From positions 1 to 46,906 of the forward strand of contig JAOZPE010000023.1 of NCBI GenBank assembly GCA_029932915.1: a stretch of 46,906 nt of DNA, in the 5' to 3' direction. Source of the stretch: Candidatus Krumholzibacteriia bacterium (lineage in GTDB: Bacteria; Krumholzibacteriota; Krumholzibacteriia; JAJRXK01). Below, piece after piece: positions 1-46,906 of the stretch. Position numbers and translations under genes: made by a program. A model generated the notes under the pieces. It worked only from the letters and a program-made list of their open reading frames with translations, made no database searches and was not told where the DNA came from. Position 1 is the stretch's first letter, and the number at the start of each line of letters is the position of its first letter.

Positions 1-88
1 CTACGTGGAGAACCAGTCCCTGTGGCTCGACCTGCGTATCATCCTGCTCACCATCAAGAGCGTGATCAAGGGCGACAACGCCTATTGA
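1..88 (+). CDS. Sugar transferase (polyprenyl-phosphate glycosylphosphotransferase), C-terminal fragment
   Basis: Only the last 28 codons lie in the window, read from base 2 and ending with TGA at 86-88. The fragment contains ENQSLWLDLRIILLTIKSV, which matches the usual tail of bacterial sugar transferases of the WcaJ/WbaP type (a Trp-Ser/Leu-Trp-x-D segment followed by a hydrophobic helix and a short polar end). Such enzymes move a sugar-1-phosphate from a nucleotide sugar onto undecaprenyl phosphate at the inner membrane and so start a glycan repeat. The catalytic part lies upstream of the window and cannot be judged. The next gene begins 24 bases later, so the two probably share an operon. 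Confidence 0.7.
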   Translation, partial: YVENQSLWLDLRIILLTIKSVIKGDNAY

Positions 89-112
89 GCCTCGGACCGA
101 AGGGGGGAAGCC

Positions 113-994
113 ATGGTATTCTCGGCGGTCGTGCGCAGCATGCGTCTCCACCAGTGGATCAAGAACCTGGTGGTGTTCGCGGCGCTGATCTTCTCCGAGC
201 TCATGGGAGACCTCCATCTCCTCGCGCGGACGACGGTGGGCTTCGTCGCGTTCTGCCTGCTGGCTTCCTCGGTCTATCTGTTCAACGATCTGCAGGACCG
301 CCGCAGCGACCTGTTGCACCCGGTGAAGCGCCTGCGGCCGATCGCCTCGGGCGAGCTGTCGCCCCCGGCGGCGATGGCGGCGATGAGCGTCCTGCTGCTG
401 GCGGGGCTCTCCCTGTCGGTGTGGATCGGACGTGGATTCACCGTCGTCGCGGTCATCTATCTCCTGCTGAACGTCCTGTACGGGATGTGGCTGCGGCAGA
501 TGCTCATCGTCGATGTCTTGACCATCGCCACCGGATTCGTCCTCCGGGCGTTGGCGGGCGCCGAATTGCTGCGCGACGCCGGGTGGGCGGTCCGCATCTC
601 TCCGTGGCTGCTCATGTGTACCTTCCTGCTCTCACTCTTCCTGGCCCTGGGCAAGCGTTATCACGAACTGGGCGTCGGGGGCGAAGCGCACCGGGAGACC
701 CTGCACGGCTACACCCGTGACTTCGTCGGCCGGCTGTTGACCATCACCACCTCGGCCACCTTCCTCAGCTACGGCCTGTACACCATCTGGCCCGACACGG
801 TGGAGCGTTTCGGGACCACCCGGCTGATCTACACCGTACCCTTTGTCTTCTACGGCTTGAGCCGCTATCTCTATCTGGTCACCGAGGAGTCCGAGGGGGG
901 CGATCCGTCGGAGACCCTGGTCTCACGGCGCTCCATCGTCCTGACCATCGCCCTGTGGTTCGCCTCGGTGTCCTGGGTCCTGTACCGGTCTTGA
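113..994 (+). CDS. UbiA-family decaprenyl-phosphate phosphoribosyltransferase-like protein
   Basis: A 293-residue polytopic membrane protein with about eight hydrophobic segments. Residues 58-80 carry the UbiA Asp-rich motif in the form NDLQDRRSDLLHP-VKRLRPIASG, and a second conserved block (VDVLTIATGFVLRALAG, then a segment ending LFLALGKRYHEL) is characteristic of the DPPR synthase branch (mycobacterial Rv3806c/UbiA). That branch transfers 5-phosphoribose from PRPP to a polyprenyl phosphate, the first lipid-linked step towards arabinofuranose donors. A strong Shine-Dalgarno (AGGGGGGAAG) precedes the ATG. PRPP synthase (prs) is encoded 2.4 kb downstream, but the epimerase partners DprE1/DprE2 are not visible here. 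The subfamily call rests on motif memory; another prenyltransferase substrate is possible. Confidence 0.8.
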   Translation: MVFSAVVRSMRLHQWIKNLVVFAALIFSELMGDLHLLARTTVGFVAFCLLASSVYLFNDLQDRRSDLLHPVKRLRPIASGELSPPAAMAAMSVLLLAGLSLSVWIGRGFTVVAVIYLLLNVLYGMWLRQMLIVDVLTIATGFVLRALAGAELLRDAGWAVRISPWLLMCTFLLSLFLALGKRYHELGVGGEAHRETLHGYTRDFVGRLLTITTSATFLSYGLYTIWPDTVERFGTTRLIYTVPFVFYGLSRYLYLVTEESEGGDPSETLVSRRSIVLTIALWFASVSWVLYRS

Positions 995-1028
995 AGCGGA
1001 TCCACCCGCGGAAGGGAAGTCGCTTGCC

Positions 1029-2078
1029 ATGCCCCGCAGCCGCGTCGCCGTGGTCTCCACCACTCCGGAAACGATCCTGGAGGACTATCGCCGTCTGTTG
1101 CGCCTGGCCGGACTGGAAGGAGCCCTCACCGCTTCGTCCCCGCCCGTCGTCCTCGTCGACCTGCCCTGGGAGCGCTTCCAGCCCGCGGTCGGGGTACCGC
1201 CCTGGCAGCTCGAGGGGGTCCTGCGTGCGCTCGACGAGGCGGCGGGCGGCCGTCCAGGGCCGGCGGTGGTCGTCCCTGCTTCGTCGTCGGCCGCCGTCCA
1301 CCGCGCGTTGATGCGCCATCGTCTGGACACCGTGCTTACCGCCCACTCCCTTCGCGCCGCCCAGATACCGGGTGCGAGCTCGCACCACGTCTCCGCCGAG
1401 CGCCGTCCCGTGCTGGAGAATTGGTTCGACGGAAACATCGAGGTCCCCCAGGTCAGCGCGGGAAGGAATCTCCTCTTGCTGAGCACCCTGAAGAGCCACG
1501 CGGTCCTGGGCGTGGGGGCGTCCATCTTCGCCGCCGCCGCGGAGATCCTCGATCGGGAGGCATGGGCGCGGCATCCCCGCTTCACCACCGCGGTGGCCGA
1601 GGCCCTGGCGGTCTCCCGGGAGATCCACCCCCATCACTTCGCCGTCGTCGACGCCACCGTGTGTGGTGTGGGGGCGGGACCCTACCGGGTGCGTCCCCGG
1701 CCGCACAATCTGCTGGTGGCGTCCTCCGATCCCGTCGCCGCCGACGCGGTGGGTGCGCGTCTGCTCGGCCTCGATCCCCGTCGTCTTCCCCTGCTCGCCG
1801 ATTGCCACGAGCGCGGCCTGGGGGCGATCGATCTCTCCGAGATCGAAGTGGTCGGGGAACGACCTCCACACCTGGAGTCTCCGGTCTCGAGGAAGAGGTG
1901 GAGTCCGGCCCGTCCCCGTCCGATGGGGTCGAGTCCGGCGGCACAGCGTCGGCTGAGGCGGGTCGCGCGCAACCTGCTGTGGTATCCCTGGGCCGGCCGC
2001 AGGTGGCGTCGTCTATGGCGGAGTACGCCCTGGGGTCTGCTCTTCACCGCGTTCTCCACCGAGGGAGGGCGACGGTGA
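1029..2078 (+). CDS. DUF362 family protein with basic C-terminal tail
   Basis: 349 residues. The middle carries features I associate with DUF362: VPQVSAGRNLLLLSTLKSHA, VVDATVCGVGAGPYRVRP, then LLVASSDPVAADAVGARLLGLDP, where the D-P-VAAD-A pattern is the family signature. Many DUF362 proteins add a 4Fe-4S ferredoxin domain, but no cysteine clusters are present here. The last 60 residues are very rich in Arg and Trp, which suggests peripheral membrane or nucleic-acid contact. The biochemical role of the family is not settled. The stop overlaps the ispE GTG (GTGA at 2075-2078), so translation of the two genes is probably coupled. The ATG at 1029 lacks a strong Shine-Dalgarno, so the start is moderately sure. 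Confidence 0.7.
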   Translation: MPRSRVAVVSTTPETILEDYRRLLRLAGLEGALTASSPPVVLVDLPWERFQPAVGVPPWQLEGVLRALDEAAGGRPGPAVVVPASSSAAVHRALMRHRLDTVLTAHSLRAAQIPGASSHHVSAERRPVLENWFDGNIEVPQVSAGRNLLLLSTLKSHAVLGVGASIFAAAAEILDREAWARHPRFTTAVAEALAVSREIHPHHFAVVDATVCGVGAGPYRVRPRPHNLLVASSDPVAADAVGARLLGLDPRRLPLLADCHERGLGAIDLSEIEVVGERPPHLESPVSRKRWSPARPRPMGSSPAAQRRLRRVARNLLWYPWAGRRWRRLWRSTPWGLLFTAFSTEGGRR

Positions 2079-2956
2079 TCGTTCGCGTCAAGGCCCACGC
2101 CAAGGTGAACCTGCATCTGGAGGTCCTTCGCAAACGCGAGGACGGCTACCACGAGGTGGAGACCATCCTGCAGACCATCGGCCTGCACGACACCTTGTCG
2201 CTGCGCGCGACCAAGGGGCCGACCCACATCATCTGTTCACATCCGAAGGTCCCCACGGACCGAACGAATCTCTGCCACCAGGCAGCGCGCTTGCTCCAGA
2301 AGCGCCTGGGGGAGAGGCGGGGGGTGGAGATCACCCTGGAGAAGAGGATCCCCGTCGCGGCCGGTCTGGGTGGAGGCTCGGCCGATGCAGCGGCGGTCCT
2401 GTTGGCCCTGCCCCGCCTGTGGGGAAGGGATGTCGACGAGGACGTGTTGTTCGAGCTGGCCCGTCGACTCGGCGCCGACGTGCCCTTCTTCCTGAAGGGG
2501 GGCACCCAGCTCGGCCGGGGGATCGGTGACGAACTCACTCCCTTGTATGCTTCGGGAAAGGGCGTGTATCTGGTCGTGACGCCTGCCTGGGAACTCTCCA
2601 CGGCCAAGGTCTACGAAGGTCTGAAAATGGGGTTGACCCGGCATGGGCCGAAAGTTAACCTGCAAAATTATAAGGCCTTGCTGTCACGTTTTCCTGATCG
2701 GGCCTGGCCGGGGTTCAATCGCCTCGCTGATGTGGTCCTTCCGGCGCAGCCGGATTTGCATCGCTTGTATCTGCATCTGAAGGAATCGGGATCGCACTTG
2801 GCGATGATGAGCGGAAGCGGCCCGAGTTTGTTCGCGGTGTATTCGACCGTGGAGGAAGCGGAGCAAGCTCGGCAGGAGATTTCCCCCGCAACCGCCTTCA
2901 CCTGGATCGGACCTTCGACCCGGGTGGGAGTCGAGTTCGAGCAACGGGGGGAATGA
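2075..2956 (+). CDS. ispE: 4-diphosphocytidyl-2-C-methyl-D-erythritol kinase
   Basis: 293 residues, the normal size for IspE, a GHMP kinase that phosphorylates CDP-methylerythritol in the MEP isoprenoid pathway in the cytoplasm. The N-terminus RVKAHAKVNLHLEVLRKRED places the conserved catalytic Lys at residue 10. The ATP loop PVAAGLGGGSADAAA follows, Asp135 (GADVPFF) is the expected second catalytic residue, and MMSGSGPSLFAVY is the C-terminal GHMP motif. The reading frame stays open far upstream, but the GTG at 2075 is chosen because it gives the canonical N-terminus, follows GAGGGAGGG, and overlaps the preceding TGA. IspE supplies precursors for the polyprenyl phosphates that the glycan genes would use. 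Confidence 0.95.
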   Translation: MIVRVKAHAKVNLHLEVLRKREDGYHEVETILQTIGLHDTLSLRATKGPTHIICSHPKVPTDRTNLCHQAARLLQKRLGERRGVEITLEKRIPVAAGLGGGSADAAAVLLALPRLWGRDVDEDVLFELARRLGADVPFFLKGGTQLGRGIGDELTPLYASGKGVYLVVTPAWELSTAKVYEGLKMGLTRHGPKVNLQNYKALLSRFPDRAWPGFNRLADVVLPAQPDLHRLYLHLKESGSHLAMMSGSGPSLFAVYSTVEEAEQARQEISPATAFTWIGPSTRVGVEFEQRGE

Positions 2957-3327
2957 GTCAGGGTTCACCCCTGGCCGACGAACGAGATGCATACGGTGGT
3001 GCGGGCTTGGAGATCACAGAAGTCAGGATCACGCTTCGCGACGACGACAAGCTGAAGGCTTTCGCGAGCATCACGCTGGACGATGCGTTGGTGATTCGAG
3101 GTCTGAAGATCATCGAGGGGGCCACGGGGATGTTCGTCGCCATGCCCAGCCGCCAACGCAAGGACGGTTCCTACCAGGACGTCGCCCATCCCATCAACCG
3201 TGAGACCCGCGAGTGGCTGGAGAAGCTGGTCATCGGGGCCTACCACGAAGAAGTCGCCCGGGTGGAGAGGGAACTCGCCGCTCAGGGGGGCGACGCCGAC
3301 GGCCTCGCCGCCGAAGACGCTTACTAG
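2953..3327 (+). CDS. spoVG: SpoVG family regulator
   Basis: 124 residues. From residue 19 (LEITEVRITLRDDDKLKAFA) the protein follows SpoVG closely: ITLDDALVIRGLKIIEG, then GMFVAMPSRQRKDGSYQDVA-HPINRETR. SpoVG is a small site-specific nucleic-acid-binding protein; it was first known from Bacillus sporulation but is common in non-sporulating bacteria. The ATG at 2953 overlaps the ispE stop (ATGA) and has a run of G just upstream, giving an 18-residue extension. A TTG at 3007 would give the usual short N-terminus but has only a weak ribosome site. The C-terminal tail is acidic. The order ispE-spoVG-prs-rplY-pth resembles arrangements in several Gram-negative phyla. Confidence 0.92.
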   Translation: MSQGSPLADERDAYGGAGLEITEVRITLRDDDKLKAFASITLDDALVIRGLKIIEGATGMFVAMPSRQRKDGSYQDVAHPINRETREWLEKLVIGAYHEEVARVERELAAQGGDADGLAAEDAY

Positions 3328-3351
3328 AAACATCGGAAGGGCACCTCTACC

Positions 3352-4290
3352 ATGGGTCGCAGGCTGAGGGTCATCTCCGGGAGGGGTCACACCGCTCTCG
3401 CCGAACGGATCTGCCAGTATCTGGATGTCTCGTTGACCGAGGTCCGCATCACCGATTTCAGCGACGGGGAGATCTCGGTCAAGATCGAGGAGAATGTCCG
3501 CGGGACGGACGTCTTCATCATCCAGCCGACGGTTCCGCCGGCGAAGAACCTTCTGGAGCTGTTGCTCCTGCTCGACGCGGTGCGCCGATCGTCGGCCGAG
3601 CGGGTGACGGCGGTGATCCCCTACTTCGGCTACGCCCGGCAGGACCGCAAGGATCAGCCGCGCGTCCCCATCGCCGCCAAGCTCATGGCGAACCTCATCA
3701 CCGAGGCCGGCGCGCAACGCGTGCTCACCATGGATCTGCATGCTCCCCAGATCCAGGGCTTCTTCGACATCCCCCTGGACCATCTGTATGCGGCGCCGGT
3801 CCTCCTCGATCACTTCCAGCACCGCCGCGGAGAGGAGAACCTGGTGGTGGTGGCGCCCGACGTGGGCAGCATCAAGATGGCGCGTGCCTTCGCCAAGCGA
3901 CTGGGCTGTCCATTGGGGATCATCGACAAACGCCGGCCGCGTCCGAACGAGGCCGAGGTCATGAACTTCATCGGCGATGTGCGTGACAAGAACGTCGTTC
4001 TCTTCGACGACATGATCGACACCGCCGGAACGATGAGCGACGCCACGCGTGAACTGATCCAACAGGGGGCGGTGAGCATCGACATCTGCGCGACCCACGC
4101 CCTGTTCTCCGGGCCGGCCTTGCAGCGGCTCAACGAGGCTCCGGTCCGCGAGGTGGTGGTGACCAACACCATTCCCTTCGATCGCCAGGAGGAGTGCGAC
4201 AAGGTGCGGGTGCTGGACATCTCGCCGCTGCTGGCGGAGGCCATCAAGCGCATCCACCTGGAGCAGACGGTGTCGAGCCTCTTCGTTTAG
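3352..4290 (+). CDS. prs: Ribose-phosphate pyrophosphokinase (PRPP synthase)
   Basis: 312 residues, full length for class I PRPP synthase, which makes PRPP from ribose 5-phosphate and ATP for nucleotide, His and Trp synthesis. The motifs are in order: FSDGEISVKIEENVRG, the ATP loop YARQDRKDQPRVPIAAKL, the metal/flexible-loop region TMDLHAPQIQGFFDIPLDHL, and the PRPP-binding loop VVLFDDMIDTAGTMSDA. GGAAGG precedes the ATG. Here PRPP may also feed the DPPR-synthase-like enzyme at 113-994. The gene is followed by a stem-loop and then a new promoter, so it probably ends the first transcription unit. Confidence 0.97.
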   Translation: MGRRLRVISGRGHTALAERICQYLDVSLTEVRITDFSDGEISVKIEENVRGTDVFIIQPTVPPAKNLLELLLLLDAVRRSSAERVTAVIPYFGYARQDRKDQPRVPIAAKLMANLITEAGAQRVLTMDLHAPQIQGFFDIPLDHLYAAPVLLDHFQHRRGEENLVVVAPDVGSIKMARAFAKRLGCPLGIIDKRRPRPNEAEVMNFIGDVRDKNVVLFDDMIDTAGTMSDATRELIQQGAVSIDICATHALFSGPALQRLNEAPVREVVVTNTIPFDRQEECDKVRVLDISPLLAEAIKRIHLEQTVSSLFV

Positions 4291-4339
4291 GCGAAGAAAA
4301 GGCGCAAAATGGGCCGGAGGCGGCGCCTTCACACTTCGC
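4291..4339 (+). other. Nested stem-loop just after prs
   Basis: Starting at the base after the prs stop, GCGAAG (4291-4296) pairs with CTTCGC (4334-4339), and inside it AAGGCGC (4299-4305) pairs with GCGCCTT (4323-4329). There is no T-run after it, so it is not a standard intrinsic terminator; it may protect or process the 3' end of the prs transcript. The pairing is read from the sequence; any function is inference. Confidence 0.4.
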
Positions 4340-4341
4340 CC

Positions 4342-4370
4342 TACCCATGGCGGCCCACTGTGTCTATAAT
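4342..4370 (+). promoter_or_regulatory. Putative sigma-70 promoter for rplY-pth
   Basis: A perfect TATAAT lies at 4365-4370 in an otherwise GC-rich gap. The best -35 with a 17-base spacer is TACCCA (4342-4347), which is weak. It lies after the stem-loop that follows prs and 172 bases before the rplY start, so it would produce a long structured leader. Confidence 0.5.
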
Positions 4371-4377
4371 GTCAGGC

Positions 4378-4521
4378 CTTGCCGCCGGGCTGTGGCAAGC
4401 CAGTGGAGATCCCTGGCCCCTTGGGCGGGCCGGGGTCTTTTTCCGCCGCCGAGGCGGCGGATTCCGACAGGTACCGAGGTCGTCTCCTGGAAGGCGATCC
4501 GCGCGGACTCCGATCCGCGCG
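4378..4521 (+). promoter_or_regulatory. Structured rplY leader with several hairpins
   Basis: Four stems can be read in order between the TATAAT and the rplY ribosome site: CTTGCC/GGCAAG (4378-4383 with 4394-4399), CCCTGGCCC/GGGCCGGGG (4411-4419 with 4427-4435, one G-T pair) followed by TCTTTTT, CCGCCGC/GCGGCGG (4443-4449 with 4454-4460), and CGCGCGGA/TCCGCGCG (4500-4507 with 4514-4521) directly before GAAGGAGG. The second is terminator-like. This layout fits attenuation or ribosomal-protein autoregulation. I do not recognise it as a named leader family. Confidence 0.5.
4411..4442 (+). terminator. Terminator-like hairpin inside the rplY leader (possible attenuator)
   Basis: A nine-base-pair stem, CCCTGGCCC with GGGCCGGGG, has a seven-base loop and is followed at once by TCTTTTT (4436-4442). 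It lies downstream of the TATAAT at 4365-4370 and upstream of rplY. It would therefore either end read-through from prs or act as a conditional attenuator of the rplY transcript. Confidence 0.5.
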
Positions 4522-4542
4522 ACCCGAAGGAGGATTGAATCC

Positions 4543-5232
4543 ATGTCCGCCACGCAAACCTTGAGCGTGCAGGCGCGCAGTGTCTCGGGAAAGGGTGTCG
4601 CCCGGAAGCTGCGGGCGCAGGGGAGGATTCCCGCCGTGCTCTACGGTCCGGGATCGGAGCCCCTGAATCTCTCGATCGACGCCGCGCAACTGCGTCACGC
4701 TCTGACCACCGAATACGGCAACCGCATCCTTCTCGAACTCGCCATCGAAGGCGAGAAGAAGCAACGGTACGCCATCCTCAAGGATCTCCAGCGGCATCCA
4801 CTGCGCAATGAGGTGCTGCACGCCGATCTGCTCGCAGTGGAGATGGATCGTCCGGTCGTGGTGAGGGTTCCTCTCCGCGCGGGTCCGGGTACGCCCTTCG
4901 GGGTGAAGAACCAGGGTGGCGTCCTCGAGTGGATGCGCCGCGACGTGACCATCCACGTTCTTCCCGAGAAGATGCCGCCCTATCTGATCGTCGACATCGA
5001 GCCTCTCGAACTCGGGCAGTCGCTGACTGCCCGGGACGTCGCCGGCGAGTACGATCTCGCCATCGACGAGTCCGCTCCCATCTGCCACGTCGTCGCGACC
5101 CGCATGAGTCTCGAAGTGGTTGGCGAGGAAGAAGAGGAAGGCGCCGAGGGCGCCGAGGAAGGTGCCGAGGGAGCGGCCGAGGGTGCCGAAACCGAGAAGA
5201 GCGCCGAGGACGGCGAGAAGACACAGGGCTAG
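4543..5232 (+). CDS. rplY: Large-subunit ribosomal protein bL25, CTC/TL5 long form
   Basis: 229 residues. The N-terminal domain (about 1-95; SVSGKGVARKLRAQGRIPAVLYG) is the 5S-rRNA-binding L25 fold, and the beta domain (about 96-190; NQGGVLEWMRRDVTIHVLPE) is the TL5/CTC extension. The last 36 residues or so are almost only Glu, Gly and Ala with some Lys, an acidic disordered tail common in this subfamily. The ATG at 4543 follows GAAGGAGGA by about ten bases. It is followed after three bases by pth, the classical prs-rplY-pth order. A long structured leader precedes it. Confidence 0.95.
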   Translation: MSATQTLSVQARSVSGKGVARKLRAQGRIPAVLYGPGSEPLNLSIDAAQLRHALTTEYGNRILLELAIEGEKKQRYAILKDLQRHPLRNEVLHADLLAVEMDRPVVVRVPLRAGPGTPFGVKNQGGVLEWMRRDVTIHVLPEKMPPYLIVDIEPLELGQSLTARDVAGEYDLAIDESAPICHVVATRMSLEVVGEEEEEGAEGAEEGAEGAAEGAETEKSAEDGEKTQG

Positions 5233-5235
5233 GCG

Positions 5236-5820
5236 ATGGAGTCCGACGGGAGCGCCCGGCAGTGGCTGCTCTTCGGCCTGGGCAATCCGGGTGGCCGCTA
5301 CGAGGCGACCCGGCACAACCTGGGCTGGCTCCTGACCGATCGCCTGGCGCAGAGACATGGACTGCGCTTCTCGGCCGGCCGGGGCGACTACTTCCACGCG
5401 CGCTACGAGCTCGACGGACGCGACATCCGCCTGATCAAGCCTGTGACCTGGATGAACCTCAGCGGCCGCGCGGTGCGCCAGTACCTGGCCATCGAGCGCC
5501 CGGAGGACTACAAGCTGGTGATCGCGATCGACGACGTCCACATTCCCCTGGGGCGGTTGCGTTACCGCGAGGGGGGAAGCTCGGGAGGGCACAAGGGTCT
5601 GGAGTCGGTCATCGAGAGTCTGCGGAGCAAGGACGTTCCGCGTTTGAGGATGGGGGTCGGGCCGGGGCCCGACGGCGCCGATCTGGCCGAGTTCGTGTTG
5701 GAGGAGTTCGCCGAGGACGAGCGGGAGGCGGTCGACGCCATGCTCCAGCGTGCGGCGGATGCCTTCGAGTTCCGGGTCACGCACGATCCACAGGAGACCA
5801 TGGCTCGTTTCAACGGCTGA
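5236..5820 (+). CDS. pth: Peptidyl-tRNA hydrolase
   Basis: 194 residues, the usual Pth size. Pth recycles peptidyl-tRNAs released from stalled ribosomes. The signature GLGNPGGRYEATRHNLGW gives the expected catalytic residues Asn17 and His27. KPVTWMNLSGRAV is the second conserved block, Asp99/Asp100 (IAIDDVHIPLGRLR) correspond to the active-site Asp, and GGSSGGHKGLESVIESL is the third block. It starts three bases after the rplY stop, so the two are co-transcribed and probably coupled. Confidence 0.97.
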   Translation: MESDGSARQWLLFGLGNPGGRYEATRHNLGWLLTDRLAQRHGLRFSAGRGDYFHARYELDGRDIRLIKPVTWMNLSGRAVRQYLAIERPEDYKLVIAIDDVHIPLGRLRYREGGSSGGHKGLESVIESLRSKDVPRLRMGVGPGPDGADLAEFVLEEFAEDEREAVDAMLQRAADAFEFRVTHDPQETMARFNG

Positions 5821-5838
5821 GCCGGTGGTCATCGAAAA

Positions 5839-5871
5839 CGGGCGATCCTCCTGCGTGAGGAGAACCGCCCG
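5839..5871 (+). other. Stem-loop in the pth-hppA gap
   Basis: CGGGCG (5839-5844) pairs with CGCCCG (5866-5871), and inside it TCCTC (5846-5850) pairs with GAGGA (5857-5861) around the loop CTGCGT. No T-run follows, so it is not a typical terminator. It sits just before the hppA ribosome site (GGGAGGA at 5878-5884) and may affect hppA translation or mRNA stability. I see no clear promoter in the 74-base gap. Confidence 0.35.
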
Positions 5872-5894
5872 GTAGCCGGGAGGATGAGAAGCTC

Positions 5895-7964
<2,070 letters not shown>

Positions 7965-7982
7965 GACCGTTTCGGACCGCTC

Positions 7983-8011
7983 TTGCGCCGCGGGGGGCGT
8001 CCCGATAGAAT
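7983..8011 (+). promoter_or_regulatory. Putative promoter of rpsF-rpsR-rplI
   Basis: TTGCGC (7983-7988), a 17-base spacer, then TAGAAT (8006-8011), about 70 bases before the rpsF start. A TTGCGC with a good -10 also precedes the gene at 13039, which supports both. Confidence 0.5.
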
Positions 8012-8034
8012 AACCAATTCGCGGCAAGATCCCT

Positions 8035-8054
8035 GCCCGGGCATGGGCCCGGGC
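8035..8054 (+). promoter_or_regulatory. Hairpin in the rpsF 5' leader
   Basis: GCCCGGG (8035-8041) pairs with CCCGGGC (8048-8054) around a six-base loop, followed by GTGAAGACCGAAGGGAG and the rpsF GTG. Leaders that bind the S6:S18 complex are known upstream of rpsF in many bacteria and contain a CCG element. Here CCG occurs at 8063-8065 next to this hairpin, so it may be such a site, but I cannot confirm the fold. Confidence 0.35.
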
Positions 8055-8080
8055 CGTGAAGACCGAAGGGAGAACATTCC

Positions 8081-8446
8081 GTGCAGAAGTATGAATGCAT
8101 CGTCGTCTTGCGCTCGGACCTGTCCGAGAGCGATTCGACCGCCATTCTCGATCGCTTCGAGTCGAGCGTGAAGGCGCACGACGGAGAGATCACCCTGAAG
8201 GACCCGTGGGGCACGCGCAAGCTGGCCTATGAGATCGACAAGCAGACCACGGGTGACTACTACCGCTACCGCTTCGTCGCCGACAACACCCTGGTGAAGG
8301 AGGTGGACCGGGACTTCCGTCTCGACGACAAGGTCCTGCGTCATCTCATCGTGATCGACGAGGAATGGGAAGAGCGCAACCGGGCCGCTCTGGCCAAGCG
8401 CGCTGAGCAACGTCAGAAGGACGAAGGGGGTTCCAATGGCGACTAA
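8081..8446 (+). CDS. rpsF: Small-subunit ribosomal protein bS6
   Basis: 121 residues starting at a GTG that follows GAAGGGAG. The sequence [16 protein letters not shown], then [21 protein letters not shown] and [11 protein letters not shown], is typical bS6, which pairs with bS18 on the 30S platform. The C-terminus is a charged tail. It overlaps rpsR by 11 bases, so the S6 and S18 partners are translationally linked. Confidence 0.97.
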
Positions 8447-8696
8447 GCCCCGCAAGAAGCGGCGTGAACGCGAGCGCTACGGCCGCAAGAAGAAGTGCTA
8501 CTTCACCGAGAACGGCTATACCTGCATCGACTACAAGGACATCGATCTGCTCAAGCGCTTCATCACCGAGCGCGGCAAGATCTCACCCCGCCGCAACACC
8601 GGCACCAGCGCGAAGTACCAGCGCATGTTGGCCACGGCCATCAAGCGTGCGCGGCATCTGGCGCTGCTTCCCTACGTACGCGAGTACTACCGATAG
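8436..8696 (+). CDS. rpsR: Small-subunit ribosomal protein bS18
   Basis: 86 residues, very basic N-terminus ([20 protein letters not shown]), then [32 protein letters not shown] and [15 protein letters not shown], the invariant bS18 core that binds 16S rRNA with S6. The ATG lies within the end of rpsF, downstream of GAAGGGGG. It is followed nine bases later by rplI. Confidence 0.97.
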
Positions 8697-8705
8697 GAGG
8701 CGGCG

Positions 8706-9146
8706 ATGGATGTCATTCTGTTGCACGACGTGCAGAAGCTGGGACGCCGCGGCGAGAAGGTGAACGTGGCCCGGGGCTACGCCCGCAACTTCCTCTTCCC
8801 CCAGGGCCTGGCGGTACACGCCGACCGGGCCCATGAGAAGGAACTCGAGGCCCGCTTGCACCGCCTCGAGGTCCAGGACGAGAAGGGCAGGGAGGAGGCG
8901 GAGGCCCTGGCTGCCGCGTTGAAGGACCTGTCGGTCACCATCAAGGCCGCCGCGGGCGAGGAGAGCCTCTACGGCAGCGTGAACGCCTCGATGATCGCCC
9001 AGGCGCTCAAGGAGAAGGGCCACGCGATCGAGGCGAAGATGGTGGTCCTGGAGGAACCGCTGAAGAAGCTGGGAAGCTACAGGATCCCGCTTCGGATCCA
9101 TCGCGATTTCGAGGCGGAGGTCGAAGTCACGGTCGAACGGGCGTGA
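8706..9146 (+). CDS. rplI: Large-subunit ribosomal protein bL9
   Basis: 146 residues. The N-terminal rRNA-binding domain [36 protein letters not shown] is canonical, followed by a long charged connecting helix (about 40-80) and a C-terminal domain ([19 protein letters not shown]). GGAGG precedes the ATG. In many bacteria dnaB or another replication gene follows; here manB begins four bases after the stop, which is unusual. Confidence 0.97.
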
Positions 9147-9150
9147 TGCC

Positions 9151-10521
9151 ATGAAGATTCCCACCCACATCTTCCGTGAGTACGACATCCGCGGAGTGGT
9201 CGACGTCGACCTGACTCCCTCGGTCGTGGAGGCGGTGGGCCGGGGTCTGGGCACGGTCTTCCTGCGGGAGGGAGCGTCCCGGGTCGGAATCGCCCGGGAC
9301 GTCCGTCCCAGCGGAAGCTCGCTCTTCGATTCGTTGAGCCGGGGCTTGCGCAAGGCCGGGTGCGATGTCGTCGACTTCGGACAGGCTCCCACCGGCGTCT
9401 TCTACCACGCCATCGCCACCGGAAGCGAAGAGGCGGGGATCTGCATCACCGGCAGCCACAATCCACCCGAATTCAATGGATTCAAGATCGTCCTGCACGG
9501 AGCGAGCTTCTACGGCGAGCAGATCCGCGAGGTGGCCGGTCTCATCGAATCGGAGGATTTCAGCAGTGGCGAGGGCGAGCTCTCCCGGCGTGAGATCATC
9601 CCGTCCTATCTCGATGACGTCGCCTCGCGGGTGAAGATCCACCGTCCGGTGCGCTTCGCCTACGACTCGGGCAACGGGGCGGCGGCCCTGGTGGCCGCCC
9701 GGCTCTTCGAACGCTTCCAGCTCGAACCCGTCGCCCTCTTCGACGAGCCCGACGGAACCTTTCCCAACCACCATCCCGATCCCACCATCCCCGAGAACCT
9801 GAAGGAACTCACCCGGACGGTCCTCGAGCAGGGGCTCGAGCTGGGAGTGGCCTACGACGGCGACGCCGACCGGATCGGAGTGGTGGACGACAAGGGGAAC
9901 ATCCTGTGGGGCGATCGCCTGTTGATCCTCTACGGACGCGATCTGCTCGAGCGCAATCCGGGCGCCGGCATCATCTTCGACGTCAAGTGCAGCCAGACCC
10001 TCTTCGACGCCCTGTCGAAGGCCGGAGGCAAGCCCATCCTGTGGAAGACCGGACACTCCCTGATCAAGCAGAAGATGAAGGAGAGCGGGGCACTGTTGGC
10101 GGGAGAGATGAGCGGACACGTGTTCTTCGGCGAGAACTGGTATGGCTTCGACGACGCCCTCTTCGCCACCATGCGCCTGCTGGAGATCCTCTCCCGCGAT
10201 CGGGCTCCTCTCAGCGGCCGTCTCGACGACGTGCCCTCGCTGGTGGCGACCCCGGAGATGCGGGTGGACTGTCCCGACGATGAGAAGTTCGCGGTGGTCG
10301 AGAAGGTGAAGAGACACTTCGCCGCCGACCACGAGATCGTCGACATCGACGGGGTGCGGGTGGTCTTCGAGAGGGGTTGGGGACTCGTCCGCGCCAGCAA
10401 CACCCAGCCCGCACTGGTGGTGCGGGTGGAGGCCGATGACGAGCAGCACCGGGATGAGTACCGTTCCCTCATCGAAGCGGCGATCGAGGCCGCCCGTGCG
10501 GAGGTGCAATCCGGGAAGTGA
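9151..10521 (+). CDS. manB: Phosphomannomutase/phosphoglucomutase
   Basis: 456 residues with the four-domain alpha-D-phosphohexomutase layout. Ser102 in CITGSHNPPEFNGFK is the phosphorylated catalytic serine. DGDADR (236-241) binds Mg2+. GEMSGHVFF is the sugar-specificity loop, and RASNTQPALVVRVEA is the phosphate-binding loop near the C-terminus. It interconverts mannose (or glucose) 6- and 1-phosphate. The immediate partner manC (GTGA overlap at 10518-10521) points to mannose 1-phosphate and GDP-mannose as the product. There is no strong Shine-Dalgarno at the ATG, only four bases after rplI, so its translation probably depends on upstream ribosomes. Confidence 0.93.
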   Translation: MKIPTHIFREYDIRGVVDVDLTPSVVEAVGRGLGTVFLREGASRVGIARDVRPSGSSLFDSLSRGLRKAGCDVVDFGQAPTGVFYHAIATGSEEAGICITGSHNPPEFNGFKIVLHGASFYGEQIREVAGLIESEDFSSGEGELSRREIIPSYLDDVASRVKIHRPVRFAYDSGNGAAALVAARLFERFQLEPVALFDEPDGTFPNHHPDPTIPENLKELTRTVLEQGLELGVAYDGDADRIGVVDDKGNILWGDRLLILYGRDLLERNPGAGIIFDVKCSQTLFDALSKAGGKPILWKTGHSLIKQKMKESGALLAGEMSGHVFFGENWYGFDDALFATMRLLEILSRDRAPLSGRLDDVPSLVATPEMRVDCPDDEKFAVVEKVKRHFAADHEIVDIDGVRVVFERGWGLVRASNTQPALVVRVEADDEQHRDEYRSLIEAAIEAARAEVQSGK

Positions 10522-11621
10522 GCAGTGAGATACAGGCGCACGCGGTGATCCTGGCCGGAGGACGCGGAACACGTTTCTGGCCGCTCTCGCGGGCCGCCCA
10601 TCCGAAGCAACTCCTGGATCTGACCGGACAGGGCAGCCTGCTCGCCCTGACCCTGGAGCGGCTCGAGCCGCTCATCCCTCCCGAGAGGCAGTGGATCCTC
10701 ACCAGCGCCGATCTGGCCGACGCGGTGGCCGAGCAGGCTCCCCGCGTTCCCCGCGCCCAGATCATCGGCGAGCCGGTGGGAAGGAACACCGCTCCGGCGG
10801 TCGCCCTGGCCGCCCTGCTCATCGGCGAGCGCGCGGGCGACCCACCCTTCGTCGTCCTGCCCAGCGACCATCTCATCTCTCCGGCCGAGGCGTTCCGCGA
10901 CACGCTCCACTTCGCCCTGTCCTTCGCTGCCGATCATTCCCGTCTGGTGACCCTGGGGGTCCGGCCGACCCGTCCGGAGACCGGCTATGGCTACATCGAG
11001 CTGGGAGCGAGGCTGGAGGAACCGCTGTCCACCGGCGACGAGCGGGAGATCTTCGAGGTGAAGCGCTTCACCGAGAAGCCGGATCGGCCCACGGCGGAGA
11101 CCTACCTCGAGGGGGGGCGGCATCTGTGGAACGCCGGGATCTTCGCCTGGCGTCCCTCGGTGGTCCTGGACGGCCTGCGCCGGTACCTGCCCCGCACGGT
11201 GGAGGCCCTGGCCCCCTGCACCCGGAGCGAGTTGGGAACCGAAGCCTTCGCCGACGCGTTGGAAAAGGGCTACACCGGCAGTGAGCCGATCTCCGTCGAC
11301 TACGCGTTGCTGGAGAAGGCGGACAACGTGGCCGTCCTGCCGGTCGACTTCCAGTGGAACGACGTGGGTTCGTGGCCGGCGATGCGCGATCTCTGGCCGA
11401 AGGACGCCGCGGGCAATGCGCACCGGGGGGAGATCCTCGCCGTCGACAGCTCCGGCTGTATCGTCCATGGAAGGGATCGGCTCACCGCACTGGTCGGAGT
11501 GGAGAATCTGATCGTGGTTCAGACCGAAGATGCCACCTTGGTATGCGACGTCGAGCGGGCACAGGAGGTGAGGGAGGTTCTAGAGGAACTGCATCGCCGC
11601 AAGAGGAGCGATCTGCTCTGA
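10518..11621 (+). CDS. manC: Mannose-1-phosphate guanylyltransferase
   Basis: 367 residues. The nucleotidyltransferase signature VILAGGRGTRFWPLSR plus AAHPKQLLDLTG is at residues 9-31. FVVLPSDHLI, the GYGYIELG block, FTEKPDRPTAETYLEGG and WNAGIFAWR identify GDP-mannose pyrophosphorylase. The C-terminal isomerase/cupin domain of the long bifunctional type is absent, so this is the short single-function form. It makes GDP-mannose, the expected donor for the polyprenol-phosphate-mannose synthase-like enzymes encoded far downstream. It starts with GTG overlapping the manB stop. Confidence 0.93.
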   Translation: MSSEIQAHAVILAGGRGTRFWPLSRAAHPKQLLDLTGQGSLLALTLERLEPLIPPERQWILTSADLADAVAEQAPRVPRAQIIGEPVGRNTAPAVALAALLIGERAGDPPFVVLPSDHLISPAEAFRDTLHFALSFAADHSRLVTLGVRPTRPETGYGYIELGARLEEPLSTGDEREIFEVKRFTEKPDRPTAETYLEGGRHLWNAGIFAWRPSVVLDGLRRYLPRTVEALAPCTRSELGTEAFADALEKGYTGSEPISVDYALLEKADNVAVLPVDFQWNDVGSWPAMRDLWPKDAAGNAHRGEILAVDSSGCIVHGRDRLTALVGVENLIVVQTEDATLVCDVERAQEVREVLEELHRRKRSDLL

Positions 11622-11671
11622 TCCTCTGATCCCTCCCCGACCGGGTTCGCTCACAGATGGAGGATGCAACG

Positions 11672-12904
11672 ATGAAGAGACGGACACTGAAGATGGCTGC
11701 TCTGGCGGCCCTGCTCCTGCTGGCGGCTTGCGGCGGAGGCAAGGAAGAGAGTACCGGCAGTTCGGCGCCCGCCGCGGGAGGGAAGGACTTCACTCCGGTT
11801 CTGGCCAAGGTAGGCGATCTGGAGATCACCAAGGCCTATTTCGACCAGCGCTACAAGATGTTGCCGCCGGCCCTGCAGGCGAAGTTCAGCGGCGACAACT
11901 GGCAGAAGCGCTTCCTGAATGAATTGATCGACGAGGCTCTGCTGTATCAGGAGGCGGAGAAGGAGAAGTTCGATCGCGATCCGGAGGTGCAGAAGCAACT
12001 GGATGCGCAGCGCCGCATGATCCTGGCCCAGGCGTATACGCATTGGATCCGTGAGAATGCCCAGCCCACCGATGAGGAGATCCAGGAGTACTGGGACCGC
12101 TACAAGGACGAGTATCGCGGGCTGAGCCGGGTCCTGGTCTCCCACATCCAGTGCAAGGACAAGAAGAAGATCGAGGAGGCCTACGCCAAGCTTCGCAAGG
12201 GGGAGCGCTTCGAGAAGGTCGCCACGGAGTACAACGAGGATCCCAACACCAAGGACAAGAACGGGCTCATCGGCTGGATCAATCCGGGCGGCTTCATCCT
12301 CGGCATCGGCTACAATGAGACCTTCTCGGACAAGGCGTTCTCCCTGGCCTACCACGAGTACTCCAAGCCCCTGTACATCAAGGGCAATTGGCACATCATC
12401 TACCGTGGTGACAAGGTCGAGGGCGAGGTCCCCACTCTCGACGAGGTCCGCGACCGGGTGATCGAGGACCTGCGGCCGGGATCGATCGCACGCTTCTACA
12501 ACCGCAGACTCAAGGAGATCGCCCAGGAGTTCCCCGTGGAGCGCTACGGCGAGTTCCGTCTCACCGACGCGGACGATCCGGCCCAGTTGTACAAGCGCGC
12601 GGCGGAGTCGAACAATCCCTACGCACGCATCGATTTCTACCAGCAGATCGTCGACAATTTCCCCGATTCGGAATACGCCGATGACGCCCTGTTCATGATC
12701 GGTTTCATCCACAGCGAGATCATGGCCCGACCGGGTGACGCGGTGAAGGATTTCCGGCGCCTGATGATGGAATACCCCGACAGCGAGTTCGTCGATGACG
12801 CCGAGTGGATGATCGAGAACTCCGGACGCTTGGGGAAGAACAAGGTGGACGCCACCGACGCGCAGGACCTCCACGGCAAGATCCAGGGGACCCGCGGCCG
12901 TTAG
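11672..12904 (+). CDS. Lipoprotein parvulin-type peptidyl-prolyl isomerase with C-terminal TPR-like repeats
   Basis: 410 residues from the ATG at 11672, chosen over the in-frame ATG at 11657 because GGAGGA lies seven bases before it. The signal peptide ends with lipobox LAAC (Cys20). A SurA/PpiD-like N-terminal helical domain (about 40-140; FLNELIDEALLYQEAEKEKF) precedes a PpiC-type rotamase region (about 150-255; LSRVLVSHIQCKDKKKIEEA, then GLIGWINPGG). After about 310 come two repeats of the BamD/YbgF kind, DFYQQIVDNFPDSEYADDAL and DFRRLMMEYPDSEFVDDAEW. It is probably a periplasmic, membrane-anchored foldase for outer-membrane or secreted proteins. The joining of PPIase and such repeats is uncommon. 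A strong terminator follows. Confidence 0.85.
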   Translation: MKRRTLKMAALAALLLLAACGGGKEESTGSSAPAAGGKDFTPVLAKVGDLEITKAYFDQRYKMLPPALQAKFSGDNWQKRFLNELIDEALLYQEAEKEKFDRDPEVQKQLDAQRRMILAQAYTHWIRENAQPTDEEIQEYWDRYKDEYRGLSRVLVSHIQCKDKKKIEEAYAKLRKGERFEKVATEYNEDPNTKDKNGLIGWINPGGFILGIGYNETFSDKAFSLAYHEYSKPLYIKGNWHIIYRGDKVEGEVPTLDEVRDRVIEDLRPGSIARFYNRRLKEIAQEFPVERYGEFRLTDADDPAQLYKRAAESNNPYARIDFYQQIVDNFPDSEYADDALFMIGFIHSEIMARPGDAVKDFRRLMMEYPDSEFVDDAEWMIENSGRLGKNKVDATDAQDLHGKIQGTRGR

Positions 12905-12928
12905 ACCGCGTTCCGGCCGGTGTCAAGG

Positions 12929-12962
12929 GCCACCCCCCTGCCGGGGGTGGCTCCTTTTCTTT
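12929..12962 (+). terminator. Rho-independent terminator after the PPIase gene
   Basis: GCCACCCCC (12929-12937) pairs perfectly with GGGGGTGGC (12943-12951) around a five-base loop, followed by TCCTTTTCTTT. It lies 25 bases after the stop codon. This is the clearest intrinsic terminator in the window and separates the gene before it from a new promoter. Confidence 0.88.
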
Positions 12963-12990
12963 GCGCGATCCACCTCGGCGCCCCTATACT
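12961..12990 (+). promoter_or_regulatory. Putative sigma-70 promoter for the 13039 gene cluster
   Basis: TTGCGC (12961-12966), an 18-base spacer, then TATACT (12985-12990), directly after the terminator and about 48 bases before the start at 13039. The -35 is identical to that proposed for rpsF. Confidence 0.6.
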
Positions 12991-13038
12991 CGCGCCGATC
13001 TCGAGAGGGTCTCTTCAGCGTTCCCAAGGAGGATGGAA

Positions 13039-13542
13039 ATGAGACGCGAACTTGGCATGGCCTTGCTCCTGTGGCTCGCCTTCACCATTGCGTCGCCGGG
13101 ATTCGTCCTTGCGGCGGTGCAGACCGGGTCTGCCTCGGCCGCCATCGCGCAGGATGCCGATTCCTCCGCGGTGGATCGCTCGCAGCCGGCCCCGTCGGCC
13201 TCGGTCCCGGACAGTCTCACGCTCTCGGTCGAGGAAGCCGTCGTGTGCCTGAGCGTCGACAAGGAGAATCGCAAGCCGGTGGGAGCGGGCGATCGCTTCC
13301 CCTCGGACGTGGGACACCTCACCTGCTTCACCCGCATCAAGGGGGGCAAGGGAGGCGAGGTGGTCCATGCGTGGATCCACGAGGGCCACACCCGGGCGAG
13401 GGTTCCACTGAAGATCGGCAGCGATTCATGGCGGACCTGGAGCACCAAGCGCATCTTGCCCTCATGGACCGGCCACTGGGAAGTGAAGGTGATGACCCCG
13501 GACGGCATGGTCCTGCGGTCGATCTCCTTCACCGTTTATTGA
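13039..13542 (+). CDS. Exported DUF2914 domain protein
   Basis: 167 residues starting at the ATG at 13039, six bases after AAGGAGG; an ATG at 13033 touches the ribosome site and is less likely. An N-terminal signal sequence (hydrophobic core about residues 7-26) is followed by a low-complexity Ser/Ala/Pro stretch, then from about 62 a DUF2914 domain: VVCLSVDKENRKPVGAGDRF, LTCFTRIKG, HAWIHEG, and the end TGHWEVKVMTPDGMVLRSIS. Members are small periplasmic beta-domain proteins of unknown role. It has its own promoter and leads the next gene group. Confidence 0.8.
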   Translation: MRRELGMALLLWLAFTIASPGFVLAAVQTGSASAAIAQDADSSAVDRSQPAPSASVPDSLTLSVEEAVVCLSVDKENRKPVGAGDRFPSDVGHLTCFTRIKGGKGGEVVHAWIHEGHTRARVPLKIGSDSWRTWSTKRILPSWTGHWEVKVMTPDGMVLRSISFTVY

Positions 13543-13570
13543 TTCCGTCGGGTCAGCCGGAGGCATCGAA

Positions 13571-14155
13571 GTGGAAGATTCCGGGCAGTTGATCGAGGTG
13601 AGGGTGAGCGCCCTGGTGCGCGACGCGGGCACCGACGCTCCGGTGGTGCTGCTGCAATTGCTCGGCACCCAAAGGCATCTGCCCATCTGGATCGGCGATG
13701 CCGAGGCGAACGCCATCGCCCTGGTCCTGGCGGGACGGCGCTTCGAGCGTCCCCTGACCCACGATCTCCTCCAGCAGGTCATCGACGGTCTCGGTGCCGA
13801 GTTGACCCGCGTGGTGATCACCGGCATGGAGGGCAACACCTACTACGCGCGGCTGCATCTGGTCCGGGGGGAGGAGATCATCTCCGTCGATGCGAGGCCG
13901 AGTGACTCGATCGCCCTGGCCCTGCGCTGCGCCGCTCCCATCTACCTGAGCCGGGAACTCGCCGAGAGCCAGGCTGCCAGCATGCTCGAGGCGGAGGCCG
14001 ACGACGAGAAGCAGAAGGCGGTGGAGGAACTGATTCGTGACGTACAACGCGGCATGGGGCGGGATCAGCCCGAGCCCGGTGGCAGCGAGGACTCCGAGGA
14101 CTCCGAGGACGAGGAGGGGGGAGAATGGCCATCATCCGGCCCTGGCGGGGAATGA
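13571..14155 (+). CDS. Bifunctional nuclease (BFN/DUF151) family protein
   Basis: 194 residues starting at a GTG after CCGGAGGCATCGAA. The conserved core APVVLLQLLGTQRHLPIWIG, then EANAIALVLAGRRFERPLTH, ARLHLVRGEEIISVDARPSD and SIALALRC matches DUF151, named for a plant protein reported to have RNase and DNase activity; its bacterial role is unclear. The last 45 residues form an acidic, low-complexity tail (SEDSEDSEDEEGG) built on a nine-base DNA repeat. Its end overlaps the next gene by 31 bases, so the tail may partly reflect selection on that gene's ribosome site. Confidence 0.88.
   Translation: MEDSGQLIEVRVSALVRDAGTDAPVVLLQLLGTQRHLPIWIGDAEANAIALVLAGRRFERPLTHDLLQQVIDGLGAELTRVVITGMEGNTYYARLHLVRGEEIISVDARPSDSIALALRCAAPIYLSRELAESQAASMLEAEADDEKQKAVEELIRDVQRGMGRDQPEPGGSEDSEDSEDEEGGEWPSSGPGGE
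14087..14110 (+). repeat. Short tandem nine-base repeat in the DUF151 tail
   Basis: GAGGACTCC occurs twice and a third partial copy (GAGGAC) follows. It encodes the Ser-Glu-Asp repeats of the nuclease-family protein and lies just before the ribosome site of the next gene. Confidence 0.8.
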
Positions 14156-14646
14156 CCCCGCGCATCGGCAAGAACGTGTATCTGGCGGACGACGTGGTCC
14201 TCATCGGTGAGGTCGTCATCGAGGACGACGTGAACATCTGGTGGGGCAGTGTGTTGCGGGGCGATTGCGGCCTCATCCACGTGGGCCGGGGCAGCAACAT
14301 CCAGGACGGCTGCATGCTCCACGCCACCACCGACTACAGCACCACCGTGTTGGGGGAGAACGTGTCGGTGGGACATCACGCCATCATCCACGGCGCGCAC
14401 GTGAGCGACCACGTCCTGGTGGGGATGAAGAGCGTCCTGCTGGACAACGCCCAGATCGGCCGCTTCAGTATCGTCGCCGCCGGCGCCGTCGTGCCGGAGA
14501 ACATGAACGTTCCGCCGGCCACCCTGGTGGCGGGGGTTCCGGCGAAGATCAAGAAGGAACTCCCGGTGGAGAACGAAGAGGCCCGGCGTGAACACGCCCG
14601 GGAGTACCGTGAGATGGCCCAATGGTATCTGGATCATCCGGCATGA
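14125..14646 (+). CDS. Gamma-carbonic-anhydrase-like left-handed beta-helix protein
   Basis: 173 residues with the hexapeptide-repeat pattern of the YrdA/PaaY/CamH group: IGEVVIEDDVNIWWGSVLRGD, then GRGSNIQDGCMLHATT, VSVGHHAIIHGAHV and VGMKSVLLDNAQIG. Three His residues in LHATT, GHH and IHGAH are placed as the trimer-interface metal ligands of gamma-class carbonic anhydrases. Activity cannot be assumed, because many homologues are inactive or act as thioesterases. The ATG lies inside the previous gene behind GAGGAGGGGGGAG, and the stop overlaps the next gene (ATGA). Confidence 0.87.
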   Translation: MAIIRPWRGMTPRIGKNVYLADDVVLIGEVVIEDDVNIWWGSVLRGDCGLIHVGRGSNIQDGCMLHATTDYSTTVLGENVSVGHHAIIHGAHVSDHVLVGMKSVLLDNAQIGRFSIVAAGAVVPENMNVPPATLVAGVPAKIKKELPVENEEARREHAREYREMAQWYLDHPA

Positions 14647-16562
14647 GTGCGATCCGCCTTCCCGCCACTGCGATCGTCGGGGCCGCCTTCCCGCGAGCGG
14701 GCCGTCTTCTCCTTCTCCTGCTCGTGATCGGATGGTTGGGGGCCTGTGCCGACGCCGGGCCCTCCACCGGTCCGGGGCAGCTGGACGCCGATCAACAGAG
14801 GGAAGCAGCCCGCAAGTACGAAGAGCTGCTCGCGTTGGAGCGCGACGGGAGTCCGGGGGAGATCCTCGGCGCCTGTCGGCGGCTGCGCGAGCGCTATCCC
14901 GGTTTCACCCATGAGGACCACGTGCTGCGGCTGGAGGCGCAAGCCGCACTCGCCCTGGGTGATCGGCGGCAGGCGCGCCTCTCCCTGGTGGAACTCATCG
15001 ATCGCCATCCCGGCTCGGCCGACCGGCCGTGGGCCCTGTGGACACTCGCCTCCCTGGAGGATGAGAGCGGACAGTGGCTGAAGGCGGCCCATGCCTACGC
15101 GCTGGTTCTCGACCACCCCGACGACACGGGCCACGAGGATCGCGCGCGCGATCGGCTGTCCACGATCCTCCAGACCCGCCTCGACCTCGATCAACTCGCG
15201 CATCTGGAGAAGTCCCTGGAGGGTTCCTCCGCGGCCGCCGAGGTGGCCTGGGTGGCGGCTTCGCGTTCCTTCCGCGAGGAGGCCGATCCCGAACGGAGCG
15301 GAGAGAGGCTGGAGGCCTTCCTGCTGCATTATCCGGACAGTGCGCACCGCAGCTCCGCTCGCGAGATGCTCGCCGAGCTGGTGGGCCGGGGGGTGTACAC
15401 GCCCCACACCGAGCTGGAACTGACGTCGATCGACCGCGTCGGCCTGTTGTGCCCGTTGACCGGGGAGTATGCGGGCCTGGGTCAGGCGATGTACGACGGG
15501 GCGTTGATGGCGCTCGAGGAACACAACCGCCTCACCGGCGACGATCTCAAGCTCATTGCGCTGGATACCCAGGGGGATGGCGTACAGGCGGTGCTGTCGG
15601 CCCGTTCCCTGATCGAGGACGACGGGGTGTTGGCCATCGTCGGTTCGCTGCTCTCGCCGACCACCATCGCCGCGGCCGCGGTGTGCCAGGAGAGGGGCGT
15701 GCCCTTGATCTCCCCTACCGCCACCCAGGAGAACATCTCGCTGATCGGCGACCAGGTCTTCCAGACCAATCTGACCGGCGCCTTCGAGACCAAGCTGGTG
15801 GCCTGGGCCGCGGTCGACCTCCTGCTGCGCCGCCGCCTGGCCATCCTGTATCCGAATACGCGGGAAGGCCGGCACGCCGCGGAGATCTTCGCCCGCGAAG
15901 CGGAGGCCCTCGGAGCGAGGATCGTCGCCAGCGAGCCCTTCGATCGCGGAATCACCGACTTCAAGGAGCCCATCGAGCGCATCCGTTCCAGCGGACCCGA
16001 AGCGCTCTTCGTTCCCGCCGGGCCCGGGTCGATGCGTCTGATCGCGCCCCAGCTCAACTTCTATCACCTCGACGTGCAACTGCTCGGACCCAGCAGCTGG
16101 AACAATCCGCGTGTGGCCCGGGAGACCGGCGAGACCCTCGACCGCGCGATCTTCCCCAGTGAGACCGCCCTGATGCCGCAGGCCGAACGGGATCGTTTCA
16201 CCCGCAAGTGGATCCGCCGCCACGGCGGCGAGGTGGCCGATCCCTTCGCCCTGAAGACCTATTTCGCCACCGTGCGTCTGCTGAGGACGATCCACGAGGG
16301 AGCGCGCTCGCGAGAGCGGCTGCGCGATCGGCTGGCATCGAGGCTGTTGATGAACGCCGAGGGCGAGGAGCTGTCGGCCGGGGTCATGGCCCTGCGCATC
16401 CTCCATCGCGGAGAGGTCGAGGCCTTTCCCCCGGAGATCATCGCCGCGGCCCGCGATCTCGGTTCACTGCCCACCGAGCCCTCGTCCCCTTCCGAGGGCG
16501 GTGCGGATGATTCCCCCGGTGGTGGGGTGGCGCTACCGGATTCCACCGCCGTCCACCGCTAG
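14643..16562 (+). CDS. Lipoprotein with helical repeats and a periplasmic-binding-protein domain (LpoA-like)
   Basis: 639 residues from the ATG at 14643, which overlaps the previous stop. A signal peptide ends in lipobox LGAC (Cys35). Residues about 45-250 are TPR-like helices typical of BamD/YbgF relatives (EILGACRRLRERYPGFTHED, EAFLLHYPDSAHRSSAREML). From about 265 a type-I periplasmic binding fold follows: RVGLLCPLTGEYAGLGQAMY, IVGSLLSPTTIAAAAVCQER, GVPLISPTATQENIS. LpoA, the lipoprotein activator of penicillin-binding protein PBP1A, has the same order of domains. Either a cell-wall synthase activator or a ligand-binding receptor is possible; no transporter genes are adjacent. Confidence 0.78.
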   Translation: MSAIRLPATAIVGAAFPRAGRLLLLLLVIGWLGACADAGPSTGPGQLDADQQREAARKYEELLALERDGSPGEILGACRRLRERYPGFTHEDHVLRLEAQAALALGDRRQARLSLVELIDRHPGSADRPWALWTLASLEDESGQWLKAAHAYALVLDHPDDTGHEDRARDRLSTILQTRLDLDQLAHLEKSLEGSSAAAEVAWVAASRSFREEADPERSGERLEAFLLHYPDSAHRSSAREMLAELVGRGVYTPHTELELTSIDRVGLLCPLTGEYAGLGQAMYDGALMALEEHNRLTGDDLKLIALDTQGDGVQAVLSARSLIEDDGVLAIVGSLLSPTTIAAAAVCQERGVPLISPTATQENISLIGDQVFQTNLTGAFETKLVAWAAVDLLLRRRLAILYPNTREGRHAAEIFAREAEALGARIVASEPFDRGITDFKEPIERIRSSGPEALFVPAGPGSMRLIAPQLNFYHLDVQLLGPSSWNNPRVARETGETLDRAIFPSETALMPQAERDRFTRKWIRRHGGEVADPFALKTYFATVRLLRTIHEGARSRERLRDRLASRLLMNAEGEELSAGVMALRILHRGEVEAFPPEIIAAARDLGSLPTEPSSPSEGGADDSPGGGVALPDSTAVHR

Positions 16563-17261
16563 CCGCGCCTCGAAGATCCAGCGCACCTGATCCCAGAAGG
16601 GCTCGGCGTGTCCGTCGCTCCCCACGTAGCGGTACCGCCATTGGAGGACGGCGTCGAGGACCGCTCTGGAGAAGCTCTCGTCCCCTTCACTTCGCAGGAT
16701 GTACGCATCGCTGACCGTTCCGTCGCTCTCGACGTAGATGGCCACGTCGACCACCACCTTGCGCAGCCGCAACCAACGGGGGGCATCGGCGGGATAGCGG
16801 GGCTGGACCATCTTCACCAGGATGAAGTCGAGACTGCGCTGGGAGGGGCGGACCATCCGGACCCGGTCGACGGTCTGGTCGCCGCCGCCGACTCCCCAGC
16901 CGGGGACCGCGGTGGTGGGGAGCGTGGGGTCGGGACGGCCGCGCTCACGGGGCGCTGCCTCGGTGGCCAGGGGGGAGAGGGGTTCCTCCTTGCGGTCGAC
17001 GACCTCCACGTCGAGTCCACGGCTGGCGCTGGGCATCGTCTCCTGCTCGGTCTGCTCCACGGGATCGGTGTCGTCGATGATCTCGATGGAGGGCAGGATC
17101 CGCAGTTCGCCCTCGACCCCGGTGTGGAAGAGCCAGTCCTGGAGTCGGTCCTCGTCCGGACCGAGAATCGCCAGCAACAGGAACCCCCCGATCGCGGCCA
17201 GGGCCGCTGCGGCCATGCGCCGCCTGTAGGATCCGCGCCGGGCCCTCGCTTCGGTGGTCAT
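16533..17261 (-). CDS. TonB-like energy-transducing protein
   Basis: 242 residues, the only minus-strand gene. The start at 17261 is chosen because an in-frame ATG at 17300 lies within the proposed -10 box. An Arg-rich N-terminus precedes one membrane helix (about residues 17-34; AAAALAAIGGFLLLAILG), a periplasmic linker with only modest Pro content, and a C-terminal TonB domain (about 150-230; PRYPADAPRWLRLRKVVVDV, SDGTVSDAYILRSEGDESFS, then AVLDAVLQWRYR). TonB proteins couple the inner-membrane proton force to outer-membrane receptors, but no exbB/exbD is visible. Its 3' end overlaps the LpoA-like gene by 30 bases, tail to tail. Confidence 0.85.
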   Translation of the reverse strand: MTTEARARRGSYRRRMAAAALAAIGGFLLLAILGPDEDRLQDWLFHTGVEGELRILPSIEIIDDTDPVEQTEQETMPSASRGLDVEVVDRKEEPLSPLATEAAPRERGRPDPTLPTTAVPGWGVGGGDQTVDRVRMVRPSQRSLDFILVKMVQPRYPADAPRWLRLRKVVVDVAIYVESDGTVSDAYILRSEGDESFSRAVLDAVLQWRYRYVGSDGHAEPFWDQVRWIFEARLAVDGGGIR

Positions 17262-17298
17262 AAACTCTGTCCTGACAAGGGATTGTGTCGCCGTTTCC

Positions 17299-17327
17299 AT
17301 GCTAGGTCGACCGGACGCTTCTGTCAA
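17299..17327 (-). promoter_or_regulatory. Promoter of the tonB-like gene
   Basis: On the minus strand, a perfect TTGACA (complement of 17322-17327), a 17-base spacer and TAGCAT (complement of 17299-17304) lie about 38 bases before the start at 17261. Confidence 0.7.
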
Positions 17328-17338
17328 TGCAGCCCGGT

Positions 17339-17368
17339 TTGACGGTTCCTTCGAGGCTGTGCTAGGGT
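17339..17368 (+). promoter_or_regulatory. Promoter of selA
   Basis: TTGACG (17339-17344), an 18-base spacer, then TAGGGT (17363-17368) preceded by TGC, about 42 bases before the selA ATG. It stands back to back with the tonB promoter, the two -35 boxes only 11 bases apart, so one regulator could control both. Confidence 0.6.
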
Positions 17369-17409
17369 GGCGCCACCCGCGCCCTCCGATCGAGGATGAT
17401 GCCTCCGAT

Positions 17410-18843
17410 ATGAGCCATCCCGGGCGGCAATTGCCGCCGTTCCAGGACCTTCTCCGGCGTCGTGGTGTCCGCGCTCTCACCCGCCGCCTCGACCGCGAGC
17501 TGGTGAACCGACTGGCCCGGGAGATCCTTGCCCAGGAGAGGGAATTCCTGGGGCGGGGCCGCGGACTCGCCGCGCGCTACGGAAGCGATGAGCCGGACCG
17601 CGCCACCCTGTCCCGCCATCTGGAGGATCGTCTCACCCGTGAGGTCGACCGGCTGCTGCGCCCGAAGTTGAAGACGGTGGTCAATGCCACCGGGGTCCTC
17701 CTGCACACCAATCTGGGACGGGCCCTGCTGTCCGGCACCGCTCGCGAGGAGCTGGCGCGCATCGCCGCCCATCCGGTGGCCCTGGAGATCGACCTCGACA
17801 CCGGCCAGCGGGGCAGCCGCAACGACAAGGTGGCGCGCTGGCTGCGACTGCTCACCGGCGCCGAGGACGCCCTCGCGGTGAACAACGGAGCCGGTGCCCT
17901 GTGGCTCACCGTCCATGGGTTGGGCCGGCGACGCCGGGCGGTGATCTCGCGCGGCGAACAGGTGGCGATCGGGGGTTCCTTCCGCATGCCCGAACTCCTG
18001 CGCACCACCGGTGCGGTGATCACCGAGGTGGGTACCACCAACAAGACCACGCTGGCCGACTACGCGGCGGTGGTCCGCGAGGGCGATCTGGTGTTGAAGG
18101 TCCATCCGAGCAACTACCGGGTGGAGGGCTTCACCGAGGAATGCAGTCTCAAGAGCCTGGGCGAGTTGTGTCGTGAGCGCGGGGCCATCCTGGTCTTCGA
18201 CGCCGGCAGCGGCTGTCTGGTTCCCCTGGGCAAGAAGGGTCTGCGGGGGGAGATGACCATCTCCGAGGCCCTGCGGGCCGGCTCCCAGGTGGTGACCTTC
18301 AGCGGCGACAAGCTGTTGGGGGGTCCGCAGGCGGGTCTGGTCGTGGGACAGCGGCAGTGGATCCAGCGTCTGTCCCGCCATCCCATGATGCGGGCCCTGC
18401 GTCTGGACAAGCTCATCCTGGGTACCCTGGAGGCGACCCTGCGCGACTACGGCCGTCCGGGCCGTCGGCCGCCCCTGCCGCTTTTCGACACCCTCGACCT
18501 GAGCCTGGCCCAACTGCGCCGCCGGGCGCAGGCACTGGCCGAACGCATCGAGCCCCATCTGCCCTCGGGATGGCAATTGAGATGGGGGAAGGAAGAGGGG
18601 ATGATCGGCGGCGGTTCGTATGCCCAGCAGGCGGTCGCCACTGTGGGCTTGCGCATCCGGGGCCCGGTGGAGCACAGTGCCGAGAGGCTGCACGTGGCTC
18701 TGCGACGGGGTGATCCCGCCGTGCTCACCCGCATCGCTCGCGGAGAGATCCTCATCGATCTGCGGACTCCACAGGAAGAGGATCTGGCGGTGATCGCCGA
18801 CCGGATCGTCCATCTCCTGGAGATGGAGGAGAGAAACACATGA
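17410..18843 (+). CDS. selA: L-seryl-tRNA(Sec) selenium transferase
   Basis: 477 residues, close to E. coli SelA (463). SelA is a PLP enzyme that turns Ser-tRNA(Sec) into Sec-tRNA(Sec). Visible motifs are VVNATGVLLHTNLGRALLS, ALAVNNGAGALWLTV, TEVGTTNKTTLADY, VHPSNYRVEGF, and VVTFSGDKLLGGPQAGLVVG with Lys301 as the PLP lysine. The ATG at 17410 is the first that gives the family N-terminus (LPPFQDLLRRRGVRALTRRL). selB, selD and tRNA-Sec are not in the window. The stop overlaps the next gene (ATGA), tying it to an unrelated SPOR protein. The organism very likely makes selenoproteins. Confidence 0.95.
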   Translation: MSHPGRQLPPFQDLLRRRGVRALTRRLDRELVNRLAREILAQEREFLGRGRGLAARYGSDEPDRATLSRHLEDRLTREVDRLLRPKLKTVVNATGVLLHTNLGRALLSGTAREELARIAAHPVALEIDLDTGQRGSRNDKVARWLRLLTGAEDALAVNNGAGALWLTVHGLGRRRRAVISRGEQVAIGGSFRMPELLRTTGAVITEVGTTNKTTLADYAAVVREGDLVLKVHPSNYRVEGFTEECSLKSLGELCRERGAILVFDAGSGCLVPLGKKGLRGEMTISEALRAGSQVVTFSGDKLLGGPQAGLVVGQRQWIQRLSRHPMMRALRLDKLILGTLEATLRDYGRPGRRPPLPLFDTLDLSLAQLRRRAQALAERIEPHLPSGWQLRWGKEEGMIGGGSYAQQAVATVGLRIRGPVEHSAERLHVALRRGDPAVLTRIARGEILIDLRTPQEEDLAVIADRIVHLLEMEERNT

Positions 18844-20465
18844 CGACGGACGGGCAGGAACCCTTCGATCCCCAGCGCCGGGAAGGCGTCGAGGAAGCCG
18901 GAGTATGGATTCGGGACACCCTGGGCCGTACCACCAGCGGTTTCTATCACCTGGGCTACTCGTCGGCCCAGCCCTCGGCCTGGTCCACGGTGGACGATCT
19001 GCTGGACGACGACCATCTGGAGGAATTCCGCCTGGTGGCCGAAGGGCTGCGCGCCCATGGGGGCGGGAAGAAGAGCCTGGTGGTGGTGGTCACCGATGAC
19101 CAGGCCGAAGGCCGGGCCCGCTGCTATCTGGCCTTCCAGGTGGCCCGCCTGCTGGCCGAGGGTGGTGCACGGGTCCTCGTGGTCGACGGGGAGTTCGAAC
19201 AGGAGGGCCCGGCCGACTGGCTCGGCGATCCCCAGCGTGAGGGTCTGCTCGACGTGGCGCGCTACGGCGCATCCCCTCGCGCCGCCCTGCAGAAGAGCGG
19301 GGTGGATCGGGTCGACCTGATGGGCGTGGGCAGCTATCGCCCCCACGACAGCGACCCCCTCAGCGATGAAGAGATGTGGAGTGCCCTGCACCAGCTCCGC
19401 CAGGGATGGCAATACGTCCTGTGCACCGCTCCTTCCCGCACCCGGGACGGCTCCTTCCATCCGCTGCTGCAGCGCTGCGACGGCGTGCTCATGGGGCTGG
19501 TGCTGGAGGGGGAGGCGCGGGACCGCTTCGAGGACGTGGCCGAGCAGCTCATGGATGCCTCCATCCCCATCTTCGGGGTCATGGCCTTTCCCCGGGCAGG
19601 GGAGGCCTCCCCGTCGCCGGCCGAGCCGTCCGCCGAGGAGGAGAGCGCGGTCGAGGAGGAGTTCCGGACGCGCGTCGTGCGCAGCGACACCGGGCCGGCT
19701 CCGGTGGAGATCCACCGGAGCAGCCGGCTGTTCCGCCGCGTCGTGCTGGCCGTCGCCGCCGTCCTGCTGGTCTTCCTCGGGGCCTGGGGCGCCATCCTGT
19801 GGACGCAGCGGGAACGGTCCGCCCCGGCCGAGAGGCCGACGCAGGTGGCGAAGGCAGAGCAGCCGTCCACCCCACCGCCGCCGCTGGACGTGGAACACGC
19901 CATCCTCTCCGGCGGATCGGGACCGTCCGCCACGGCCGATGCGGGCGGATCCGCGCCGGTCTCGGCGGTGAAGCCGCAGGAGACCGCGAAGCGGCCGGCC
20001 CAGGTGGAGCCGCCGCAGGAGACCGCGAAGCCGGCGCCGGAGACGGTGAAGCCTCCGCAGGAGACTGCGAAGCCTCCGCAGGAGACGGTGAAGCCGCCGC
20101 AGGAGACGGCGAAGCCACCACAGGAGGCCGTGAAGCCGCCGGTTCCCTCTTCCTCGCCGGAGCAGGACGCCGAGCGGGCGGAGTTGATGAAGGCCCTCCG
20201 TCTGCGACCGCACGACGGTTGGGCGCTGCATCCATGGAGCTATCGCGATTCCACCCGGGCCCTTCCCTCGGTGCGCCGCTTGCGCGCGGAGGGAATGGAA
20301 GCGATCGTGGTGCGTGCGGAGATTCCCAACCGGGGGACATGGTTCCGGGTGCTCGTGGGCAATTTCGCCACGCGCCGACAGGCATTGCAGGCCCGCCGGA
20401 TCCTGGCCGAATGGCCTCATCTCGATCCCATCGACAGCGTGGGAGTCATCAAGGTCGGCGGGTGA
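18840..20465 (+). CDS. Single-pass SPOR-domain protein with degenerate CpsD/ParA-like cytoplasmic domain
   Basis: 541 residues. Residues about 75-265 look like the Rossmann P-loop fold of CpsD/MinD proteins (SLVVVVTDDQAEGRARCYLA, VARLLAEGGARVLVVDGEF, GWQYVLCTAPS, FGVMAFPRA), but the Walker GKST is replaced by GRAR (91-94), so ATP hydrolysis is unlikely. One membrane helix lies at about 301-322, then a Pro/Lys-rich stretch of seven-residue PPQETAK/V repeats (about 377-434). The C-terminus (about 465-541; GTWFRVLVGNFATRRQALQA) is a SPOR domain, which binds denuded peptidoglycan at division sites. It may be a division or cell-wall sensor. Its ATG overlaps selA; smc follows 52 bases later. Confidence 0.75.
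   Translation: MTTDGQEPFDPQRREGVEEAGVWIRDTLGRTTSGFYHLGYSSAQPSAWSTVDDLLDDDHLEEFRLVAEGLRAHGGGKKSLVVVVTDDQAEGRARCYLAFQVARLLAEGGARVLVVDGEFEQEGPADWLGDPQREGLLDVARYGASPRAALQKSGVDRVDLMGVGSYRPHDSDPLSDEEMWSALHQLRQGWQYVLCTAPSRTRDGSFHPLLQRCDGVLMGLVLEGEARDRFEDVAEQLMDASIPIFGVMAFPRAGEASPSPAEPSAEEESAVEEEFRTRVVRSDTGPAPVEIHRSSRLFRRVVLAVAAVLLVFLGAWGAILWTQRERSAPAERPTQVAKAEQPSTPPPPLDVEHAILSGGSGPSATADAGGSAPVSAVKPQETAKRPAQVEPPQETAKPAPETVKPPQETAKPPQETVKPPQETAKPPQEAVKPPVPSSSPEQDAERAELMKALRLRPHDGWALHPWSYRDSTRALPSVRRLRAEGMEAIVVRAEIPNRGTWFRVLVGNFATRRQALQARRILAEWPHLDPIDSVGVIKVGG
19968..20141 (+). repeat. In-frame 21-base tandem repeats encoding PPQETAK/V
   Basis: About eight imperfect copies of a 21-base unit (AAGCCTCCGCAGGAGACGGTG type) sit in the periplasmic linker of the SPOR protein. 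Unit identity is high in the last five copies, which suggests recent slippage or duplication. It is coding, with no spacers, so it is not a CRISPR array. Confidence 0.85.
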
Positions 20466-20517
20466 TGCGCCAGCAGGCGCCGCCCCGCAGGATCATCAGC
20501 AAGGGGAGAAGGACGCG

Positions 20518-23500
20518 GTGAGATTGAAACGGGTGGAGATGATCGGCTTCAAGTCGTTCATGGACCGGACGGTCCTGGATTTTCGCGACGGGGTGACCGC
20601 CGTCCTCGGGCCCAACGGTTCGGGAAAGAGCAATGTCGTCGACGCGGTGCGCTGGGTCCTGGGTGAACAGAGTCCCAAGCAGTTGCGCGGCGAGAAGATG
20701 GAAGACGTCATCTTCAAGGGGAGCGCCCGGCGCAAGCCGCTGTCCACGGCCGAGGTCACCCTGACCTTCAACAACGACGACGGCGTGCTCGACATCGAGT
20801 ACGGCGAGGTGGCCATCACCCGGCGGGTCTCGCGTGAGGGCGGAAGCGACTACTTCCTCAACCGCACCCCGTGCCGTCTCAAGGATCTCAAGGATCTGCT
20901 CTACGACACCGGGGCGGGCAACAACGCCTATTCGATCATCGAGCAGGAGATGGTGGGTCAGGTCCTCGATCCGAACGAGAACAAGGTGCGCTCGATCCTC
21001 GAAGAGGGATCGGGGGTCGTCCGCTACAAGGCCCGCCGCAAGGAAGCCCTTCGCAAGCTCGATCTCACCGAACGCGATCTCCTGCGGGTCGAGGACATCA
21101 TCGAGGAGATCAGCCGCCAGGTCCGCAGCCTCGCCCGGCAGGTGGGCAAGGCCCGCCGCCATCAGAAGCTCTTCGGCGAACTGCGTTCGCTGGAGATCAT
21201 CAAGGCCCACTTCAGCGCCGCTTCCCTGCGCGAGGAACTCCAGGAGCTTCAAGGGCGGATCGAGGAGCTGCGCAGTGTCGACAGCGGGGAGAGCGCCGAG
21301 CTCGCCCGCCACCGCGCCCGCATCGAGGAGATGCGCCCGGCGATCGACGAACTGGAGAACCGTCGCCGCGATCTGGAGAGCGAAGTGGCCGGCGTCGAGT
21401 CCCGCTTGAAGACCACCGAAGGGGAACTGCTGGTCCTGCGCGAGCGGCTCGAGAGCGGGGGACGCCGCCGCAGTGAGATCGCCGGCGAGCTGCAGCGCAC
21501 CGTCGAGCACACCGAGCGCAACCGCGAGGATCTCGCCGCGGCCCGCCAGGAACAGGAGGAATTGCTCGTCCGTCTCGAGGAGGCACGGGTCAAGGAGAAG
21601 GATCTGCACCAGGCCCTGCAGGAGGTGAACCAGCAGCATGCGCGGGCGCGCGAGGCCCTGGCCGAGGCCCAGCAACTCAACCTGGGCTTCCTCGAGGAGG
21701 TCGCCGAGCGCAAGAAGGACCTGGCCACCCAGGAGGCCAAGGTCCAGTCACTGCAGGAGAGGGAGCGCCAACTGGAGAGCGCCCTGGAGGAACTCGACCG
21801 CCGCCGTTCCGCGCTCCGCGAGGAACTCTCCGAAGCCGAGCGCAAGCTCGGGGCGGTGAACGCCCAACGGGAGAGCCTGGAAGCCGAGCTGGCGCGGCAC
21901 CGCGAGGCCGAGGGCCAGATGGAGGAGAACCTGCAGAAGGCCCTGGAGAAGCGGGCCGAGTCGGCCGACGAGCTGGCGCGGGCGGAGAGCGCGCACGAGA
22001 TCGCGGCCCGCATCGCGGCCGAGTACGAAGGCTACCGCAGCGGGGCGGCCTCCCTGTTGAAGGACGAAGAGGCGCGTTCCCTCCTGCGGGGAGCCCTGGC
22101 GGAGACCCTGGTGGTGGAGGAGGGATACGAGAAGGCCTTCGAGCTGCTCTTCGGCGAGGACAAGGACGCCCTGCTGGTGGACGGTCTGAAGGACGCCCAG
22201 CAACTGGCGGCCCGGCTCGCCGAAGGCAAGCGGGGCCGCGGATCCTTCCTCGTCGACTGGGGGGAAGCGGTCGAAGAGAACGAGGTGGAGGCATCCCTGC
22301 CCGGGCGCAGTGCGCTCGAACTGGTGACGATCAAGGGAGGCAAGGGCCGCCATCTCCGCTCGTGGCTGGGCCGGGTGAGGGTGGTGGACACCGCCCAGGA
22401 GGCGGTCGATGCCGCACTCGCGCTGGCGGGCCGAAGAGTGTCCTTCCTGGCCCGTGAGGGTCTGTTCATCCGCCACGACGGCCTGGTCCGCGGAGGCGGC
22501 GGACAGGAGAAGCGTGAACTGTCGATCTTCGGCCGGCAGGAGCAGGTGGAGAAGCTCGCGCAGAAGGTCGAGAGCAAGCGGGCCCGGCTGGAGGCGAGCG
22601 CCGAAGCGGTGAGGGAGATCGAGGCGCAGCGGGCGGTGGTGCGGGACGCCGTGACCGAGACCCTGGCGCACCTGCGCTCCTTGCAGGACGAGGCGAAGGA
22701 ACTCTCCGCGGTGGTCGCCTCGCGCCGTTCGCTCCTGGAGGAGGCCGAGCAGAGATACCAGACGAATGCAGCCGAGCGCGAAGAGGTCCGCCGCCGGCTC
22801 GAGGAGTTCTTCACCCATCTGGAGAACATGCAGCGGGGCCTGGGGCGTCAGGGTGCCGACCAGGAGGCGTCGCGCCGCCGGGTGGGTGAGCTCGGAGAAG
22901 AGGTGCGCGATCTGGAGAAGGCGCGCGATGAGGCACAGGAACTCCACGCCTCGGCGCGCCTGGACCGGACGGAGAAGGAGGGTCAGGCGAGGGAACTGGA
23001 GAGCCGCATCCATCGCCTCAGCGCGGTCGATCAGGACCTGCAGCAACGGCGGGAGCGTCTGGAGATGGAGGACGCCCAGCTGGCCGAGCAGATCGAACGC
23101 TGGGGCCGGGAGGCCGCCGAGCACGAGGAGGGGCTGCAGACGCTCTTCGCCCAGCGCGACAGCAAGGGTGAAGAGCTGCGTGTCCTGCGCGAGGAGATCG
23201 ATGTCCGCCGTGCCGAGCTGGAGGAAGCACAGTCGAGGATGCAGGAGATCGCCGAACGCCAGAAGGAGAAGGCCCAGGCGCTCGGTGAGCTGGAGAACCA
23301 GATGACCCGCAATCGGCTGAAGCTGGAGAATCTCCAGGAGCGCATCCGCGAGAAGTACCAGGTGGACTTCGAGGAGGCATTCGCCGCGCTGAAGGACGAG
23401 GATCTTCCTCGCGATCTCGTTCGCGAGGAAGGGCGATTCTCCATGGAACAGGTCGAGGAATTCCTGGAGCTGCGCCGGGAGAAGATGGAGAAGATGGGGC

Positions 23501-24231
23501 CGGTGAACTTCGCCGCAGTCGAGGAATACGACCAGAAGAAGGCGCGTCTTCAGTTCCTCGAGGCGCAGAGGGACGATCTGTTGCAGAGCAAGGAACACCT
23601 GCTGCAGGCGATCGATCGCATCAACCGCACGGCCCGGACGCTCTTCCACGACACCTTCGAGAAGGTGCGCTCGAGTTTCCAGGAGATCTTCACCACCCTC
23701 TTCGAGGGCGGCGAGGCCGATCTCGAACTGGTCAAGACCGACGATCCGCTCGAGGCGGACGTGATCATCCACGCTCGCCCCAAGGGCAAGAAGATCGATG
23801 CGGTCAGCCTGCTCTCCGGTGGTGAGCGGGCCCTGACCGCCATCGCATTCCTCTTCGCGGTCTACCTGATCAAGCCCAGTCCCTTCTGTATCCTCGACGA
23901 GGTCGACGCTCCGCTGGACGACAAGAACATCGGCCGCTTCGTGCGCCTGCTCGAGCGCTTCCAGCAGAAGACCCAGTTCATCGTGATCACCCACAACAAG
24001 CTGACGATGGAGGCGGCCGACCACCTCTACGGGGTGACCATGGAGGAGAGCGGGGTCAGCCGCCTGGTATCGGTGACCTTCGCCCAGCTCGACCAGGACG
24101 ATCCGCTGAAGACCCTGGAGGCGGCGGCCGGCGCACCGGCGGCGGTGAACGCGGCCGGAGGCAATGGGAGCGGGAACGGTGGAGCCCATGCGTCCACCGA
24201 CGATCTCAAGCGGCTCGAAGGGGAGGCCTAG
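20518..24231 (+). CDS. smc: Chromosome segregation protein SMC
   Basis: 1237 residues from a GTG preceded by GGGGAGAAGG. The N-terminus MRLKRVEMIGFKSFMDRTVL plus Walker A GPNGSGKS (31-38) forms the first half of the ATPase head. Long coiled coils (about 165-500 and 665-1000) flank a hinge (about 505-660; GYRSGAASLLKDEEARSLLR onward). The C-terminal head has the signature LSGGE (1099-1103) and Walker B CILDEVDAPLDD (1124-1135). SMC condenses chromosomes with ScpA/ScpB. The last 60 residues are Gly/Ala/Asn-rich and not conserved. It is followed four bases later by ftsY, the common smc-ftsY pair. Confidence 0.97.
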   Translation: MRLKRVEMIGFKSFMDRTVLDFRDGVTAVLGPNGSGKSNVVDAVRWVLGEQSPKQLRGEKMEDVIFKGSARRKPLSTAEVTLTFNNDDGVLDIEYGEVAITRRVSREGGSDYFLNRTPCRLKDLKDLLYDTGAGNNAYSIIEQEMVGQVLDPNENKVRSILEEGSGVVRYKARRKEALRKLDLTERDLLRVEDIIEEISRQVRSLARQVGKARRHQKLFGELRSLEIIKAHFSAASLREELQELQGRIEELRSVDSGESAELARHRARIEEMRPAIDELENRRRDLESEVAGVESRLKTTEGELLVLRERLESGGRRRSEIAGELQRTVEHTERNREDLAAARQEQEELLVRLEEARVKEKDLHQALQEVNQQHARAREALAEAQQLNLGFLEEVAERKKDLATQEAKVQSLQERERQLESALEELDRRRSALREELSEAERKLGAVNAQRESLEAELARHREAEGQMEENLQKALEKRAESADELARAESAHEIAARIAAEYEGYRSGAASLLKDEEARSLLRGALAETLVVEEGYEKAFELLFGEDKDALLVDGLKDAQQLAARLAEGKRGRGSFLVDWGEAVEENEVEASLPGRSALELVTIKGGKGRHLRSWLGRVRVVDTAQEAVDAALALAGRRVSFLAREGLFIRHDGLVRGGGGQEKRELSIFGRQEQVEKLAQKVESKRARLEASAEAVREIEAQRAVVRDAVTETLAHLRSLQDEAKELSAVVASRRSLLEEAEQRYQTNAAEREEVRRRLEEFFTHLENMQRGLGRQGADQEASRRRVGELGEEVRDLEKARDEAQELHASARLDRTEKEGQARELESRIHRLSAVDQDLQQRRERLEMEDAQLAEQIERWGREAAEHEEGLQTLFAQRDSKGEELRVLREEIDVRRAELEEAQSRMQEIAERQKEKAQALGELENQMTRNRLKLENLQERIREKYQVDFEEAFAALKDEDLPRDLVREEGRFSMEQVEEFLELRREKMEKMGPVNFAAVEEYDQKKARLQFLEAQRDDLLQSKEHLLQAIDRINRTARTLFHDTFEKVRSSFQEIFTTLFEGGEADLELVKTDDPLEADVIIHARPKGKKIDAVSLLSGGERALTAIAFLFAVYLIKPSPFCILDEVDAPLDDKNIGRFVRLLERFQQKTQFIVITHNKLTMEAADHLYGVTMEESGVSRLVSVTFAQLDQDDPLKTLEAAAGAPAAVNAAGGNGSGNGGAHASTDDLKRLEGEA

Positions 24232-24235
24232 TCCA

Positions 24236-25171
24236 TTGGTCTTCGGTGCGCTGCGCAAACTGCGCGACAGTCTGGGCAAGACCCGTGGGGAGGTGATGGG
24301 CCGCATCCAGGCGGCCCTTCGCCGTGAGGTGTACCTCACCGACGAGTTCCTCGAAGAGGTCGAGGAGATCCTCATCGCCGCCGACGTGGGCGTGGATGCC
24401 TCGGTCGAACTCGCCGAGAGTCTGCGCCGCCGCCTGAAGCAGGAGAAGGCCCAGGCCGATCTGGCCGAGGTCACCCGGGTGCTGCGCGAGGACGTCGCCG
24501 CGATGCTCGGAGGGGAGGAGGCGGAGCCCGAACTCGGCGGGCCGCCGCACGTCATCCTCATGGTGGGGGTGAACGGGGTGGGCAAGACCACCTCCATCGC
24601 CAAGCTCGCCCGCTTCCACAAGGACCGTGGCCGCAAGGTCCTGTTGGCCGCCGCCGATACCTTCCGCGCCGCCGCCGTCGAGCAGCTCGTGAGCTGGGCC
24701 GATCGGGTCGGAGTCGACGTGGTCCGACAGGGCATGGGGAGCGATCCGGCCGCGGTCGCCTTCGACGCTCTGGCCGCGGCCCGTGCCCGCGGCCACGACG
24801 TGGTCATCGTGGATACGGCGGGGCGCCTGCAGAACAAGGAAGGTCTCATGCGCGAGCTGGAGAAGATCGCGCGGGTGTGCGGCAGACAGGTGGACGGCGC
24901 GCCCCACGAGACCATCCTGTGCCTGGACGCCAACACCGGCCAGAACGGTATCACCCAGGCCAAGGAGTTCTCCGCCGTCGTGCCCATCGACGCCATCCTG
25001 TTGAGCAAGCTGGATGGGACGGCGAAGGGGGGCGTGGTGGTGGCGATCGCCCGCAGCCTCCAACTGCCGGTGCGTTACGTGGGGACGGGTGAGGGCGTGG
25101 ACGATTTCGCCCTGTTCAGTCCGAGGGAGTTCGCGGAGGGTCTCTTCCAGATGGAAGAGCCGAGCGACTGA
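24236..25171 (+). CDS. ftsY: Signal recognition particle receptor FtsY
   Basis: 311 residues from a TTG nine bases after GGGGAGG at the end of smc. The N domain (about 1-85) lacks the long acidic A region of E. coli FtsY, so this is the short NG form. The G domain has GVNGVGKT (111-118), the insertion-box motif DTFRAAAVEQL, DTAGRLQNK, and SKLDGTAKGG. FtsY is a GTPase that docks SRP-ribosome complexes at the membrane for protein insertion. No better ATG or GTG start is available near the ribosome site. Confidence 0.95.
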   Translation: MVFGALRKLRDSLGKTRGEVMGRIQAALRREVYLTDEFLEEVEEILIAADVGVDASVELAESLRRRLKQEKAQADLAEVTRVLREDVAAMLGGEEAEPELGGPPHVILMVGVNGVGKTTSIAKLARFHKDRGRKVLLAAADTFRAAAVEQLVSWADRVGVDVVRQGMGSDPAAVAFDALAAARARGHDVVIVDTAGRLQNKEGLMRELEKIARVCGRQVDGAPHETILCLDANTGQNGITQAKEFSAVVPIDAILLSKLDGTAKGGVVVAIARSLQLPVRYVGTGEGVDDFALFSPREFAEGLFQMEEPSD

Positions 25172-25194
25172 GCCCCCCACCCCGAGGAGCTCTG

Positions 25195-26310
25195 GTGGTG
25201 GTCCATTCCGACGAACACTGGATGCGCCGGGCCCTGCACCTGGCCGCCACGCGCTGTGGTGACACCTGGCCCAATCCCACCGTCGGTGCGGTGGTGGTGC
25301 GCGACGGCCAGGTGGTCGGAGAAGGGGCACATCACGCCGCCGGCCTCGCGCACGCCGAGGTCGTGGCCCTCGAGCAGGCCGGTTCCCAGGCCCGGGGTTC
25401 CACCCTCTACGTCACCCTCGAACCCTGCCATCACCATGGACGCACGCCCCCCTGCTCGTTGGCCATCCACCGCGCCGGAGTGAAGCGGGTGGTCTATGCA
25501 CTGAGGGATACGAATCCCCGGGTGAGCGGAGGGGGCGGGGCATGGCTGCGGGAGCAGGGGATCGAGGTTCGCGAGGGTCTCTTCGGCGAGATCGCCTGGG
25601 AACTCAACCATCCCTTCTTCGAGAGTGGAGGAGGGGCGCGGGCCCATCTCACCCTGAAGCTCGCCCAGAGCGTGGACGGACGCATCGCCCGCGTGAAGGG
25701 GCCGACGGAGGACGGCGCGCTGCGACGCATCACCGGAGAAGTGGCCCACCACCGTGTCCATCGCATGCGCGGCCGCAGCGCGGTGGTCCTGGTGGGCAGG
25801 CGTACGGCTGCCTACGACCATCCCCGTCTCGATGTTCGCCGGGGCGAGCCGCGCCGACAGCCCCGGCGCGCGGTGATCGATCCCCGGCTGAAGTGGGTCC
25901 CACCGGTGGTGGAGGGCAGCAGTCCGTGGATCATCTTCTGCGCCGAGGACGCATCGGCCTCCCTCCGGCGGCGTCTGGAATCGCAGGGCCATGAGCTCCG
26001 TCCTTGCCATCGGGGCCCCGATGGTGAACTTGAAGGGGAGGAGATCCTCGCCCAGCTCCACGAGATGGGCTTGGGGGCGGTCTTGCTGGAGGGTGGATGG
26101 GATACCGCAAGTCATTTCCTGAAAAGGAGTCTTGTCGATCGCTTCCACCTCTTCATGAGCCCTCGCCTGCTGGGGGGAGAGGGGCCGGGCCCCCACCTCT
26201 GGGAGGGGGCGGAGCTGGCCTGGGAGCGTTATCTTCTGCGCCGCGCGGGCGAGGACCTCGAATGGATCCTCCGACGGCCGGGACTGCCGGGGCCGCCGTG
26301 TGAGGGATGA
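25195..26310 (+). CDS. ribD: Riboflavin biosynthesis deaminase/reductase
   Basis: 371 residues with both RibD domains. The deaminase part (about 1-145) has the zinc site HAE (53-55) and PCHHHGRTPPC (Cys78, Cys87). The reductase part (about 150-360) has LTLKLAQSVDGRIA, GRRTAAYDHPRLDVR and LEGGWDTASHFL. It carries out the second and third steps of riboflavin synthesis after GTP cyclohydrolase II. The start is one of two adjacent GTG codons after GAGGAG. It lies 23 bases downstream of ftsY, too close for an FMN riboswitch, and heads a complete ribD-ribE-ribBA-ribH set. Confidence 0.95.
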   Translation: MVVHSDEHWMRRALHLAATRCGDTWPNPTVGAVVVRDGQVVGEGAHHAAGLAHAEVVALEQAGSQARGSTLYVTLEPCHHHGRTPPCSLAIHRAGVKRVVYALRDTNPRVSGGGGAWLREQGIEVREGLFGEIAWELNHPFFESGGGARAHLTLKLAQSVDGRIARVKGPTEDGALRRITGEVAHHRVHRMRGRSAVVLVGRRTAAYDHPRLDVRRGEPRRQPRRAVIDPRLKWVPPVVEGSSPWIIFCAEDASASLRRRLESQGHELRPCHRGPDGELEGEEILAQLHEMGLGAVLLEGGWDTASHFLKRSLVDRFHLFMSPRLLGGEGPGPHLWEGAELAWERYLLRRAGEDLEWILRRPGLPGPPCEG

Positions 26311-26370
26311 AGCACCGCCGCAGCAGGGGCGGTCCTTTCCAGATGGAATCCACCGGCCGGGAGATGGCCC

Positions 26371-27021
26371 ATGTTCACCGGGATCATCGAGAGTGTGGGA
26401 CGGGTCGTCGCGCTGCGCGAAGGCGGCAGCGACCGCGAGCTCACCATCGAGGAAGCCACGGTGGCCGGCCGTCTGTCCATCGGTGCGAGCGTGGCGCTGG
26501 ACGGCGTCTGCCAGACGGTGACGCGCCTGGACGGCGCGCGCTTCACCGTGCTCGCGATGCACGAGACCCTGCGGGTGACCACCCTGGGCCGGCTTCGGGT
26601 GGGTTCGAGGGTGAACCTGGAACGGCCGGTGGGCGCCGGCGAACCGATGGGCGGCCATTTCGTGCAGGGCCACGTCGACGGGGTGGGAACCGTGCTCTCG
26701 AGGATGCAGGTGGGCGAGGCTGAACGGTGGCGTTTCACCGCTCCGTCCGAGCTCCTCTCGCAGATGGTTCCCAAGGGCAGCATCGCGGTCGACGGAATCA
26801 GCCTCACCGTGGGACCCGAGTTGCGTGACGATTCCTTCGAGGTCTATCTCATTCCCCACACCCTGCAGGTGACCACCCTGGGTGAGAAGGGTGCCGGCGA
26901 CGAGGTGAACCTGGAAACGGACATCCTGGCCAAGTATCTTGCCCGTTACTTCCGTGCCTCGTCCGAAGGTGGAAGTGGGGTCGATTGGGATCTCTTGCGT
27001 CGAAGCGGCTACGCCGACTGA
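26371..27021 (+). CDS. ribE: Riboflavin synthase, alpha subunit
   Basis: 216 residues made of two similar lumazine-binding halves: [15 protein letters not shown] with [14 protein letters not shown] in the first, and [14 protein letters not shown] with [12 protein letters not shown] in the second. The C-terminal [16 protein letters not shown] is conserved. It forms riboflavin by dismutation of two dimethyl-ribityllumazine molecules. GGGAGA precedes the ATG. The 60-base gap from ribD shows no riboswitch-sized structure. Confidence 0.96.
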
Positions 27022-27032
27022 GGAGTACGAAG

Positions 27033-28307
27033 ATGATGATGGAAGATGGTCAACGCCGGGAGATCGAAGCCCAGGGTGAGGAGGACCGCCGCCGCATCAC
27101 GCGGATCGAGGAGGCCATCGATCAGATCCGCCGCGGAGGCATGGTCGTCGTGGTCGACGACGAGGATCGGGAGAACGAAGGCGACCTGGTGATGGCGGCC
27201 CAGATGGTCACCGCACAGGACGTGAACTTCATGGCCAAGCACGCCCGCGGCCTCATCTGTCTGGCGGCGACCAAGGAACGGCTGGAGGAACTCGAACTCC
27301 ATCCGATGGTGCACCGCAACACCTCGCGTCTGGGGACGCGCTTCACCGTATCCATCGACGCGGTGCGCAACACCACCACCGGCATCTCCGCCGCCGACCG
27401 TGCCGAGACCATCCAGCAGTTCATCGATCCGAAGACGAAGCCGGAGGACCTGGCCCGTCCCGGTCATGTCTTCCCTCTGCAGTCGCAGCCCGGTGGCGTG
27501 CTGACGCGGGCCGGCCACACCGAGGCGTCGGTCGATCTGGCCCGTCTGGCCGGCTTGCCCCCGGCCGGTGTGCTGTGTGAGATCATGGACGAGGACGGCA
27601 GCATGATGCGCATGCCCGGCCTCATCGACTTCGCCCGTGAGCATGGTCTCCCCCTGATCACCGTCCGCGACCTCATCCACTACCGTCAGCACCAGGAGAA
27701 GCTGGTGCACCGGCAGGTCGAAGTGAAGCTGCCCACCCCCTACGGGGTCTTCCGCCTGTACGCCTACAGCAGCGAGGTCGACGAGGATCATCACCTGGCC
27801 CTGGTGATGGGGAAGGTGGACGACGGTGAGCCGGTCCTGGTGAGGGTGCACAGCGAGTGCCTCACCGGTGACGTCTTCCACAGCCTGCGCTGCGACTGCG
27901 GTGTCCAGCTCGACGCCGCCCTGCGGAAGGTCGGCGAGGAGGGCCGGGGTGTGGTGCTGTACATGAGACAGGAAGGGCGGGGGATCGGCCTGTTGAACAA
28001 GCTGCGGGCCTACGCCCTGCAGGACGAGGGCGCGGACACGGTGGAAGCCAATCTGAAGCTCGGTTTCCCCCCGGATCTGCGGCACTATGGAGTAGGGGCC
28101 CAGATCCTCTGCGATCTGGGAGTGCAGAAGATGCGCTTGCTCACCAACAATCCGAAGAAGATCATCGGTCTCTCCGGCTACGGATTGGAAGTGGTGGAAC
28201 GGGTGCCGCTCGAAGTGGGATCGAATGAAGTGAATCGGCGTTATCTCGCCACCAAGAGGGACAAGTTGGGCCATATGCTCACCGGACTCGACGAGAAAGG
28301 ATCCTGA
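27033..28307 (+). CDS. ribBA: Bifunctional 3,4-dihydroxy-2-butanone-4-phosphate synthase / GTP cyclohydrolase II
   Basis: 424 residues. The start is the first of three consecutive ATG codons, seven bases after AGGAG. The DHBP synthase half (about 20-225) has [20 protein letters not shown] and [17 protein letters not shown]. The GTP cyclohydrolase II half (about 230-424) has the zinc ligands Cys276, Cys287 and Cys289 ([17 protein letters not shown]) and [11 protein letters not shown]. It supplies both precursors of riboflavin. The stop overlaps the ribH ATG (TGATG). Confidence 0.96.
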
Positions 28308-28789
28308 TGTCCACCATCTACGAAGGACGTTACCAAGCCACCGCGGGCCGAGTGGCCGTGGTGGTGGCGCGTTTCAACTCCACCTTCTCCAACCAGCTCC
28401 TCCAGGGAGCCCTGGACGGTCTCCGCCGTCACGGGGTCGATGAGGATGCGGTGGATGTCGCCTGGGTTCCCGGCGCCATGGAGATCCCTCCGGTCTGCCG
28501 GCGCTTCGCCCTCAGCGGCGAACACGTCGCGGTGATCGCCCTGGGTGCGGTCATCCGCGGCTCGACCGCGCACTTCGAACACGTCGCGCAGACGGTGAGC
28601 CGTGGCTGCGCCAACGTGGCGCTGGAGACCGGGGTGCCGGTGATCAACGGGGTGCTGACGACGGAGAACCTCGAGCAGGCCATCGAGCGCTCGGGGACCA
28701 AGGCGGGGAACAAGGGCTTCGACAGCGCGTTGGCCGCCCTGGAGATGGCCGATCTCTATCGCCAGTTGCCCGGTGGCGGAGCTTCCTGA
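28307..28789 (+). CDS. ribH: 6,7-dimethyl-8-ribityllumazine synthase
   Basis: 160 residues, usual length. RVAVVVARFNSTFSNQLLQG, DVAWVPGAMEIP, IALGAVIRGSTAHFEHVAQT and GVLTTENLEQAIERSGTKAG-NKG are the standard motifs, with His88-type catalytic histidine in the HFEHV segment. It condenses the two RibBA/RibD products. The ATG overlaps the ribBA stop, and the stop is followed after one base by the nusB start. Confidence 0.96.
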   Translation: MSTIYEGRYQATAGRVAVVVARFNSTFSNQLLQGALDGLRRHGVDEDAVDVAWVPGAMEIPPVCRRFALSGEHVAVIALGAVIRGSTAHFEHVAQTVSRGCANVALETGVPVINGVLTTENLEQAIERSGTKAGNKGFDSALAALEMADLYRQLPGGGAS

Positions 28790-28790
28790 G

Positions 28791-29198
28791 GTGGGGCGCA
28801 GACGCAAGGCGCGCGAACTCCTGGTCCAGTCCCTGTACGCGAGTGAAGTCGGCGCCAAGACCCTGGACGAAGCGGTGGCCGAGCAGATCGAGCGCCGCGA
28901 ACCCACGAGCACGACCATCGCCTACGTCGATCGGATCCGCGAGGTCATGGCCGAACACAGCCATGAACTCGACGACAGGATCGATGCGGCCCTGACCGGA
29001 TGGAGCCCGGAAAGGGTCGGAGCGGTCGAACGGGCCATCCTGCGCCTGGCTCTGCTGGAGATCCTCTTCGTCGAGGAGATTCCGCCGAAGGTCGCCATCT
29101 CCGAGGCGGTCGACCTGGCTCGGACCTACAGCAGCGATGATGCCTCCCGTTTCATCAACGGGGTGCTCGACCACATCCTCAACGAGAAGGCGGAGTGA
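28791..29198 (+). CDS. nusB: Transcription antitermination factor NusB
   Basis: 135 residues from the GTG at 28791, giving MGRRRKARELLVQSLYASEV, the family N-terminus, with GGAG nine bases upstream. An earlier in-frame GTG (28773) would add six residues inside ribH but lacks a ribosome site. Later motifs are LDDRIDAALTGWSPERVGAV-ERAILRLALLEILF and PPKVAISEAVDLARTYSSDD, ending FINGVLDHI. NusB binds boxA RNA with S10 to prevent premature termination of rRNA operons. ribH-nusB adjacency is common in bacteria. The stop overlaps the next GTG. Confidence 0.95.
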   Translation: MGRRRKARELLVQSLYASEVGAKTLDEAVAEQIERREPTSTTIAYVDRIREVMAEHSHELDDRIDAALTGWSPERVGAVERAILRLALLEILFVEEIPPKVAISEAVDLARTYSSDDASRFINGVLDHILNEKAE

Positions 29199-30043
29199 TC
29201 GGAGACGGTCACCGGCTGGACGCGATCGATTGGACCGGTAGGATGCGCGAATCCCGCAAGGAACACTGGCGCAGGTTCTGGACCGAGGCCGAGGGCCTCA
29301 GCCTGGATGACGTGTATGGGAACGACGGCCGGATCCTCCGGGAGATCTTCTCCACCATGGAGCCCTCCGGAATGCGCGTGCTCGAGGTGGGCGCGGGGTC
29401 GGGACGCGACAGCCTGGCCCTGTCCGGCGCGGGCTGCAAGGTGGTCACCCTCGACTACGTACCCGAGAGCCTGCGCCTGATCCAGGGCGCGGCCGAGGCC
29501 AGCGGTGCGGCGATCGAGGTGGTCGGGGGAGACGCGCTGCGCATGCCCTTCGCCGACGAGAGCTTCGATCTGGTCTTCCACCAGGGACTCCTCGAACACT
29601 TCCGCGACCCGCTTCCGCTGTTGCGCGAGAACGTCCGCGTGCTGCGGCCGGGAGGATGGCTGCTCGTGGACGTGCCCCAGCGCTACCACTACTACACGGT
29701 GGGCAAGCATCTGTTGATGCTGGCCGACCGCTGGTTCGCCGGCTGGGAGACCGAGTTCACCATCGCTGAACTCGAGGGTCTCCTGCGTCAGGTCGGCCTC
29801 GAGCCGCGGCGCAGCTATGGCGACTGGATGGTGCCCGGACTGTGGTACCGGGCGCTGCGCAAGGTCCTGTTGAAGAGCGTGGGATTGCGGCTTCCCATGT
29901 ATCCTCGGGGGATCTGGCCTTTCGCTCCCCTGGCCCGGGTCTGGCGCGCCTGGTTCTCGCGCCGGCGCCTCTCGCTGTACACTACCATCGTGGTGGGGTG
30001 TCTGGCCCGGAAGCCCCTGGACGAGGCCGACCGCAAGAGCTGA
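29195..30043 (+). CDS. SAM-dependent methyltransferase
   Basis: 282 residues. The class-I methyltransferase core is at about 60-165: VLEVGAGSGRDSLALSGAG (motif I), DYVPESL, GGDALRMPFADESFDLVFHQ, LEHF, and VLRPGGWLLVDVP. The C-terminal region (about 220-275) is basic and hydrophobic, suggesting membrane contact. The GTG at 29195 overlaps the nusB stop; an ATG at 29243 is an alternative start. Given the glycosyltransferase genes that follow, a sugar or lipid-linked substrate is plausible but not shown. Confidence 0.82.
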   Translation: MIGDGHRLDAIDWTGRMRESRKEHWRRFWTEAEGLSLDDVYGNDGRILREIFSTMEPSGMRVLEVGAGSGRDSLALSGAGCKVVTLDYVPESLRLIQGAAEASGAAIEVVGGDALRMPFADESFDLVFHQGLLEHFRDPLPLLRENVRVLRPGGWLLVDVPQRYHYYTVGKHLLMLADRWFAGWETEFTIAELEGLLRQVGLEPRRSYGDWMVPGLWYRALRKVLLKSVGLRLPMYPRGIWPFAPLARVWRAWFSRRRLSLYTTIVVGCLARKPLDEADRKS

Positions 30044-30083
30044 GCCGTGCCCGCCGGGCGGGCCGTCGAAGGGGAGGAAGGTC

Positions 30084-31229
30084 CTGAGAATCCTCGCATT
30101 GAATTGGCGCGATCGGGGCGATCCCCTCGCCGGCGGGGCCGAGGTCCACCTGCACGAGATCCTCCGCCGTGCCGTGGAACAGGGACACGAGGTCACCTGG
30201 CTGGCGGCCGCCTATCCGGGGGCGGCGTCGGAGGAAGTGGGTGAGGACGGCATCCGCTACCTGAGACGCGGCCACTGGCGGGTGGCCAACTTCACCCTGC
30301 CCCGTTTGATGAAGGAGGAGCTGCGCCGCCGCCGCTACGACCTGGTGGTGGAGGACATCAACAAGATCCCCTTCTATTCGCCCCGGCACACCGATCTGCC
30401 GGTGCTGGTGATCGTTCCGCACCTCTTCGGTCCGACGGTGTTCCGGGAGACCCATCCCCTGGCCGCCGCCTATGTCTATCTGAGCGAACTGCCGATCCCC
30501 CGCATCTATCGAGACTGTCTCTTCCTGGCCATCTCCGACAGCACGGCCCGCGATCTGCAGGAACGGGGCATCGCTCCGGAGAACATCGCGGTCGTCGAGT
30601 GCGGCATGGATCACCGGCCCTATCTGCGCGACGATCCGCCGCCGCGGGCGCAGGTTCCCACGATCATCCACCTGGGCCGTTTGCGGCGCTACAAGAGTGT
30701 CGATGTGGTGATCCGGGCCCTGGCCCACATCCGGCGCACCCTGCCGGCGACCGTTCTGGAGGTGGTGGGCGATGGGCCCGATGAGAAGCGGTTGAGGAAG
30801 CTGGCCCGCCGCCTGGGCCTGGAGGACGCCGTGCATTTCCACGGCTACCTTCCCCGTCCGCAGATCGTCGACCTGCTGTATTCCAGCCATCTCTTCCTGA
30901 ATCCCTCGCCCAAGGAGGGCTGGGGGCTGACGGTGATCGAGGCGAACATGTGCGGGGTTCCGGTGGTGGCGAGCCGCCGCCCCGGTCTGGTCGATTCGGT
31001 GCGCGAGGGGGAGACCGGACTGTTGGCCGAGTACGGGGATCCTGCCGACTTCGCCGACAAGGCCCTGCAACTGCTCACCGATCCTCCCCTGTGGCGCATG
31101 ATGAGCGAGAACGCGGTGCGTTGGGCCCGCTCCTTTCGCTGGGAGGACTGCGCCGAGCGCAGCATCGCCCTGATGGAGGTGGCGGCGCAGAGGGGAGAGG
31201 GCGCCTCCCACCGGGAGGGACACTCTTGA
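30084..31229 (+). CDS. Glycosyltransferase family 4 (GT-B fold), probable CTG start
   Basis: 381 residues if translation starts at CTG 30084. That start gives MRILALNWRDRGDPLAGGAE, the family's conserved N-terminus, and lies six bases after GGGGAGGA; no ATG, GTG or TTG fits, and TTG at 30099 would cut into the first beta strand. The C-terminal half has IHLGRLRRYKSVDVVIRAL, GDGPDEKRLRKLARRLGL and the nucleotide-sugar-binding PSPKEGWGLTVIEANMCGVP. It transfers a sugar from a nucleotide donor to a lipid- or glycan acceptor. It sits between a methyltransferase and a flippase-like gene. Confidence 0.87.
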   Translation: MRILALNWRDRGDPLAGGAEVHLHEILRRAVEQGHEVTWLAAAYPGAASEEVGEDGIRYLRRGHWRVANFTLPRLMKEELRRRRYDLVVEDINKIPFYSPRHTDLPVLVIVPHLFGPTVFRETHPLAAAYVYLSELPIPRIYRDCLFLAISDSTARDLQERGIAPENIAVVECGMDHRPYLRDDPPPRAQVPTIIHLGRLRRYKSVDVVIRALAHIRRTLPATVLEVVGDGPDEKRLRKLARRLGLEDAVHFHGYLPRPQIVDLLYSSHLFLNPSPKEGWGLTVIEANMCGVPVVASRRPGLVDSVREGETGLLAEYGDPADFADKALQLLTDPPLWRMMSENAVRWARSFRWEDCAERSIALMEVAAQRGEGASHREGHS

Positions 31230-32248
31230 GCGGCTCGGTCGAAGGCGATCGTCCCCGCCGCGGACGCGCGCGGAGCTGGCTCAGTGCCACCCTGCGCATC
31301 CTCGTGAGCGTGGTCCTGCTGGTCTGGTTGATGCGCAACCTGCAGGGAGGGCTCTCCCGCCTGGAGGAGATCGATCCCCGGGCCCTGGCCCCGGCCGCGC
31401 TGGTCTTCATCTTCAGCACCATCGGGGGAGCTCTGCAGTGGGCCCTGCTGATCCGCCATTGCGGGGTCGAGCTGAGCCTGGGAAGACTGGCCCGTCTCTA
31501 CTGGATCGGTCTGTTCTTCAACAATTTCCTGCCCAGCAACGTGGGCGGCGACGTGGTGAAGGTGGCTGACGTCTCCTGGTCTACCGGAGGCGTGGCTCCG
31601 GCGGTGGCGGCGACCGTGTTGGACCGGGTGCTGGGGCTCATCGCCCTGGCCGGCCTGGGGCTGGTGGCGGCGCTGGTCCTCGGGGGACCCCGTCCGGCCG
31701 GTCTGCCGGTGGGATGGCTCATCGTGGGGATGGCCGCCCTGTCGGCGGTGGTGGCACTGCTGTTGTCGGCGCGGCTGGGCCGTCTGCTGGTGCGGATGCT
31801 CTCGGTCCTGCGGATCGCCCGGCTCGGCGAGAGGGTGCAGAGCCTGTGGAACCGCTTCGAGGACTTCCGGCGCCCGCGGTGGTTCCTGCCCTCGGTCTTC
31901 CTGCTGGCCGTGGCCGTCCAGACGCTGCGGGTGCTGACCCATGTGATGGTGGCCCAGGCCCTGGCGATCCCCCTGGATCGCACCACGGTCCTGGGGCTGT
32001 ACGTGCTCATCCCGGTCCTGGGGGCGGCCATCGTGCTTCCGGTGACCTTCAACGGCCTCGGATTGCGCGAGTTCATCGCCACCCGCTTGCTGCCCGGCAT
32101 CGGGATCGCCGCTCCGGAGGCCTTCGCGCTGCAGATCACCACCTATCTGGTGCAGCTCGCGGTGAGCACGGTCGGCGGCCTCTTCTTCGTCCTGCGATTG
32201 TGGAGGGGCCACCGCGAAGGTGGAACCGCCGAGCCGCCGCAGGAGTAG
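31226..32248 (+). CDS. Flippase-like integral membrane protein (AglD/LPG-synthase TM family)
   Basis: 340 residues with about eight membrane segments. It belongs to the UPF0104/lysylphosphatidylglycerol-synthase transmembrane family: conserved elements are LYWIGLFFNNFLPSNVGGDV, VLDRVLGLIAL and VTFNGLGLREFI. Members are often annotated as flippases or glycosyltransferase 2 partners in lipid or glycan pathways; the activity is unsettled. The TTG at 31226 overlaps the GT4 stop and follows GGGAGGGA. It is followed by a 115-base gap with a loose TAGAGT (32291-32296) but no convincing promoter. Confidence 0.8.
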   Translation: MSGSVEGDRPRRGRARSWLSATLRILVSVVLLVWLMRNLQGGLSRLEEIDPRALAPAALVFIFSTIGGALQWALLIRHCGVELSLGRLARLYWIGLFFNNFLPSNVGGDVVKVADVSWSTGGVAPAVAATVLDRVLGLIALAGLGLVAALVLGGPRPAGLPVGWLIVGMAALSAVVALLLSARLGRLLVRMLSVLRIARLGERVQSLWNRFEDFRRPRWFLPSVFLLAVAVQTLRVLTHVMVAQALAIPLDRTTVLGLYVLIPVLGAAIVLPVTFNGLGLREFIATRLLPGIGIAAPEAFALQITTYLVQLAVSTVGGLFFVLRLWRGHREGGTAEPPQE

Positions 32249-32363
32249 CAAGGATGATTCTCGCCGCTACGTCCACGGGCCTTCGTGTGGTAGAGTCGGG
32301 CGCGTCCGTTCCCCCGGTTTCGCCCTTTTTTCTTCCCTCCCTTCCATCTCGAGGAAGACGATC

Positions 32364-35000
32364 TTGACCCTACGAGTGCTGAAGAAGCCCAATGTCCTGG
32401 TGGCCGCCGCGCTCTTCCTGTTGACCTTCGTGGTCTACGCCGCCACCGCTTCGAGGACCATCTCCTTCTGGGACTGCGGCGAGTTCACCGCGACCGCCTA
32501 CGGTCTGGGCATTCCCCACCAGCCGGGCACCCCGCTGTACGTCCTGGTGGGCCATGTCTTCACCCTGCTGCCCCTGGGGCTGCCCATCGCCTACAAGCTC
32601 AACCTGATGAGCGCATTCTTCGGCGCCCTGGCCGTCGCCTTCACCTACCTCACCGCCGTCCGCCTGCAGGAGGGCTGGCAGGAGGAGAGGGTGGATCCGA
32701 GCCCGCGCTGGCTGATCCAGGCCGCCGCGGCGGCGGGAGCCGGTTTCCTCGCCCTGAGCACGACCTTCTGGAACAACTCGATCGAAGCGGAGGTCTACGC
32801 ACTGGCCTCCTTCGTCCTGGCGATGACCGGCTACATGATGGTGCGCTGGTACGAACAGCGCAGGACCCATGCCGCTGCCGCCTTCTACCTGCTCGTGGTC
32901 TACATGATGGGTCTGTCGGTGGGCTTCCACCTCGGATCGGTCCTGGTCTACCCGGGGTTGTTCGTGGTGGCCCTGTTGTGCCGGGACAAGGAGCTCGAGG
33001 ACATCGACCTGCTGATCGTGTCGATGACCATGGGTGTGTTCGTGCTGTCGACCATGCTCAAGAGCAACGCCCTGATGACCCTGTTGTACGCCGTCTGTGG
33101 TGGTCTGGCGGTGTGGCGTCTGGTCATCCCCAACGGTTCGGGCTTCGCCGCGGCGGGCATCGCCCTGTTCTTCCTGGGGTTGTCGGTGCACATCTTCATG
33201 CTCATCCGCACCACCCAGGAACCCTTCATCAACCAGAGCGTCCCGGACACCTTCGCCCGTCTGATGATGGTGATCCGGCGCGAACAGTATCCGCCACGGG
33301 TGCCCTGGCATCGCGAGGCGCCCCTGCTGTGGCAGTTCGGCCACTTCCTGGGGACGAGCGTGTGGGGTCCTGAGACCAGTCTGGCGGGCAAGCGGGTCAT
33401 CGGTTTCTTCCAGCAGTTCACCTTCCTGCCCCGGCCCGGCTTCCTCGACGCCTTCGTGCCGGTGGCGCTGGGTTTCTACGGACTGCTGAGCCAGTTCCGC
33501 GGCAATCGCAAACTCGCGTGGGGATTCCTCACCGTCTTCCTCATCAACTCGCTGGGCCTGCTCATCATCCTCAACTTCACCGACCACGAGGTGCGCGACC
33601 GCGACTACTTCTACTTCGGCGCGTTCCAGTTCTGGGCCCTGTTCATGGCGCTTGGAGCGGGCGGCATCCTGCGGATGGCCTGGCTGGAGTGGAGGCGACG
33701 AAGCTGGGGGCCGTGGCTCACGCGGGCCGGTGCAGTACTCCTGCTGGTGATGGCCTTCCTGCCGATCCTGGTGCCGCACCACCCCAAGTACTTCGAGCAC
33801 GATCGCAGCCACAATTCGATCGCGCGCAACTACGGCTGGAACATGCTGGTGTCCCTGCCCAGGAACGCCATCCTCTTCACCAACGGCGACAACGACACCT
33901 TCCCCCTGTGGTACCTGCAGGGGGTCGAACACTTCCGCCCCGACGTGCGCGTGGTCAACCTCAGTCTGATCAACGTGCCGTGGTACATCAAGCAACTGCG
34001 CGACGTCGAACCGAAGTGTCCGATCACCTGGAACGACGCCCAGATCGACGGCATCGAACCCATCGAGCACAAGGGAGTGCGGACCACGCTGACGCCGAAG
34101 ATCATGCCCGACAAGAGCATCCTGTGGGTGCGGGACATGGCGGTGTGGCACATCATCGAACAGAACCGCTGGCGGCGGCCCATCTACTTCGCGGTGACCA
34201 TTCCCCCCGATTACATCTCCGACTACAACCCCTACTTCAGCATGGAGGGTCTGGTCTATCGTCTGACGCGGACCAAGAGCGAGAACGGAAGGGTCAAGGT
34301 CGACAGCAACGCCATCATGCACAATCTCACCGAGGTGTATGACATGGCGGGGATCTGGATCCCCCGGGCCGAGGCGCCGGAAATCGAACCCCGTCTGGGC
34401 AACGACGTGCCCTTCGTGCGGGACGAGTCGTTCTACAAGGACGCGAACACCATCCACTTGACTCTGAACTACCCGGCCGCGCTGTGCCGGGTCGGGTACA
34501 CCGAGCTCATGGAAGGCCAGGAGAGCCACGGCCTGGCCGCTCTGGAGCAGGCCTTCGAGCTGGCTCCGGACTTCCCCTTCCTGATCGATCTGTTGCCCTC
34601 GGCCTACGTGCAGACGCACCGGCTGGAGAAGGCGTTGAGGGTGGGCGAGTACTACCTCTCGGTGCTCAGGGATCCGCGTCAGATGGCGGTGAACCTGGGG
34701 AGGGATCTGGCCTCGATGGGCTATGACGAGGAGGCCCTGCGCTGGGCCAACGAGCTGGTGAAGAAGGACCCGATGGAGGCGTCCTACGTGCGGATGCGCG
34801 CGAGGGTGATGTGGCAGATGGGCCACCGGGAGGAGGCCACCCGCTATCTGGAGGACTTCGTCGGCCGCAGTGGCGATCAGGAATCGCGTCTGGACGTGGA
34901 GGCGATGCAGCAGATCCTTCGGGAGGGAAGCGGCAGCACGTCTTCACCGGCCGACTCGGTTCCCGATGCCGCGGCCGACACCACCGGAGGAGGGCGATGA
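32364..35000 (+). CDS. DUF2723 membrane protein, candidate GT-C glycosyltransferase
   Basis: 878 residues from a TTG six bases after GAGGAAG. An N-terminal block of about ten membrane helices carries, in the first periplasmic loop, FWDCGEFTATAYGLGIPHQPG (Asp37 and Glu40), the family signature and the place where GT-C enzymes hold their catalytic acid. Residues about 480-720 form a soluble domain (NGDNDTFPLWYLQGVEHFRP), and the C-terminal 150 residues are TPR-like. The human DUF2723 relative TMEM260 has been reported to be a protein O-mannosyltransferase using dolichol-phosphate mannose. A polyprenol-phosphate-mannose donor here is inference. Confidence 0.75.
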   Translation: MTLRVLKKPNVLVAAALFLLTFVVYAATASRTISFWDCGEFTATAYGLGIPHQPGTPLYVLVGHVFTLLPLGLPIAYKLNLMSAFFGALAVAFTYLTAVRLQEGWQEERVDPSPRWLIQAAAAAGAGFLALSTTFWNNSIEAEVYALASFVLAMTGYMMVRWYEQRRTHAAAAFYLLVVYMMGLSVGFHLGSVLVYPGLFVVALLCRDKELEDIDLLIVSMTMGVFVLSTMLKSNALMTLLYAVCGGLAVWRLVIPNGSGFAAAGIALFFLGLSVHIFMLIRTTQEPFINQSVPDTFARLMMVIRREQYPPRVPWHREAPLLWQFGHFLGTSVWGPETSLAGKRVIGFFQQFTFLPRPGFLDAFVPVALGFYGLLSQFRGNRKLAWGFLTVFLINSLGLLIILNFTDHEVRDRDYFYFGAFQFWALFMALGAGGILRMAWLEWRRRSWGPWLTRAGAVLLLVMAFLPILVPHHPKYFEHDRSHNSIARNYGWNMLVSLPRNAILFTNGDNDTFPLWYLQGVEHFRPDVRVVNLSLINVPWYIKQLRDVEPKCPITWNDAQIDGIEPIEHKGVRTTLTPKIMPDKSILWVRDMAVWHIIEQNRWRRPIYFAVTIPPDYISDYNPYFSMEGLVYRLTRTKSENGRVKVDSNAIMHNLTEVYDMAGIWIPRAEAPEIEPRLGNDVPFVRDESFYKDANTIHLTLNYPAALCRVGYTELMEGQESHGLAALEQAFELAPDFPFLIDLLPSAYVQTHRLEKALRVGEYYLSVLRDPRQMAVNLGRDLASMGYDEEALRWANELVKKDPMEASYVRMRARVMWQMGHREEATRYLEDFVGRSGDQESRLDVEAMQQILREGSGSTSSPADSVPDAAADTTGGGR

Positions 35001-36010
35001 ATCCCCTCGAGTTGCCGTTCTGGGCGGAACGGCCGCTTCGGGTCCTCGTCACCGGCTGCGCCGGATTCATCGGCAGCACCCTGTGCGACCGTCTCCTGGA
35101 GGCCGGACACGAGGTGGTCGGCATCGACTGCTTCAGCGACTACTACGATCCCGCACTGAAGCGGGAGAACCTGCGCGGCGCCCTGGCCCATCCCTCGTTC
35201 CGCCTGGTCGAGGGCGACCTCAATGAACTCGAACTCACCGAACGGGTCGCCGACCGACAGGTGGTGTTCCATCTGGCCGCCCAAGCGGGAGTGCGGGCAT
35301 CGTGGGGACAGGAGTTCGGGGTCTACCTGCAGGCCAACATCGCCGCCACCCAGCTTCTGCTCGAAGCCCTCAAGGATCTGCCCCGCGGCGGGGAGGGATT
35401 CCGCCGGCTGGTCTACTCCTCGTCCTCGTCGGTGTACGGCGACCAGCCGCACTACCCCGTCACCGAGGATGTCGACAAGCATCCCTTCAGCCCGTACGGG
35501 GTGACCAAGCTGGCGGCCGAGCACCTGTGCGAGCTGTATGCGGCCAACTGGGGTCTTCCCGCCTCCTCGCTGCGTTACTTCACCGTCTACGGCCCGCGGC
35601 AACGGCCGGACATGGCCTTCCGCAAGTTCATGGAGGCGGCGGCACGGGGCGAAGTCTGGCGGATCTACGGGGACGGCCGGCAGAGCCGCGATTTCACCTA
35701 CGTGGACGACGCGGTCGACGCCAATCTGCTTGCCGCCGCCGATGCCTCGTCCTACGGTGCCTACAACATCGGTGGTGGCGAGCGGATCGACCTGCTCTCG
35801 GCGCTGCGGATCCTCCGGGAGAAGGTCATCGAGCACGGCATCGCCCCATCGGTGACGATGGTTCACGAGGATCCGGTCAAGGGCGATGTGCGCCATACCG
35901 GTGCGGACCCCTCGCGGGCCCGCGAACGACTTGGTTTCTCGGCTTCGATCCCCCTGCGTGAAGGCCTCGATCGCATGGCGCGATGGATGGCGGCAAGGAT
36001 TTCGTCATGA
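34997..36010 (+). CDS. NAD-dependent epimerase/dehydratase, UDP-glucuronate 4-epimerase-like
   Basis: 337 residues of the extended SDR fold. The cofactor motif TGCAGFIGS is at about residues 19-27. VFHLAAQAGVRASW, YSSSSSVYG, the catalytic YGVTK pair and RYFTVYGPRQRPDMA follow, and RDFTYVDDAV is the substrate-side motif. The GVRASW and YGPRQRPDMAF signatures resemble UDP-glucuronate 4-epimerases (GalE/CapI type), so UDP-galacturonate is a likely product. It overlaps the DUF2723 stop (ATGA) and is itself overlapped by the next GT2. Confidence 0.85.
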   Translation: MNPLELPFWAERPLRVLVTGCAGFIGSTLCDRLLEAGHEVVGIDCFSDYYDPALKRENLRGALAHPSFRLVEGDLNELELTERVADRQVVFHLAAQAGVRASWGQEFGVYLQANIAATQLLLEALKDLPRGGEGFRRLVYSSSSSVYGDQPHYPVTEDVDKHPFSPYGVTKLAAEHLCELYAANWGLPASSLRYFTVYGPRQRPDMAFRKFMEAAARGEVWRIYGDGRQSRDFTYVDDAVDANLLAAADASSYGAYNIGGGERIDLLSALRILREKVIEHGIAPSVTMVHEDPVKGDVRHTGADPSRARERLGFSASIPLREGLDRMARWMAARISS

Positions 36011-37008
36011 GTGAACCAAACGAGCTGGAGATCCTGGAGAAGGAGATCCTGCCCCAGGCGCGGCGGGCGCTGACCGGCAGCGGTGAGGTGGATCTCAGCG
36101 TCCTCATCCCCGCCTACAACGAGGTGGGCAGTCTCGCCGAGCTGGTCCACCGCCTCCAGGACATCCTCCAGCGGCTGACCTCCTCCTGGGAGATCCTGGT
36201 CGTCGACGATGGAAGCGACGACGGGACCGCGGAGCTGCTGGCCGAACTCGCCTCCTCCATCGAGCAACTGCACTACGTCTCCTTCCGGCGGAACTACGGC
36301 AAGAGCGCCGCGCTCTCGGTGGGTTTCGAGAAGGCCCGCGGTTCGGTCATCATCACCATGGACGCCGATCTGCAGGACGACCCCGACGAGATCCCGCGGA
36401 TGCTGGCCCGCCTGGCCGAGGGTTGGGATCTCGTCAGCGGGTGGAAGCAGCAGCGCAAGGATCCGTTCATCAAGACCTCCACCTCGAAGATCTTCAACTT
36501 CGTCACCTCCAGGATGAGCGGACTGCATCTGCACGACTTCAACTGCGGCTTCAAGGCCTACCGGCGGGAAGCCGCGCGGTCCCTGCGCATCTACGGTGAA
36601 CTCCACCGCTATCTGCCGGTGATGGCCCATGTCCAGGGCTACCGGGTGACCGAGATCCCCGTCCGGCACCATCCGCGCCGTCACGGGGTGACGAAGTTCG
36701 GCCGCGAGCGCTTCCTCAACGGGGTCTTCGACCTTTTGACCATCCTCTTCCTCAGCCGCCGCCGCCATTCCCCCCTGCACTTCTTCGGCCGGGTGGGCTT
36801 CGCCTTCGGCACGGTGGGCTTCCTGATCTCCCTCTACTTCCTCGTCATCTGGATCGGCGGCGCCGGCCTGCACATGCGTCCCCTGATGCTGCTGGGGATC
36901 GCCTTCATCCTGGTGGCCATGCAGTTCTTCAGTCTCGGTCTGCTGGCCGAATTGCTGGTCTCGTCCAGCCACGGGAACGAGAACTATCAGATCCGCATCG
37001 AGGACTGA
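36007..37008 (+). CDS. GT2 polyprenyl-phosphate glycosyltransferase with C-terminal membrane helices (GtrB/DPM-like)
   Basis: 333 residues. The GT-A domain (about 25-245) has SVLIPAYNEVGSLAELVHRL, VDDGSDDGTAELL, and ITMDADLQDDPDEIPRML with the metal-binding DAD. Two membrane helices follow (about 265-325). This is the layout of GtrB/ArnC/DPM1-type enzymes, which load a sugar onto undecaprenyl or dolichyl phosphate. The ATG overlaps the epimerase stop. The transferred sugar (mannose, glucose or another) is not visible from the sequence. Confidence 0.85.
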   Translation: MSEPNELEILEKEILPQARRALTGSGEVDLSVLIPAYNEVGSLAELVHRLQDILQRLTSSWEILVVDDGSDDGTAELLAELASSIEQLHYVSFRRNYGKSAALSVGFEKARGSVIITMDADLQDDPDEIPRMLARLAEGWDLVSGWKQQRKDPFIKTSTSKIFNFVTSRMSGLHLHDFNCGFKAYRREAARSLRIYGELHRYLPVMAHVQGYRVTEIPVRHHPRRHGVTKFGRERFLNGVFDLLTILFLSRRRHSPLHFFGRVGFAFGTVGFLISLYFLVIWIGGAGLHMRPLMLLGIAFILVAMQFFSLGLLAELLVSSSHGNENYQIRIED

Positions 37009-37011
37009 TCC

Positions 37012-37935
37012 ATGGCTTCCGGCGGCTTCCGCTTCGGCGTCGTGGTGCTCAACTGGAACGGCCGCGACTTCCTGGACGATTGCCTCTCCTCGGTGCTGGC
37101 CAGCGACCATCCCGACTTCTTCGTCCTGCTCGTGGACAACGCGTCGACGGACGGCAGCGTGGAATGGGTGCAAGGTGCATTCGAGGGGGTCGAGGTGCTG
37201 GCCCTGCCCCGCAACCTGCGCTTCGCCGGCGGCAACAACGCCGGGATCGAGCGGGCCCTGCAACGCGGCGCCGACGCCATCGTCCTGCTGAACAACGACA
37301 CCCGGGTCGATCCCGGCTGGCTGCGGGCGCTGGCGGAGGTGCTGGCAGCCGAGGAGGGGGTGGGGGTGGTCGGCCCCCGCATCTGCTACTTCGACGAGCC
37401 CGAGCTCATCTGGTACGGTGGGGGGCGCTTCATCCGTCCGCTGGGGTGGGTCTTCCACCGGGCCCTGCGGCGTCGCGTGGACGAGCGGGCCGACCCGGCC
37501 GGACCCACCGACTGGGTCTCCGGCTGCGCGCTGGCCGCGCGGGCCGAGGTGTGGAGGCGGCTCGGCGGACTGGATGAGAGCTACTACATCTACGCCGAGG
37601 ACGTCGACTTCTGTCTGCGGGCGAGGCGGATGGGGGTGGAGATCCGCTACCAGCCGGCGGCGCTCGTCCTGCACAAGGTGAGCGCGTCGGTGGGAGGGGC
37701 GGTCTCCGCTTTCAAGGCGTACCACAAGAGCCGGGCCGGTCTGCACCTGCTACGGCGCCACCTGCGCGTCTGGGAGCTGCCGGGTGCGCTCGCCGGGCGC
37801 GCGGTCCACGACGGCGCCGTCGCTCTCCGTCTGCTCGCAGGAGGACACGGCGGAGCCGCCGCGGCGGTCCTGCGGGCCTGGGTGGACGCCGCCCGGGGCC
37901 GTGTCGGTTTTCCGGTCGGGGAGGATGGTCCATGA
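37012..37935 (+). CDS. Glycosyltransferase family 2, rhamnosyltransferase-like
   Basis: 307 residues. The GT-A fold shows VVVLNWNGRDFLDDCLSSVL, VDNASTDGSVEWVQGAF, RNLRFAGGNNAGIERAL and LLNNDTRVDPGWL, with NDT as the metal-binding part, then FYIYAEDVDFCLRARRMG-like residues (YYIYAEDVDFCLRAR), typical of WbbL/rhamnosyltransferase relatives. It is soluble or peripheral. Four bases follow the previous gene, and its stop overlaps the YfhO gene. The acceptor and donor are not known. Confidence 0.85.
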   Translation: MASGGFRFGVVVLNWNGRDFLDDCLSSVLASDHPDFFVLLVDNASTDGSVEWVQGAFEGVEVLALPRNLRFAGGNNAGIERALQRGADAIVLLNNDTRVDPGWLRALAEVLAAEEGVGVVGPRICYFDEPELIWYGGGRFIRPLGWVFHRALRRRVDERADPAGPTDWVSGCALAARAEVWRRLGGLDESYYIYAEDVDFCLRARRMGVEIRYQPAALVLHKVSASVGGAVSAFKAYHKSRAGLHLLRRHLRVWELPGALAGRAVHDGAVALRLLAGGHGGAAAAVLRAWVDAARGRVGFPVGEDGP

Positions 37936-40412
37936 GCCACACGAGGAGATTCGCCCGGATGGGTCCGGCGGCCCTGCTGCTGATCGTCCTGGCCAGCGTG
38001 CTGTTGCACCCGGAGCAGTACGGCGGCCGGATCTACTCGAGTTCGGACGCGCGTGCGGTGGAGGCGTTCAAGGTGGTGGGCGACCGCATGCTCGCCGAGG
38101 GGACCTATCCACTGTGGAACCCCTACGTCTTCATGGGCATGCCCTCCTACGCCAGCCTGGCCTACACCCCCGGGGTCTATCCCCTGGAGCGGCCGGTCGA
38201 TGCCTTGAGGCGCTGGGCACACCTTCCCCCGATGAGCTGGCTGCTCTTGCACATCCTCCTGCTCGGGTTGGGAACGACGGGCTATCTGCGGTGGCGCGGC
38301 CACAGCTGGGCGGCGGCGGTGACGGCGGGGGTGGCGATGATGGCCATGCCCAAGTTCGTGGCCTGGTGCGCCTACGGACACGGCACCAAGGTGATGAGCA
38401 TCGCCTGGATGCCGTGGATCCTGTGGATGATCGAAGGCGTGTTGCGCCGGGGACGGTGGGCGTGGTCGCTCGCCCTCGCTCTGGTCCTGGGGACGGCCCT
38501 GTTGCGCGCCCACGTGCAGATCGTCTACTACATGGGCATCGCAGGTCTCTTCTGGTTCGGCTTCCTGGGCCTGACGCGGTGGAAGGAGGAGGGGGGAGGC
38601 CGACTCGTGTTGCGCCGCAGCCTCCTGCTGGCGGTCGCAGTGGTCCTGGCCCTCGGCCTGGCCATGGTCCTGTTCCTTCCCGTTCTGCAGTACCAGGCGC
38701 ACAGCGTCCGGGGGGCGGCGAGCACCGGCGGCGGCGTCGACTACGCCTACGCGACGGGTTGGAGCCTGAGCCCCTCGGAGATCGCGACCTTCTGGTGGCC
38801 GACGGCCGCCGGCTACGGCAAGCTCGCCTACGTGGGGGGCATGCCCTTCACCGACTATCCCCAGTATCTGGGGCTGCCCCTGCTTCTCCTCGCGCTGCTG
38901 GGTCTGCTGCTGCGGCGCGATCGCTGGGCGTGGATGCTCGCCAGCCTGGCCCTGCTCGCCACCCTGGTGTCCCTCGGGCGCAATGGACCGATGTACCGTC
39001 TGTTCTACGAAGTGTTGCCCGGCTTCAACAAGTTCCGCGTTCCGGTGATGATCCTCATCCTCCAGGAATACGCGGTGGTCCTGCTGGCCGCGGCGGGGAT
39101 GGACGAACTGCTCGCCTGCCTCGACCGCTCCGGGCGGCCGAAGTGGCTTTCCAGCGCGCTGGCCCTGCCGCTGATCCTCCTTGGAGTGATCCTGTTGGCG
39201 TTGGGGAGCGTGGCTTCCGGTGCGCTCACCGACGCTTCCCTGAGACACTGGTCGTCGTTGCGCCCGCAGGTACCGCTGGATGCCCTGCGCGCCGTGGCGC
39301 ATCTGGCCGTGGGCGATGCCCTGCGCCTGGGGCTGGTGTTGCTGGTGGCGGTGGGGGCCGCGGTTGCCCACCGTCGGGGCCGCCTGCCCGCGGCGGGTCT
39401 GCTGGTGGTGTGGGGTGTGCTCATCTTCTTCGACCTGTGGGCCGTCGACCGTCCCATCACCCATCCGGAGCGCTACCTGAAGGCGGCCGCCCGCGACGAG
39501 CAGGGCCGCATGGTGAGTGCGGATGCACCGGCGGTGATCCAGCCGGTGGAGGTGGCCCGCAGCTACGTGGCGTCCAACGGCGCCCTGGAATTCCTGGCCG
39601 GTGTGGAGAGCTATCCGCGGGTGTGGCCGCTGGGGGCACTCGCCCAGGAGAACGTCTATGGTCCGCAGGGGATCGTGAGCCTGGGCGGCTACCACGCCGC
39701 GAAGCTGCGGATCTACGAGAGTCTGCGCCGCCGCCTGTATCCCGCCCGCGGTGGTGTCGACCTCGGCCTGGTGAAGCTCCTGGCGGCGGGATGGGTCCAT
39801 GTCGAGACGCCGCTGGACGAGGCGACCCTCACGGCGTTGTCCCAGCGGGGCATGAGCCTGGAGGAGGCCTACCGCGGCGACGGGGGCGTGGTCTACCGCA
39901 ACCGCGGCGCCGGCCCGCGTTGCTGGCTCGTCGATTCCTTCGAACTGGAGCGGCCGGGGACGGATACGACTTCGTCCGAACCGGAGCCGGCCGTGCTCGG
40001 GCGTGTCCTGGACGGCCACCTGCCCCTGGAGCGCCTCGCGGTGCTCTCGGCGGCGCCGGTGCCGGCGCCCGCGCCGGGCGCGGAGGGGTCCATCGAGCGG
40101 CTCGAGGAGAGCGAGCAGAGGATCGTGTTCACCGCGCGCCTGGACCGGCCGGCGGTCGCCGTCTTCGCCGACGTGTTCTACCCGGACTGGCGGGTGGTGG
40201 TGGACGGGCGTCGAGCGAAGCTGCTGCGGGCCGACTACGCGCTGCGGGCGGTGGCGCTTCCGGCGGGCGAACACCGGATCGAGTTCGTCTACCACGACGG
40301 CGCATTCCAGGCCGGACGGTGGATCCAGAGGGTGAGTTTTCTGCTCATCCTTCTGGCTCTGGCCCTGGTGGTGTACAATCGAAGGCGATCGAAGGTCTCC
40401 CAGCCGTCGTGA
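37932..40412 (+). CDS. YfhO family large membrane protein, GT-C-like
   Basis: 826 residues. Early in the protein, RIYSSSDARAVEAFKVVG lies in the first outer loop, followed by GTYPLWNPYVFMGMPSYASL, both typical of the YfhO family. About ten membrane helices fill residues 10-510, then a soluble domain extends to about 800, and one last helix ends the protein (SFLLILLALALVVYN). YfhO proteins resemble GT-C transferases using polyprenyl-phosphate sugars; in Bacillus, YfhO has been linked to glycosylation of lipoteichoic acid. The ATG overlaps the preceding stop. The real substrate is unknown. Confidence 0.8.
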   Translation: MSHTRRFARMGPAALLLIVLASVLLHPEQYGGRIYSSSDARAVEAFKVVGDRMLAEGTYPLWNPYVFMGMPSYASLAYTPGVYPLERPVDALRRWAHLPPMSWLLLHILLLGLGTTGYLRWRGHSWAAAVTAGVAMMAMPKFVAWCAYGHGTKVMSIAWMPWILWMIEGVLRRGRWAWSLALALVLGTALLRAHVQIVYYMGIAGLFWFGFLGLTRWKEEGGGRLVLRRSLLLAVAVVLALGLAMVLFLPVLQYQAHSVRGAASTGGGVDYAYATGWSLSPSEIATFWWPTAAGYGKLAYVGGMPFTDYPQYLGLPLLLLALLGLLLRRDRWAWMLASLALLATLVSLGRNGPMYRLFYEVLPGFNKFRVPVMILILQEYAVVLLAAAGMDELLACLDRSGRPKWLSSALALPLILLGVILLALGSVASGALTDASLRHWSSLRPQVPLDALRAVAHLAVGDALRLGLVLLVAVGAAVAHRRGRLPAAGLLVVWGVLIFFDLWAVDRPITHPERYLKAAARDEQGRMVSADAPAVIQPVEVARSYVASNGALEFLAGVESYPRVWPLGALAQENVYGPQGIVSLGGYHAAKLRIYESLRRRLYPARGGVDLGLVKLLAAGWVHVETPLDEATLTALSQRGMSLEEAYRGDGGVVYRNRGAGPRCWLVDSFELERPGTDTTSSEPEPAVLGRVLDGHLPLERLAVLSAAPVPAPAPGAEGSIERLEESEQRIVFTARLDRPAVAVFADVFYPDWRVVVDGRRAKLLRADYALRAVALPAGEHRIEFVYHDGAFQAGRWIQRVSFLLILLALALVVYNRRRSKVSQPS

Positions 40413-40467
40413 TGAGTCTTCTCGGGCCCCGTGGATCCCCGGGCGAATGCAGGAGAGTGCCGACCCG

Positions 40468-41175
40468 ATGAAAGCCCTCGTGGTCATCCCCACCTACAAC
40501 GAACGCCACAACATCGGGCGGATCATTCCCCGCGTCCTCGAACAGGGTCCGGGGATCGAGGTGCTTGTCGTCGATGACAACAGTCCCGACGGCACCGGCG
40601 TGCTGGTCCAGGAGATGGCCCAGCGCGACGAACGGGTGCATCTGTTGCAACGCGAGGGAAAGCAGGGTCTGGGGACGGCCTACATCGCCGGTTTCAAGTG
40701 GGCGCTGAACCACACCGACGCCGAGTACATCTTCGAGATGGATGCGGACTTCTCCCACGATCCCGCTGCCATTCCCGAGTTCCTGGAGACGATCGAGAAC
40801 TGTGATCTCGTCGTCGGCAGCCGTTACGTGAACGGCATCACGGTGATGAACTGGCCGCTGTCCCGCCTGTTCCTCTCGGTCTTCGCGAACTACTACGCGG
40901 CCGCGGTCACCGGTCTTCCCCTGAAGGACTGCACCGGAGGTTTCAAGTGTTTCCGGCGCAGGACCCTGCAGGGCCTGCCCCTGGACCGTATCCACAGCGA
41001 CGGCTACAGCTTCCAGATCGAGATGAACTACCACGCATGGAAACGTGGTTTCCGGATCCGGGAGATCCCGATCGTCTTCAGCGACCGCGTGGTCGGTGAG
41101 AGCAAGATGTCCCGGCGCATCATCTGGGAAGCCGCCTGGATGGTGTGGCGGCTGCGATTCTTCCCCGGTGCCTAG
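40468..41175 (+). CDS. Polyprenol monophosphomannose synthase (DPM1-type)
   Basis: 235 residues, the short soluble DPM1 form. KALVVIPTYNERHNIGRIIP, VDDNSPDGTGVLVQEM, GLGTAYIAGFKWAL and FEMDADFSHDPAAIP are canonical, as are DCTGGFKCFRRRTL and GYSFQIEMNYHAWKRGFRI. It would transfer mannose from GDP-mannose to a polyprenyl phosphate. GDP-mannose should come from manB/manC at 9151-11621. The ATG at 40468 (11 bases after AGGAGAG) is preferred over 40447. Confidence 0.88.
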   Translation: MKALVVIPTYNERHNIGRIIPRVLEQGPGIEVLVVDDNSPDGTGVLVQEMAQRDERVHLLQREGKQGLGTAYIAGFKWALNHTDAEYIFEMDADFSHDPAAIPEFLETIENCDLVVGSRYVNGITVMNWPLSRLFLSVFANYYAAAVTGLPLKDCTGGFKCFRRRTLQGLPLDRIHSDGYSFQIEMNYHAWKRGFRIREIPIVFSDRVVGESKMSRRIIWEAAWMVWRLRFFPGA

Positions 41176-41191
41176 GGTGAAGGCGGACTCC

Positions 41192-43297
41192 GTGCGGGAT
41201 CCATCGATCGACCTCACGCTCATCCTGGTGAGCTATCACAGCCTCCAGCCGCTCAAGGCGTTCTTCGAGAGCTACCGCCGTCATCCCATCGCGGCCCAGC
41301 ACGAGATCATCGTGGTGGACAACGCGGCCGGCGATGGGACGGCCGAGTGGATCGCCGCGAACCACGGCGAGGTGAAGGTCATCGCCATGGAGGGCAACCA
41401 GGGTTACGCGCGCGCCGTCAACCGGGGGATCGAGGAGGGACGGGGCCGCAGTTTCCTGGTCATCAATCCCGACGTGGAGTTGTCCGAGGGCGGGGTCGAT
41501 GCGGCCCTGCAGTATCTCACCGAACATCCCGAAGTGGGGATCGTCGGTGCTCGCTTGCTCAACCGCGATGGAAGCCGGCAGCACAGCGCCCGGCGCTTCT
41601 ACACCCTGCAGACCATCCTTCTGCGGCGGACCCCGTGGGGGCGTCTCCAGCCCGACCATCCGCAGTTGCGCCGGCACCTGATGCTCGACGACGAGCTCGA
41701 TCATCCCCGCCCGGTGGACTGGGTCATCGGCGCGTGGATGCTGGTCCGGCGTGAAGCCGTCGAGAAGGTGGGCCCCATGGACGGGCGTTTCTTCCTGTAC
41801 TTCGAGGACGTCGACTGGTGCTACCGCATGTGGACCAGCGGCTACGAGGTGCACTACTTCCCCGGCGCGTCCTTCGTCCACGCGTACGAACGCAGCAGCG
41901 GCCGCCTCAACCGGACGCTCCTCTATCACCTGCGTTCCTTCGTGAGCTTCTACGACAAGTGGGGCGCCCTGATCTACGTGGCCAAGCGGATGCGCGGGAG
42001 CTGGGAGAAACTCCTGTCCTTCATCGTCGATCTCCTCCTGCTCAACGGCGCCTTCGCCCTGGCCTACCTCACGCGCCGGCTGCTCGATCCGGTGTTGCCG
42101 TTGCCGCTGTATTCCCTGGGGGACTATCTCCCGCTCCTGGCGTTCACCAACGTGGTGGGCGCGTTCACCCTTCCCCTCTCCGGGCGCTACCGTGAGCGCT
42201 CGAGCTCCCGCCGGCTCTCCCGGTGGATCGATGCCGCACGCATCTCCCTCGTGGTGACCTTCGTGGTCATGGCCGGCACCTGGCTGGCGCACACCCGCAC
42301 CTTCAGCCGGCTGGTCATCGTCTTCCTCATTCCCTGGCTCACGGTGGCGTTGGTCCTCTCCCGTTCGTTGCTGCGGCGGCTGTGGGGGAGGGCCCAGGGT
42401 GAGGGAAGGGTCGACCGGGTGCTCCTGCTGGGGCCGGCCCGGCAGGTGGAGCTCCTGCGCGATGAACTGCGTGAGGAGGACGGTGAGGCCTTCGTCGTGG
42501 CCGGAGCGGTCTGGACCGAGCCTCCCCGGGAGGGGACGATCATCTCCACCCGTTCCTTGGGTGAGGTGGACGAGATCGCGGAGATCCTCGAGACGCGGCA
42601 CATCAGTGAGCTGCTCATCGCCGGAGAGGGTGAGGCCGACCGCCCGGCGGTTGCCGCGGCACAGGAGGCGGCGGTGCAGGGGATCACGGTGTACCTCTCC
42701 CATCCCTGGGCATCGGTGCTGAAGGGACTGCCCTTCGTCCGCCGCCGCCACGGCCGACACTGGTGGCTCATTCCGCCGCCGCCGGCGGTGAGTGGAGGGA
42801 TGTGGAGCAAGGTGGCGCTCGACCGGTTCGGGGGAGTCCTCCTCTGGCTTCTCACCCTTCCCGGTTTCGTGCTATGCTCGCTTGCGGGAAGACCGGTGGG
42901 TCTGGTGGGCGTCCGCCGGATCCGCCGTCTGGGTCAGCGCCGGCAGGTGGTCGAGTGGACGGAGCTGGTCGATCGCAGGGGACGGCCCCTTGCGGGCTTC
43001 GTGCAGGCCCCGACGGCCTTTCTGGCCTTGAGTGGACGTTTCAGTCTGGCCGGGCCCTATCCTCTTCCTCCTCGGCTCGAAAAGGAGCTTGAGCCCATCC
43101 ACTTGTTACGGTTCGCGGTCAAACCGGGATTGAGCGGTCTGTGGCAGCAGGGGCGTTTCACGCTGGACGAACTGTTGCGTGCCGATCTCGAATACCTGGA
43201 GACCTGGTCCTTGACCCTCGATCTCGATCTCTTCCTCTCGGGACTGCCGCGACTGCTCGCATCCCGGGAGCTGTGGCATCGACTCTCCTCTTCTTGA
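41192..43297 (+). CDS. GT2 fused to a degenerate polyprenyl hexose-1-phosphate transferase
   Basis: 701 residues if started at the GTG at 41192 (GAAGG eight bases upstream; GTG 41177 is an alternative). Residues about 1-260 are a GT2 domain: LILVSYHSLQPLKAFFESYR, VDNAAGDGTAEWI, GNQGYARAVNRGIEEG, VINPDVEL, and YFEDVDWCYRMW. About 275-400 are four or more membrane helices, about 405-515 a Rossmann-like segment (VDRVLLLGPARQVELLRDEL), and about 520-701 a sugar-transferase-like end with PGLSGLWQQGR (645 onward) and YLETWSLTLDLDLFLSGLPR. The KFRTM and Asp-Glu (SLDELPQ) elements are missing: the aligned pair is Val604-Gln605, and GPRP is GPYP. The last domain is probably inactive. Confidence 0.82.
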   Translation: MRDPSIDLTLILVSYHSLQPLKAFFESYRRHPIAAQHEIIVVDNAAGDGTAEWIAANHGEVKVIAMEGNQGYARAVNRGIEEGRGRSFLVINPDVELSEGGVDAALQYLTEHPEVGIVGARLLNRDGSRQHSARRFYTLQTILLRRTPWGRLQPDHPQLRRHLMLDDELDHPRPVDWVIGAWMLVRREAVEKVGPMDGRFFLYFEDVDWCYRMWTSGYEVHYFPGASFVHAYERSSGRLNRTLLYHLRSFVSFYDKWGALIYVAKRMRGSWEKLLSFIVDLLLLNGAFALAYLTRRLLDPVLPLPLYSLGDYLPLLAFTNVVGAFTLPLSGRYRERSSSRRLSRWIDAARISLVVTFVVMAGTWLAHTRTFSRLVIVFLIPWLTVALVLSRSLLRRLWGRAQGEGRVDRVLLLGPARQVELLRDELREEDGEAFVVAGAVWTEPPREGTIISTRSLGEVDEIAEILETRHISELLIAGEGEADRPAVAAAQEAAVQGITVYLSHPWASVLKGLPFVRRRHGRHWWLIPPPPAVSGGMWSKVALDRFGGVLLWLLTLPGFVLCSLAGRPVGLVGVRRIRRLGQRRQVVEWTELVDRRGRPLAGFVQAPTAFLALSGRFSLAGPYPLPPRLEKELEPIHLLRFAVKPGLSGLWQQGRFTLDELLRADLEYLETWSLTLDLDLFLSGLPRLLASRELWHRLSSS

Positions 43298-43306
43298 GCG
43301 AACCGT

Positions 43307-45748
43307 ATGAAGCGACATCGAATCCATCTCGTGGTTCCCTTCCTCGCGTTGCTTGCGCTGGTGGTCCCGGTGTCGCAGGCCGGTGCCAGCCTGTCGAACA
43401 CCCAGCCGTGGGCCAGCGCGTCCCAGCTCCTGCAGGTCGACCGGATGGTCCTCTTCCATGGCCAGCTGGTGGCCGGCACGCCACGGGGCGGTCTGCTCCT
43501 GGTCGATCCGGCCAACGGGGCGGTGGCGCGCTTCAACAGCGGGGACGGACTCATCTCCGACGCGGTCAGCGATCTCACCGTCGACGAGAACGGCATGTTG
43601 TGGGTGGGCACCGGAGGCGATGGCTTCGGCGCGGCCGGACTCTGCCGCATCGATGCCAGTTGGAAGGTCCGACCGGTTTCCCAGAACCTGGCCTCGCTGG
43701 AGATCACCGCCGTCTCCGCCGACGGTGAGTTCGTCTACTACGGCACCCGTTCGGCCGGAGCGGGACGCCTTTCCTCCGGGCTTCCCGATGCGATCTACAC
43801 GCAGGCGACCCACGGCCTGGCCGACGATCACATCCTGAAGATCTCCGCGTACGACCGCAGGACCTGGTTCTCCACTGCCGGCGGCGTCAGCCGCCTGCAG
43901 GACAACGTCTTCACCACCATCACCGAGGGCCTGACGATACCGGTGGTCCGGGACATCCTCGCCTGCCCGCTCGGCGTCTTCGCCGCCGATCGCATCGGCG
44001 TGAAACGCTTCGACGAGGCGACCGAGCAGTGGGTGGAATGGGGGACGGGGCTCGCCGACAGCCTGCTCGCACTGGCCGTCGACGGCGGCGATCTGCTCGC
44101 TCTGGGATGGGCCGGCACCGCGTGGAGGCTTCCCGCCGGCGAGAGCGTCTGGCGCCCTCGTGCGCTCGACACCAACTGGCGGCGCTACATGACCCTGGCT
44201 GCGGACGCCTCGGGCCACGTGTGGTACGGGGGCACCCAGCTCGATCTGATGCGCACGCTCCAGGGCCCCATCGCGTTGATCCACGAGCCCGATCAGGGGA
44301 TCTCGTTGGTCGTGGCGGGTCTGCTGGGAACCAATGTGCAGAACATCGTCCCCGACGGGGAGGGCGGGCTGTGGGTGAGTTGCCTGGCTCCGTACAACGG
44401 ATTGACGCACTGGCGCGCCGACGGGGGCTTCATCCGCTACGACTTCGTCGAGGATGTCGCCGGTTTCGGCTGGTGTGAGAACCGGACCAAGTTCGGCCTG
44501 GCGCGCGACACGCGCGGTGACCTGTGGGTGAGCAACTTCCGCGCGTGCCTGACCCGGCTGCGTCCCGCTGCGAGCGACATCCCATCGGAAGCGGAGTTCC
44601 TGCATCTCGATGTCGGCGAAAGCCCCCTGCGTCTGCTGCGCATCCGCGAGATCGAGGTCGATCCGCAGGGCAGGATCTGGCTGTTGAGCGAGGGCGACGC
44701 CGGTGATGCCGGTCTGGGGATCGACATCATCGAGGATCCCACGCGCCCGATGGATGCGGATGCGTGGAGGGAACTCTCACCCTCCAACAGTCTGCTGGCC
44801 GACGGCTGGGTGAAGAGTGTGAGCTTCCAGCCCCCCGGTGTGGCCTGGATCAGTGTGGAGGGCTCGGGGGTGCAGCGATGGGACTACGACGGGCCGCTCG
44901 ATGACGGGGTGATGCGGCAGGGTCAGTTCATGCTCGAATCGGCCTGGGATCTCATTCCCTATGTCGGGGCATCGCCGACCGTCTCCTTCCAGTCGCCCCG
45001 TCAGGTGGCGATCGCCCCGAGCGGTCTCATCTACATCGCGGCCGCCGATCTCGGTGTGGTCGAGCTTCGCTACACCCCCTACGCGGCCAGCCCCTACGAC
45101 CGGATCCATTTCCTGAGGGTCTTCCGCAAGGGCCAGGCCGGCGTGGGCCTGCTCAGCGGGGATGCCAGCGGGGTGGTCTTCGACGAGCGCGGAGCGTTGT
45201 GGGTGTCGAGTTCGGCGGGATTGAATCGCCTTCGCGATCTCGATGGTGAGTTGAAGATCGACGCGTGGACCACGGTGGAGGGTTTCACCACCTACCAGCT
45301 CCAGCTCTCGGGCTATCGCAGCGATGTGCTCTCGCCCATGGCCGGCAGCAATCTGCAGCGCCTGCTCTACGATCCCGATCGGCGGGAAGTGGTGATGGGG
45401 AGCACCTCGGGGGTCACCCGGGTGCGGAGCGATCTGGAACTTCCCCCCTCCGGGGTCGACGGGGACGTCTCCTTCGTGCTCCGTCCCAATCCCTACCCCG
45501 GTCCCGGCGGAGACGATCGGGGGGTCTTCGTCACGGGGATCTCCGGAGAGGGCGAGGTCGAGGTGGAGATCTACGACCTGCAGGGTGTGCTCATCGCCCA
45601 GGGGCGCTTCGCGGTGGAGGAACTCGCGACCCGTCCGGTGTGGGACGTCAAGGACCGGCAGTTCAACCCGGTCGCGAGCGGGATGTACGTGGTGCGGATC
45701 ACCCGGGCCGGCACGAGCTCGGTGGCCATCCTGGCGGTGGAGAGATGA
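43307..45748 (+). CDS. Secreted beta-propeller protein with FlgD/T9SS-like C-terminal domain (PorZ-like)
   Basis: 813 residues. The signal peptide (about 1-28) is followed by two-component-regulator-type propeller repeats (GGLLLVDPANGAVARFNSGDGLI, then LTVDENGMLWVGTGG, and later IAPSGLIYIAAADLG, FDERGALWVSSSAGLNRLRD). The last 100 residues (VSFVLRPNPYPGPGG, VEVEIYDLQGVLIAQG, WDVKDRQFNPVASGMYVVRI) form a FlgD-like/type-IX-like C-terminal domain. The size and order resemble PorZ, a T9SS surface protein that binds A-LPS. The Shine-Dalgarno is weak. It lies between the GT2 fusion and a dehydratase gene, both glycan genes. Confidence 0.75.
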   Translation: MKRHRIHLVVPFLALLALVVPVSQAGASLSNTQPWASASQLLQVDRMVLFHGQLVAGTPRGGLLLVDPANGAVARFNSGDGLISDAVSDLTVDENGMLWVGTGGDGFGAAGLCRIDASWKVRPVSQNLASLEITAVSADGEFVYYGTRSAGAGRLSSGLPDAIYTQATHGLADDHILKISAYDRRTWFSTAGGVSRLQDNVFTTITEGLTIPVVRDILACPLGVFAADRIGVKRFDEATEQWVEWGTGLADSLLALAVDGGDLLALGWAGTAWRLPAGESVWRPRALDTNWRRYMTLAADASGHVWYGGTQLDLMRTLQGPIALIHEPDQGISLVVAGLLGTNVQNIVPDGEGGLWVSCLAPYNGLTHWRADGGFIRYDFVEDVAGFGWCENRTKFGLARDTRGDLWVSNFRACLTRLRPAASDIPSEAEFLHLDVGESPLRLLRIREIEVDPQGRIWLLSEGDAGDAGLGIDIIEDPTRPMDADAWRELSPSNSLLADGWVKSVSFQPPGVAWISVEGSGVQRWDYDGPLDDGVMRQGQFMLESAWDLIPYVGASPTVSFQSPRQVAIAPSGLIYIAAADLGVVELRYTPYAASPYDRIHFLRVFRKGQAGVGLLSGDASGVVFDERGALWVSSSAGLNRLRDLDGELKIDAWTTVEGFTTYQLQLSGYRSDVLSPMAGSNLQRLLYDPDRREVVMGSTSGVTRVRSDLELPPSGVDGDVSFVLRPNPYPGPGGDDRGVFVTGISGEGEVEVEIYDLQGVLIAQGRFAVEELATRPVWDVKDRQFNPVASGMYVVRITRAGTSSVAILAVER

Positions 45749-46906
45749 AGCGCAGGGTCCTGATCATCGGGGCCGGTTCGGCCGGCCGCATGATCGCCCG
45801 CGAACTGCTCGAGGCGGGCGAGGACTACCGGCGGGAGGTCGTCGGTTTTCTCGATGACGATCCGGCCCTGGCGGGTGAGACCATCGAGGGGATCGAGGTC
45901 CTGGGCGACAGCAGCGAGGTGCACCGCCGGGTCGCCGAGTACCACATCGACGAGATCATCCTGGCCATTCCCTCCGCTCCGGGATCGGTGGTCCGGCGCC
46001 TGATCTCGCAGGCCCAGCGGGCCCGCGTTCCGCTGCGCATCGTGCCCGGACTGCGCGACATCATCAAGGGGACCGTCCGCTTCGAACAGGTGCGGGAGAT
46101 CGCTCCGGAGGATCTCCTCGGCCGGGAGACCGTCGATCTGGTGGAGGGTCCGATCCGCGATGCGGTCGAGGGGCGCGAGGTCCTGGTGACCGGGGCGGGC
46201 GGTAGCATCGGGGCCGAACTCTGCCGTCAACTGGTTGCGTTCCGGCCCGCCCGTCTGTGGCTGCTGGGCCGGGGCGAGAACTCGCTCTTCGAGATCGACG
46301 AGGAGCTGCGCGACGCCCTCGGCTATCAAGACGCCCGCGTCGTGATCGCGGATGTGCGCGACGGCGAGCGCCTCGAATTCCTCGCCGGCGAGATGCGCCC
46401 GGACGTCATCCTCCACGCCGCCGCCCACAAACACGTCCCCTTCATGGAGATCTATCCCGAGGAAGCGGTGATGGTGAACGTGGTGGGCACCCACAACCTC
46501 CTGCGCTTCGCCCGGATGGTCGAGGCCGAGCGCTTCGTGATGTTGTCGACGGACAAGGCGGTCCAGCCGCGCAGTGTGATGGGTTCGACCAAGAGGATCG
46601 CCGAGTTCCTCGTCCAGGAGGCGGCCCGGGAGGACGGAGCCCGCTACATGGCGGTCCGCTTCGGCAACGTCCTGGGCAGCCGGGGCAGTGTGGTTCCCAT
46701 CTTCCAGAGACAGCTGCGGCGGGGCGGGCCCCTGACGGTGACCGACCGCCGGGCCACCCGCTTCTTCATGACCATCAAGGAAGCGGCGATGCTGGTGATC
46801 CAGGCCATGGCCGGAGGACAGGGGGGAGAGGTGTTCATCCTGGACATGGGGGAGGCGATCCGGATCTACGAGCTCGCCCGGAACGTCATCGCCCTGGCCG
46901 GTCTGG
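45745..46906 (+). CDS. CapD/FlaA1-type nucleotide-sugar dehydratase, soluble form, 3' truncated by window end
   Basis: At least 387 residues; the reading frame runs off the window. Residues about 1-125 are a Rossmann-like CoA-binding segment (RVLIIGAGSAGRMIARELLE, VVGFLDDDPALAG, EIILAIPSA). From about 150 comes the SDR domain: LVTGAGGSIGAELCRQL, ILHAAAHKHVPFME, MLSTDKAVQPRSVMGSTKRI (Ser/Met/Lys type active site) and RFGNVLGSRGSVVPIF. The usual four N-terminal membrane helices of WbpM/PglF are missing. These enzymes make UDP-4-keto-6-deoxy-GlcNAc for surface glycans. The ATG overlaps the propeller stop. Confidence 0.88.
   Translation, partial: MKRRVLIIGAGSAGRMIARELLEAGEDYRREVVGFLDDDPALAGETIEGIEVLGDSSEVHRRVAEYHIDEIILAIPSAPGSVVRRLISQAQRARVPLRIVPGLRDIIKGTVRFEQVREIAPEDLLGRETVDLVEGPIRDAVEGREVLVTGAGGSIGAELCRQLVAFRPARLWLLGRGENSLFEIDEELRDALGYQDARVVIADVRDGERLEFLAGEMRPDVILHAAAHKHVPFMEIYPEEAVMVNVVGTHNLLRFARMVEAERFVMLSTDKAVQPRSVMGSTKRIAEFLVQEAAREDGARYMAVRFGNVLGSRGSVVPIFQRQLRRGGPLTVTDRRATRFFMTIKEAAMLVIQAMAGGQGGEVFILDMGEAIRIYELARNVIALAGL

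Follow-up and report, generated by a model that had tools for sequence, protein, structure and literature searches.

The closest described relatives of the protein analysed here are the monotopic PGTs. In PglC, an Sm-PGT (Campylobacter concisus, 8g1n / 8e37), the active site is formed by an Asp-Glu dyad with Mg, UndP is bound by Arg88 and Arg145, and the dyad is described as common to all monotopic PGTs (PMC10519829); the UDP-sugar is contacted by Met63, Arg79 and a mobile loop of 20-30 residues (PMC12550135). In the Lg-PGT WbaP (Salmonella enterica, 8t53), a bundle of four transmembrane helices, a DUF (PF13727) and a beta-hairpin precede the monotopic PGT fold, and the hairpin mediates homodimer formation (PMC10942596). 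Bi-PGTs, which combine a PGT with another functional domain, have also been described (O'Toole 2021, as cited in PMC10942596).

A different combination is encoded in the window, by which we mean the whole 46,906-nucleotide stretch of Candidatus Krumholzibacteriia DNA that was analysed. Towards its end lies a gene that the earlier note had described as a GT2 fused to a WcaJ/WbaP-type transferase without catalytic residues. The features of this gene and of its surroundings are as follows.

1..88, forward strand: end of an ordinary Lg-PGT gene (28 residues and the stop codon); the remainder is probably on contig C29 (L002)
37932..40412, forward strand: YfhO-like membrane glycosyltransferase, a conserved neighbour
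40447..41175, forward strand: DPM-type GT2 (dpm), polyprenyl-phosphate sugar synthase-like, adjoining the fusion here and in other phyla
41192..43297, forward strand: fusion gene of GT2, four transmembrane helices with DUF (4TM-DUF) and pseudo-PGT; 701 residues, GTG start, TGA stop
41204..41911, forward strand: GT2 domain, residues 5-240, closest to TIGR01556 rhamnosyltransferases; NPD (92-94) and E205-D206-x-D208
41993..42397, forward strand: N-terminal membrane helices of Lg-PGTs, residues 268-402, four long helices in the AlphaFold2 model
42398..42706, forward strand: Rossmann-like DUF of Lg-PGTs (PF13727), residues 403-505
42734..42772, forward strand: beta-hairpin between DUF and PGT domain, residues 515-527 (model strands 515-519 and 522-527)
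42800..42889, forward strand: helix where monotopic PGTs have their re-entrant membrane helix, residues 537-566
42947..43000, forward strand: degenerate KFRTM strand and shortened mobile loop, residues 586-603
43001..43006, forward strand: Val604-Gln605, where the catalytic Asp-Glu dyad is expected
43058..43060, forward strand: Tyr623, replacing the GPRP Arg
43124..43147, forward strand: PG-x-x-GLWQ loop, kept, residues 645-652
43307..45748, forward strand: PorZ-like beta-propeller with a type IX secretion system (T9SS) C-terminal domain, a conserved neighbour
45265..46905, forward strand: open frame with a UDP-sugar dehydratase of the WbpM/PglF type, truncated where the contig stops; it overlaps the propeller gene, so its true start must be later

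The fusion frame is open throughout, and an alternative in-frame GTG at 41177 would add five residues. Pfam detects a GT2 domain (PF00535) at residues 10-156 (57 bits), CoA_binding_3 at 329-502 and Bac_transf at 610-685 (41 bits against a cut-off of 27), while the EPS_sugtrans/WcaJ type of NCBIfam covers the C-terminal part. The four transmembrane helices and the PF13727 DUF, which is detected in 44 of 45 fusion homologues, precede the PGT domain as in Lg-PGTs. The AlphaFold2 model of the full-length protein (pLDDT 87 overall, about 94 over the PGT part) has WbaP 8t53 as its top PDB match; when the C-terminal 197 residues were modelled alone, PglC and WbaP were the sole PDB matches at E <= 0.001 (TM 0.61-0.62, about 0.62 for PglC). 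The family profile also detects both enzymes by sequence (WbaP, E 8e-28; PglC, E 1e-24), and the PGT fold together with helix 537-566 matches the monotopic PGTs (PF02397), a re-entrant topology being predicted. As modelled, the C-terminal part is thus a PGT fold and not an unrelated one. The module order is that of WbaP, from which the window protein differs by the extra GT2 in front and by the absence of the Asp-Glu dyad, KFRTM and the mobile loop. Domains, alignment and fold all bear out the fusion as it was first described. The N-terminal domain resembles the TIGR01556 rhamnosyltransferases with its motifs intact, but scores far under the family cut-off (66 versus 201 bits), so that no donor sugar can be assigned. 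Taken together, sequence and model show a GT2 with intact motifs joined to a complete Lg-PGT of the WbaP/WcaJ type that is predicted to be catalytically dead.

The loss of the active site was followed residue by residue. Alignment to solved WbaP places Q605 on the catalytic Glu (E383, chain 30us_A), and hence V604 at the position of the Asp; GPRP reads GPYP, GLWQ and YLETWSL are retained and KFRTM is missing, exactly as had been read from the letters. The segment before the dyad position measures 23 residues versus 47 in the genome's own Lg-PGT (24 shorter). When the PglC sites were mapped through the family profile (chain numbering equals native plus 4), the dyad, the Met63 strand, the loop and the Arg88 segment were found to be lost or deleted; a GR at 654-655 may match PglC Arg145, although this pair is not conserved. 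Compared with PglC, the shared fold is therefore without the catalytic Asp-Glu, the Met63/Arg79/Arg88 segment and the GPRP Arg, and no Asp-Glu pair occupies the site in the model. On alignment and model alike, the PGT half has lost catalysis.

This loss extends well beyond one protein. The query matched in 97 of the 98 genomes searched, and over 60 species of the window's own class gave long matches from GT2 into the 4TM-DUF. Among named records, Candidatus Krumholzibacteriota MAGs come closest, and a contig search gave further relatives in Candidatus Eisenbacteria. For comparison, 75 distinct fusions were taken from Krumholzibacteriota, Eisenbacteria and a few further lineages; the dyad is absent in 74 of them, the exception being L126, which is also the only one with KFR[ST]M. 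The Asp alone is kept (as D-R) in six of the 75. The segment from the ERxG motif to the dyad position measures 23 residues in 44 fusions and 30 in 21, as against 47-57 in active Lg-PGTs. An assembly error or frameshift behind the loss was rejected, as 74 independent sequences share it. A second candidate for a dyad-bearing fusion, L012, was also dismissed: the DEIP found by pattern search sits downstream, in 'SSDEIPL', outside the active site. The GT2 motifs NPD and E-D-x-D are present in 75 of 75; with these metal/nucleotide motifs the N-terminal domain conforms to the GT-A fold of GT2 enzymes, and the GT2 half is probably active, judged by the same motifs.

One could imagine that the PGT half remains active through a relocated nucleophile, such as an Asp two residues before the dyad position, and position 602 is indeed Asp in 18 of 45 homologues. 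The window protein, however, has Gly602, and no conserved acidic pair, GPRP Arg or mobile loop is left; we consider this explanation highly improbable.

The one intact relative bears on how the dead domain arose. L126 (from G214) is a GT2-Lg-PGT fusion with KFRSM and SLDELPQ intact and no dpm neighbour. In the GT2 tree its place is beside the degenerate L124 and L125, within the fusion clade of Krumholzibacteriota and Eisenbacteria (96/91); in the 4TM-DUF tree, which has several long branches and open forks, it again sides with the fusions and is separate from the canonical Lg-PGTs (100/98). The position of an intact protein inside a degenerate clade suggests that the ancestor was probably bifunctional and that PGT activity was lost afterwards; the PGT domain of L126 may instead have been regained rather than inherited. 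A second set of fusions (G250, G254, G080 and G086), degenerate or without a PGT domain, is separate in both trees, and the fusions likely arose twice on this phylogeny. A recent duplication of the neighbouring Lg-PGT as the origin of the fusion was not supported, since the two branch apart in the 4TM-DUF tree.

In some lineages decay has gone further. The proteins of G080 and G086 consist of GT2-4TM-DUF only, and in G002, from the window's own family (L074:9845-11371), the protein ends at about residue 544, after the DUF, with the whole pseudo-PGT missing and no PGT remnant detectable between the protein end and the propeller gene. Elsewhere the domain is maintained: in 22 close pairs dN/dS was 0.05-0.24 for the GT2 and 0.16-0.49 for the pseudo-PGT in all 22. 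By this measure the pseudo-PGT is under purifying selection, weaker than that on the GT2 and clearly non-neutral. With a loss of catalytic residues common to many species and selection on the fold, the domain qualifies as a pseudoenzyme, predicted to be non-catalytic. The earlier proposal of a pseudoenzyme is thus strongly supported: the fold is kept while all tested catalytic and substrate-binding elements are lost, across two phyla. We read the domain as an ancient pseudo-PGT.

These patterns also bear on what the dead half does. Its best-supported role, which we regard as moderately probable, is that of a scaffold or membrane platform on which the GT2 is docked. The membrane helices, the DUF and the re-entrant helix are retained, the PGT domain decays or vanishes while the GT2-4TM-DUF stays, and selection is purifying; docking of the GT2 on the membrane by the PGT part, one of the roles first suggested, is favoured by all three. 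Retention of the pseudo-PGT in most species, even though it is dispensable in a few, indicates that it may do more than anchor. It might, for instance, still bind the polyprenyl-diphosphate-sugar acceptor and present it to the GT2. The retained membrane-facing fold and the purifying selection would fit such substrate holding, as would the basic or amide residue (Q, K, N or R) that most homologues carry instead of the catalytic Glu. Yet the contacts of PglC to UndP and UDP-sugar (Arg88, mobile loop, GPRP Arg) are deleted or not conserved, and G002, G080 and G086 lack the domain while the rest of the protein is kept, which makes this role quite doubtful.

Separate, intact Lg-PGTs accompany the fusions. 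PF02397 matches were found in all 78 class genomes, and among the 19 separate Lg-PGTs read the DELP-type dyad is intact in every one and KFR[ST]M in 17. The earlier note had placed a full, ordinary transferase ending at position 88: its end is there, but the window holds just the last 28 residues. On contig C29, an Lg-PGT with KFRTM and SLDELPQ is interrupted where the contig stops, and ~30 bases at the 3' end of C29 overlap the window start, within the Lg-PGT gene, at 2-3 mismatches. C29 likely joins the window start, judged by this overlap, and the interruption is probably an assembly break. In six relatives (G001, G002, G008, G029, G032 and G044) an intact Lg-PGT lies ~41-48 kb upstream on the same strand, and the same spacing seems to hold in the window. 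Directly after the Lg-PGT end, the window carries a UbiA-type prenyltransferase and a DUF362 gene (113-2078); in G254 such a pair adjoins the dpm-fusion genes (L149:5125-9080).

This co-occurrence, which the earlier note had proposed to look for, would suit a regulatory or recruiting pseudoenzyme, the other role suggested there, whose dead half pairs with the active Lg-PGT via the DUF hairpin and so places the GT2 by fresh substrate or tunes the PGT. The dimerising hairpin and the 4TM-DUF module are retained (PMC10942596), and the intact gene recurs upstream of the fusion. The window segment between the two is, however, largely composed of housekeeping genes, which makes one operon unlikely, and the 4TM-DUF part is fast-evolving and strongly unlike that of the cluster's Lg-PGT. 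We regard such recruitment as unlikely, and favour the membrane platform.

The neighbourhood offers hints about the product. The order YfhO, DPM-type GT2, fusion, propeller was constant in the Krumholzibacteriota loci read, dpm-fusion-propeller being found in 20 of the 20 loci examined, from seven families, and a WbpM-like gene in 15; in Eisenbacteria the order is YfhO-dpm-fusion-WbpM. PorZ was the best family of the propeller in eight of eight cases tested, each below the curated cut-off (45 of 260 bits in the window). In Porphyromonas, PorZ brings A-LPS to the PorU sortase (PMC8545088). The genome encodes PorU (428 bits, cut-off 420), SprA over its cut-off and dozens of T9SS C-terminal domains.

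Two further observations concern these gene sets. The propeller (43307-45748), of the two-component type, is a possible glycan-delivery partner of PorU outside Bacteroidota. In G080 and G086, from two other phyla (L153:3343-11837 and L154:3851-11675), dpm, the PGT-less GT2-4TM-DUF gene, accA, a thioesterase-like gene and PorU stand in an operon-like arrangement, and the dpm-fusion-accA order also occurs in G250 and G254.

The membrane-platform reading can be put as a sequence of steps. A GT2 would have been fused before an Lg-PGT, giving a bifunctional enzyme whose PGT half then lost catalysis. The platform, probably dimeric, would consist of the four helices, the DUF and its dimerising hairpin, and the PGT fold with its re-entrant helix; it would keep the GT2 at the inner face of the inner membrane. 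There the GT2 may add to a lipid-linked sugar for which another, intact PGT has carried out the priming step. To judge by the neighbouring genes, the pathway probably yields a surface glycan or a glycolipid that works together with type IX secretion, perhaps an anchor similar to A-LPS. GT2-4TM-DUF would be the essential core, and the pseudo-PGT an addition kept under weaker selection that can be lost. A bolder version appears rather unlikely: a phylum-wide pseudo-PGT family would serve as a dedicated membrane hub, partner the active Lg-PGT, pass that enzyme's product on to the GT2 and so build a glycolipid anchoring type IX cargo outside Bacteroidota.

The earlier note knew of no described case of this arrangement. 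Bifunctional PGT fusions are in fact known, and only L126, with a catalytic PGT and another functional domain, fits the Bi-PGT class as PMC10942596 presents it; by that account the window fusion differs, its retained partner being the GT2 and its PGT predicted to be dead. A catalytically dead PGT, for its part, was not found in the literature searched, which covered few subscription papers. A conserved and selected family without the dyad would be the first pseudoenzyme branch of the monotopic PGT superfamily relative to the literature searched. Its intact relative and several losses offer a natural experiment on the roles of the 4TM-DUF and the PGT fold beyond catalysis, and the locus points to a glycan gene set linked to type IX secretion in uncultured phyla.
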